Assembly (NCBI GenBank): GCA_937951645.1
Contig: CALFBM010000041.1
Location: 1 to 52,357, forward strand
Source of the DNA: an uncultured Rhizobiaceae group bacterium
Lineage (GTDB): Bacteria > Pseudomonadota > Alphaproteobacteria > Rhizobiales > Rhizobiaceae
Direction: 5' to 3'
Length of the DNA stretch: 52,357 bases
Every line of letters begins with the position of its first letter. Position 1 is the first letter of the stretch. Shown in pieces: positions 1 to 52,357 of this stretch. Both the position numbers and the translations under genes were made by a program. The notes below the pieces were generated by a model. It had not been told where the DNA came from. It searched no databases and saw only the letters and a program-made list of their open reading frames with translations.

Positions 1-443
1 GTATTTTCCTGAATAGCAGCTTCCATCGCATCCAGATCACGACCATGTACAAAGGTCGTTTCAACCCCAAAACGCGGCATGGTATTCTTGAGCAAATTGA
101 TATTTGCCCCATAAAGCTGAGCAGTCGAGACAATATGGTCTCCCGCACTTGCAAGCATGGTAGTAACCAGATGAAGCGCTGCCATGCCTGAGGCGCAAGC
201 GGTACAGGCAACACCACCCTCCATCGCAGCAACACGTTGCTCAAGCACTGCAACAGTCGGGTTCGAAATTCTCGTATAAAGATGCCCACCCTCTTCCATG
301 TTATAAAGCGCTGCCGCATGACGGCTGTCTTCAAACATGTACGAGGTTGTCTGATGAATGGGAACAGCACGTGAGCCGCCTTTTTTATCCGGCACATGTC
401 CCGCATGTAACGCCATCGTTTCAAGGTCGTAAAAATCAGACAT
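1..443 (-). CDS. Trans-sulfuration family PLP-dependent enzyme, partial (methionine gamma-lyase / O-acetylhomoserine sulfhydrylase type)
   Basis: This is the N-terminal part of a gene that runs off the left edge of the window. The ATG at 443-441 starts MSDFYDLETMALHAGH, and the reading frame stays open to position 1. The sequence has the hallmarks of the Cys/Met-metabolism PLP family: a PIHQTTSYMF segment, a YTRISNPTV segment and an ACASGMAA cofactor-phosphate loop. The catalytic lysine lies beyond the edge, so methionine gamma-lyase, O-acetylhomoserine sulfhydrylase and cystathionine enzymes cannot be told apart. It lies 49 bp downstream of dmdA on the same strand. I infer one operon, in which this enzyme could handle methanethiol or methionine produced downstream of DMSP demethylation. 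Confidence 0.85.
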   Translation of the reverse strand, partial: MSDFYDLETMALHAGHVPDKKGGSRAVPIHQTTSYMFEDSRHAAALYNMEEGGHLYTRISNPTVAVLEQRVAAMEGGVACTACASGMAALHLVTTMLASAGDHIVSTAQLYGANINLLKNTMPRFGVETTFVHGRDLDAMEAAIQEN

Positions 444-492
444 CTGCTTCCCGCTCTAGCTTGAGTAAAATACTAAGATCATCTAACAGATT

Positions 493-1617
493 TTAGTCTG
501 GAATATCAAATGGAAGCTTTGAAACTATTGCGTTCATATCACCATTTTCCGTATCGCTTTGAATGGTAACTTTTGAACCCGGCTCGCTATAAGCAGTCTC
601 AACCAATCCAACACCAATATTGGATTTTATCCGTGGCGACCAAGCAGAGGCCGAAACAAAACCGATGAAGCTCTCACCATCCTTGACAGGCCACTTGTGT
701 TGGTTACCGGCTGCAAGTTGCTCACCTTCAATTTTATATCCAACAAATTGTCGCTTGATGCCGTTCTCATGAATTTTCTTCAAAGCTGCCTTGCCAATAA
801 AATCATCTTCACGGTCAAGCGAGACAAATTTACCCAATCCAACTTCATACGGATTGGTAACATCATCAGTATCCGCACCATAAGAAACCAGCCCACTTTC
901 CAGACGCTCAATATAATTTGGTGTACCTGGCCCGATGTCGTAAGGCTTGCCTGCTTCTTTTACAAGATCCCAAAGTTCGCCACCACGAAGGCCATCCATG
1001 AGATAAAGCTCATAACCTCCCTGTTTTGACCAACCTGAACGCGCAACATGAAGGGGTATACCTTGGAGCCTTGCTTCACGGTGTCCAAAATATTTAAGGT
1101 CACGAATCCAGTCGCCAAAAAGATCAGCCACCACATCAACAGCCTTTGGCCCTTGTATGGCGAGTGGAGAGACGTCCGGCTCATGAATAGAAACATCCAT
1201 GCCACGCTCTGCAGCAATTCCACGCGACCACAACATCACATCACTATCCGCAATGGAAAGCCAGTATTCATCTTCTGAAAGCGGTAATAAAACAGGATCA
1301 TTGATAAGCGTACCACGATGATCGCAAAGGGGCACATAACGCCCTTGCCCGATATTCAGTTCACCAAGGTTTCTTGTCGTTAGATAACGGGCCAGCTTTT
1401 CTGCATCAGGTCCTTTTAATGAGACTTGACGTTCAACAGCAACATCCCACATTGCAACACCGTTTATCAAACGGTCATACTCTGCAAGCGGATCACCATA
1501 ACCCGTTGGCATATACATGTGATTATAGACAGAAAAAGCAGTTACACCTTCTTCAATCGTTTTATCAAAATATGGAGATTTGCGAACACGCGCACCAATT
1601 GCAATTCCTAAGCTCAT
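493..1617 (-). CDS. dmdA: Dimethylsulfoniopropionate demethylase DmdA
   Basis: DmdA is a GcvT-fold enzyme that moves a methyl group from DMSP to tetrahydrofolate, giving methylmercaptopropionate and 5-methyl-THF in the cytosol. The 374-residue product keeps stretches I recognise from marine DmdA proteins: YNHMYMPT near the start, WDVAVERQVSLKGPDAEKL, LINDPVLL, WLSIADSDVMLW, EPDVSPLAIQGPKA and ARSGWSKQGGYELY. Its length is close to that of known DmdA (about 365-370). It is followed on the same strand by a trans-sulfuration enzyme, consistent with a sulfur-metabolism operon. A different GcvT-like aminomethyltransferase is the main alternative. The unbroken similarity across the DmdA core makes DmdA the better call, but activity is not proven. 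Confidence 0.8.
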   Translation of the reverse strand: MSLGIAIGARVRKSPYFDKTIEEGVTAFSVYNHMYMPTGYGDPLAEYDRLINGVAMWDVAVERQVSLKGPDAEKLARYLTTRNLGELNIGQGRYVPLCDHRGTLINDPVLLPLSEDEYWLSIADSDVMLWSRGIAAERGMDVSIHEPDVSPLAIQGPKAVDVVADLFGDWIRDLKYFGHREARLQGIPLHVARSGWSKQGGYELYLMDGLRGGELWDLVKEAGKPYDIGPGTPNYIERLESGLVSYGADTDDVTNPYEVGLGKFVSLDREDDFIGKAALKKIHENGIKRQFVGYKIEGEQLAAGNQHKWPVKDGESFIGFVSASAWSPRIKSNIGVGLVETAYSEPGSKVTIQSDTENGDMNAIVSKLPFDIPD

Positions 1618-1973
1618 AGCATTACCTCAATCATGGAACTCTTTGGGATTACATAATTTGAAGCCTACAGAAACATTCGTCAAATTGCGCTATGGAAGTC
1701 GCATTCCAACTACTCATTATGTCAGTGATTTTTCTATCTTCACATTAAAGTCTGCTAAAACCAAGACTGCTCTTCTACACACATGAATATTTATATGTAT
1801 AAATATATATAATACTATTTTTTTTATTGATTTTATATATTAATAAATAAAATGATAACTAGGGTGTATATTATTTAATTATTACAATTATATTTATTCT
1901 AATGAAGGGGGAGTAACTCCTTCGAGTGCGGTTGGCTCGCGCCCCAGCCTATCAAGTGAGTCAACCGCACGAC
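1618..1973. other. AT-rich intergenic region upstream of dmdA
   Basis: This 356-base gap separates the phzF-like gene from dmdA, both on the minus strand. The part from about 1783 to 1905 is almost pure A+T, with runs such as ATATATA and a T8 tract, and it contains no plausible gene. It presumably holds the dmdA promoter, but I cannot fix a -35/-10 pair with confidence. The end next to the phzF-like gene contains the hairpin listed separately. Confidence 0.6.
1926..1970 (-). terminator. Hairpin just past the stop of the phzF-like gene, possible terminator
   Basis: Arms 1926-1938 and 1958-1970 pair over 13 bp, with one G-U pair and a 19-nt loop. The hairpin sits immediately past the stop codon of the minus-strand phzF-like gene. 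No clear U tract follows in the minus-strand direction, so it could act as a 3'-end stabiliser or a factor-assisted terminator rather than a classical intrinsic one. Confidence 0.45.
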
Positions 1974-2861
1974 TTAAATATGCAATTGTCCTTCACTCAC
2001 AATAACTGCGCTTCCTGATATTGTTGCACTCTTGAGTTCGCCATTTATAACCTCCATACCAAGTTCAATACGAGACGCCCTTCCCATTTCTATTCCTTGA
2101 TCAATAATGAACGTATGATGCCCATCGGCAGGCTTGTCGCAAGCCATGATTTGACCTGCAAATCCGGCAACTGCACTGCCCGTAGCAGGGTCTTCAGGAA
2201 TTCCCATTGCGGGTGCAAACATCCTCACTTGGTAATCTGCCTCAGGTGACAAGGTTTCTTTCGAATAGACAAATATCTCGTCCTCCAAGCCACGAGGTAC
2301 ATTATGTTGCGTTAACAAGCCTGAATTAAGTTTGATGGATTGTAATGCTTTCAAACTTGCAATTGGCAAGGTAGGAAATGGAACACCCGCATCACAAGGT
2401 GCATAGGAATGTCCATCAATGCCAATATCATCGGGCTGTAGCCCAAGTACCTGCGCCATTAAGACAACATCCAGATCAGCCTGAATTCTTGTAGGCAATT
2501 TTGGAATGGAAAAATTAGCCGAACTTTCAGAAACCATGCAAGGCACTAACCCTACATTTTCCTCCAAGACAAGTTCGGCTTCCTCACCCAAACCACCAAG
2601 ATGCGCCAACAAAACAGCAGTCCCCACCGTTGGATGCCCGGCAAACGGCAACTCCCTGCCAGGCGTAAAGATACGTATCTTTGCCCGGTTAGTCTTGTCT
2701 GCTGGGGGCATGACAAAAACTGTTTCTGAAAGATTAAATTCACCCGCAATTCTTTGCATCATTTCATCATCCAGCCCCTCACTGTCCAAGACAACGGCGA
2801 GTGGATTACCAGAAAGTGCCTTATCCGTAAAAACATCAAGTGTGAAATAATGGCGTGGCAT
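1974..2861 (-). CDS. PhzF family isomerase-like protein
   Basis: The product belongs to the PhzF/diaminopimelate-epimerase fold family. Near the N-terminus it has [17 protein letters not shown]-type sequence, then the NLSETVFV segment with the family's conserved glutamate, [12 protein letters not shown], and [13 protein letters not shown] near the C-terminus. I place the start at the ATG at 2861-2859 ([11 protein letters not shown]), which has a GGAG ribosome-binding site six bases upstream. The longer frame to 2915 would add 18 unfamiliar residues and overlap the antiporter gene. The length, 295 residues, is normal for the family. The substrate is unknown, as most PhzF proteins outside phenazine clusters have no assigned reaction. 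It is probably cotranscribed with the antiporter gene upstream. Confidence 0.85.
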
Positions 2862-2883
2862 GATTTTCTCCATATTATGGCTT

Positions 2884-4143
2884 TTAGACAAGTTTTTTAT
2901 CAACCGTGTAAGCAATCAGTTTCTTGACTGTTAAACCTTGAATAATGACAGAAAAAAGAACTACCGCAAAAGTTGCAGTAAGCAACAGTGGTTTATTCTC
3001 ATTATCAGGCAAGGACAACACAAGCGCCACAGATATGCCGCCACGCAACCCACCCCATGTCAGAACAGGAATAGCCCCGCTTGTAAACGTTCTAAATTTT
3101 GACAGGGCAAGAATAGGAATGGCTACTGCAGCAGATCTTGCAGCAAGAACCAGAGGGATGGTGAGAACAATCAACCAGCCAAAGGATGGATCAATTGCAA
3201 CAATCAGGATTTCCAAGCCAATCAACAAGAACAAAACAGAATTTAAAATTTCATCAATCAAATGCCAAAACGAGAACAAATGCTCTGCAGTTTTTTCGCT
3301 CATGCCAACCGATTTACCTCGATTGCCAAGTAAAAGCCCGGTTACAACAACAGCAATCGGACCAGAAAGGTGTAAGCGAAGTGCAATTGCATAAGTTGCC
3401 GCAACAATTCCCAACGATATCAGGATTTCCAAAGTATATTCATCCATGGCCGCCATTGCACGATAGGCAATCCACCCGGTAATCAAGCCAAGAATAGCAC
3501 CGCCAATTGCCTCTACTATGAACAGTTCTGCAATATGCGCAAAATCAATACCGTTTTCTCCATTGCTAACTGCAATCGCCACAACAATGGTAAAAACAAC
3601 CACCCCAACCCCATCATTAAACAGAGATTCACCTGCAATTTTTGCTTCAAGGGCTTGAGGAATATTAACCGATTTCAACAAGCTTAAAACAGCAACAGGG
3701 TCAGTTGGAGAAATCAGGGCGCCAAACACCAATGCCCAGGCATATGGAATATGGACCCCAAACAAATCTGCCAGCAGCCAAAAGCCTGTTCCTACGATAA
3801 AAGTTGATAAAACAACCCCAAATGTTGCCATTAAAAGTATCGGCCATTTTTGATCTGCCATCTTCTCAAAATTAACATGCAGCGCGCCAGCAAACAGCAG
3901 GAACGCCAACATTCCTTCCATGACCGTTGAATAAAAATCAATCTGCCCAATGATTGACTGGAATGTATCTGTTAGCCCAATCGACGGGAAAAACTTTTGC
4001 GCAAGCAACATGGAGAGCGAAGCAAACAAGGATATGACCAATAAGCCAATTGTATGTGGAAGTTTAAAGAACACATGGTTCATCCAGCCAAAGAACGCAG
4101 ACAAGGCCAAAAGCAATGAGGCAATTTCAAAAAGTGATAGCAT
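2884..4143 (-). CDS. Na+/H+ antiporter of the CPA1 (NhaP-like) family
   Basis: This 419-residue inner-membrane protein has about twelve hydrophobic segments and exchanges cytoplasmic Na+ (or another cation) for protons. The CPA1 signature is clear: the ALISPTDPVAV ion-binding helix with Asp148, and AGESLFNDGVGVVVF around residues 170-184 with the Asn-Asp pair. A GGLRGGIS segment near residue 370 is also typical. There is no long C-terminal cytosolic domain. The phzF-like gene starts 22 bases past its stop. The gene diverges from the MscS gene across a 131-bp gap, so two osmotic or ion-stress proteins share a promoter region. Ion specificity cannot be read from the sequence. Confidence 0.9.
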   Translation of the reverse strand: MLSLFEIASLLLALSAFFGWMNHVFFKLPHTIGLLVISLFASLSMLLAQKFFPSIGLTDTFQSIIGQIDFYSTVMEGMLAFLLFAGALHVNFEKMADQKWPILLMATFGVVLSTFIVGTGFWLLADLFGVHIPYAWALVFGALISPTDPVAVLSLLKSVNIPQALEAKIAGESLFNDGVGVVVFTIVVAIAVSNGENGIDFAHIAELFIVEAIGGAILGLITGWIAYRAMAAMDEYTLEILISLGIVAATYAIALRLHLSGPIAVVVTGLLLGNRGKSVGMSEKTAEHLFSFWHLIDEILNSVLFLLIGLEILIVAIDPSFGWLIVLTIPLVLAARSAAVAIPILALSKFRTFTSGAIPVLTWGGLRGGISVALVLSLPDNENKPLLLTATFAVVLFSVIIQGLTVKKLIAYTVDKKLV

Positions 4144-4274
4144 GATAATCCAATATTAGATTCGATTTATTCTTATTGAACATACATTTGCCTGTACATG
4201 AAACCCAAAAGACTTGCAAACAGCATAATTACTGATGTTTACTCACAGACATATATATTTAATCTGGATTTATC

Positions 4275-6632
4275 ATGTTTGTTTTCAAAAATATATTTTA
4301 CCCAATTTTATGCTTGTTTACGCTTGTTTTCTTTATGGCAATTTTTAATCCTGCCCTCGCCCAAGACCAGGATGCCAGCCCGGCTGATTTTGAACAGCTC
4401 ATCGACAGCGCGAAGGAAAAAGGCCTGAGTGTGATTGTCATATCGCCTGAAAAGGATAACAAAATTATTGAAGACACGGGCCCGAGCATTGGGGAAAATG
4501 CTCTTAAAATTCGTTCTGAATTAAAAAGGATAATAAGCAAGGCACCGCAAGCATTCAGCATTATTATGAAACGTTTTCAAACACTAAGCCCGGATGGAAC
4601 CTTAAACTGGCTCTGGCAGGCAATAGCAATTGCAATTGCCGGCATCATAATCGGAATTGGCCCTACTTATTTAGTGAGGCGCTGGAATCAGAAATATTTC
4701 AAAAGTCTATACAATCCTGAACCAGAAAACCGCGCCGAGAAAATTTCATATCTGTTGTATCGAGCGCTTTTGATATTGGTAAACGTTTGTATTATGGCAA
4801 TAGTCGCAATACTTGTTGCCGTTGTTTTTGATTCAGGGCATTTACCAACCCGCGCTACCATTGGCGTCATTTTGGGGGCGTATCTTGCTTACCGCATTTT
4901 CAGGCATGTAATCTTGTTTAATCTGATTGCACCTGACATCCCTTCACACCGGATGATAAACCTTAGCGATGAAGCGGCAGACAAAATGCAGAGGCAATGG
5001 CGACGCGCTGCCCTTACTGTTATACTTTTATCAGCTTTTTTCGTCTGGCTTGCATTTATCGGTTTATCATCAGACACTTTAAAGCTGGTCGTCATAACCT
5101 GCCTGCTACTCTCGGCACTTTTATTTGGAACCTTGGCCTACAGGCACCGTAACGAAATCAAAGACATAATTTTGGGCAAGGGAGCACCATCAAACAAGCC
5201 TATCTGGAGACGCATTCTGGCGTCACAAGCCTATGCAATCATGATTGGATATTTGGCGGTTGCATGGGTAATAAGCGTTTATCGCATAATACTTGACTTG
5301 CCAGACTCGCTTTCAATAATCGGCTCACCAATAACCGCCTTGATTTTGGCAATTGCCACTTATTCAACCCTATTGGTTGTGATTGACCGTTTCTATGTTG
5401 CCCGTCAAAAGCGGTTTGAGGAACGCGTTTCTCTTGCCCACGAAAAAGCAAAGCAAAAACACGAAGAAGAAAAAGCAGCCATTGAAGCAGCACTGGCAAA
5501 CCCTGAAGAAGATGATGAAGACATCATTATTAATCAGGTAATGTCTGCAAAAGAGCTTGATGGAATGCCTGTTTTCAAGCCTATTTTCAAACCTCTTATG
5601 GAAAATGCAGTCGGTATCCTGATTACGATTCTTGCATTTGGCTTCATCCTGGGGAATTGGGACGTCAACATTGGAGAAAAGGGTAATCCGGTTACAGGGT
5701 TTCTGGATACCCTGATTATCATTTTTGTCGCCTGGTTCCTATACCGCGCAGTCGTGGCATATATTGATCATCAATTATCTGAGCAAGATGTTGGCGCCTC
5801 ACCAGATGATGAAGGTGGCGACAATGAAATGGGTGGCCAGAGCACATCCAGAATAGGAACACTCCTGCCACTTGTTCGTAATGTGTTTGTCGTCACAATC
5901 ATCATACTTGCCGTCATGGTAATTTTGTCAAATGCAGGCGTCGACATTGCTCCGCTATTTGCCGGTGCCGGTGTTATTGGTCTGGCTGTTGGCTTTGGCT
6001 CACAAGCACTTATCAGGGATATTTTTTCAGGTGGCTTCTTCCTGTTCGACGACGCTTTCCGAAAAGGTGAATACATTGAACTTGGTGACATACGCGGTAC
6101 CGTAGAAAAAATCTCGCTCCGCTCCTTCCAATTGCGTCATCACAATGGACCTCTTCACACAATTCCCTTTGGCGAGATCAAACAGCTTACCAATTACTCG
6201 CGTGATTGGGTGATGATGAAGCTACCACTTCGTCTGACTTATGACACAGATATAGAACGTGTCCGAAAACTCATTAAAAAGCTTGGGCAGCAACTATTGG
6301 AAAACAAGGAATGTGGGCATTTGTTTATGCAACCCTTGAAGTCTCAAGGCGTTTATAAAATGGAAGACTCAGCCATGATCATTCGGGTAAAATTCATGAC
6401 AAAACCCGGCGATCAATTCGTAACACGAAAGGTTGTCTATGCAGCTATCCGTGATCTGTTTGAGCGTGAAGATATCCGTTTTGCCAATAAGGAAGTTACA
6501 GTTCGCTTGGCAGAAGAACCTGCTGAGCCGCTAACAGAAAAGCAAAAGACATCCATCGCAGCAGCAGCACGCTCGGCAATAGATGATGAAGCAGCAACCC
6601 AACAGCCGCGAAAAGCCGACGATGGGGCATAG
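4275..6632 (+). CDS. Large MscS-family mechanosensitive ion channel
   Basis: MscS-family channels open under membrane tension and release solutes on osmotic downshock. This 785-residue protein starts with a signal peptide (cleavage probably after ALAQ, about residue 30) and a short periplasmic region. Many transmembrane helices follow. Between roughly residues 370 and 420 there is a charged, coiled-coil-like cytosolic loop rich in Glu and Lys with an EEDDED stretch. A second acidic loop lies near 505-530. The MscS core is at about 540-720: the glycine/alanine-rich pore helix GAGVIGLAVGFGSQAL near 560-577, then the beta domain with RGTVEKISLRSFQLR and HTIPFGEIKQLTNYSR. The C-terminus is a charged tail. 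It resembles the long MscM/YbdG-like class rather than short MscS. Gating threshold and selectivity are unknown. Confidence 0.88.
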   Translation: MFVFKNIFYPILCLFTLVFFMAIFNPALAQDQDASPADFEQLIDSAKEKGLSVIVISPEKDNKIIEDTGPSIGENALKIRSELKRIISKAPQAFSIIMKRFQTLSPDGTLNWLWQAIAIAIAGIIIGIGPTYLVRRWNQKYFKSLYNPEPENRAEKISYLLYRALLILVNVCIMAIVAILVAVVFDSGHLPTRATIGVILGAYLAYRIFRHVILFNLIAPDIPSHRMINLSDEAADKMQRQWRRAALTVILLSAFFVWLAFIGLSSDTLKLVVITCLLLSALLFGTLAYRHRNEIKDIILGKGAPSNKPIWRRILASQAYAIMIGYLAVAWVISVYRIILDLPDSLSIIGSPITALILAIATYSTLLVVIDRFYVARQKRFEERVSLAHEKAKQKHEEEKAAIEAALANPEEDDEDIIINQVMSAKELDGMPVFKPIFKPLMENAVGILITILAFGFILGNWDVNIGEKGNPVTGFLDTLIIIFVAWFLYRAVVAYIDHQLSEQDVGASPDDEGGDNEMGGQSTSRIGTLLPLVRNVFVVTIIILAVMVILSNAGVDIAPLFAGAGVIGLAVGFGSQALIRDIFSGGFFLFDDAFRKGEYIELGDIRGTVEKISLRSFQLRHHNGPLHTIPFGEIKQLTNYSRDWVMMKLPLRLTYDTDIERVRKLIKKLGQQLLENKECGHLFMQPLKSQGVYKMEDSAMIIRVKFMTKPGDQFVTRKVVYAAIRDLFEREDIRFANKEVTVRLAEEPAEPLTEKQKTSIAAAARSAIDDEAATQQPRKADDGA

Positions 6633-6649
6633 AAAAAGCAGCAAGCGAC

Positions 6650-7255
6650 ATGTCAGACGAAAAAACAATTGCAATATACGATAAGCAAGTGGAAAAATAC
6701 GCTAGCCTTGTGTCTGACGGCAAGGCGAATCCGGTTTTACAGGGTTTTATAAAATCCCTGCCGAAGAATGGGCATGTACTGGATTTGGGTTGCGGCACAG
6801 GTAATTCTTCTGTTTTGATGCGAAATCATGGCCTTCACGTAGACCCGGTCGATGCATCAAGGGAAATGATAAATCATGCCAATAAAAACTATAATATAGA
6901 CGCACAACAAGCTACATTTGATGACCTGAAAGCTGTAAATAGTTATGATGGCATTTGGGCGAATTTTAGCTTGCTGCATGCCCCCACCGAAGATTTTCCA
7001 AGACACCTTAAAGCAATTCACACGGCACTTACGCCTAATGGCATTTTTCATATTGCCATGAAACTGGGTAACGGAATGCTGCGGGATAGCATAGGCAGAA
7101 TGTACAGTTACTACTCAGAAGAAGAACTAATCACACATTTGGAAAACACAGGCTTTATAGTGCTTGATAAAACATTCGGTGAAGAACCAGGACTTTCAGG
7201 TGAGATAGCGCCCTGGATAACAATACTATCAAAAAAACAAGTAAGCTTTAAATAG
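6650..7255 (+). CDS. Class I SAM-dependent methyltransferase
   Basis: This 201-residue cytosolic protein has the Rossmann-type methyltransferase fold. Motif I, VLDLGCGTGNSS, lies at residues 43-54 and binds S-adenosylmethionine. An acidic residue follows at the end of strand 2 (HVDPVDAS). ANFSLLHAP and a late LTPNGIFHIAMKLG segment match the middle and post-III motifs. Nothing indicates the methyl acceptor. It starts 17 bases after the MscS stop, so cotranscription is likely. Its stop overlaps the tail of the convergent endonuclease-fold gene by eight bases. The ribosome-binding site is weak. Confidence 0.82.
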   Translation: MSDEKTIAIYDKQVEKYASLVSDGKANPVLQGFIKSLPKNGHVLDLGCGTGNSSVLMRNHGLHVDPVDASREMINHANKNYNIDAQQATFDDLKAVNSYDGIWANFSLLHAPTEDFPRHLKAIHTALTPNGIFHIAMKLGNGMLRDSIGRMYSYYSEEELITHLENTGFIVLDKTFGEEPGLSGEIAPWITILSKKQVSFK

Positions 7256-8357
7256 TCAACTCCACCACCACAGGACAATGATCAGAAGACTTTGGCCTGT
7301 CCCATCCTGTTCGCGGGTAACGTTCAACTTTCTGGCCTTCAGGAAAAGGTGTACGGAACGGTTGTCCATTCCTGATAATTTGCGGCACTACCTTTGGGTT
7401 TTTGTCAGCCAATGCAGGTGAAGCTAAAATATAATCAAGCTGACACAAGTGCTGTTCTTGTGGCCCGCGTGAATGATACAATGTCCATTGATCGAGGAAA
7501 TCGCGACGTTCAACCAGATTGGTTGAAAAACTGTCTGCAATCAGTGTGTCATGACCGGACTGATTTTCGGTATCCTGTTTGAATGTAAATCCTGAACTAC
7601 GATCACCTTGAACAATAATACGGGAACGATAGTCATTCATATCCCCACAAATCATCCAGCGTTTGTTTGCAGTTTTACCTTTGCCAAAGCGTTTTTCTAT
7701 AATCATGCGAACAGCCTTTGCCTCAGCTGCACGAATAGGCATGGTCCATTCACGGCCATCAATACCATTTTTGCCAGATCCCATGGACTTAAAATGCACT
7801 GTATAAATTGTAAGGGGTCTGCCACCAATTTTTACATCAATCTCAAGACAATCACGGCGAAAAATCCGTTCATTTGATTCATTACCTGTTTCAGCCAACG
7901 CCTTGTTATGAATCCCTAAATCTTTATAGGTAAGATGCGCATGGCTTTGCATGGAGACAAACTCTATTTCCTCACCCGTGGCTGTTTCATCTCGCATCAT
8001 CACGCAAACATCAATGCCGCGACTATCATTGCCATCAACCAGATATTTGTGGCGATAGCCATGCCCAGCCATCTTGAACAAATACCCATATTCAAAAGCG
8101 TGTAAAGCATCCAGGTTCTCAACCTCTTGCATGCAAATAATATCCGCCCGGCAATCGGCGACAGCAAGCGCTGTCAACTGCATGGTATCATCCGTATGCG
8201 CAACAACACGCGCCTGCTCCAGCATTTCAAAATGTTTTTGATCTTTTACATCCAGCATTTGAAGCGTACGATCTCGGCGTAGCTCATTCCTCCAACCAGA
8301 AAAATCAAATCGTTGCATAAGATTTTCAGCATTGAAAGTTGCAATACGTAAAGTCAT
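7248..8357 (-). CDS. Endonuclease/exonuclease/phosphatase (EEP) fold family protein
   Basis: The product has the metal-dependent EEP fold shared by exonuclease III, DNase I and inositol phosphatases. Visible motifs are the N-terminal ATFNAEN strand, ICMQEVEN (metal-binding Glu), GIDVCVMMRD, VHFKSMGSG, ICGDMNDYRS (catalytic Asp/Asn), LDYILASP and the closing SSDHCPVVVEL (catalytic Asp-His). All catalytic positions appear present. I choose the ATG at 8357-8355, because GAAGGG then has proper spacing; an in-frame ATG two codons earlier abuts that site. There is no signal peptide, so it is probably cytosolic. The substrate (DNA, phosphodiester or phospholipid) cannot be inferred. Confidence 0.82.
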   Translation of the reverse strand: MTLRIATFNAENLMQRFDFSGWRNELRRDRTLQMLDVKDQKHFEMLEQARVVAHTDDTMQLTALAVADCRADIICMQEVENLDALHAFEYGYLFKMAGHGYRHKYLVDGNDSRGIDVCVMMRDETATGEEIEFVSMQSHAHLTYKDLGIHNKALAETGNESNERIFRRDCLEIDVKIGGRPLTIYTVHFKSMGSGKNGIDGREWTMPIRAAEAKAVRMIIEKRFGKGKTANKRWMICGDMNDYRSRIIVQGDRSSGFTFKQDTENQSGHDTLIADSFSTNLVERRDFLDQWTLYHSRGPQEQHLCQLDYILASPALADKNPKVVPQIIRNGQPFRTPFPEGQKVERYPRTGWDRPKSSDHCPVVVELTI

Positions 8358-8442
8358 GGGCATCCCTTCTCACTTTTATGCATAACACTAGCATAAAGGT
8401 TTGAAGTTCAAAGTATAAATTAAATGAACAAGCGTTCAAATA

Positions 8443-8733
8443 TTAGCTTGTTAATACAATGCCCATTCTTTTTTCCGTACGCCAAACAAGTCTTGCAGGC
8501 ATTGAACCATCAGCACCTCGCATACGAAAATCAAATTCGCTTGGAATTCCAACCGTGCTTTCGCATTCCAGCATGGCACCGTGTTCATGTAGGTTTTTCA
8601 CCGTGCAGGCGAAACTGGAATATCCATTATTGAATAGAATAATTCCGCTTTTAAGCACACGTTGCCGGTGTGACTCTCGTTTTTCCCGTGTTTCATGCAA
8701 TAAAGTATTATAGTTTGTATCTTTGTTTTCCAT
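8443..8733 (-). CDS. Small PilZ domain protein
   Basis: PilZ domains bind cyclic di-GMP. I start the 96-residue product at the ATG at 8733-8731 (MENKDTNYN), preceded by AAAGGT; the longer open frame reads through the ilvC terminator and is not credible. An RESHRQR stretch provides the RxxxR motif, and VKNLHEHGAMLE sits at the place of the second motif. That motif is normally (D/N)xSxxG; here it reads NLHEHG, with His in place of Ser, so nucleotide binding may be weakened. Single-domain PilZ proteins of this size are common in Rhizobiales and usually act as adaptors for motility, surface or polysaccharide control. The partner is unknown. Confidence 0.75.
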   Translation of the reverse strand: MENKDTNYNTLLHETREKRESHRQRVLKSGIILFNNGYSSFACTVKNLHEHGAMLECESTVGIPSEFDFRMRGADGSMPARLVWRTEKRMGIVLTS

Positions 8734-8781
8734 TGTTCGAACCTTTAAAAACATTAATACACGCGATGCAAAATTCATGCC

Positions 8782-8815
8782 AAAAATAAAAAAGGGCTGC
8801 CAAAGACAACCCTTT
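8782..8815 (-). terminator. Intrinsic terminator of ilvC
   Basis: On the minus strand, arms 8815-8807 and 8799-8791 form a 9-bp stem with one G-U pair and a 7-nt loop, followed by a U-rich run at 8790-8782. It begins 25 bases after the ilvC stop and separates ilvC from the PilZ gene. Confidence 0.85.
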
Positions 8816-8840
8816 AAAGTCATATTATAGAGCGTAGTAA

Positions 8841-9875
<1,035 letters not shown>

Positions 9876-9896
9876 TTACTGTGTTTTGTTTAAATA

Positions 9897-10544
9897 TTAT
9901 TGTTTACTCCCGCAAAGCGTGAGGAATTGCTCCACCGCCCTTTGCGCAAATTTTTCTATCTGCTTTTTTGAAAGCCTTTTGTCATCGCCAAGAAGTGCAC
10001 GAATTTGAACATCAGCGATGACTAGTCCAAAAAATGTCCTGAATGCTTCATCACCCTGCACTGTAATAATGCTTGCCTTATGACCCATCAGGAAAATGGG
10101 CAACAATCTGCTACGCATGGCAAAAGGGCCATTTTCAAGCACAATCCGCCCCAGGCTAGACTTGTTATTGCCTGCATGAGAAACTGCAAGACGATTAAGT
10201 GCAATGGAAACATCTCCCGTCAAAACAGTCAGCCAGCTAAAAGCAAACTCATTTAACGTCTCTGCAAAAGCTTCCAGCGTCAAATTATCACCATCAAGCT
10301 TCGGCATACGAACCTTGGATGCTTGCCACTGAACTGTGGCCGTCAGCAATCCGTCGCGGTCACCAAACCAGCGGTAAAGCGTTTCCTTGGAACATGAAGC
10401 ACGCCGCGCAACAGAGGCCATGGAAAAACCATCCCCCTCTTCAACCATAAGATCAAGCACGACAGAAAGCACTTCCTGCTCTCTTGCTGAAGGCGTTTCT
10501 TCGGCAATTACCTGCTCTTTAATAATGTTTACCTGTTCGTTCAT
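9897..10544 (-). CDS. TetR family transcriptional regulator
   Basis: This 215-residue protein has an N-terminal TetR DNA-binding domain with the helix-turn-helix at about residues 40-61 (SMASVARRASCSKETLYRWF), followed by GDRDGLL. The rest is a helical ligand and dimer domain that I cannot link to a known effector. A perfect 16-bp palindrome lies 8 bases upstream of the start codon and is a strong candidate for its own operator. Because ilvC follows after 36 bp, the regulator could also affect branched-chain amino acid synthesis, although TetR proteins more often control efflux or lipid genes. Confidence 0.88.
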   Translation of the reverse strand: MNEQVNIIKEQVIAEETPSAREQEVLSVVLDLMVEEGDGFSMASVARRASCSKETLYRWFGDRDGLLTATVQWQASKVRMPKLDGDNLTLEAFAETLNEFAFSWLTVLTGDVSIALNRLAVSHAGNNKSSLGRIVLENGPFAMRSRLLPIFLMGHKASIITVQGDEAFRTFFGLVIADVQIRALLGDDKRLSKKQIEKFAQRAVEQFLTLCGSKQ

Positions 10545-10552
10545 GTTTTTAT

Positions 10553-10568
10553 CGTACCGTACGGTACG
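10553..10568. promoter_or_regulatory. Perfect 16-bp palindrome, probable TetR operator
   Basis: CGTACCGTACGGTACG is identical to its reverse complement. A further ACGGT-like half overlaps its right side (10561-10570), so ACGGT repeats in a short span. It lies 9-24 bases before the TetR start codon, where a bound dimer would block transcription or initiation. The core ACCGTACGGT is a common shape for TetR operators. The assignment to this regulator is inferred from position. Confidence 0.75.
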
Positions 10569-10648
10569 GTTCGGGTCAAGGATATATCAATATTTTAAAA
10601 GAAACCCGAACATTACATATTTAAGGAATGAACCACTAACTCGGAATA

Positions 10649-12193
10649 TTAAAAGTCACCAAGTTGATACTTCTCAATCTCACGCGCGCGCTTGCCTTGA
10701 AACGTTTTAACAATCAATACATAAGCAAAAAATGCCATTGCAATTAATGCAACCAAAACAAGATCAAGGCGCGTAAATCCCAAATAAACATAATAGGAAG
10801 GCAAGAATGCACCTTCTTCTTTAATCAAGCCACTCTTCTGTGTGTTCTTGTTTTTAGATTCAGTTACACTCTGTGGGGCTGTTTTCTTTACAACCGCTTT
10901 ATCAAAATTACTGCCAGAGGATATCTCATTGCTTACATGCGGGGTATTTCCATTCAAAGACATGTCTTTAAATGCTTTTTGGGCACCCTGCATAGTGCAA
11001 TAAGAAATCCCGAACATACAGATTAAACCAATTATCAAGCCTTTTTTTACACCAGATGTTAAACCAAATGTATTTTTGTCATTCCCTACATTTACACGAT
11101 CAACAACAGACATTGAAGCATCATTAAAATTTAATGCTTTCGTCATTTTTGGTTCAGTTTTTGTTTTCAAGCCAAAGATTGGCGCTGATGAGTTTTCACC
11201 TTCACTCATACGAGCCTGCAAACCAAAACGGGTATCTTTTCTTGCCCTCGTATCATAAGCCATTCCACCTGAGTGCTTGACAAGAACTGCCACACGTTGC
11301 GCAATGGTTGGGTGCGTTGCAAATTCGCCAACGGTAGCACCATCAATCATCATGGCATCAGCAATGGGATCAATTCCGTCAATTTCGCTCATGCCTTCAA
11401 TTTTTTGAAGAGCAGAAATAAGCGCCGCAGGGTTATGAGTGAGGCGAACAGCCTCTGCATCAGCAATAAACTCACGCGCAGAAGCAATTAGCAGGCGGGA
11501 GACCTTGCTAAGCGTCATGGCAAGTCCGGAGACAAACCCGGCGCTTAAAAACAAGATCAAAAATGGTGGAAAAAGAACCAAAAAGATAACAGTTTTGGGG
11601 CCCTTTATCTTAAGCACATTAAGCTTATCAAGGAACGTCAAGCTGGTCATGGCAATATTGGCAAAAGCCATAAGGCGAATATCACCATTTTTTATATGCG
11701 TAATTTCATGCGCAATAACAGCAGCCAGCTCTTCATCATCCAGGGATTTCAGCAAACCATCAGTCACAACAAGAGTACTGGAACTCTCGTTTAAACCACA
11801 AACAAATGCATTTCTTGCCTCACTATTGATCAAAGCAACCTCTGGCTGCTCAATACCTGCAGTAATTGACAAGTCTTGCACAATTTTATGAAGTCTCGGA
11901 TTGGTCAAATTTCCGATAGTTGAGAACTGCATATCATGTTTGATATTTTTCTTGTAAAAGAAAAGATTACCAATAAAGAAGACTGCGCTGAAAATACCCA
12001 CCCAAACGCCATAGCCGATTAAATAGCCAACAGGATTTACAAAAATCATGTTGGTTGGATCTTTAAACAATAAAATCAGTGATAAAATAACACCGCCAAG
12101 TATCTGGAATGCAAAGGCAAACCCTAAAAATATCCAAAGCGAGCGGAAATTGTTCCGCATGACATGGCCGTAAAAACCATTCACCTTAAGCAT
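10649..12193 (-). CDS. M48 family membrane metalloprotease (HtpX-like)
   Basis: This 514-residue inner-membrane zinc protease has two hydrophobic segments near the N-terminus (about residues 18-43 and 56-79). The active site AHEITHIKNGD follows with His162, Glu163 and His166, and then a third-ligand region AREFIADAEA with Glu241. A hydrophobic pair lies between the two (about 200-228). The C-terminal 180 residues are unlike HtpX: a polar region, a transmembrane segment around 387-400, a Ser/Lys-rich stretch, and a last transmembrane segment near 475-495. It lies 27 bp after lemA. The LemA/M48 pairing is a recurrent arrangement in bacteria and suggests membrane-protein quality control. The C-terminal extension has no function I can name. 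Confidence 0.88.
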   Translation of the reverse strand: MLKVNGFYGHVMRNNFRSLWIFLGFAFAFQILGGVILSLILLFKDPTNMIFVNPVGYLIGYGVWVGIFSAVFFIGNLFFYKKNIKHDMQFSTIGNLTNPRLHKIVQDLSITAGIEQPEVALINSEARNAFVCGLNESSSTLVVTDGLLKSLDDEELAAVIAHEITHIKNGDIRLMAFANIAMTSLTFLDKLNVLKIKGPKTVIFLVLFPPFLILFLSAGFVSGLAMTLSKVSRLLIASAREFIADAEAVRLTHNPAALISALQKIEGMSEIDGIDPIADAMMIDGATVGEFATHPTIAQRVAVLVKHSGGMAYDTRARKDTRFGLQARMSEGENSSAPIFGLKTKTEPKMTKALNFNDASMSVVDRVNVGNDKNTFGLTSGVKKGLIIGLICMFGISYCTMQGAQKAFKDMSLNGNTPHVSNEISSGSNFDKAVVKKTAPQSVTESKNKNTQKSGLIKEEGAFLPSYYVYLGFTRLDLVLVALIAMAFFAYVLIVKTFQGKRAREIEKYQLGDF

Positions 12194-12220
12194 GACAAAA
12201 TCCCCGAAGCGTCAATCTGT

Positions 12221-12799
12221 TTAGGCAGAAAAATCCACTTTAACAGGTTCATCCATCAACATGCGTTCAGTGCCAAGATTGAAGTGCTCACGCTTGCCAA
12301 CATTGGTCTTGGCAGCAATTACATTCGCAGGGAATTGACGAACGGTTGAGTTAAATTCTTCAACCGTCACATTAAAGAAACGACGTGATGCGGTTACACG
12401 ATTTTCAATATCAACCAGTTCATTTTTAAACTGCTGAAAATGACTTGAAGCTTTCAACTCCGGAGTACTATCACCTGCATTAATAACAGACATGATTGTC
12501 TTGCTAAGCTTTGCTTCAGCTTCAAGTTTAATACTTTGCTTGGTTGCTTTTAACGCAGCTTCACGCGCATTTAGGAGCTTGTCCAAAATTTCAGTCTCGT
12601 GCTTCAAATAGCCTTTAACTGTTTCCAGCAAACCTGGAAGAAGCGTATGTCTGTGTTTCATGAGAACATCGATATCAGCATAGGCAGTATTACAACGTTC
12701 ATCCAATGCAACCAGCCTGTTATAAGTTGCAAACATTTTATAGCCAAAAATCCCCGCAACGCCTACCGCACCTAAAGTGCCATATAAAAGATATTCCAT
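12221..12799 (-). CDS. LemA family protein
   Basis: This 192-residue protein has a single N-terminal transmembrane helix (about residues 3-22), then the long helical LemA domain with ERCNTAYADIDVLMKHRHTLLPGLLETVKGY. The N-terminal LVALDERCNTAYADI and the late RFFNVTVEEFNSTVRQFPANVIA are family signatures. LemA proteins are anchored in the inner membrane; their biochemical role is poorly defined. The neighbouring M48 protease gene, 27 bp downstream, is the usual partner, and the two are almost certainly one transcript. Confidence 0.92.
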   Translation of the reverse strand: MEYLLYGTLGAVGVAGIFGYKMFATYNRLVALDERCNTAYADIDVLMKHRHTLLPGLLETVKGYLKHETEILDKLLNAREAALKATKQSIKLEAEAKLSKTIMSVINAGDSTPELKASSHFQQFKNELVDIENRVTASRRFFNVTVEEFNSTVRQFPANVIAAKTNVGKREHFNLGTERMLMDEPVKVDFSA

Positions 12800-12992
12800 A
12801 ACCCATTCTCCACCTAAATTTCAGATTCATGTATAAATTCTTTTTTTTAAATTGAACCTAATCAATACAGTTAAGAATGGGTTTATTTTCAATTTGTATT
12901 TGAAATACTTATCTTAAAAAAATATTATAATATCAAAAGTATAGATTACAGTCAGGTTTAATGGGTGAATACAAAACGGGAGTATTGTTAAA

Positions 12993-13658
12993 ATGACTGA
13001 ATCAATTTTTTCACGCGTAAAGCGGATGGTTTCTGGTAATGTTGAAGACATGGTAGACTCCATGGAACGCGCTGGCGGTGCAAGTGTCATGCGTCAGGCA
13101 ATTCGTGAAGTTGACCAGGTAGTTGCAGAAGCCAAAACTGAACGCGATGAAGCAACTGCACAACGCTTGCAAGCAGTACGCCAACAGCGCATGTATGCCG
13201 AGCGCCTGGAAGACATGCAAGAAAAAGCTCAATATGCAATGGATCAGGGGCGTGATGATCTGGCAGAAGCAGCATTGCATCGTCAAATGGACTTTGAAGC
13301 TCAAAAAGCAAAACTCTCTGACATTGAAACACAAGCCGCTGAACAAGAACGCCAGATGGAAGAGTCTTTGGCCTCTCTGGAAATTCGCAAGGCTCATCTG
13401 GAAGAAGAACTAAAACATTTTGAAACAGCGCGTGCAGATGCAGACTTGGAAAGCTGCCATCCTGAATCTAAGGGCGCTGATGCTGTACGTCGTGTTGAAC
13501 GCGCAGAAACAGCCTTCACCCGCGCTATGAGCGGTGCAGGTGGAACAACCGATATTGCCAAAGGCGAGCATATCAAAAAGGTAGCCGAAATTGACACAAT
13601 GCGTAAGCAATCTGAAATCGAAGAACGCATGGAAGCACTTCGTAAAAAAGTAAGCTAA
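12993..13658 (+). CDS. PspA/IM30 family membrane-associated protein
   Basis: This 221-residue, almost wholly helical protein starts with a short amphipathic stretch (IFSRVKRMVSGNVEDMVDSME) and continues as a long coiled coil to about residue 150, rich in Glu, Gln, Arg and Ala. This matches the PspA/IM30 family, whose members polymerise on the cytoplasmic face of stressed membranes and preserve the proton gradient. It diverges from lemA across a 193-bp AT-rich gap. No PspF-type sigma-54 promoter (-24/-12) is evident there. A strong terminator follows it. With LemA and the M48 protease next door, this is a small membrane-maintenance group. Confidence 0.88.
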   Translation: MTESIFSRVKRMVSGNVEDMVDSMERAGGASVMRQAIREVDQVVAEAKTERDEATAQRLQAVRQQRMYAERLEDMQEKAQYAMDQGRDDLAEAALHRQMDFEAQKAKLSDIETQAAEQERQMEESLASLEIRKAHLEEELKHFETARADADLESCHPESKGADAVRRVERAETAFTRAMSGAGGTTDIAKGEHIKKVAEIDTMRKQSEIEERMEALRKKVS

Positions 13659-13699
13659 CACGCACTTTCTTATACTTATTTTGAATATCATTATCAGAG

Positions 13700-13725
13700 C
13701 CCTGTAATTTATTACAGGGTTTTTT
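13700..13725 (+). terminator. Intrinsic terminator of the pspA-like gene
   Basis: Arms 13700-13707 and 13712-13719 pair perfectly over 8 bp with a 4-nt loop (9 bp if the loop tightens to 2 nt), followed by six T at 13720-13725. It lies 42 bases after the stop. Confidence 0.92.
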
Positions 13726-13873
13726 CATTACATTGTATTCCAACAATACTAGCGTCTTTCAAACTTTAAAAGCAGCTTTGACACCATCACAAAACATCCT
13801 TGCAAAAAGTCAAATATTTCACTGGCGCAAAATGTGATTCCCTACTAAGGTTTCTGCAAATTCAATCTAGAAA

Positions 13874-15331
13874 ATGAGTATTTCAATGAAAGACATGCGC
13901 AAATTTTATATCAACGGTGAGTGGGTTGATCCAATCAACGGAACTGACTTTGATGTCATCAATCCATCAACAGAAGAAGCCTATGCCGTTATTTCGCTCG
14001 GCGGAAAAGAAGATGCCGAAAGAGCAATCGCTGCTGCAAAAGCTGCTTTCCCTTCATGGAGCAAATCCGGCAAGGCTGAGCGCATAGAATTGATGGAAAC
14101 AATTCTGGAAGTCTATATGAAACACTCAGATGAAATGGGTGAAATAATTTCAGAAGAAATGGGTGCGCCCATCAGCATGTCCAAGGCATCACAATCAGGC
14201 ACAGGTTCTTACCACATCAAGGCTTTCATTGACGCAATGAAAACCTATGAATTTGAGCGTGAATTGCGTGCAGATACACCAAATGACCGCATCATCCACG
14301 AGCCAATCGGCGTTTGTGGCTTGATTACACCATGGAATTGGCCGATGAACCAGATTGCTCTGAAAGTAATGCCGGGCATTGCAACTGGGTGTACAACAGT
14401 GCTGAAACCATCAGAGCAATCTCCCCTTTCCGGCGTATTGTTCTCTGAAATCCTGCATGAAGCAGGCGTTCCTGCAGGCATTTACAACATGGTCAATGGT
14501 GATGGCCCAGGTGTTGGTACAACCCTTTCAGGCCATAAAGACGTTGACATGATCTCGTTCACTGGTTCAACGCGCGCAGGTACGCTTATTACTAAAAATG
14601 CAGCAGATACACTCAAGCGTGTATCACTGGAGCTTGGTGGTAAAGGCGCAAATATCGTTTTTGCAGATGCCGCTCCTGATGCCGTTAAAAATGGTGTAAT
14701 TCGTTGTTTCAACAATACTGGTCAATCTTGTAACGCCCCTACCCGCATGTTGGTAGAGCGTTCACGCTATGACCAGGCAGTAGAAGAAGCCATCGCACAG
14801 GCAGAAGCAACAGCCGTTGATCTTGCTTCAAAGGAAGGTCGTCACATTGGGCCGGTTGTAAACGAATTGCAGTTTAATAAAATTCAAAACCTGATTGAAG
14901 TTGGCATCAAGGAAGACAATGCCAACCTTGTTGCGGGTGGCATGGGTCGTCCAGAAGGCATGAACCGTGGTTACTTTGTACGACCAACTGTTTTTGCAGA
15001 TTGCACAAACGACATGCGCATCTGTCAGGAAGAAATCTTCGGCCCGGTTCTGTCCATGATGCCGTTTGATACAGAGGAGGAAGCAGTCGATATTGCAAAT
15101 GACACGCTTTACGGACTTACCAACTACGTACAGACTACTGACCCTGAAAAAGCAAACCGTGTTGCACGTGCAGTTCGTTCAGGCATGGTAGACATGAACG
15201 GTCAAGCCAGATCGGCTGGCGCACCATTCGGTGGCTACAAACAATCAGGCAATGGTCGTGAAGGTGGCATCTGGGGTTTGGAAGAGTTCCTGGAAATCAA
15301 GGCAATTGGTGGCTGGAACCCGGAAGCTTAA
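13874..15331 (+). CDS. NAD(P)+-dependent aldehyde dehydrogenase family protein
   Basis: This 485-residue cytosolic oxidoreductase oxidises an aldehyde to the acid. All family landmarks are present: the ITPWNWPMNQ cofactor segment near 150, TTVLKPSEQSP, SFTGSTRAG, the LELGGKGANIVF motif with the general base Glu253, and NTGQSCNAPTR with the catalytic Cys286. EEIFGPVLSMMPFDTEEEA and a late GGYKQSGNGREGG close the fold. The substrate is not evident. Three in-frame ATGs occur in the first eight codons; I use the first. A small membrane-protein gene begins nine bases after the stop. Confidence 0.92.
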   Translation: MSISMKDMRKFYINGEWVDPINGTDFDVINPSTEEAYAVISLGGKEDAERAIAAAKAAFPSWSKSGKAERIELMETILEVYMKHSDEMGEIISEEMGAPISMSKASQSGTGSYHIKAFIDAMKTYEFERELRADTPNDRIIHEPIGVCGLITPWNWPMNQIALKVMPGIATGCTTVLKPSEQSPLSGVLFSEILHEAGVPAGIYNMVNGDGPGVGTTLSGHKDVDMISFTGSTRAGTLITKNAADTLKRVSLELGGKGANIVFADAAPDAVKNGVIRCFNNTGQSCNAPTRMLVERSRYDQAVEEAIAQAEATAVDLASKEGRHIGPVVNELQFNKIQNLIEVGIKEDNANLVAGGMGRPEGMNRGYFVRPTVFADCTNDMRICQEEIFGPVLSMMPFDTEEEAVDIANDTLYGLTNYVQTTDPEKANRVARAVRSGMVDMNGQARSAGAPFGGYKQSGNGREGGIWGLEEFLEIKAIGGWNPEA

Positions 15332-15340
15332 TTTCAAACC

Positions 15341-15724
15341 ATGCCGGGAAATAACAAAAGGCTGCAAATTTTTGCACTGATTTTATTTTCCATCGGCATA
15401 ATTGGTTTTCTTGGCATGGGGCTATCGCTTACGTGTATTACGTGGGGGATAGCCTTTCTTTTGTTTATTTGGGATCATCAAACGCAGAAGGAAAAACAAA
15501 AGGAAATCAAACGTAAGTTCATTTCCAGGTTTGTATCCAGTAACCTATGCGCTAATGCACTCAATCCAAGTTTGGTTTATAAGATAATAGAAAAGAATAA
15601 CGATACAATAAAAGTCCAGATCATATGGCATAATGACAAACCAAAGACAGAGGGAGAAATTTACGAAATATCACTAGAGAACGCTAGACCCTTCAATGAG
15701 GAGCTATTCATAAACCTGACATAG
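15341..15724 (+). CDS. Small membrane protein of unknown function
   Basis: I do not recognise this 127-residue protein. Residues 8-44 form two hydrophobic segments with a tight turn (IGFLGMGLSLTC), followed by a lysine-rich stretch DHQTQKEKQKEIKRK consistent with a cytosolic face. The remaining 70 residues look like a small soluble domain, ending in Phe-Asn-Glu-Glu-Leu-Phe. It starts nine bases after the aldehyde dehydrogenase stop, so it is probably cotranscribed. Base use is more AT-rich than in its neighbour, so it may be lineage-specific. Confidence 0.6.
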   Translation: MPGNNKRLQIFALILFSIGIIGFLGMGLSLTCITWGIAFLLFIWDHQTQKEKQKEIKRKFISRFVSSNLCANALNPSLVYKIIEKNNDTIKVQIIWHNDKPKTEGEIYEISLENARPFNEELFINLT

Positions 15725-15734
15725 GATTTATGAA

Positions 15735-15811
15735 TGGTACGGTTGGGAGGAATCGAACCACCGGCCTCTTGCGCCACAAGCAAGCGCTCTAACCAACTGA
15801 GCTACAACCGC
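15735..15811 (-). tRNA. tRNA-His (anticodon GTG)
   Basis: This 77-nt cloverleaf includes an encoded 3' CCA. The acceptor arm is GCGGTTG/CAACCGT with a G1-U72 pair, the anticodon stem is CTTGC/GCAAG, and the loop TTGTGGC gives GTG. The base at 73 is A and the base before G1 is T, so there is no encoded G-1, unlike most bacterial tRNA-His. This matches the atypical tRNA-His known from a large alphaproteobacterial clade. The T stem GGTGG/CCTCC has one U-U mismatch at 51-63. Confidence 0.93.
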
Positions 15812-15975
15812 ACATCTTCATTCAGAAGCAATGTTGAAATACGAACATCTCACTTGATTTGCAAGAAAAACTTCGCACATTTGTCATATTTTCTAAATAA
15901 GTGTCATTAACCCTGAATTCAAGCAATTCCGTCAAACCTTCATTATTCCTAGACCAGCGAACCAGAGCGCGGTAT

Positions 15976-15990
15976 TAACAGTTTATTAAG
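15976..15990. promoter_or_regulatory. Perfect CtrA-type box upstream of the histidine kinase
   Basis: TTAA at 15976-15979 and TTAA at 15987-15990 are separated by exactly seven bases, which is the full TTAA-N7-TTAA consensus for the cell-cycle regulator CtrA. It lies 83 bases before the kinase start codon, a plausible promoter position. In an AT-rich genome such a match can arise by chance. Confidence 0.5.
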
Positions 15991-16073
15991 AATAAATTGC
16001 GGGACAGAATGGTGAGGACCTGTTCCAAACAACAAGTTTGTGGGCGGCAAACACAAGTATTGAGTAAACGCGT

Positions 16074-19238
<3,165 letters not shown>

Positions 19239-19258
19239 TTTTCATCCAGGATAATTAG

Positions 19259-19290
19259 GAAAAGGCACCAAATTGGCACCTTTTCTTTTT
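19259..19290 (+). terminator. Intrinsic terminator of the histidine kinase gene
   Basis: Arms 19259-19265 and 19279-19285 form a 7-bp stem with a short inner CC/GG helix, followed by five T at 19286-19290. It lies 20 bases after the kinase stop and separates it from the convergent symporter gene. Confidence 0.82.
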
Positions 19291-19302
19291 CATATCCATT
19301 GC

Positions 19303-20856
19303 TTAGTGCTTGAACTTCTTGATCTCACCTGCTGCAAGGCGGTTGCTGTATGAAGCAAGTTCTTTTTTCACCAATCCCATCAGGAAGTAGAGAGCAAAAA
19401 TATTCACAACAGCCATGGCAAAGATTGCTGCATCCGAGAAATCAATCACAGGACCAAGACTTGCTGCGGCACCAATCACGATGAAGACACAGAAAATAAG
19501 CTTGAATGCAAGTTCTGAATTTTTGCCTTCGCCAAACAAATACGTCCAGCTTTTCAATCCATAGTATGACCAGGATATCATGGTTGAAAAAGCAAACAGA
19601 ACAACTGCAATCGCAAGCACATATGGGAACCATGAGATAGAAGCCCCGAATGCTGCAGACGTTAGCGACACACCTGAATTACCATCAACCGTTGCAATGG
19701 CATTACCTGCTTCATTAAGCTGATAAAGGCCTGTTGCCGGATCGACGATCAATTGCTGGGAAATCGTAATGACCAGGGCAGTCATGGTACAAATCACAAC
19801 GGTATCAATCAGCGGCTCAAGCAAGGATACAAATCCTTCTGTGATTGGCTCTTTGGTTCTTACCGCAGAATGAGCAATCGCAGCAGAACCAACACCAGCC
19901 TCATTTGAGAATGCCGCCCGTTTGAACCCCTGGATAAGAGCGCCAACAAAACCACCAGCAATACCCAGGCCTGTGAAAGCACCAACAAATATCTGGCCAA
20001 ATGCCCAGCCAATCATATCGTAATTGACAAGCAGGATAATCAAGGCTGCACCCACATAAAGTATGCCCATGAATGGAACCACTTTTTCTGTTACGCGAGC
20101 AATGGATTTCACACCACCTACAATCACAGCAAATACAACACCCGCAAAGATAATACCGGTAATCCAGCCTGGATAATCGCCTACAATCCCTGAAATTTGG
20201 GCATGTGCCTGATTGGCCTGGAACATATTCCCGCCGCCAAGAGCACCCAAAATACAAAAGACCGAGAAAAGCACCGCAAGAATTTTACCACCGGGAAGAC
20301 CCAACTCAGTAAAACCCTTTGAGATGTAGTACATCGGGCCACCGGAAACAGTGCCATCCGGATATTCATTACGGTATTTTACACCAAGCGTACATTCGGT
20401 AAATTTTGAGGCCATGCCCAAAAGACCTGCAAGGATCATCCAGAACGTGGCACCCGGACCACCAATACCAACAGCAACGGCAACACCTGCAATATTACCA
20501 AGACCAACAGTTCCGGACAAGGCAGTAGCCAACGCCTGAAAATGGCTAACCTCACCTGCGTCATTGGGATCAGAATAATCCCCTTTCACAAGACCGATGG
20601 CATGTTTGAAGAAGCGAAACTGCACAAACCCGAAATAGAAAGTAAAGACAGTGGCAGCTATCACAAGCCACATTACAATCCAGGGAAAGCTGGTTCCGGG
20701 GAATGGCGCAAAGATAAGACTTACAAAAGGGCCGGTGACGGCTGCAAAAGTTTCATTGACCTTTTGATCAAGTGACATGGCTTCTTGTGCATTGGCAGCA
20801 TTTGATAAAAGAACAGATGCAAAAAACGACAGTATTATGGTTTGAAAATTTCTCAT
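19303..20856 (-). CDS. Alanine/glycine:cation symporter (AGCS family)
   Basis: This 517-residue inner-membrane transporter couples Na+ (or H+) to uptake of alanine or glycine. About eleven transmembrane helices are visible. The AGCS signatures are LATALSGTVGLGNIAGVA near residues 110-127 and GFKRAAFSNEAGVGSAAIAH around 300. The N-terminus has a signal-peptide-like stretch ending in NAANAQEA, which the longer members of the family also show. The universal stress protein gene ends 11 bp upstream on the same strand, so the two are probably cotranscribed. Substrate preference cannot be read. Confidence 0.92.
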   Translation of the reverse strand: MRNFQTIILSFFASVLLSNAANAQEAMSLDQKVNETFAAVTGPFVSLIFAPFPGTSFPWIVMWLVIAATVFTFYFGFVQFRFFKHAIGLVKGDYSDPNDAGEVSHFQALATALSGTVGLGNIAGVAVAVGIGGPGATFWMILAGLLGMASKFTECTLGVKYRNEYPDGTVSGGPMYYISKGFTELGLPGGKILAVLFSVFCILGALGGGNMFQANQAHAQISGIVGDYPGWITGIIFAGVVFAVIVGGVKSIARVTEKVVPFMGILYVGAALIILLVNYDMIGWAFGQIFVGAFTGLGIAGGFVGALIQGFKRAAFSNEAGVGSAAIAHSAVRTKEPITEGFVSLLEPLIDTVVICTMTALVITISQQLIVDPATGLYQLNEAGNAIATVDGNSGVSLTSAAFGASISWFPYVLAIAVVLFAFSTMISWSYYGLKSWTYLFGEGKNSELAFKLIFCVFIVIGAAASLGPVIDFSDAAIFAMAVVNIFALYFLMGLVKKELASYSNRLAAGEIKKFKH

Positions 20857-20867
20857 TGGTTTTCCCC

Positions 20868-21305
20868 TTATCCCACAACCGTTACAGGAACACTCGCACT
20901 CATCACCAGATTGGATGTAGCACTTCCAAAAATACGTTGCGTAAAGCCGCCTTCCGAAGAACGGCTAACCACAATCTGGTCAGCTTTTTCCTCGTTGACA
21001 ATCGTAATGATCGTTTCTGCAACATCACCATGGCGCACAATACCTCTGGCCTTTGCACCTGAATCCGTTAAAGCAGCAACCGCTGGCTCTACCACGCGGG
21101 ACATGGCCATGGAGATTTCTTCTTCACGCCTCTTGTGACGTTCAGCATTTTCTTCCGGTGTTTGAAATGAGTATGGTGACCACTCAATCACATATACCAC
21201 CAGTAATTCGCAGTTACCGATCATTTCAGCAGTACGTTTTGCAAAGACAACCGCACGTTCTCCTGATCCGTGGCCATCGAGGCCAATAACAAGTTTTGTA
21301 GTCAT
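20868..21305 (-). CDS. Universal stress protein (UspA family)
   Basis: This 145-residue single-domain Usp starts with the strand VIGLDGHGSGERAVVFA and ends SASVPVTVVG, both typical. The ATP-binding motif G-x2-G-x9-G(S/T) is changed: the segment reads SRSSEGGFTQRIFGS, so the first two glycines are serines and ATP binding is uncertain. It is the first gene of a probable two-gene unit with the AGCS symporter. Usp proteins sited beside transporters often modulate them or respond to the same stress; here that is inference. Confidence 0.88.
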   Translation of the reverse strand: MTTKLVIGLDGHGSGERAVVFAKRTAEMIGNCELLVVYVIEWSPYSFQTPEENAERHKRREEEISMAMSRVVEPAVAALTDSGAKARGIVRHGDVAETIITIVNEEKADQIVVSRSSEGGFTQRIFGSATSNLVMSASVPVTVVG

Positions 21306-21667
21306 AAACTTCTCTCCTTGTTCTTTGAAAAACAGATGTCATGGAGAATACCCACACCCCATTAGCCTATCGACATCCGATCAAAGAATTATCCAAAAAC
21401 AGGATACCCTCAAACTTTAGTATAAACGTATGATTTTTTATAATGATCTGTAATTTTATAAAATTGGAAATTTATGACTTATTATAAGGGCTTTATCAGG
21501 CTTATTCTCTGTATTATTCGGTCAAGACAATATTAAATAGTTATTGAGCATTCAAACAATTATCAAAATTGGGGCCGAGTGAGCTGTTTGCAAACCTGCC
21601 TTTTGCTTGTGGCGAAACACACTTCCGCATTCACTAGCCCGAGGCCCGAACTGTGTTCTCCAACAGC

Positions 21668-21862
21668 GAAGCAAACCCTTCTGGTTTGTTCGCCAATAAA
21701 TAATACGAACAGTTCAAAAAGAACTGCTTCGTGAAGCAAACCCTTCTGGTTTGTTCGCCAATAAATAATACGAACAGTTCAAAAAGAACTGCTTCGTGAA
21801 GCAAGTCCTTTTGACTTGTTCACCAATAAATAATGCAAACAGACCAAAAGGGTCTGCTTTGC
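21668..21862. repeat. 65-bp tandem repeat, three units, each with two inverted bulged hairpins
   Basis: Units start at 21668, 21733 and 21798. The first two are identical over all 65 bases; the third differs at many sites. Each unit holds a hairpin of the form GAA-g-CAnnnC, a 5-nt pyrimidine loop, GnnnTG-TTC, then a constant CCAATAAATAAT spacer, then the same hairpin in reverse orientation with a purine loop. Substitutions in the stems of the third unit come as compensating pairs, so pairing is kept. Confidence 0.92.
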
Positions 21863-21873
21863 AAAACAAACAT

Positions 21874-21935
21874 GCAGGGTTCTCAGTTGAAAGCCTCTAC
21901 TATTTGTGTATGTGGCTCTCGACTGAGAACCCTGC
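21874..21935. repeat. Long inverted repeat (21-nt arms)
   Basis: Arms 21874-21894 and 21915-21935 are complementary over 21 positions, with one G-U pair and one mismatch, around a 20-nt loop. No U tract directly follows on either strand, so it is not a typical intrinsic terminator. Confidence 0.85.
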
Positions 21936-22077
21936 GCAGAGATTTTTAGTGCCGCCTCACGGGATAAATCGCGCGGGTCGGCCTTCCAGGAGGGAATGCA
22001 CCCGACATGCACTCCTTACCGCTCTACTGTCTCTGTCCTCGCTTAACTTCGGTGGCCAAACTAAGTTTGTTTCATCT

Positions 22078-22139
22078 CGAAGCAACTCTTTTTGAATTGC
22101 TCGAAAATCAAATCAAAGCAGTTCCTTTTGAACTGTTTG
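22078..22139. repeat. Two further hairpins of the same family
   Basis: Hairpins at 22078-22103 and 22114-22139 have the same shape as those in the 65-bp repeats: a flanking triplet or quartet, an unpaired G on the 5' side, a stem beginning CA and ending TG, and a 5-nt pyrimidine-rich loop. The second has a perfect six-bp inner stem with loop CTTTT. The stem sequences differ from the other copies while the architecture is kept. Confidence 0.75.
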
Positions 22140-22270
22140 AAAAGGTTGAACAGACGATATGTTGATTATGTAGCAGGGTTAAGAGGCGGGGATAATTTTT
22201 TTAAAATAATATTTCAATGAGTACCCATAGCACAAGTAGGCCATTGTAAGCATGGCGTAATACGGCAAGG

Positions 22271-23536
22271 TTACTTGTTGGCACGTTGTTTACCAAAGAG
22301 AAGAGCAAGTGGCGTTGTTACAGATACTATCATGGCAACACACAGCATACCGATTGTGAAGTTGGTTGCCTCTATTAGCAAACCAGCAAGAATAACCGCC
22401 ATAGCACCCACTGCACGTCTTATCATAAAATTATTACCCAACACCCGGCTCCTAAGATGCTCAGCTGTACGGTTTTGCAAAATTATTGAATTTCCAGTCC
22501 AAACATAGGAGCTTCCCATTCCAATTAGAATTAACAGCGTAATTGAGATAAGCTTGCTGGCTCCAAAATATGCTTGAGTTAAAAAGAAAATTCCAAATAA
22601 GACAACCACTACACTCAAAACCTTAGTAGTAATGGTTTCCAGGCCTGTATCGCTGTTTCTACTGACATGAAGCAAGCTTGCAATAACGCTGCCAGCCATA
22701 ACACTTGCGGTAAGTAGCGTAAAATATGCGGGATTAAACAAATTCAGATAGTCATTTATGCCAGGCATCAAACTTATAAGTGGGTGTTGTAAAACAGCAA
22801 CTCCCAATATAAGTACCGTTGATCTATAAACCATCGGATTAGTCCAGAAAATTTTCATACCCTCTGCAATATCACTCTTAATTCTTGTGTGTACTTGCTT
22901 TTCCCTCGGGGGTGCCGGATGGAGTGTTATCATGTTCAAAGCTGCTAGGTAGATCAATGTGCCAACTGCATTTGCTGCAAATGCTATTGGCGCAACGTCC
23001 AAACCAAATGAAAACAGCAAGCCAGCCAAAATTGGTCCTAGAATATAAGTTGTTTGTGTTACGCTAGTATTGAAACCAATCGCGGCAGATAGGTTTTTTG
23101 AACTCACCAGTCGATTTATTAATCCAAAGAACGCTGGCTGACTAAAGCCTATCAACGCCCCTTCAATAAAAACAAATACTGAAAGGATATGTGGTGTAAG
23201 CCAGCCTGAAACGGCAACTAAGGCGAGCGAGAAACCTGTAATCACCTGTACCCAAAGAACTGTTTTAAGAAATTTGAAGCGGTCACCACGGTCTGCCAAT
23301 GCTGATGCCCATGGAGTAACAAGTACTGCAGGAAAAAGATCACAAAAAAATACAATCCCCATCCAAGCAGCCGATTGCGTAGTCTCCCACATCCACCATG
23401 CTACGGCCAGCAAGGTTACGAAATACAATGTATATGAAATTCCAAAACCTATTATAAAAAGTCGATAGTTCCGTTCTCTAAGAACATCAAACAAGCCAAT
23501 TCCAGGCAAAGATTTTGTATTATCGCTTGATGTCAA
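22271..23536 (-). CDS. MFS transporter, EntS-like exporter family
   Basis: This is a major facilitator with about twelve transmembrane helices. It opens with the GLFDVLRERNYRLFIIG type of N-terminus seen in the EntS/MFS_3 exporters. ALADRGDRFKFLKTV near residue 80 is the loop 2-3 A-like motif, and FGLINRLVSSKNLSAAIGF is typical of this group. No ATG occurs early. I start at TTG 23536-23534, seven bases after AGAGGT, giving 421 residues; an upstream TTG at 23557 has no such site. Neighbouring genes give no hint of the substrate. It lies between the hairpin array and the ribosomal operon and may be an accessory insertion. Confidence 0.82.
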   Translation of the reverse strand: MTSSDNTKSLPGIGLFDVLRERNYRLFIIGFGISYTLYFVTLLAVAWWMWETTQSAAWMGIVFFCDLFPAVLVTPWASALADRGDRFKFLKTVLWVQVITGFSLALVAVSGWLTPHILSVFVFIEGALIGFSQPAFFGLINRLVSSKNLSAAIGFNTSVTQTTYILGPILAGLLFSFGLDVAPIAFAANAVGTLIYLAALNMITLHPAPPREKQVHTRIKSDIAEGMKIFWTNPMVYRSTVLILGVAVLQHPLISLMPGINDYLNLFNPAYFTLLTASVMAGSVIASLLHVSRNSDTGLETITTKVLSVVVVLFGIFFLTQAYFGASKLISITLLILIGMGSSYVWTGNSIILQNRTAEHLRSRVLGNNFMIRRAVGAMAVILAGLLIEATNFTIGMLCVAMIVSVTTPLALLFGKQRANK

Positions 23537-23985
23537 TTCTTTACCTCTTAACTGCAATCTGATTTATCACCATCGTTACTACTAAACCTTGATTGTCGCG
23601 AATTATTTCTGAACAAGATGATGTCGTTCACGCAGCACTCGAACAAAACACTCCGTAACATTGTCAGCAAAGTGGTCGTTCATCAATTGCAAAATGGCCT
23701 CATATTATCCAGTTAAAACATCTCATACAGCGAGTTGCATTCCCAAATCCAAACTCTTTGCTTTTCCCCTTTACAAACCCCGGTTTTCAGCTATAACCCG
23801 CGTTATTCCACACGCAGGATTGCGTTTTTGACCCTCAGTCCCTGAATAGACATTGGTCACGGCAGCTTTTTGTATTCGAGCGACAAGCGAGAATTACAAG
23901 AAAATGCTCCAAATAAAAACGTTCCGGTGAAGGCAGTTGCTTTTCATTCCCTGCGGAGGTTCAACCGGTAAAGGAGAAATACCAC
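23537..23985. other. Divergent intergenic region between the MFS gene and rpsB
   Basis: This region has no credible gene. The left half should contain the MFS promoter. A weak hairpin with a T run (23812-23829) and the rpsB leader hairpin are in the right half. Promoter boxes cannot be assigned with confidence. Confidence 0.5.
23924..23968 (+). promoter_or_regulatory. Structured rpsB leader hairpin
   Basis: CCGGT-GAA at 23924-23931 pairs with TTC-A-ACCGG at 23960-23968, with one bulged A, and an inner GCAG/CTGC helix (23933-23936 with 23951-23954) closes a 14-nt loop. A GGAGG lies inside the structure at 23955-23959. The real Shine-Dalgarno AAGGAG (23971-23976) follows three bases later, before the ATG at 23986. 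The layout suits feedback control by S2, but this is inferred. Confidence 0.5.
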
Positions 23986-25065
23986 ATGGCATTGCCAGAT
24001 TACAGCATGCGCCAACTGCTAGAAGCAGGCGCGCACTTCGGTCACCAGACATCACGCTGGAACCCTAAAATGGATCGTTATATTTACGGTTCACGCAACA
24101 ACATTCACATCATTGACTTGTCTCAATCCGTTCCGCTTTTGGATCAGGCCTTGAAAGTTGTTTCTGATACAGTCGCTGGTGGCGGACGTCTGTTGTTCGT
24201 AGGCACCAAGCGCCAGGCTTCAGAAATCATTGCAGATGCAGCAAAGCGTTCTGCACAGTATTATGTAAACGCTCGTTGGTTGGGCGGCATGCTGACCAAC
24301 TGGAACACAATTTCAAAATCAATCAAGCGTCTTCGTGAGCTTGAAGGCATTTTGGGCGGTGAGGCTGCTGCTTCACTCACAAAAAAAGAACGCTTGATGC
24401 TTACTCGTGAAAGCGACAAGCTTGAACGCGCTCTTGGCGGTATCAAGGACATGGGTGGCACACCTGACATTTTGTTCATCGTTGATACGAACAAGGAGTC
24501 AATCGCATTACAGGAAGCAAAGAAGCTTAAAATTCCTGTTGTTGCCATTCTTGATAGTAACTGTGATCCGGACAATGTCGATTACCCAATTCCTGGTAAC
24601 GATGATGCAGCACGCGCAATTTCGCTTTACTGTGATCTGATCGCAAAAGCAGCTCTTGACGGTATTGCACGTCAGCAGGGTTCAGCAGGCATTGATATGG
24701 GTGCAGCTGTTGAAGCACCGGTCGAGGAAGCGCTTGCGGCAGCGCCAGAACCTGCACCAGTAGCGGAAGCAGCGCCAGAACCAGCTCCGGCTCCTGAGCC
24801 AGTTGCAGAGGAAGTACCTGCGGCAGCAGCAAAAGGTGCTGCATTGTTTGCTGCACCTGAAGGTGAGCCAGACGATCTGAAAAAGATTTCAGGCGTAGGG
24901 CCGGTTCTTGAAACCAAGCTTCATGCACTTGGCGTTACAAAATTTGCTCAAGTCGCTGCCTTCACACCAGAAGACATCGCCAAGGTTGATGACGCACTAA
25001 GCTTCAAAGGCCGCATCGAACGTGATGATTGGCTTAAACAAGCTGCTGAATTGGCAAAAGGCTAA
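23986..25065 (+). CDS. rpsB: 30S ribosomal protein S2 with C-terminal helix-hairpin-helix extension
   Basis: S2 is needed for late assembly of the small subunit and binds S1. Residues 1 to about 230 are canonical S2: [57 protein letters not shown] and GNDDAARAI. Beyond this the 359-residue protein has an Ala/Pro/Glu linker (about 235-290) and a separate small domain. That domain begins [20 protein letters not shown], a helix-hairpin-helix motif, and ends [18 protein letters not shown]2 usually ends near 240-280 residues. Similar domains occur at the C-termini of L21 and NuoE in alphaproteobacteria. The reading frame is intact throughout. A strong AAGGAG site precedes the ATG. Confidence 0.96.
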
Positions 25066-25073
25066 TCAGAATT

Positions 25074-25101
25074 TGGCCCGTTTGATGAAGTCAACGGGCC
25101 A
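25074..25101 (+). terminator. GC-rich hairpin between rpsB and tsf
   Basis: TGGCCCGTT at 25074-25082 pairs with AACGGGCCA at 25093-25101, extended by two pairs across a bulge. There is no U tract, so it is more likely an attenuating or RNA-processing site within the operon than a full terminator. Confidence 0.5.
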
Positions 25102-25181
25102 CTTATACTAATGTTATCTCATAAGCGGGGTGGTGAATAACCTCCCGTAAAAATGGTTTTAAAACCGGAAAAGAGGCTAAA

Positions 25182-26105
25182 ATGGCTACTATTACAGCTG
25201 CTCTAGTGAAAGAATTACGCGAAAAATCGGGCGCAGGCATGATGGATTGCAAAAACGCACTCACCGAAAATGGCGGTGATGTGGATGCCGCAATGGATTG
25301 GCTGCGTTCAAAAGGCATTGCGAAAGCTGAAAAGAAATCAGGCCGTGTGGCTGCTGAAGGGCTTGTTGGCATCGCAACATCAGGCACAGCGGCTGCCGTT
25401 GTTGAAGTAAATTCGGAAACAGATTTCGTTGCTCGTAACGATGGCTTCCAGGATCTTGTTCGTGGCGTTGCAAATACTGCACTATCAACAGATGGTTCTG
25501 TTGAGGCAGTTGCGGGCGCTGATATGGGTGGCAAATCTGTTGCAGATACAATCACTGCTGCAATCGGTACAATCGGTGAAAATATGAACCTTCGCCGTTC
25601 AGCAAAGCTTGAAGTCGCCAACGGTGTCGTATCAAGCTACGTGCACAATGCAGCAGCTGACGGTATTGGTAAAATCGGTGTTCTTGTGGCACTTGAGTCA
25701 ACCGGTGATGCAGATGCGCTTACCGCAATTGGCAAGCAGATTGCCATGCATGTTGCAGCAACCAACCCGCTTGCCATGAAAGAGGAAGAGATTCCTGCAG
25801 ATGTAGCTGACCGTGAACGTGCTGTTTACCTGGAAGAAGCAAAAGAATCAGGCAAGCCGCAAGAAATTGCTGAAAAAATGGTTGTCGGCAAAATGAAGAA
25901 ATTCTTCAAGGAAAGTGTCCTGCTTTCACAGGCTTTTGTTATCAACCCGGACATCACGGTTGAGCAAGCCATCAAGGAAGCTGAAGGTAGTGTGGGCGCA
26001 CCGATCGAAATGAAGGCATTCATACGCCTGGCTCTTGGTGAAGGCGTTGAAAAGGAAGAAGAAGACTTCGCAGCAGAAGTTGCAGCCACCATGAAAGGCA
26101 GCTAA
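25182..26105 (+). CDS. tsf: Translation elongation factor Ts
   Basis: EF-Ts regenerates EF-Tu-GTP by expelling GDP. The 307-residue protein has the N-terminal UBA-like domain ending [17 protein letters not shown] (residues 9-25), the core signature [15 protein letters not shown], where the TDF sequence contacts EF-Tu, and a C-terminal module. Length and order (rpsB-tsf-pyrH-frr) are as expected. A strong site, AAAAGAGG, precedes the ATG. It lies 116 bp after rpsB, separated by a GC-rich hairpin. Confidence 0.97.
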
Positions 26106-26140
26106 TTTCTTTTTGCAGGAAATTTAAGTAAAAACTATGC

Positions 26141-26168
26141 AGGGCGTTCCGTGACAACGGGGCGCCCT
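26141..26168 (+). terminator. GC-rich hairpin between tsf and pyrH
   Basis: Positions 26141-26152 and 26157-26168 form a 12-bp stem with two G-U pairs and a GACA tetraloop. No U tract follows, so it may reduce read-through into pyrH or protect the tsf 3' end. Confidence 0.6.
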
Positions 26169-26206
26169 TCGTGTATCAAAATATGAATAAATCGGGTTAG
26201 TGATTC

Positions 26207-26929
26207 ATGTCGGCAACACTTAAATACAAAAAAGTTCTCTTAAAGGTTTCTGGTGAGGCCATGATGGGAGATACCGGTTTTGGTATTGATCCTGATACAG
26301 TTCACCGTATTTGTGGTGATATCAAGGAAGGCATTGAGCTTGGTGCACAAGTGGGCCTTGTGGTTGGTGGCGGAAATATCTTCCGTGGTGTGGCCTTGGC
26401 TGCCAAGGGGGCTGATCGTGTTTCAGGTGACCACATGGGCATGCTGGCAACCGTGATGAACGCAATTGCACTTCGCATGGCACTGGTTGATATGGGGGTT
26501 GGGGCTGTTGTTTTATCAGCAATTGACATGGCAGAGGTTTGCGAGCCTTTCACACAACGTGCTGCAGAAAAATACCAAGCAGAAGGCAAGGTTGTCATTT
26601 TTGCCGGTGGCACGGGAAACCCGTATTTTACGACCGATACAGCAGCAGCACTGCGTGCCTGCGAAATGCAATGTGATACATTGATGAAAGCCACACAGGT
26701 TGATGGCATATATTCAGCCGATCCGCAAAAAGATCCAAACGCCGAGCGGTTTGAAACAATCACATATGCGGAAGTTTTGTCACGTGGCTTGGAAGTCATG
26801 GACGTCGCAGCGGTGAGTCTTACCAAGGACGCAAATATTCCGGTAGTCGTATTCTCGCTTTCACAAGAAGGCGGCTTTGCAAAAATATTGAAAGGTGAGG
26901 GCCGTTCGACTACGGTTACCGCCAACTAA
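26207..26929 (+). CDS. pyrH: UMP kinase
   Basis: PyrH phosphorylates UMP to UDP in pyrimidine nucleotide synthesis and is a hexameric, UTP-inhibited member of the amino-acid-kinase fold. The 240-residue product shows [13 protein letters not shown] at the N-terminus, the [10 protein letters not shown] glycine loop, the [12 protein letters not shown] segment specific for bacterial UMP kinase, and [16 protein letters not shown]. It sits in its usual place between tsf and frr. Confidence 0.97.
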
Positions 26930-26955
26930 CGATAACTCAAGTAGGAAATAATAGA

Positions 26956-27519
26956 ATGTCCGATAGCCCGATTGATTTAGCTGATCTTAACCGTCGCATG
27001 GAAGGAGCGCTTAATTCCATGAAAGGAGACCTTGCAGGTTTGCGTACAGGTCGCGCATCTGCCAACATACTTGACCCGATTATGGTTGAGGCTTACGGCC
27101 AGAAAATGCCAATGAACCAGGTCGGGACAGTATCAGTTCCAGAGCCGCGCACAATTGCTATCCAGATTTGGGACAAGGGAATGGTTGGCGCAGTGGAAAA
27201 AGCCATTAGAGAATCCAATCTTGGTCTTAATCCTGTGACAGATGGTACAAACCTTCGTATTCCAATGCCGGAGCTGAACGAAGAACGCCGCAAGGAAATT
27301 GTAAAAATTGCTCACCAATATGCAGAGTCAACACGCGTTGCAATCCGTCATGTGCGTCGTGATGGCATGGATGCGATCAAGAAAGCCCAAAAGGATGGAG
27401 ACATCGGTGAAGATGATGCACATGGTCTTTCAGACAAGGTGCAAAAGTCAACCGATGACATGATTACTGAAGTAGATAATATTATTGCTTCAAAAGAAAC
27501 TGAAATTATGCAGGTCTAG
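26956..27519 (+). CDS. frr: Ribosome recycling factor
   Basis: RRF acts with EF-G to split the post-termination ribosome. At 187 residues it is of normal length, with the L-shaped three-helix bundle sequence: [62 protein letters not shown], and a long C-terminal helix with [11 protein letters not shown]. It starts 26 bases after pyrH, with uppS starting six bases after its stop. Confidence 0.97.
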
Positions 27520-27525
27520 GCGTTT

Positions 27526-28281
27526 ATGAGCAAGACGGGTCAACAAGGTTTTGATGTCTTAAACGGGGAAATTCCACGTCATTTGGCTATTATCATGGAT
27601 GGTAATGGCCGATGGGCACAAAAACGTGGCCTGCCACGAACTTTAGGACATAAGCAGGGGGTAGAAGCTGTTCGTGAGGCGGTAAAAGCTGCTCGTGATA
27701 TCGGTATAGAATATCTTACGTTATATTCGTTTTCGTCAGAAAACTGGAACAGACCCGAAGCCGAGATAACAGAGCTGTTTGGCTTGTTGCGGATGTTTAT
27801 TCGTCGTGACCTTGCCGATCTGCACAAAAACAATGTTTGTGTAAGAATAATCGGACGAGAAAAAGGTGTTCCGGAAGACATTCTGTTGCTTCTGGATGAG
27901 GCGCAAAATCTGACACGCGATAATACGGCCCAGACACTTGTTATTGCTTTTAACTATGGCTCAAGAGACGAGATTACCGATGCTGTTAAACGAATTGCTA
28001 CAGATGTATCTTCCGGGAAGCTAAGCGTTGAAGACATTACGGATAAAACAATTTCCAATGCGATGGACACTGCTAACATTCCAGACCCCGATCTTTTAAT
28101 CCGCACTAGCGGTGAAATTCGTTTGTCAAATTTCCTGTTATGGCAAATTGCCTATTCAGAGCTTGTTTTTCTTGAATGTCTATGGCCCGATTTTTCAAAA
28201 AGCGATCTGGAAGATGCTATTAAAACCTATCAAGGCAGGATAAGAAAATTTGGTGGTCTGGTGATGGAAACAGGGTCGTGA
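27526..28281 (+). CDS. uppS: Isoprenyl transferase (undecaprenyl diphosphate synthase)
   Basis: UppS adds isopentenyl units to farnesyl diphosphate in cis to make the undecaprenyl carrier for cell-wall and polysaccharide synthesis. The 251-residue sequence has the HLAIIMDGNGRWAQ motif with catalytic Asp25, TLYSFSSENWNRP, and the late LIRTSGEIRLSNFLLWQ and YSELVF motifs. It overlaps cdsA by four bases, implying translational coupling. Confidence 0.96.
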   Translation: MSKTGQQGFDVLNGEIPRHLAIIMDGNGRWAQKRGLPRTLGHKQGVEAVREAVKAARDIGIEYLTLYSFSSENWNRPEAEITELFGLLRMFIRRDLADLHKNNVCVRIIGREKGVPEDILLLLDEAQNLTRDNTAQTLVIAFNYGSRDEITDAVKRIATDVSSGKLSVEDITDKTISNAMDTANIPDPDLLIRTSGEIRLSNFLLWQIAYSELVFLECLWPDFSKSDLEDAIKTYQGRIRKFGGLVMETGS

Positions 28282-29165
28282 ACAGTACCGCAAATAATCA
28301 AGGCCCGGTCATAAAAAAAAGCATCATGAGTCAAGAATTAAAGCTCAGAATTATTTCAGCAATAATTTTGGCTGTTATCGTTCTTGTCATTACCTGGATT
28401 GGTGGCCAGACTTTTACATTGTTATGGGCGGTTGCGGCATTTCTAATCATGCGAGAATTCAATAGAATTTGTGCAACAAAAATGTCTTTCTCGTATAATT
28501 TGGCCTCTTTTATTACCTTGTTTTTAATCATTGCATCATGGCTAATTGGCGAGCGTGATACTGCCTTTATAATATTTGCAGTTGGATTTTTGGTTTTGGC
28601 TGCATGGCAGTTTATCTTTGGCAGGAATATTTGGGCTGCTTGCGGACTTGCCTATTCAGCATTGCCGTTTTTTGCCATGAGTGATTTGCGTTCGGATAAT
28701 TTTAACGGGTTAATTGTCATTTTACTTCTATATTTCTGTGTCTGGGGCGCCGATGTATTTGCGTATTTTGCGGGGCGTACAATTGGCGGCCCAAAACTGG
28801 CTCCACGGATTTCTCCCAATAAAACATGGTCTGGTTTTATCGGAAGTCTGGTAGGCGCGTTATTGCTGTCATACATGGTAAATATTGCAGCCGGATTTGA
28901 ACCTGTATTAATCTTTTTCATCATCATGGTGCTTGCAGCTATTGTTTCACAACTTGGTGACTTGATGGAATCATTCATCAAGCGCAAATTCAATGTCAAA
29001 GACTCAGGTACTATAATTCCCGGACATGGCGGTGTTCTTGACAGGGTGGATGGACTGGTTGTGGCTGCTGTATTTTTGTGGCTCGTTTCATTTTTTTTGG
29101 CAAGCCAGCAAACAACAGTAAGTAATTTGCCAACCCTATTTGTAAATGCCTTCTTGATGCCATGA
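28278..29165 (+). CDS. cdsA: Phosphatidate cytidylyltransferase
   Basis: CdsA makes CDP-diacylglycerol from phosphatidic acid and CTP in the inner membrane, feeding phospholipid synthesis. The product is 295 residues with about seven hydrophobic helices, and it carries the C-terminal signature: ISPNKTWSGFIGS, then SQLGDLMESFIKRKFNVKDSG and PGHGGVLDRVDGL. The GTG at 28278 overlaps the uppS stop. An in-frame ATG at 28326 (MSQELKLR) matches where family members usually begin, so the first 16 residues may not be made. Confidence 0.95.
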   Translation: MNSTANNQGPVIKKSIMSQELKLRIISAIILAVIVLVITWIGGQTFTLLWAVAAFLIMREFNRICATKMSFSYNLASFITLFLIIASWLIGERDTAFIIFAVGFLVLAAWQFIFGRNIWAACGLAYSALPFFAMSDLRSDNFNGLIVILLLYFCVWGADVFAYFAGRTIGGPKLAPRISPNKTWSGFIGSLVGALLLSYMVNIAAGFEPVLIFFIIMVLAAIVSQLGDLMESFIKRKFNVKDSGTIIPGHGGVLDRVDGLVVAAVFLWLVSFFLASQQTTVSNLPTLFVNAFLMP

Positions 29166-29225
29166 AGACACTTATGTATGTCTTGAAAGACATGAATTAA
29201 AATTCGTTTAAGCGGAAAGATATCA

Positions 29226-30374
29226 ATGGAATTTTTAACTAGTATCGCAGATGGCAGCCTTGGTCTATTGCTTGTCATTTTAAGGTTTGTGGTTGTCTTG
29301 ACTGTTGTAGTCTTTATCCATGAACTTGGGCACTATCTCGTTGCACGCTGGAACGGTGTTGATTGTGAAGCTTTCTCGATTGGTTTTGGGCCTGAGTTGT
29401 TTGGGTTTAATGATAAAAACAATTGTCGCTGGAAAGTCTGTGCTATTCCATTGGGTGGTTATGTAAAATTTCTGGGCGACGCAAATGCAGCCTCCATGCC
29501 AGAATTTGAAGGCAAGGAAGAGCACCTTACAGAGCGCGAAAGAGCAGGCCGTTTTGAACATAAGCGGGTTGGTCAAAAAGCCGCTGTCGTTGCAGCGGGT
29601 CCCATAGCCAACTTCATTTTAGCTATTTTCATTTTTGCCGGAAGTTTTTACTTTACAGGCCGATATGTAAGCGACCCGATTGTATCAGAAGTGATGGAAA
29701 ATAGCGCTGCACAAGAGGCGGGCTTCCAAAAAGGCGATATAATCCGCAGAATAAATGGCGATGAAGTAACAAGTTTCTCAGATATTCCAAGAGCGGTAGC
29801 GCCAAACCATGGCCGCGAGATGGTAATTACCGTTAAACGTAGTGGCAAGGATATTGAACTGACTGTTACGCCAAAGCTGACTGAAAGAGTAGATCGTTTT
29901 GGCAATAAGCAGCAAATTGGTTTACTTGGTATTTCAAGCAAGCCGGAAGATGCTAATGTCCGTAAAAAAGAGTATGGATTATTTGAAGCTGTAGGCGCTG
30001 GCACTTATGAGACATACTTTGTTATCAAACGTACACTACAATACATCAAGGGTATCTTTACCGGCAGGGAATCCGTTGATCAGATCAGTGGCCCCATTGG
30101 CATTGCGGATACTGTGAATGATTTTTGGGCAGAAAGCATACAAAGCGTCATTATTCTCACCGCCATTCTTTCTGTAAGCATCGGGTTGTTAAACCTGTTT
30201 CCAATTCCAATTCTTGATGGAGGGCATTTGGTATTTTATGCTTATGAAGCAATTGTCGGGAAGCCAATCAACCCAAGAATTCAGGAACTATCCTTTAGGT
30301 TCGGCTTTATTTTACTTATGGGATTAATGATATTTGCAACAAACAATGATGTTGTGAAACAATTCTTTAGTTAG
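29226..30374 (+). CDS. rseP: RseP/MmpA site-2 intramembrane metalloprotease
   Basis: RseP-type proteases cut membrane-anchored regulators inside the bilayer, for example anti-sigma factors, and remnant signal peptides. The 382-residue protein has the zinc motif FIHELGHYLVARW with His32, Glu33 and His36 in the first transmembrane segment. The GYVKFLGD beta loop follows, then a single PDZ domain at about 130-210, and the NLFPIPILDGGHL motif with the third ligand near 320. It lies directly between cdsA and bamA, with no dxr between them. In rhizobia the orthologue is also called mmpA. Confidence 0.95.
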   Translation: MEFLTSIADGSLGLLLVILRFVVVLTVVVFIHELGHYLVARWNGVDCEAFSIGFGPELFGFNDKNNCRWKVCAIPLGGYVKFLGDANAASMPEFEGKEEHLTERERAGRFEHKRVGQKAAVVAAGPIANFILAIFIFAGSFYFTGRYVSDPIVSEVMENSAAQEAGFQKGDIIRRINGDEVTSFSDIPRAVAPNHGREMVITVKRSGKDIELTVTPKLTERVDRFGNKQQIGLLGISSKPEDANVRKKEYGLFEAVGAGTYETYFVIKRTLQYIKGIFTGRESVDQISGPIGIADTVNDFWAESIQSVIILTAILSVSIGLLNLFPIPILDGGHLVFYAYEAIVGKPINPRIQELSFRFGFILLMGLMIFATNNDVVKQFFS

Positions 30375-30682
30375 TTCGTTGATTCGCCTGTTTTTTGCCC
30401 GATTTGGCGGGCATTGCGGTACGAATAATATACATCATGCAGCGTGATGATTAATACTTGCTGTATGATATGTTTTGTAAGCTTAATTGTATTTTGTTAA
30501 CCATGAAAACTAATTATGTTGGTTCTTAATGCAACACTCTGGCAAAATGGTAATAACTAAGGGGTTAAATTAGCGTCAAATGGTTGCGCAACGGGGAAAA
30601 CTCTGTAAAAGGTTTGTTAACTTTATAGATTCTGCGTATGCTGGATTTAAATTTGCGTGACGTTGCAGAAAAGAATATCGGG
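30375..30682. other. Intergenic region before bamA
   Basis: A 6-bp GC hairpin (30396-30413) without a trailing U tract follows rseP. The remaining bases are AT-rich and presumably carry a bamA promoter, as the gap is much longer than others in the cluster. I see no gene or riboswitch. Confidence 0.45.
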
Positions 30683-33133
30683 ATGACTATGAGACTGAAT
30701 AATATAATAAAAATTGCCTTTTTAGGGCTTTCTCTCTCTTTTGTTTCTGTTTTTACAGGCGCTTTAACATCAGGCAGCATTATTGCGACTGCCCAAGCAG
30801 CTGTTGTGAGCAACATTGACGTTCGCGGTAATCAGCGTATCGACGATGAAATTGTCGCTTCATACCTCACAATCAAGCCTGGGCAGAACTTCAATGACTT
30901 TGATATTGATGATTCTGTAAAAGCGCTTTTTGCAACAGGTCTGTTCGGTGATGTGAGCATTTTCCGTCAAGGTTCAACGCTTGTTGTGGATGTTGAAGAA
31001 AACGGGACTGTCAACAAGGTATTCTTTGAGGGCAATAAGCGTCTTAAGGATGACGGACTTAAAAATGTTGCAAGACTGCGCCCACAGGGCATCTATAGCG
31101 ATGAACAGGCTGCTGCAGATGTAGACCAGATCAAACAGGCATACGCCCGTGTTGGTCGTCAGGATGCTTCAGTTACATATGAAGTCCTTCCGCTTGCAAA
31201 CAATCGCGTAAACGTCATTTACCGCGTAAACGAAGGTGACAAGACAAAAATTGGCAGAATTGATTTCATCGGTAACGATACATTCTCTGGCCGTCGTCTT
31301 GCAGATATTATCACGACCAAGGAAACAGGTCTTCTGGGTTTCCTTCAAACATCAGATGTATATGACCAAAATCGTCTAAATTCAGATGAAGAATTGCTAC
31401 GTCGTTTCTATTTCAACAAGGGTTTTGCAGATTTTCAGATTCTCTCAACGCAAGCGGTGCTGGATGATGAAAAAAATGAGTATGTTGTCACCATAACCAT
31501 GGATGAGGGGCCCCGTTATACGTTTGGAAACGTCTCTATCGAGAGCTCATTAAACGGTGTAGAAAACATTGCCCTTGATAATCTGGTTGAAACCGTTTCT
31601 GGAGAGTTCTACAGCGCTAGGAATGTAGAAAATACGGTTGTTTCAATTACTGAACGCGTTGCAGAAGAAGGTTTTGCTTTCGTTGAGGTTGTGCCACGCG
31701 GTAACCGTAATTTCGAAACAAACACAATTGATGTTACATACTTGATTGATGAAGGTGCTCGCGTATTCATCGAAGATATTCGCATCATTGGCAATGATCG
31801 CACGCGTGATTATGTTATTCGTCGTGAGTTCGAAATTTCAGAAGGTGATGCCTATAACCGTGTGCTGGTTCAAAAGACACGTGATCGCATTAATGCCCTT
31901 GGCTTCTTTGATAGTGTGAATGTTTCAACACGTCCTGGCTCAGAACCAGACCGCATTGTTCTTTTCGTCAATGTGATGGAAAAATCTACTGGTGACTTCT
32001 CGCTTTCTGGTGGTTTCTCATCAAATGGTGGTGCATCAGGTGAGGTATCATTCACGGAACGCAACTTCCTGGGTCGTGGACAATTCATCCGCGCAAGCTA
32101 CCGCGGCTCTTCTGATGAAAACCAATATAGCTTTAATTTCACTGAGCCATATTTCTTGGGAAGCCGTGTTTCTGCAGGATTTGGTATTACGTCAATTCGT
32201 TCAGAAGATACAGATGAGCGTCAATATTCAGTAGATACAGACAGCGCAACAATAACATTTGGCTTGCCGCTGACTGAAAACCTGAGATCAAGTGTTTTCT
32301 ACACTTATTCAAGCAGTAACACGATTGTCGCAAGTTCATTGCTTGATCCAGTGGATCCCGCGCCTGTAGCTCCACTGGATGGTGTGCAAGGTAACCGTGC
32401 TACAGAGTTATCGGCTGCACTTGTAAACAGTATTGATGTTAATGGTGGTGATTTCACTTCATCAGGTGTTGGTTATTCGTTGGTATACAACACATTTGAT
32501 AATCAGCGCGCACCTCGTGAAGGTATCCGTGCTTCATGGTCGCAAACATACTACGGCCTTGGTGGGGATGGTAACTACCTCTCAACAGAAGCCTCAATCG
32601 CTGGATATCATACATTGTCTGAAGAAGAAGACATTATTCTGTTTGGTCGCCTACGCGGTGGTCACATCGAGGTAATCGGAGATGATGATAACACTGGCTT
32701 TAGAACTCTGGATAACTTCCAGGCGCGACAAAACTATGTAAGAGGATTTGACTCATTTGGTTTTGGTCCACGTGATCCAATCACAGATGATCCGCTTGGT
32801 GGTCGTACGTATTGGACAGCAACTGCAGAAGTTCTCTTTCCGCTTCCGTTTTTATCACGGTCGTTGGGTCTGCGCGGTGCATTCTTCGCAGATGCAGGAC
32901 AACTTTATGATGTGGGCGATCCTGCAATTAATGCAATTACAGCTGCAAATGGTACATTAAGCGCTGCACAGCTTGATCAGGTGGATTCAGACGCAATACG
33001 TGCCTCAGTTGGCGCAAGTATTCTTTGGGCATCACCTTTCGGTCCATTGCGTGTTGATTACGCGATACCGGTTTCTGAAGAGTCCTTCGACAATATCGAG
33101 GAAATCAATTTTGGTGTCAGCACAGCATTCTAA
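30683..33133 (+). CDS. bamA: Outer membrane protein assembly factor BamA
   Basis: BamA is the core of the outer-membrane beta-barrel insertion machine. The protein has a signal peptide ending near ATAQA, then five POTRA repeats starting with SNIDVRGNQRIDDEIV, and a 16-strand barrel from about residue 430. It ends in phenylalanine, as outer-membrane barrels do. The start is uncertain. I take the ATG at 30683 (MTMRLNNIIKIAF), giving 816 residues and a normal signal peptide; ATG 30689 fits equally. An earlier ATG at 30638 would add 15 charged residues and has no ribosome-binding site. Confidence 0.95.
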   Translation: MTMRLNNIIKIAFLGLSLSFVSVFTGALTSGSIIATAQAAVVSNIDVRGNQRIDDEIVASYLTIKPGQNFNDFDIDDSVKALFATGLFGDVSIFRQGSTLVVDVEENGTVNKVFFEGNKRLKDDGLKNVARLRPQGIYSDEQAAADVDQIKQAYARVGRQDASVTYEVLPLANNRVNVIYRVNEGDKTKIGRIDFIGNDTFSGRRLADIITTKETGLLGFLQTSDVYDQNRLNSDEELLRRFYFNKGFADFQILSTQAVLDDEKNEYVVTITMDEGPRYTFGNVSIESSLNGVENIALDNLVETVSGEFYSARNVENTVVSITERVAEEGFAFVEVVPRGNRNFETNTIDVTYLIDEGARVFIEDIRIIGNDRTRDYVIRREFEISEGDAYNRVLVQKTRDRINALGFFDSVNVSTRPGSEPDRIVLFVNVMEKSTGDFSLSGGFSSNGGASGEVSFTERNFLGRGQFIRASYRGSSDENQYSFNFTEPYFLGSRVSAGFGITSIRSEDTDERQYSVDTDSATITFGLPLTENLRSSVFYTYSSSNTIVASSLLDPVDPAPVAPLDGVQGNRATELSAALVNSIDVNGGDFTSSGVGYSLVYNTFDNQRAPREGIRASWSQTYYGLGGDGNYLSTEASIAGYHTLSEEEDIILFGRLRGGHIEVIGDDDNTGFRTLDNFQARQNYVRGFDSFGFGPRDPITDDPLGGRTYWTATAEVLFPLPFLSRSLGLRGAFFADAGQLYDVGDPAINAITAANGTLSAAQLDQVDSDAIRASVGASILWASPFGPLRVDYAIPVSEESFDNIEEINFGVSTAF

Positions 33134-33193
33134 TTTATTATTGGATGTTGGTATTAATCTAGATTACAAACCATATGAGGGGCGGGATTAAAT

Positions 33194-34237
33194 ATGTTCT
33201 TTAAACCCGCTTCAATTTCAATCAGGGAAATAGCCTCAGTTTGTAATGCAACCGTTTTAAATGGTGAGGATAAAGACGGCCAGTTAATCAATGGTGCTTC
33301 ACCAATTGAAACCGCAACAAGCGGCCATATCTCTTTTATTGATAACCCAAAATATCTGAAATACCTGGCAACAACAAAAGCAAGCGCTGTCTTTTGTGCT
33401 GAAAAACACGTTGATCAGCTTCCAAAAGACATGGTGGCTCTTATTCATCCAACGCCATACAAGGCATATGGACAAGCATTAAAGCTACTTTATCCAACAG
33501 CCATGCGTCCACAACCTATTCTGGGTGAAGAAGGCGTATCTGGTAAGGCAATAATAGGCCATGACACCTCATTGGAAGATAATATTACAATTGAAGCCGG
33601 AGCTGTTATTGGTGCCCGCACATCAATTGGAACAGGTAGCGTAATTTTGTCAGGTGCTGTCATTGGCTCTGATGTAAAAATCGGCAGAAATACGACAATT
33701 GGTGCCAATGCAACAGTCGTAAATGCCTATGTTGGCGATAATGTCATTATTCATAACGGTGTTCAAATTGGCCAGGATGGTTTTGGTTTTGCCATGGGCG
33801 CTGGAGGTCACCATAAGGTGCCACAAATTGGGCGCGTTATTATTCAGGACAAGGTTGAAATTGGCGCAAATTCCACAGTTGATCGCGGTGCCAATCGCGA
33901 TACTGTAATTGGCGAGGGTTCGAAAATCGACAACCTGGTTCAAATTGGACATAATGCGACAATAGGCAGGCATTGTGTCATAGTGGGTCTTGCTGGCATT
34001 TCAGGCAGTGCCACTCTGGGTGATTATGTTGTGGTTGCAGGGCAGGCGGGTATTGTAGGTCATACAACAATCGGCGATGGTGCGCAGGTAGGCGGTGGCT
34101 CTGGTGTTCACGGTGATGTTGCACCAGGTGAGAAAGTAATGGGTTATCCGGCAATTGCAGCATCAAAATGGATGCGTGAGGCGGCTAAAATCATGCTTGC
34201 GGACAAGCGCGATAGAAAAAATAAAAAGAAGGGCTAA
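33194..34237 (+). CDS. lpxD: UDP-3-O-acyl-glucosamine N-acyltransferase
   Basis: LpxD adds the second acyl chain in lipid A synthesis, taking 3-hydroxyacyl-ACP. The 347-residue sequence has the N-terminal uridine-binding domain (with [12 protein letters not shown]) followed by a left-handed beta-helix of hexapeptide repeats from about residue 115 to 310. The catalytic histidine is in [10 protein letters not shown] at about residue 204. The C-terminal helix is lysine-rich. It starts 60 bp after bamA and five bases before fabZ. Confidence 0.97.
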
Positions 34238-34242
34238 GGTAT

Positions 34243-34707
34243 ATGTCACAAGACACTCTGGGCTTAATAGAAATAAAAGAACTTTTTAAACTCCTTCCTC
34301 ACCGTTATCCGTTTTTATTAATTGACCGTATCAAGAATGTTAATTCTGATTTGTCAGCTATTGGAATCAAGAATGTTACGTTTAATGAACCCCATTTTGC
34401 CGGACATTTTCCCGATGATCCAATTATGCCTGGTGTTTTAATTGTTGAAGCAATGGCACAAACTGCAGGCGCAATTTGTGCCAAACAAAATTCAAAAGGA
34501 CAGCGTAAGCTTGTCTATTTCATGACAATCGACGGTGCAAAATTCAGGCGTCCAGTAGTACCAGGTGATGTGCTTGAGTTGCGTGTTGAAAAAAAGAAAC
34601 AACGAGGCAGCATCTTTAAATATTATTGTGAAGCATTTGTTGGTGACGAAAAAGCAGCAGAAGCTGAAATTGGAGCAATGATGGTAGATCCGGAAGACAG
34701 AGTTTAA
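34243..34707 (+). CDS. fabZ: 3-hydroxyacyl-ACP dehydratase FabZ
   Basis: FabZ dehydrates 3-hydroxyacyl-ACP in fatty acid elongation and so competes with LpxA and LpxD for the same substrate pool. The 154-residue hot-dog-fold enzyme shows [13 protein letters not shown], the catalytic His55 in [14 protein letters not shown], and Glu69 in [11 protein letters not shown]. The last base of its stop is the first base of the lpxA start, so the two are coupled. Confidence 0.97.
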
Positions 34708-35510
34708 TGACGACTAATATCCATTCCAGTTCAGTTGTAGAAGCTGGTGCTCAAATTGGCGAAAACGTAACAATTGGGCCTTTTTGCCATATTGGCCAAG
34801 AGGTGAAACTTGGTGCAAACTGTGTTTTGCATTCTCATGTCGTGGTCACGGGCAATACCACTATTGGTAAAGGCGCAAAGATATTTCCATTTGCCTCAGT
34901 AGGGCACGAACCGCAGGATTTAAAATTTCGCGGCGAAAAAAACTCCCTCACAATTGGTGATAATTGTACCATTCGTGAAGGCGTGACAATTAATCCTGGT
35001 ACTGAAGGTGATGATGGTAAAACCATTATTGGAAACAATTGCTTCTTTCTGGCAAATGCGCATGTCGCACACGATTGTAAAATTGGTAATAATGTAATTT
35101 TTTCAAATGCAGTTATGGTTGCAGGACATTGCCAGGTAGGTGACAATGTCATCATGGGTGGCGGTGCGGGTGTTCATCAATTCTGCAGAATTGGCAATAA
35201 TGCTTTTGTCGGTGGACTGGCTGGCCTAGAAAATGACGTTATTCCATACGGCATGGCCCTGGGAAACCGTGCATATTTGGGCGGCCTTAATCTTGTTGGT
35301 ATGAAACGTTCTGGTGTAGATCGCGAAAGCATCAAAAAGGCGAGAAAAGCATTTAAGGATATATTCTCTTCAAATATGCCAATTACTGAAGCTGTAAAAA
35401 TGATTGAAAAGGAAATGGGCGATGATCCAATCGTTTCAAACATTCTTGAGTTTATAAATGCTTCAGATAATCGTTCGCTTTGTACACCAAGGATAAACAG
35501 GGAAGGTTAG
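34707..35510 (+). CDS. lpxA: UDP-N-acetylglucosamine acyltransferase
   Basis: LpxA carries out the first step of lipid A synthesis, acylating UDP-GlcNAc at O-3. The protein is 267 residues and built from hexapeptide repeats (for example VVEAGAQIGENVTIGPFCHIG) that form a beta-helix. The catalytic His122 is in NAHVAHDCKIGNN, and the C-terminal helical domain follows with KARKAFKDIF. The ATG shares one base with the fabZ stop. lpxI begins seven bases after its own stop. Confidence 0.97.
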   Translation: MTTNIHSSSVVEAGAQIGENVTIGPFCHIGQEVKLGANCVLHSHVVVTGNTTIGKGAKIFPFASVGHEPQDLKFRGEKNSLTIGDNCTIREGVTINPGTEGDDGKTIIGNNCFFLANAHVAHDCKIGNNVIFSNAVMVAGHCQVGDNVIMGGGAGVHQFCRIGNNAFVGGLAGLENDVIPYGMALGNRAYLGGLNLVGMKRSGVDRESIKKARKAFKDIFSSNMPITEAVKMIEKEMGDDPIVSNILEFINASDNRSLCTPRINREG

Positions 35511-35517
35511 GTGCTTT

Positions 35518-36396
35518 ATGGGCACTCAAAATACTTCTCTTGAAATCATTGCAAATGTAGGAATATTTGCCGGCCGGGGTAGTTTGCCTAAAGAATTGGC
35601 AGCACATTTACGCAATGTCGGCAATGAACCTTTCATTCTGGGTATAGAAGGTGAGGTTGAACCCTGGATTTGTGACTACCAACATGAGTTATTTGTTTGG
35701 GGCAAGTTGGGCAGGTTTTTCAAATATCTAAAAAACAATAATATAAAACAGGTTGTATTTGCAGGCGGTGTAACACGGCCAACGTTAAGGTTCAGAGACA
35801 TGGACTGGGGCGGAGTAGTGTCGCTTTCAAAAGTGATGGCATTTATGGTAGGCGGCGATAATTCGCTTCTGACAGGTTTAATGAAATTATTTGATCAACA
35901 CGGAGTTACAGTTGTGGGAGCACATGAAATAATGCCGCAATTATTGACAAGTTCCGGATTGTTGTTTGGCAGAAAGCCTTCAAAAAAGGCATTGCTTAAT
36001 ATTGATAAGGCCTTTGAGGCTTGCAAGGTGCTTGGCGCATTGGATATCGGACAAGCAGCTGTTGCTGTTGGAGGCCGTGTCGTGGCTGTTGAAGGTATTG
36101 AAGGTACAGACGGCATGTTAGAGCGGATTGCAACCATGCGGGTATCAGGGCGTCTTTTTGAGGACGGTAAACATGGTGTTTTGGTAAAAACCATGAAACC
36201 CGATCAGGATATGCGTGCTGATTTACCCACCATTGGGCCACAAACAATTGATGGTGTTATCAAGGCCGGTTTAAAAGGCATAGCAATTGAAGCTGGACAT
36301 TCCTTGTTACTTGAAAAAGAAAAAACATTATCAAAAGCAAAAGAAGCAGGCGTTTTTGTTTATGGATTAGAGCCCGATACACAAGGTGAAAACTAA
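35518..36396 (+). CDS. lpxI: UDP-2,3-diacylglucosamine pyrophosphatase LpxI
   Basis: LpxI hydrolyses UDP-2,3-diacylglucosamine to lipid X and UMP, and replaces the unrelated LpxH in alphaproteobacteria. The 292-residue product has the family start VGIFAGRGSLPKELA, the FAGGVTRPTLRF segment, GGDNSLLTGLMKLFD and AIEAGHSLLLEKE. Its place between lpxA and lpxB supports the assignment. The stop and the lpxB start share one base. Confidence 0.95.
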   Translation: MGTQNTSLEIIANVGIFAGRGSLPKELAAHLRNVGNEPFILGIEGEVEPWICDYQHELFVWGKLGRFFKYLKNNNIKQVVFAGGVTRPTLRFRDMDWGGVVSLSKVMAFMVGGDNSLLTGLMKLFDQHGVTVVGAHEIMPQLLTSSGLLFGRKPSKKALLNIDKAFEACKVLGALDIGQAAVAVGGRVVAVEGIEGTDGMLERIATMRVSGRLFEDGKHGVLVKTMKPDQDMRADLPTIGPQTIDGVIKAGLKGIAIEAGHSLLLEKEKTLSKAKEAGVFVYGLEPDTQGEN

Positions 36397-37535
36397 TGGG
36401 TGAAAAGCTTCGCATCTATTTTGTGGTTGGAGAAGATTCTGGCGATGCACTTGGGGTAAAGTTGATTGATGCATTGGAAAACCTGTCTCAAGAGCTTGTG
36501 CCAATGGGATTGGCGGGGTCGCGTATGAAAGAAAAAGGCGTTGAAAGCCTTTTTGATATTTCTGAACTCTCTGTCATGGGCATTTCTGCTGTAGCCTCCA
36601 GATTGCCAACCTTGTTGAAACGCATCAGGCAAACCGCAAATGACATCGTAGACAAAAGACCAGATATTCTTCTGTTAATTGATAGCCCCGAATTTTCCTA
36701 TCGTGTTGCAAGGAAAGTGCGAAAGCGATTACCGGAAGTTAAAATTGTAAAATATGTGGCGCCTACAGTTTGGGCATGGCGACCGGCACGCGCAAAAAAA
36801 ATAAAACCATACATTGACCACATCATGGCAATTTTACCGTTTGAGCCAGAGCTGTTAAAAAAACTTGGCGGACCTGACGCAACCTATGTTGGACATCCGC
36901 TTGCAGCGGAAATGCCCTCAATTGCAACCAAGCAAAAAAGGAAATGTGCTGATACGCCAAACTTGCTGATTTTGCCTGGTTCACGCAGAGGCGAATTAAA
37001 GCTCATGCTTCCTGTTATACGGGATACCTTGAAAGTATTGAGCGACAGAGGGAACAGATTTGAAGTCACATTGCCTGCAGTAGAGCGACTTGAAGCGGAA
37101 ATCCGCCAGCATACTAAAGCATGGGATATCAAACCCAATATTATAGTTGGAGAGAAGGCCAAAACAGAAGCATTTAAAAACGCTGATTTGGCACTGGCAA
37201 CGTCTGGTACTGTAATCCTGGAGCTGGCACTCTACAAAGTGCCAATGATTTCGATCTATAAACTGGATCATATCATGATGCAGGTAAGACATATGATAAC
37301 GGCCTGGACGACGGCCTTGCCAAATCTGATTGCTGACTATCCTTTTGTGCCTGAGCGGCTAAACGAGAACGCCCATCCTGAACACTTGGCACGCATGTTA
37401 GAACGGTTGATGCTGGAGGGGGAAGAACGAAATGTTCAACTCAAGGGTTTTGACAAGATTATCAGACAGCTCAAGAGTGAAAAATCAGGCGCTGATGTTG
37501 CTGCTCAAAAAATTATTGAACTCATGGACAAATAA
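36396..37535 (+). CDS. lpxB: Lipid-A-disaccharide synthase
   Basis: LpxB joins lipid X to UDP-2,3-diacylglucosamine to make the lipid A disaccharide at the inner membrane (glycosyltransferase family 19). The 379-residue sequence has VVGEDSGDALG at the N-terminus in place of the usual GExSGD, ELSVMGISAV, YVAPTVWAWRPARAKK, PFEPELLKK, LLILPGSRRGELK and ATSGTVILELAL. It is the last gene of the run from rpsB. Confidence 0.96.
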   Translation: MGEKLRIYFVVGEDSGDALGVKLIDALENLSQELVPMGLAGSRMKEKGVESLFDISELSVMGISAVASRLPTLLKRIRQTANDIVDKRPDILLLIDSPEFSYRVARKVRKRLPEVKIVKYVAPTVWAWRPARAKKIKPYIDHIMAILPFEPELLKKLGGPDATYVGHPLAAEMPSIATKQKRKCADTPNLLILPGSRRGELKLMLPVIRDTLKVLSDRGNRFEVTLPAVERLEAEIRQHTKAWDIKPNIIVGEKAKTEAFKNADLALATSGTVILELALYKVPMISIYKLDHIMMQVRHMITAWTTALPNLIADYPFVPERLNENAHPEHLARMLERLMLEGEERNVQLKGFDKIIRQLKSEKSGADVAAQKIIELMDK

Positions 37536-37550
37536 GTTTCGGGCAACAAG

Positions 37551-37574
37551 AAGGCCGACTAAAAAGCCGGCCTT
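37551..37574. terminator. Hairpin between convergent lpxB and gltA
   Basis: AAGGCCG at 37551-37557 pairs with CGGCCTT at 37568-37574, with a 10-nt loop. It is centred in the 59-bp gap between two converging genes. On the + strand it is followed by a moderately T-rich stretch, on the minus strand hardly at all, so it may serve both only with help. Confidence 0.65.
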
Positions 37575-37594
37575 GATTTAAAATATTTCAGAAA

Positions 37595-38884
37595 TTAGCG
37601 TTTGCTTACATCCATATACGGACGAGATGTCGGGCCAGTATAAAGCTGGCGCGGACGGCCAATTTTTTGTTTTGGATCTTCAATCATCTCTTTCCATTGT
37701 GCAATCCAGCCTACTGTACGTGCAACGGCAAAGAGCACTGTGAACATGTTGGTCGGGAAACCCAATGCACGAAGGGTGATGCCTGAATAAAAATCAATGT
37801 TTGGATAAAGCTTCTTTTCGATGAAGTATTCATCCGTTAGAGCAATGCGCTCCAGCTCCATTGCCACTTCCAGTGTCGGGTCATCCTTGATGCCAAGTTC
37901 CTTGAGAACTTCATGTGTTGTTTCCTGCATGATCTTGGCACGTGGGTCGTAGTTTTTATAGACACGGTGGCCAAAGCCCATCAAACGGAAAGGATCATTT
38001 TTGTCTTTTGCGCGTTTTACATATTCGGGAATCCGGTCAACGGTGCCAATTTCCTGAAGCATGTTTAACGCAGCCTCATTTGCACCACCATGTGCAGGCC
38101 CCCAAAGACAGGCAATACCAGCCGCAATACATGCAAACGGGTTAGCACCTGATGAACCGGCAAGTCGAACGGTTGAAGTCGATGCGTTTTGTTCGTGGTC
38201 AGCATGAAGGGTAAAGATTTTATCCATGGCACGCGCAAGAACAGGGTTTACTTTATAGTCTTCAGTTGGAACTGCAAAACACATATGAAGGAAGTTTGAT
38301 GCGTAATCCAGATCGTTACGTGGATAAACAAAAGGCTGCCCGATATGATATTTATGAGCCATTGCAGCCAGTGTAGGCATTTTGGCAATCATGCGAAGAG
38401 AAGCAATCATGCGTTGGTTCTCGTCAGAAATATCAGTTGAATCATGATAAAAAGCAGAAAGGGCACCAACAACACCACACATGATAGCCATCGGATGAGC
38501 GTCACGGCGGAAGCCTGTGTAGAATTTATTCATTTGCTCATGAACCATTGTGTGCATGGTTACACGTTCACGAAAAGCATCTCCCTCGGCTTTGTTTGGC
38601 AATTCACCATAAAGAAGCAGGTAGCATGTTTCTAGAAAGTCACCTTTGTCAGCCAGTTCGTCAATTGCATAACCACGGTGAAGCAAGACACCTTCATCAC
38701 CATCAATAAAGGTTATGTCACTCTCACATGAGGCAGTAGACGTAAAACCAGGGTCGAATGTAAACGCGCCGGTTTCCTTGTACAGCGAGGCAATATCAAT
38801 AATATCAGGACCGACACTCGCCTGACGAACAGAAAAATCCCAGCTCTTTTCTCCAATGCTCAGGGTTGCCTTATCGTTAGCCAT
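37595..38884 (-). CDS. gltA: Citrate synthase (type II)
   Basis: GltA condenses oxaloacetate with acetyl-CoA at the entry to the TCA cycle. The 429-residue length and the N-terminal beta domain ([32 protein letters not shown] region) mark the hexameric, NADH-sensitive type of Gram-negative bacteria. Motifs with the catalytic residues are [43 protein letters not shown] and [14 protein letters not shown] (Asp). It reads in the same direction as gltX, 238 bp away, and converges on lpxB. Confidence 0.97.
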
Positions 38885-39122
38885 ATTTAAGTCCTTTCTG
38901 TTCGCAACCGGCTTTTGCCAATAACGCCATTTAAAATCAATCTGATTTCAATGGGATTGCATTTTGTGATGGTAATATCATCAAAGTGCCAGTTGCCTGT
39001 TTTTTTATTAAGCAGACTGCATCTGAGGAAGATGCGTCGTTACCACACTAGCTATATGATTTGACCGTGTGACACAAGTAAGACATTGGTCACAGGTTTG
39101 CGAAAACTTAATGCCAGCTTGT

Positions 39123-40544
39123 TTACGCAACGATATCTTTCATTCTTTCAAGTGAAATTTGACGCCCCAAAATCTGCAAGACATCGAAAGCACCGGGAGA
39201 GGTGGCCTTGCCTGTTACGGCAGCGCGAATTGGCTGGGCAACCTTGCCAAGCTTTAAGTCATTACTTTCAGTATAATCCCGAATACAGGCTTCAACCGTT
39301 TCTGGCGACCAATCTCCAAGCGCTTCAAACTCAGGCAAGATACCTTTAACAACGGCAAGACCTTCTTCATTAAGAAGGCTTGTTGCTTTTTCTTCCATTG
39401 GAATAGGGCGCTGCTCAAAAATAAAGGCAGCACCTTGTGCCAGATTTACAAGCGTTTTTGCTCTTTCTTTCAAGGCAGGCATTGCCTTTAAAAGCATTGG
39501 TCGTGTTTCATCATTAAGATTATCAGTAATAAATTTACTGCCTTCAATCTCATTTGCAATACTCTCAAAATAAGTAAGTAATTCAGCATCATCAGACTGG
39601 CGAATATATTGACCATTGATTGCTTCAAGCTTGGTAAAATCAAATCTTGCCGCAGCCTTGTTCATTCCATCAAAGCCAAACCACTCTATCATTTGTTCTG
39701 TGGTCATGATTTCATCATCGCCATGCGACCAGCCAAGTTTAACAAGATAGTTTCGAAGGGCGTCTGGCAGGTAACCCATTTCGCGATATTTTTCCGCACC
39801 AATCGCACCGTGGCGTTTGGAAAGCTTGGCACCATCTGCACCATGAATAAGCGGGATATGCGCCATGACGGGAACATCCCATCCCATGCCGCGGAATATC
39901 ATTGTTTGACGTGCTGCATTGATAAGATGATCGTCACCACGAATAATATGCGTAACTTCCATATCGTGATCATCAACAACCACAGCCAGCATATAAGTCG
40001 GATTACCATCAGAGCGCAGCAGAATGAGATCGTCCAAATCCTTGTTTGGAAACTTGACCAAGCCCTGTACCTGATCATCAACAATGGTTTCATCATCAAG
40101 CGGTGCCTTGAGGCGAATGACATAAGGCTGACCTTCAGGGGCGTCAGAAGGTGCAAGCGCTCTGCAAGTGCGATCATAGTGTGTTGGCAAGCCGGCTGCT
40201 TGTGCCTTTTCGCGTATGGCAGCAATTTTCTCTGCCGTGCAATAGCATTTATAAGCAGAGCCATGCTCAACCATTTTATGGGCAACTTCACGATGTCTTT
40301 CGGCACGCGCATATTGTGAAATTGCCTCGCCATCCCATTCAAGGCCAAGCCACGATAAACCATCTTTAATAGCAATTATAGCGTCTTCACTTGAGCGTTC
40401 GCGATCTGTGTCTTCAATCCGAAGCAACATTTTTCCCCCATTGGCTTTAGCATAAAGCCAATTGAACAGAGCTGTTCTTGCCCCTCCAATATGCAAATAG
40501 CCTGTAGGTGAGGGTGCAAATCGGGTAACAACAGGTTTGGTCAT
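39123..40544 (-). CDS. gltX: Glutamate-tRNA ligase
   Basis: GltX charges tRNA-Glu. The 473-residue class I synthetase has [17 protein letters not shown], which contains the HIGH-like motif, and KLSKRHGA as the KMSKS-like motif near residue 240. Its C-terminal half is the helical anticodon-binding domain. Alphaproteobacteria often have two GltX copies, one of which may be non-discriminating; only one is visible here, and its specificity cannot be judged. It diverges from comEC across 126 bp. Confidence 0.95.
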
Positions 40545-40670
40545 GTTTGTTTATGCTCGCTATATCGGGCAAATAAGAAAACTTGCAGTTATCTTAATTT
40601 GTCTATTTGATGAGGTTATTGCTCATTTAGCATAGTGAGTAAAAGAGACAAGTTATAAAGTAGGTATGGT

Positions 40671-43013
40671 TTGGCACAGGATAAATTGCCAGGCGTCTCA
40701 ACAAGAGAAAAACTGATAAAACAAAAACAAGAAGAACAAACTCAAGAGACGCAATCGCAAAAGATATGGTTTGCCGGGGAAGCAGAGAGCTTTAACGCGC
40801 CCGCTCACATGGCGCAGTCAAAACGATTTCAGTTAAAACTTTCAAACTTTGCGCTCGATTTTCGTGATGGCATACAAACCAATTTAATTCACGAGCTTGA
40901 AACTGGGCTCGGTTTTAACTTAATGCCTGTCATTCTTGGGATTGGCATTTTAATTTATTTTACAATACCGGCTGAGCCTTCAATGATTGTTTTGGCTGGA
41001 ACAGTTTTGACGCTGGCGATCATTACATGGAAGCTTAAAACACAAAGCAAATTATCGCATACGCTTTTTATCTTGATGTTTCTTGTTGCCGAGATGTTGG
41101 TCGCGCAAACAGCCACAACCGTAAATCAGACACCTATACTGGAACGCCAAACAACCACGCAAATGCAAGCCGTAATTCTAGGTGTGGATCAAAGCAGAAG
41201 GGGGGCAGCGCGCTACCTTGTAAAACCTTTCATGCTTGGTGATTTTAAAGCCATGCAAATTCCTGATCGGCTGAGGGTATCTGCTGCTGCTAAACATCAA
41301 CGGATGTTGCCCGGTGATACAATTTCAGGATTGGTGAGGCTCCAGCCTGTTTCAGGTGCTGTTTATCCAGGGGGGTATGATTTCTCATTCTTTGCCTGGC
41401 ACAAGGGTATGGGCGGCAGTGGTTTTTTTATGGGGCGCCCTGATAAGCTGGAAACAAGACATTCTGTTGGAATAACAGAATATTTTACAATTCAGGTAAA
41501 CAAGATGCGTATTGCTGTTGAAAATCGCATTCTCAAGGCAATGCCGTCTTCTACAGGTAAAATTGCTGTTGCCCTGGTAACCGGAAATAAAACTTATATT
41601 CCCGCAAAGACACAAGAAAACCTGCGTAAAACAGGACTTGCCCATATCCTTGCAATCTCTGGCTTGCATATGGCTTTGGTCACCTTGACTGTTATCTGGT
41701 GCGTAAGATTTATTTTGGTATTTATTCCAACTGTGGCTCTTAGACATCCAATTAAGAAATGGGCAGTCTGTGCCGGCTTTATCAGTGCAACAACTTACTT
41801 GATGTTATCTGGTGCCGGCATAGCAACGCAGCGTGCATGGGTAATGATTTCAGTCATGTTGCTGGCAGTGTTAATGGACAGACGTGCAATTACGATGAGA
41901 AGTGTTGCCATTTCTGCCATGATAATTTTATTGATCAACCCACAAAGCCTGTTGTCACCCGGATTTCAAATGTCCTTTGCTGCGGTGTCTGCACTGGTTG
42001 CAGGTTATGAGATTTTAAATAATCGAAGAAAACTGCAAGCAGAAAATACTTTTAGGCCTGTTAATCAAAACCTGCTGGTTAGAGCAAGTAGTGGTCTCTT
42101 TGGATATTTTTCAGGAATTGCCACAACCAGCTTGATTGCTGGAACAGCAACTGCATTCATAGCAGCCTGGCACTTTCATCAAGTGGCACCCCTTGGGCTT
42201 TTGGCAAATCTTATTGCGATGCCCATTGTCAGTATAATCATTATGCCATTTGTACTTTTTTCAATATTATTAATGCCATATGGTCTGGAATTTTTACCGC
42301 TTACATCTGTATCAATAGGGATTGACTGGGTATTGGAGTCATCCAAATGGGTTGAAAGCCTGTCGCCTGATGGCAATACGGGATTGCTGCCAAGAAAGGC
42401 AATTTTCGTCTTTGCAGTATTTTTGGTTTCAATTTGTCTCTTAAAAACCAGATTGCGATTCCTGGCTTTTATTCCGCTTTTTGCACTGCCATTTACATTG
42501 AAAAACCCGATACCACCTGACGTGATTATCTCCGAGAATGGGCGCGCGATTGCCATAAAAACGGAAAATGAAAAACTCGGTCTCTTGTTTCCAAGAGGCA
42601 GTGCATTTGTTCAAAATATCTGGTTAAAGGCATGGTCTGGCGGAGAGGCGGAAAAACTGGATTTGTCCAAGGATCAATGCAATCGCGAACGCTGTATAAT
42701 CTCTCTGCCATCAAGCAAGGTTCTGCATTTGGTATATAACCCGAAACTCATTCAATCGTCGTGTAATCGGGCAGACATTCTGATTGCACCAAGGTTATGG
42801 TGGGTGAACTGCAAAGAGAGGAACCCGGAACTGGTTTTAAAACGCTATGACTTTGAGCGTTTTGGTACACATGCGTTATATATTAAGAAAGTTAGCCAAA
42901 ATGCTAATATTGAAACCAGAATACTCAACTCAAAAATCCTTGTAGAGACAGCCTTGCCAGAAGCATCCAGGCCCTGGCACAGAATTGTTACACACCCAGA
43001 TAGTGCCAGATAA
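40671..43013 (+). CDS. ComEC/Rec2 family DNA-uptake channel protein
   Basis: ComEC forms the inner-membrane channel for single-stranded DNA in natural transformation. The 780-residue protein has an N-terminal soluble region, several hydrophobic helices and an OB-like DUF4131 region (about 150-260). The Competence domain then starts at ALVTGNKTYIP and LAHILAISGLHMALV, near 305-340. The C-terminal 200 residues are a degenerate beta-lactamase-like domain without clear metal ligands, as usual for alphaproteobacterial members. The start is a TTG preceded by AGGT; no good early in-frame ATG exists. No other competence genes are in view, so transformation is not demonstrated. Confidence 0.85.
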   Translation: MAQDKLPGVSTREKLIKQKQEEQTQETQSQKIWFAGEAESFNAPAHMAQSKRFQLKLSNFALDFRDGIQTNLIHELETGLGFNLMPVILGIGILIYFTIPAEPSMIVLAGTVLTLAIITWKLKTQSKLSHTLFILMFLVAEMLVAQTATTVNQTPILERQTTTQMQAVILGVDQSRRGAARYLVKPFMLGDFKAMQIPDRLRVSAAAKHQRMLPGDTISGLVRLQPVSGAVYPGGYDFSFFAWHKGMGGSGFFMGRPDKLETRHSVGITEYFTIQVNKMRIAVENRILKAMPSSTGKIAVALVTGNKTYIPAKTQENLRKTGLAHILAISGLHMALVTLTVIWCVRFILVFIPTVALRHPIKKWAVCAGFISATTYLMLSGAGIATQRAWVMISVMLLAVLMDRRAITMRSVAISAMIILLINPQSLLSPGFQMSFAAVSALVAGYEILNNRRKLQAENTFRPVNQNLLVRASSGLFGYFSGIATTSLIAGTATAFIAAWHFHQVAPLGLLANLIAMPIVSIIIMPFVLFSILLMPYGLEFLPLTSVSIGIDWVLESSKWVESLSPDGNTGLLPRKAIFVFAVFLVSICLLKTRLRFLAFIPLFALPFTLKNPIPPDVIISENGRAIAIKTENEKLGLLFPRGSAFVQNIWLKAWSGGEAEKLDLSKDQCNRERCIISLPSSKVLHLVYNPKLIQSSCNRADILIAPRLWWVNCKERNPELVLKRYDFERFGTHALYIKKVSQNANIETRILNSKILVETALPEASRPWHRIVTHPDSAR

Positions 43014-43015
43014 TG

Positions 43016-43765
43016 TTAGTGATACTGGCGGATAAGACCTACCAGTTTACCTTGAACCTTTACCTGGTCGGAAGAAAATCTGCGTGTTTCATATGCCGGA
43101 TTAGCTGCTTCAAGCGCAATCATGTTTCCTTCATTACGGAAAGTTTTTAAAGTTGCTTCCTCGTCTTCAATAAGGGCTACAACAATTTCACCACCGCGCG
43201 CTGTTGTTTCCTGACGAATGATAACCGTATCCCCATCAAAAATACCCGCTTCAATCATTGAGTCGCCTTCAACGGTGAGGGCAAAATGCTCACCACTGCG
43301 GATCATCTCAGGAGGAACCGTTACTGAATGCGTATTATCCTGAATGGCAGAAATTGGAACACCAGCAGCAATCTTGCCCATAACAGGGACTGAGAAACCT
43401 GCATTATCATTTTCATATCTATTTTCGTTGCCTGGAAATGGCGTAACATTATCAGCAATTGTAACAGGTGGGCGTTTCGAGCCAAAATCAGCCTGAATGA
43501 CGCTGCCTGTTTGTGCGGGTTCTTCTTGAAGATCCACGGTAGAGCCCCATGAGTCAGGCATTTTAATGACTTCAAGCGCTCGGGCGCGGTTGGGTAGACG
43601 ACGAATAAAACCACGTTCTTCAAGGGCCGTAATCAGACGATGAATTCCGGATTTGGACTTGAGTTCCAATGCATCTTTCATTTCATCAAAGGAGGGCGGC
43701 ACACCTTCTTCTTGCATGCGTTCATGTATGAATTGCAATAAAAGTTGCTGTTTTCTCGTAAGCAT
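43016..43765 (-). CDS. lexA: LexA repressor
   Basis: LexA represses SOS genes and cleaves itself when stimulated by RecA-ssDNA. The 249-residue protein has a winged helix-turn-helix at about residues 1-65 ([21 protein letters not shown]) and a linker of some 60 residues, longer than in E. coli, as is usual in rhizobia. The cleavage site is Ala134-Gly135 in GKIAAGVP. The catalytic Ser169 is in [10 protein letters not shown] and Lys207 in [14 protein letters not shown]7-GTTC box about 100 bp upstream implies autoregulation. The stop is only two bases from the convergent comEC stop. Confidence 0.96.
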
Positions 43766-43863
43766 ATAGCCAACCTTTCATGAGATAACCTGAATGTGCG
43801 TCTGAATTTTATTGAAAACAAATAATGGAATCAAAAGAAACAAACATAGAACATTCTATACAT

Positions 43864-43878
43864 GTTCCTGATATGTTC
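43864..43878. promoter_or_regulatory. LexA (SOS) box upstream of lexA
   Basis: GTTC at 43864-43867 and GTTC at 43875-43878 are spaced by exactly seven bases, the direct-repeat LexA operator known from alphaproteobacteria. It lies 99-113 bases upstream of the lexA start codon. A GAAC at 43849-43852 adds a further half-site nearby. Confidence 0.82.
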
Positions 43879-44030
43879 TGCAAGTGTAAAATTCAAATAA
43901 TAAAACATGCTGCATTACAGGAGTGGTAAAAAACAATCCTAAATCGAAGCTTTAAGCTTCCCTGGTTAAACTGGAAAAATTGGAAAGTTTTATTTGATAT
44001 TTACGAAGTGAATTGGCTTTGTATTGATTT

Positions 44031-45260
44031 TCAACTCATCAACACAATTTCACACGCATCCCCTTTTTTTGCAGCAGGCGCTTTTACGGCTCGGTAGACA
44101 AGGCAATCTGCGCGGACCAGATTGGCGAGCATTGATGAGTCTTGCTTTGTAAAGGGCTTTGCGATGCGTTTGCCATCCCTTGAGGTTTCCAAGGTTGCCC
44201 GCATGTATTCGGCACGCTCATCATTTTGCGGAAGACTACAACCCAAAACAGCCGGCAGCAAGTTGATGGCAGTTTCGTCTTTGCCTGATAGCAGGTTTAT
44301 AAGCGGTTTTGTAAACACATTGAAAGCCACCAGCGAAGACACAGGATTACCCGCAAGTCCTGTCAGATAAACGGTTCTGCCATCATGTGTAACCTTGCCG
44401 AATAAAAATGGTTTGCCTGGTCTCATGGCAATCTTTGCTATTTCAAATTCAAAGCCCATTTCTTGCGCGACAGGCAGAACCAGATCATGATCGCCTACGG
44501 ATGCACCTCCAGTGGTTACAATGATATTGGCGCCTTGATCGAGTGCATCTTGCAGCTTTGCGTGAAGAGCAGTTTTTGTGTCGCCTGCAATGCCTATGTC
44601 CAAAACCTCTGCACCGCAATTTTGGATGCTTGCAGCAATTCCGAATGTATTTGAAGCAATAATCTGGCCAGGCAAAGTAGCTTCACCCGGCATAACGAGT
44701 TCATCACCCGTTGAAATCATCGCAACCTTGGCTTTTTTATAAACAGGAAGCTCTGCATGGTTCATGGAAGCTGCCAAGGCCAGACGATAAGGAGTAAGAA
44801 CATCGCCCGCTTTAAGCAATGTTTCACCCATCTGAAAGTCCAGTCCGGCATTGCGGATAAACTTGCCTTGTGGTGTGCCGGTTAAAACCTCAACGCTACC
44901 ATCGCCTGGATTGGTGTTTTCCTGAATAATGATTGTATCCGCACCTTGTGGCACAACGGCACCTGTAAAGATACGAACAGCCTCACCTTGTGCAACGGGA
45001 TGATCAAAAGGCGTGCCTGCCTTGGATTCTCCAATGATCCTTAAACAAACGGGTAGGGATGTGACGTCCGACTGTTTAACCGCATAACCATCCATGGCAG
45101 AAGCATCAAAGGGCGGTTGTGTACGAAGTGAAACCAAATCCTGGGAAAGAATTCGGTTAGCTGCCTTGTTCAAGGCAAGCTTTTCTTCGCCAATCGCTTT
45201 TGCGCCATCCAGAACAATTTTCAGTGCTTTTTCAGCAGGAATAAGTTCACTTGGAGACAT
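44031..45260 (-). CDS. moeA: Molybdopterin molybdenumtransferase MoeA
   Basis: MoeA inserts molybdate into adenylylated molybdopterin, the last step of molybdenum cofactor synthesis. The 409-residue protein has the usual domain order, with PPFDASAMDGYAV, IFTGAVVPQGADTII, ISTGDELVMPGE, the TTGGASVGDHDLV motif of the MogA-like domain, MRPGKPFLFG and GLAGNPVSS. It starts three bases after moaC, in the conserved rhizobial run trpD-trpC-moaC-moeA-lexA. Confidence 0.95.
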   Translation of the reverse strand: MSPSELIPAEKALKIVLDGAKAIGEEKLALNKAANRILSQDLVSLRTQPPFDASAMDGYAVKQSDVTSLPVCLRIIGESKAGTPFDHPVAQGEAVRIFTGAVVPQGADTIIIQENTNPGDGSVEVLTGTPQGKFIRNAGLDFQMGETLLKAGDVLTPYRLALAASMNHAELPVYKKAKVAMISTGDELVMPGEATLPGQIIASNTFGIAASIQNCGAEVLDIGIAGDTKTALHAKLQDALDQGANIIVTTGGASVGDHDLVLPVAQEMGFEFEIAKIAMRPGKPFLFGKVTHDGRTVYLTGLAGNPVSSLVAFNVFTKPLINLLSGKDETAINLLPAVLGCSLPQNDERAEYMRATLETSRDGKRIAKPFTKQDSSMLANLVRADCLVYRAVKAPAAKKGDACEIVLMS

Positions 45261-45263
45261 GTA

Positions 45264-45740
45264 TCAATCGCGTTTCCAGTGGCCGGATTTGCCACCTTTT
45301 TTTTCGTCAAGAACAATGCCGGAGATTTCCATGCCGCGATCAACAGCTTTTACCATATCATAAATCGTAAGACACGTTACAGAACAGGCGGTCAAGGCTT
45401 CCATCTCGACACCTGTTTGACCAGAAACACCTGCCATGGCACTCACACGAAGACCTGGAAGGGTATCATCGGCCTCAATATCAACAGTAACCTTGGTAAG
45501 GCCTATCGGATGGCATAATGGAATAAGGTCTGATGTTTTCTTGGCAGCCATTATGCCTGCGATGCGAGCGGTGGCCAGGACATCGCCTTTCCTGGCATTG
45601 CCTTCTAAAACAAGTTTCAAGGTTTTAGGAAGCATTTTTACGTGGCCGATGGCAGTTGCCTCTCGTATTGTGTTGGCTTTTTCACCCACATCAACCATAT
45701 GCGCTTCACCCGTTTTGCCAATATGTGTCAGTTCAGACAT
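45264..45740 (-). CDS. moaC: Cyclic pyranopterin monophosphate synthase MoaC
   Basis: MoaC turns the MoaA product into cyclic pyranopterin monophosphate, the first stable intermediate of molybdenum cofactor synthesis. The protein is 158 residues, with [14 protein letters not shown] at the N-terminus, the [13 protein letters not shown] substrate loop and [25 protein letters not shown], which carries the active-site Asp and Lys. The first base of its ATG is next to the end of trpC, and moeA follows at once. Confidence 0.97.
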
Positions 45741-46541
45741 TTAAGCAGCCTTTTCCAGAAGGTCACGTGTAGCCTTTGCAACATCATCTTGGCGCATTAA
45801 ACTCTCACCAATCAGAAAAGTCTTGATATTGGATGCAGAAAGACGTGTTAAGTCATAAGGCGTAAAAATACCACTTTCGCCAATAAGCAATTTGTTTCGA
45901 GGGATAAGCCTGGCAAGCCGCTCGCTCGTTTCAAGGGATACGTCGAATGTCTTGAGATTACGGTTGTTGATACCAAGTAACGCAGAATTCATGCACTTTA
46001 ATGCACGTTCAAGCTCTGCTTCGTTATGTACTTCGACCAACACATCCATTCCAAGTTCAAAGGCGGTTTCTTCAAGTGCCATGGCTTCTTCATCTGTAAC
46101 GGATGCCATGATAACCAGAATGCAATCACCACCCCAGGCACGTGCTTCGTAGACCTGATATGGTTCATATAAAAAGTCTTTGCGAATGGCAGGGAGTGAA
46201 ACAGCATTGCGGGCATCGGTCAGAAATTCTGGTGCACCTTGAAAGCTTGGTGTATCTGTTAAAACGGAAAGACATGCTGCACCACCTTGCTCGTAAGCTT
46301 TTGCAAGCTCTGGCGGGTTGAAATCCTCACGGATCAAACCTTTTGACGGGCTGGCTTTTTTAATCTCGGCAATAAGGGCATATTTGCCTGCATCAAGTTT
46401 GGTTTGAAGTGCATTATGAAAACCGCGCGGTGCGGAAACGTCTGAGATTTTGGCTTTTAAATCATCAAGTGAAACAGCAGATTTTGCCGCAACTATTTCC
46501 TCGCGTTTATAAAGCTCGATTTTCTTTAGGATATCAGCCAT
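45741..46541 (-). CDS. trpC: Indole-3-glycerol phosphate synthase
   Basis: TrpC closes the indole ring in tryptophan synthesis. The 266-residue TIM barrel is not fused to TrpF. Signatures are [12 protein letters not shown] with the catalytic Lys, [39 protein letters not shown] and [10 protein letters not shown]. It overlaps trpD by one base. Confidence 0.97.
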
Positions 46542-47560
46542 TATACATTACCCTGATTGGAAACTGTAATAAGCTTTTCAAGTGTGTTGAATGCCTGTCC
46601 CTTGTCAATTGCTTCTGCTGCAATCCTTGCGCCTTCTTGAAGGGTTGAAACTCTATCAGCTACCATAAGCGAGCATGCTGTATTCATGATGACCATGTTA
46701 CGGTAAGCCGATGGTTTGCCATCGAGAACATCTCGCAATGCCTTGGCATTTTCAGTTGAATCTCCGCCTGCGATATCATTATCACTTGCAACATCAAAAC
46801 CAAAATCAGACGGATTTATTTCAAATGTTTTTACTGAACCATTTGCAAGTTCTGCAACTTGTGTCGTTCCTGTTATTGTCACTTCATCAAAGCCCTGACC
46901 GTGAACAACCCAGATTTTTTCCGAGCCAAGCTTTTGTGCAACCTTTGCAGCTGTAAGCACCCATTGTGGCGCAAAAACACCCAAGAGCTGGCGTTTCACG
47001 CCTGCAGGGTTGCACATCGGACCAAGCAGGTTGAAAATAGTTCTGGTCGCAAGTTCAACACGGGCAGGGCCAACATGTCTCATGGCCGAGTGGTGAGCAG
47101 GAGCAAACATGAAACCAATCCCTGCCTCTTCAATGCAATCACTAATCTGGCCTGGTGAAAGCTCTATGTTTATACCGAGTGCAGTTAAAACATCCGATGC
47201 GCCTGATTTGGATGAAAGTGAGCGATTACCATGTTTTGCAACGGGAATACCGCAGCTGGCTGTTACAATCGCTGTGCAGGTCGAGATGTTATAAGAACCC
47301 TTGGCATCACCGCCTGTTCCCACAATGTCTATGGCATTAACGGGTGCATCCACCGGTAGCATAACGGCACGCAAGGCATCAATTGCACCTGCAAACTCGT
47401 CTTCCGTTTCACCACGAACACGCATGCCCATCAGTACAGCGCCAATTTGTGCGTCTGTTGCATCACCTGACATGATGATATTGAAAGCAGCTTTTGTGTC
47501 TTCACGGCTTAAACTTTGACCATTAGCAAGCTGGCCAATTGCTTCTTTCAAATCTTGCAT
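46541..47560 (-). CDS. trpD: Anthranilate phosphoribosyltransferase
   Basis: TrpD transfers phosphoribose to anthranilate. The 339-residue enzyme is the stand-alone form, without a glutamine amidotransferase domain. Motifs are [15 protein letters not shown] (PRPP loop), [19 protein letters not shown] and [16 protein letters not shown]. It follows ppiD after a 49-bp gap on the same strand, with trpC and the moa/moe genes downstream. Confidence 0.97.
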
Positions 47561-47609
47561 GTCACTCCCAAAGGATACTTAAGTTGCTTCTTCCAACATT
47601 TATTGGAAG

Positions 47610-49532
47610 TTACATGCCATGTCCACCGCCACCATATGAATTAAAGGCTGCTTCTATGCTGCCTTGATTTACGGTAACATCAAGACGGGATTGCATATCC
47701 TGAACAACCTGATTGAGTATATCATCTGATGCCGCGGCATTAAGTTGTTCAATTCCTTCAGCAGGTATGGTTTTGTCATCAGGTTCCTGCACTTCTGCAA
47801 CACGCAATACGATAACGTTGCCATCAGTTGCTTGTGCAATCTTTATGTCACCTTTCTTGGCATCAAAACCCTCTGTAATTGCATTGTTACCAATCTTTGG
47901 GTCTTGTGCATTTCTTGCAAGTGCAGCGCTTGTTTCAAATTTTACCGCCGACCCAATGGAGTCTACGGGAAGAACATCTGCCAAAACGGCATTCATGTCT
48001 TCACCTTTGCGAATACGCTCAGCAATGCTTTCTGCTATTTCCAAAACCTTCTTGTTGGTTTCTTGTGTTACCCAGGCATCGCCAACGTCACTTTTAACTT
48101 CTTCAAGCTCTTTTTGACGTGGTGGTGTAATATCCTCGACTTCATACCAAAGGAAACCATCATCACCGACCGGCAATTCCCTGGTATCATCTCCTGGCTG
48201 ACTTTCAAAAGCGACGCGTAACAGTTGTTGTAATATTGGAATGTCTGCAATGGTGTTACCATTTTCATCACGTCCCTGCGCATCTATTTTTGTCACGACA
48301 CGTGTTCTTAGATCCAGCGCCTTGGCTGCATCGACCAAATTGCTGCCAGCAGCGCGTTCGTCTTCAACCGCATCAAACGTATTAAAAACTTCATCACCTG
48401 CTTTTTGCAAGGCAAGTTCATCACGGATTTTGTCTTTGACTTCATTATAGGCAGTTGTGGTCTTAGCTTTAATTTCGCTTACGCGTACAATAACAGACCC
48501 AAAAAGGCCCTCAATTATATTTGTTGGCACATTAAGCTCAGCTTTAAAGGCAGCCTCACTTACTTTTGTATCGGGTAACTCGGTTTTGGTAACAAGCCCA
48601 AGGTCGATATCCTTGATGGTTTTACCAAGCTCTTTGACTACATCTTCAAAAGAAGTGCCTGAAGCCAGTTTTTCCTTAACACTTTCTGCTTCAACCTTGT
48701 CTTTCAGAACCAACTGTTCAACACGGCGCGTTTCGGGAGTGCGAAGGCCCTTTTTCTGGGCGTCATAAGCTGTTCTAATCTCATCATCAGTAATGTCTTG
48801 CGGTTTTACAATGTCTGATGCGCGCAAGGTCAGCAATGTCAGTTTGCGATATTCAGGCGCCATGTAATTTGCCTTGTTTGCCTCATAATATTCCGAAATA
48901 TCAGTCTGTGTTGGCACGGGCTTGGTTTCCATTACTTCTGACCCCACAGCAACATAATCAAACACGCGCTTTTCATTTCTGAAAAGTGCAATGGCATCTG
49001 AAAACACTTTAGGCATGTCAAGCGAGGCCGAGGTGCCTTCCAGAATTTGGTTGCGAAGTGCCACGCGCTTGCGATCCTGAATATATTCATCTTCTGACAA
49101 ACCATATTGGCGAAGTGTTGATCGCAGAATATTTCTGGAAAATGTTCCCGATAAATCACGGAAAGTTGGATCATTTGCAATTTCCTGCGCGAGTGCTTTA
49201 TCAGAAAGGCCAAGCCCCATGATGCGTGTATTTTCGTCCAGTACGGCGCCAGATGTAACCTGCGCCAGAACATTATTACGAAGACCGAAAATATCGGCTT
49301 CCTGTCTGGTTAACCTGCGGCCGGCTTGTTGTGACAGTTGATTAAGCTGATTGTCATAGGCAAAGCGATATTCCTGAGCCGTGACGTTGGAGTCTCCAAC
49401 AGTAACAACATTGCCGGCAGGCCCAAATAAAATACTGCTGGAAACACCCCAAATCGCAAAGCTGCCGATCAGCAAGGCGATAAGTATTTTTGCTGTCCAG
49501 CCTTTGGAAAAGCCTCTTAGTAAATTCATCAT
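47610..49532 (-). CDS. PpiD-like membrane-anchored peptidyl-prolyl isomerase / chaperone
   Basis: This 640-residue protein has one N-terminal transmembrane helix (WTAKILIALLIGSFAIWGV) and a large periplasmic part. The first 170 residues form the SurA-like chaperone region. Parvulin-like sequence follows at about 255-365 (LVLKDKVEAESVKEKLASG, then FGSVIVRVSEI), and a degenerate second half ends in a glycine-rich tail. This is the PpiD type, which helps proteins leaving the Sec translocon to fold. I start at ATG 49532-49530; the in-frame TTG at 49547 has no clear ribosome site. It heads the run to moeA. Confidence 0.88.
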   Translation of the reverse strand: MMNLLRGFSKGWTAKILIALLIGSFAIWGVSSSILFGPAGNVVTVGDSNVTAQEYRFAYDNQLNQLSQQAGRRLTRQEADIFGLRNNVLAQVTSGAVLDENTRIMGLGLSDKALAQEIANDPTFRDLSGTFSRNILRSTLRQYGLSEDEYIQDRKRVALRNQILEGTSASLDMPKVFSDAIALFRNEKRVFDYVAVGSEVMETKPVPTQTDISEYYEANKANYMAPEYRKLTLLTLRASDIVKPQDITDDEIRTAYDAQKKGLRTPETRRVEQLVLKDKVEAESVKEKLASGTSFEDVVKELGKTIKDIDLGLVTKTELPDTKVSEAAFKAELNVPTNIIEGLFGSVIVRVSEIKAKTTTAYNEVKDKIRDELALQKAGDEVFNTFDAVEDERAAGSNLVDAAKALDLRTRVVTKIDAQGRDENGNTIADIPILQQLLRVAFESQPGDDTRELPVGDDGFLWYEVEDITPPRQKELEEVKSDVGDAWVTQETNKKVLEIAESIAERIRKGEDMNAVLADVLPVDSIGSAVKFETSAALARNAQDPKIGNNAITEGFDAKKGDIKIAQATDGNVIVLRVAEVQEPDDKTIPAEGIEQLNAAASDDILNQVVQDMQSRLDVTVNQGSIEAAFNSYGGGGHGM

Positions 49533-49686
49533 GGTATTTTCGTCCAAATCAGTAAATCATGTTGCTTTTGGATATATCGACTTGCGGCCTGCTACTCAAG
49601 CTTATGTGCATGATTTAAGCCTCACGATTGCGTTTTTATGATTAAAGTTTAGAAATGGCACAAATCAAATCAACCGAGAGCATGAA

Positions 49687-50454
49687 ATGACACCTGATAT
49701 TAAACCATTAGTCGCTGGAAACTGGAAAATGAACGGCCTGAAAACCTCTCTTAACGAGATTGGTGCAATGGGTCAGGGCTTTGATTCTGCACTTCAAGAC
49801 AAAATTGACATGATGATCTGTACGCCAGCAACCCTTGTTCTAACTGCTGCGCATACTGCACTTGGCAGTGGCATCGCAATTGGCGGTGAAGATTGTCACG
49901 CAAATGCATCAGGCGCGCATACAGGTGATATATCAGCTGAAATGCTAAAGGATGCAGGGGCTACAGCTGTTATCGTGGGGCACTCAGAACGCAGAACGGA
50001 TCATGGTGAAAGTAATGCAGATGTAAAGGCCAAGGCAAACGCAGGTTTGCGGGCAGGGCTTTTGACCATTGTTTGTATCGGCGAGACGGAAGCACAACGC
50101 AAATCAGGTGAAACGCTTGCCGTTTTGAAGGATCAACTGGATGGTTCCATGCCAGACAATTCAGAAGCTTCGCAAGTTGTTGTGGCTTACGAGCCTGTCT
50201 GGGCAATTGGCACAGGGCTTGTTCCTTCATCTGACGATGTAAAAGAAGCACACGCATTCATTCGTGAGAACTTGAGAGCCAGATTTGGTGATGAGGGTGC
50301 AAAAATGAGATTGCTTTATGGTGGCTCTGTAAAACCATCCAATGCAGTTGAACTCATGGGCATCGCAAATGTCGATGGCGCACTGGTAGGTGGTGCAAGC
50401 CTCAAGGCTGTTGATTTCCTTGGAATTTGTGCAGCATATAATGAATTAATATAA
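49687..50454 (+). CDS. tpiA: Triosephosphate isomerase
   Basis: TpiA interconverts dihydroxyacetone phosphate and glyceraldehyde 3-phosphate. The 255-residue TIM barrel has GNWKMNG with Lys14, VGHSERR with His99, [10 protein letters not shown] with the catalytic Glu169, and the phosphate-binding YGGSVKPSN. It diverges from ppiD, and the order tpiA-secG-pyrG is usual for rhizobia. Confidence 0.98.
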
Positions 50455-50582
50455 CTCTTGTAATCATAATCCTGACACCCATCTGATGGTATAGGAAAAT
50501 CAGGGTTTGCACTCTTTGTGCAACCGTGTAAAAGAGCGCAAAGTATGAAATCAATAGCTAAGACAGGCTAAACGGGGAAAAT

Positions 50583-50951
50583 ATGGAAACCGTAATTATT
50601 GTAATCCATTTGATGATTGTAGTTGCACTTGTAATCGTTGTGCTTTTACAGCGTTCAGAAGGCGGCGCGCTTGGTATGGGCGGCGGCGGCGGTTCTGGCG
50701 GTGGCTTCATGTCTGCACGCGGTGCTGCAAATGCGCTGACACGTACAACAGCAATTCTGGCAGCAGCCTTTTTTGTAACTTCAATCACGCTGGGCATTAT
50801 TTCAGGCGTTGAAGGCGGTGGGGTTCTGGATAATCTGCCATTGCAAGAACAACAAGGCGGTGAAGGCGGTATTCTTGACCAGCTTCCGGGCGGTGGTGAT
50901 CTTTCCGGTGATGATGCCACACAAGAACCGCAAGTTCCTACTTCACAATAA
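50583..50951 (+). CDS. secG: Protein translocase subunit SecG
   Basis: SecG joins SecY and SecE in the inner-membrane translocon. The 122-residue protein has two transmembrane segments (about residues 2-20 and 52-75), with the conserved VVLLQRSEGGALGMGGGGG loop and an ARGAANALTRTTAILA stretch between them. A Gly/Gln-rich tail follows, as is common in alphaproteobacteria. The ATG is preceded by ACGGGG. A strong terminator separates it from pyrG. Confidence 0.94.
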   Translation: METVIIVIHLMIVVALVIVVLLQRSEGGALGMGGGGGSGGGFMSARGAANALTRTTAILAAAFFVTSITLGIISGVEGGGVLDNLPLQEQQGGEGGILDQLPGGGDLSGDDATQEPQVPTSQ

Positions 50952-50970
50952 ATTGGTGCAAATTTTTCAT

Positions 50971-51007
50971 AAAAATGCCTCTAAATTATTTTAGAGGCAT
51001 TTTTTTT
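50971..51007 (+). terminator. Strong intrinsic terminator of secG
   Basis: Arms 50971-50985 and 50990-51004 form a perfect 15-bp stem with a TTAT loop, and the T run continues to 51007. The stem's A/T flanks make it look bidirectional, but only the + strand has a gene ending here. It lies 59 bases before the pyrG start. Confidence 0.95.
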
Positions 51008-51014
51008 GGGATAG

Positions 51015-52357
<1,343 letters not shown>

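Follow-up and report, generated by a model that had tools for sequence, protein, structure and literature searches.

A tandem array of REP-like bulged hairpins in a slot of a larger mosaic intergenic element of Rhizobiaceae

Introduction

The RIME/ABC elements of rhizobia are intergenic mosaics made from palindromic modules. When stems of repeated sequences vary by compensatory changes, these changes are usually taken as strong evidence for a selected RNA, and in a selected RNA G.U pairs are expected to be well above A.C mismatches in number. Compensatory changes are also common in REPINs, inverted doublets of REP sequences that form tandem clusters including their flanks (described in the available portion of PMC3116915). 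Some REP classes do without a GTAG-type tetranucleotide, according to the accessible part of PMC6006769, and the CGTC-tagged extragenic palindromes of alphaproteobacteria seem, as far as the available text of PMC3733652 goes, to have no dedicated transposase.

Here we describe an array of three 65-bp repeats found in a 52,357-nucleotide stretch of DNA from an uncultured Rhizobiaceae group bacterium (contig CALFBM010000041.1; the whole stretch is called the window below). An initial annotation of this array had concluded from its paired stem changes that selection for pairing implies a structured RNA, a protein-bound cruciform or a mobile palindromic element. The likeness of the tandem hairpins is to known mobile palindromes rather than to a single new RNA gene, and the array turned out to occupy part of a longer element.

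Results

The 65-bp array

The array extends from position 21668 to position 21862 of the window and was read on the plus strand. As the initial annotation had stated, units 1 (21668–21732) and 2 (21733–21797) are identical in sequence, unit 2 being a tandem duplication, and they are followed by a divergent unit 3 (21798–21862; 77% identity). Each unit carries the same bulged GAAGCA hairpin twice, in opposite orientations on either side of an AT-rich spacer, again in agreement with the first description. Pattern matching located the plus-strand copies at 21669–21691, 21734–21756 and 21799–21821, and the minus-strand copies at 21707–21729, 21772–21794 and 21837–21859, in units 1, 2 and 3 respectively. 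Two further pattern matches, both on the plus strand (22080–22102 and 22116–22138), lie in a second, 3′ slot beyond the array and bring the number of hairpins to the eight counted initially.

Unit 3 differs from the other two units at 15 sites. Ten of these sites are in stems, where they form five two-sided changes among the 19 pairs counted, with no one-sided change: A-T to G-C and C-G to T-A in hairpin 1, and G-C to A-T, T-A to A-T and T-A to C-G in hairpin 2. These are the helix-keeping types listed in the initial annotation. When ten stem substitutions were placed at random, all 19 pairs were retained (G.T allowed) in 4 of 200,000 placements. Of the remaining five differences, those at unit positions 14 and 53 are in loops, and those at 25, 38 and 65 immediately flank the counted stems; positions 38 and 65 are opposite each other and change jointly from A-T to G-C. 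Folded as DNA, the array (21660–21866) reached −49.4 kcal/mol, compared with a shuffle mean of −18.4 (z −9.96).

The hairpin variants of unit 3 are also present at unrelated loci, C208 and C191, and one of them occurs in the related genome G006 as well. As they are not private to the array, unit 3 is not necessarily a point-mutated descendant of unit 1. The C208 copy has a single unit ahead of its unit-3-like unit, which is one unit fewer than in the window.

The bulged palindrome and its dispersal

The palindrome shared by these hairpins is the 25-nt sequence GAA[G]CA-n4-loop(5)-n4-TGTTC, in which the bracketed G is unpaired (bulged). Among the fetched loci, 48 distinct hairpins keep nine pairs (G.T allowed), and the bulge base, left free in that search, is G in 47 of them. 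In a set of 33 distinct hairpins, for which the pattern fixed the bulge base, variation at stem positions 7 and 9 mostly affects both partners of a pair, and that at position 8 does so to a large extent.

Searched with up to three mismatches, the 25-nt query gave 40 matches in six of the 11 other genomes of the genus (16 each in G010 and G006, three each in G008 and G001, one each in G002 and G011), compared with none for the reversed pattern; it had no match in G003, G004, G005, G007 or G009. In the genome of the window, a degenerate hairpin pattern with up to three mismatches matched 35 times, compared with 11 for the reversed control. The palindrome is dispersed both within copies of the larger element described below (many loci) and outside them; the extragenic location of the hairpins was judged by eye at some loci. 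The clearest hairpins with no signature of the larger element nearby are at L130 and, in this genome, at L031, where the hairpin adjoins the start of an ileS-like gene (named by eye). At L133 and L134 the hairpins lie ahead of a thioesterase-like gene in G002 and G008 (by eye), with just single weak signature matches nearby.

Neighbouring hairpins at most 40 nt apart formed 11 distinct pairs, five direct, four inverted in the +− order and two in the −+ order. The four inverted +− doublets have an AT spacer of 15–16 nt; three are from this genome, where the doublet recurs in another copy, and one is from a second species (G010).

The likeness to REP and REPIN sequences lies in the small imperfect palindrome, the tandem clusters of near-identical doublets including their flanks, the compensatory stem changes and, for four of the 11 pairs, the inverted arrangement with a spacer. 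Unlike them, the present hairpins lack a GTAG-type tag (GTAG or CTAC was found in the 8-nt flanks of none of the 48) and a transposase gene bracketed by the palindrome, their copy number is low, they are often tied to a larger structured element, and direct pairs are common. The array is closest to REP/REPIN biology, with two defining features, the GTAG-type tag and the bracketed RAYT gene, missing. CGTC REPs offer a second likeness, as alphaproteobacterial extragenic palindromes for which a dedicated transposase is seemingly absent (within the accessible part of PMC3733652). However, CGTC or GACG was present in the 8-nt flanks of one hairpin of 48, and the CGTC-type palindromes near some element copies are separate sequences. 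Such alphaproteobacterial CGTC-type palindromes were seen by eye to adjoin several copies (L062, L170 and L173).

A larger mosaic element

Positions 21668–21862 are just one slot of a longer element that extends from about 21628 to 22202 in the window, and this larger element is the more interesting part of the finding. It is multi-copy, mosaic, structured and intergenic, and about 350–650 nt long. Read on the plus strand, it has a likely 5′ limit at a conserved motif (CATTCACTMGCCC..GAACKGTGTT, 21628–21658) that is found upstream of core copies. The array follows, and then the structured core (21866–22037), represented by covariance model R1 and made of a long hairpin and a domain with two further covarying stems. 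The long hairpin, H1 (21874–21935), is one of several recurring types. A closing helix, P2, joins a left arm ACAAAC (21866–21871) to a right arm GTTTGT (22065–22070), and beyond the second hairpin slot a conserved 3′ end motif, recognized by pattern matches, ends in a T run (22164–22201).

With two mismatches allowed, the 5′ motif precedes the core in 24 of the 28 copies extracted; a shorter form of the 3′ motif follows the core in 21 of the 28, and six of the seven others end at a contig end. With a longer 3′ pattern, 11 of 14 genomes were positive (69 matches in total), whereas its reversed control had no match; this pattern was derived from the ends found in G000, G008 and G010, others having been seen already, and the independent genomes among the positive ones are G004, G007 and G009. 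At 11 of 33 5′ ends, the 75 nt upstream contain a palindrome of at least 8 bp, compared with one of 31 in a control stretch.

Six further copies of the core are present in this genome. By DNA match it was found in seven of 101 genomes, all within the genus and including this one. The initial annotation had proposed a search for more copies with a covariance model of the eight hairpins; copies were indeed found in the own genome and in relatives, at least 13 of 396 genomes being positive with the covariance model of the core. These comprise nine genomes of the genus (own included), two of other genera of the same family with clear scores (G015 and G245) and two weak matches; about seven candidates were scored per genome, so that these counts are lower bounds. 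An exact core pattern found ten stretches in genome_contigs, from three MAGs titled uncultured Rhizobiaceae (group) bacterium.

A second subfamily is distinguished by another type of long hairpin and by a GATTTGATG junction. At E <= 1, R1 recognized none of seven second-subfamily loci (L151, L161, L160, L165, L167, L156 and L176); it scored L180 at only 20 bits, and gave a chance-level match at window positions 50915–51026 (E 0.076). What connects the second subfamily with the first is therefore limited to their end motifs, helix P2 and the layout. The arms of P2 are GCACAAC/GTTGTGC in the second subfamily and ACAAAC/GTTTGT here; in an arm-matching test on 32 rows, which include a few accidental ones such as L124 and L154, matched arms scored 6.66, mismatched arms 5.37 and shuffled arms 4.62.

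At five loci (L143, L145, L152, L161 and L172) an element slot is occupied by another recurring module, CCCTCCGTGGCAG...GTGAACGGACG. This module was also observed standing alone at L139, beside an apparent RNase P RNA gene.

As intergenic mosaics of palindromic modules, BIMEs and RIME/ABC elements are comparable to this element (RIME by description alone), but the present frame is longer, is closed by a long-range helix and has motifs that recur at both its 5′ and its 3′ end. Non-autonomous derivatives of IS200/IS605 are comparable in their hairpins, and a Y1 transposase is present in the genome; however, the ends of the element seem, by eye, to differ from those of the resident IS200-type copies, as far as the latter, cut by contig ends, can be seen. 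The element is long, structured and covarying, as are the large structured bacterial ncRNAs of Rfam, yet no Rfam family reached the gathering score over it in the window or in 11 loci, the one match in the window being a tRNA elsewhere. A low threshold gave nine matches, to eight miRNAs and one Bacteroides sRNA, all far below the cut-off. Identity with a known RNA family was rejected on this basis. A phage origin was rejected because window positions 21560–22210 had no match in phages and the core pattern none in viral_contigs, and a plasmid origin because neither the core nor two queries, from L160 and L096, had a plasmid match. Judged from Rfam and from a literature search that covered few subscription papers, the larger element appears to be undescribed so far.

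Covariation of the core and strand tests

The structure of the core was evaluated on 16 of 27 aligned copies, from G000, G002, G008 and G010. The copies set aside were truncated or broken (L048, L062), divergent (L049, L055, L059) or had an extended P5 (L053, L058, L061, L064, L065, L066). In the 16 copies, 92.4% of the 765 cells pair, 21 of the 48 pairs have changed on both sides, and two G.U pairs are retained in all copies. Core covariation was 0.299, compared with 0.138 in shuffles, which ignore relatedness (0 of 500 reached the observed value), and with at most 0.068 in slid versions, used as a second control. The initial annotation had proposed a test of covariation, and covariation of the core does exceed the controls used. 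One of the five covariation measures, the number of further pair types, showed no excess (35 compared with 35.0 in shuffles). Many loop and junction positions are invariant across the 16 copies (four genomes), and some of them vary in divergent copies.

These properties bear on a possible but rather doubtful alternative, namely that the larger element is a multi-copy family of structured ncRNA genes of 350–650 nt, read from the plus strand and ending in a U run, in which the array is a peripheral expansion segment. If this were true, there would be a discrete plus-strand RNA with its 5′ end near the CATTCACTCG motif and its 3′ end at the T run. The covariation, the 21 pairs changed on both sides and the two constant G.U pairs agree with such a gene family, as do the closing helix, the recurrent end motifs with their T run and the clear core scores in two other genera. 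The strand tests argue against it. The core cells contain 56 G.U and 43 A.C, in 13 and 16 pair columns respectively; without H1 the numbers are 39 and 14, the two invariant G.U pairs accounting for 32 of the 39. The marked excess of G.U over A.C that is the signature of a strand-specific RNA was thus not observed in the aligned core copies. Folding gave a z of −11.0 for the plus strand and −9.4 for the minus strand. Four terminator-like sites were detected (1.2 expected), all on the minus strand and inside palindromes; a plus-strand terminator-like hairpin was looked for at the 3′ end of the element and not found, and promoter-like sites over the element were as numerous as in shuffled sequence. 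With little G.U bias and both strands folding, the strand tests single out no RNA. The absence of an Rfam family at gathering score also speaks against this gene family, as do the failure of R1 to recognize the second subfamily, linked to the first by end motifs and P2 only, the arms of different types in H1 of two of the 16 copies (see below), and the region upstream of the 5′ motif, where no common sequence was seen by eye save palindromes and orthologous sites. A structured RNA, as proposed initially, may be present in the larger core, which covaries strongly, but the strand tests do not point to RNA.

Probable exchange of hairpins between loci

Hairpin types differ between orthologous sites. 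Downstream of a proV-like gene, the type of the long hairpin is not the same in G000, in G008 and G002, and in G010, and beside a small AsnC-like gene the element belongs to subfamily I in G000 and to subfamily II in G010. The same long-hairpin types recur at other loci. In two of the 16 aligned copies, L005 and L051, H1 has a left arm of one type and a right arm of another; the arms match at 8 and 10 of 14 sites, respectively, compared with 10–13 in the other 14 copies. Type switching at orthologous sites fits inter-copy conversion or repeated arrival at one place.

With types that recur across loci and arms that are chimeric, a stem changed on both sides is not necessarily the outcome of selected mutations that followed one another. 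A further, non-selective source of paired stem changes can be template switching, in which one event is enough to create or repair a stem (available part of PMC8794818). Since variant exchange or template switching can mimic selected compensation, the pattern of the array is no proof of RNA. The initial conclusion that selection for pairing implies one of three functional structures was consequently too strong: variants recur across loci, arms are chimeric, and exchange or template switching can give the same pattern.

The same processes could account for the array entirely if the hairpins were neutral quasi-palindromes, with paired changes produced by template switching and by gene conversion between copies, and with no present function or mobility. 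This explanation, which we consider unlikely, draws on the near strand symmetry of the mismatches, on the discrete hairpin types common to several loci, on the chimeric arms and on the exact duplication of unit 1, in addition to the single-event making and repair of stems by template switching. It accounts poorly for the bulged G, which would be lost by perfect repair and yet is kept in 47 of 48 hairpins, for the many loop and junction positions that are invariant in the 16 copies, some of which change in divergent copies, and for a 3′ motif present in 11 of 14 genomes.

Transposases and mobility

The present assembly is 81.6% complete and contains four Y1 transposase matches, every one cut by contig ends. 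The one that was scanned, L009, is of the IS200/IS605 type. IS200-type TnpA pieces ending at contig ends (L009–L012) suggest that this genome has several copies. No RAYT-type gene was found in this assembly; given its completeness, a cognate transposase gene may have escaped sampling.

Elsewhere in the genus (11 genomes), Y1 matches were obtained in G006 and G010 alone; both belong to the REP-associated type, with 81.0 bits for G006 and 69.7 bits for G010 (cut-off 80). The corresponding REP-associated tyrosine transposase genes are located at L150 1204–1863 and L151 1108–1860. G006 and G010 are the hairpin-richest relatives by the 25-nt query, which would suit mobilization. No hairpin was found near the G006 gene within the 3.2 kb fetched, and near the G010 gene two strict hairpins are confined to one side, where both belong to a copy of the larger element at a distance of 175 bp. 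As the GAAGCA hairpin does not flank either gene on both sides, mobilization by these Y1 genes in the manner of RAYTs is unsupported. The G010 gene sits between AAACTGTCC repeats of the same orientation and might, at a guess, be of the TIRYT kind, a transposase kind mentioned in the accessible part of PMC6006769. Next to the G006 gene, L150 ~1908–3090 is bounded by long inverted repeats containing CGGTTACTGTCACGGTAAT and includes two small reading frames; by eye it is possibly a separate insertion.

No clean empty site was found in the three orthologous neighbourhoods read. The element is absent, for example, downstream of the proV-like gene in G001 and G006, and within 1.5 kb of the AsnC-like gene in G002, G008 and G003; in G006 it begins near the end of this 1.5 kb stretch. 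At the sites without the element the sequence beyond differs too, so that no junction is definable. The site in the window is not comparable, since a DNA search of the 11 other genus genomes did not find the universal-stress-protein (USP)-like gene that adjoins its element. Among the possibilities raised initially, a mobile palindromic element fits best, the hairpin being dispersed as doublets, direct pairs and singles; since the sites lacking the element gave no definable junction, its movement is a part that we only infer.

Neighbouring genes

The tandem inverted hairpins of the window, with their fixed spacing, lie upstream of the divergent USP-like gene (identified by eye), an arrangement compatible with a protein-bound cruciform or an operator array that would regulate or insulate neighbour genes. 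We hold this to be very improbable, as copies occur in many contexts with no common target gene by eye, and as the sole recurring neighbour noticed, besides orthologous sites, is a small gene found beside four copies. This gene, divergent from the element at L169, L088, L094 and L162, encodes a small Cys-rich protein with a CxGGPRGTC-like motif; the four loci are from four genomes and two genera, L169 being the same place as L007. Two of the proteins were scanned and had no Pfam or NCBIfam match, and a search for the motif found it in no other fetched locus. We retain it as an observation rather than as a partner gene of the element.

On contig C88 of the same genome, a sister copy of the element lies beside an AsnC-like gene; its 3′ part is closely like that of the window until the contig end, and its P5 differs. 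In G010, an AsnC-like gene, an element and rpsB are present on one contig in that order. From these two observations, the window may have been joined at the repeat as an assembly chimera (21560–22202; L003, L182 and L184). Elsewhere in the window (16945–17019), a 6-bp tandem repeat, CAGAGC, encodes repeated Pro-Glu within a protein that, by eye, resembles a histidine kinase.

Discussion

The reading that we favour, and hold to be somewhat probable, is that short REPIN-like units, clustered in tandem, make up the 65-bp array and occupy one slot of a larger structured, multi-copy intergenic element. The palindromes would spread, now or formerly, as single-stranded DNA hairpins on which a HUH/Y1-type or other replication-linked enzyme may act, and they would accumulate in the slots that the larger element provides. 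There, tandem duplication would enlarge the array, whose paired stem changes would come mainly from the exchange of existing variants and from template switching during replication. Hairpin formation may be kept because the copies that form hairpins are those that propagate.

Several observations fit this REPIN-like reading less well. No dedicated transposase was found, the copy number is at most 16 per relative, and five genomes of the genus gave no hairpin. The five distinct direct pairs are as common as the four inverted +− doublets, and the conservation of the core exceeds the needs of a mere landing platform.

More tentatively, the copies may together form an undescribed family of mosaic elements of Rhizobiaceae. 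Such elements would consist of a scaffold acting at the level of RNA or of single-stranded DNA, with recurrent motifs at its ends, fixed slots and a helix that closes it over a long range; helices would be swapped between loci as ready-made hairpin cassettes, the scaffold staying in place at some orthologous sites. Were this the case, these elements would evolve via the exchange of whole paired stems. As compensatory variants are common to several loci and species, the present case can be used to test stem evolution by exchange or template switching. The larger element itself is present in most genomes of the genus that were searched, and it is a structured sequence to which no Rfam family corresponds at gathering score.
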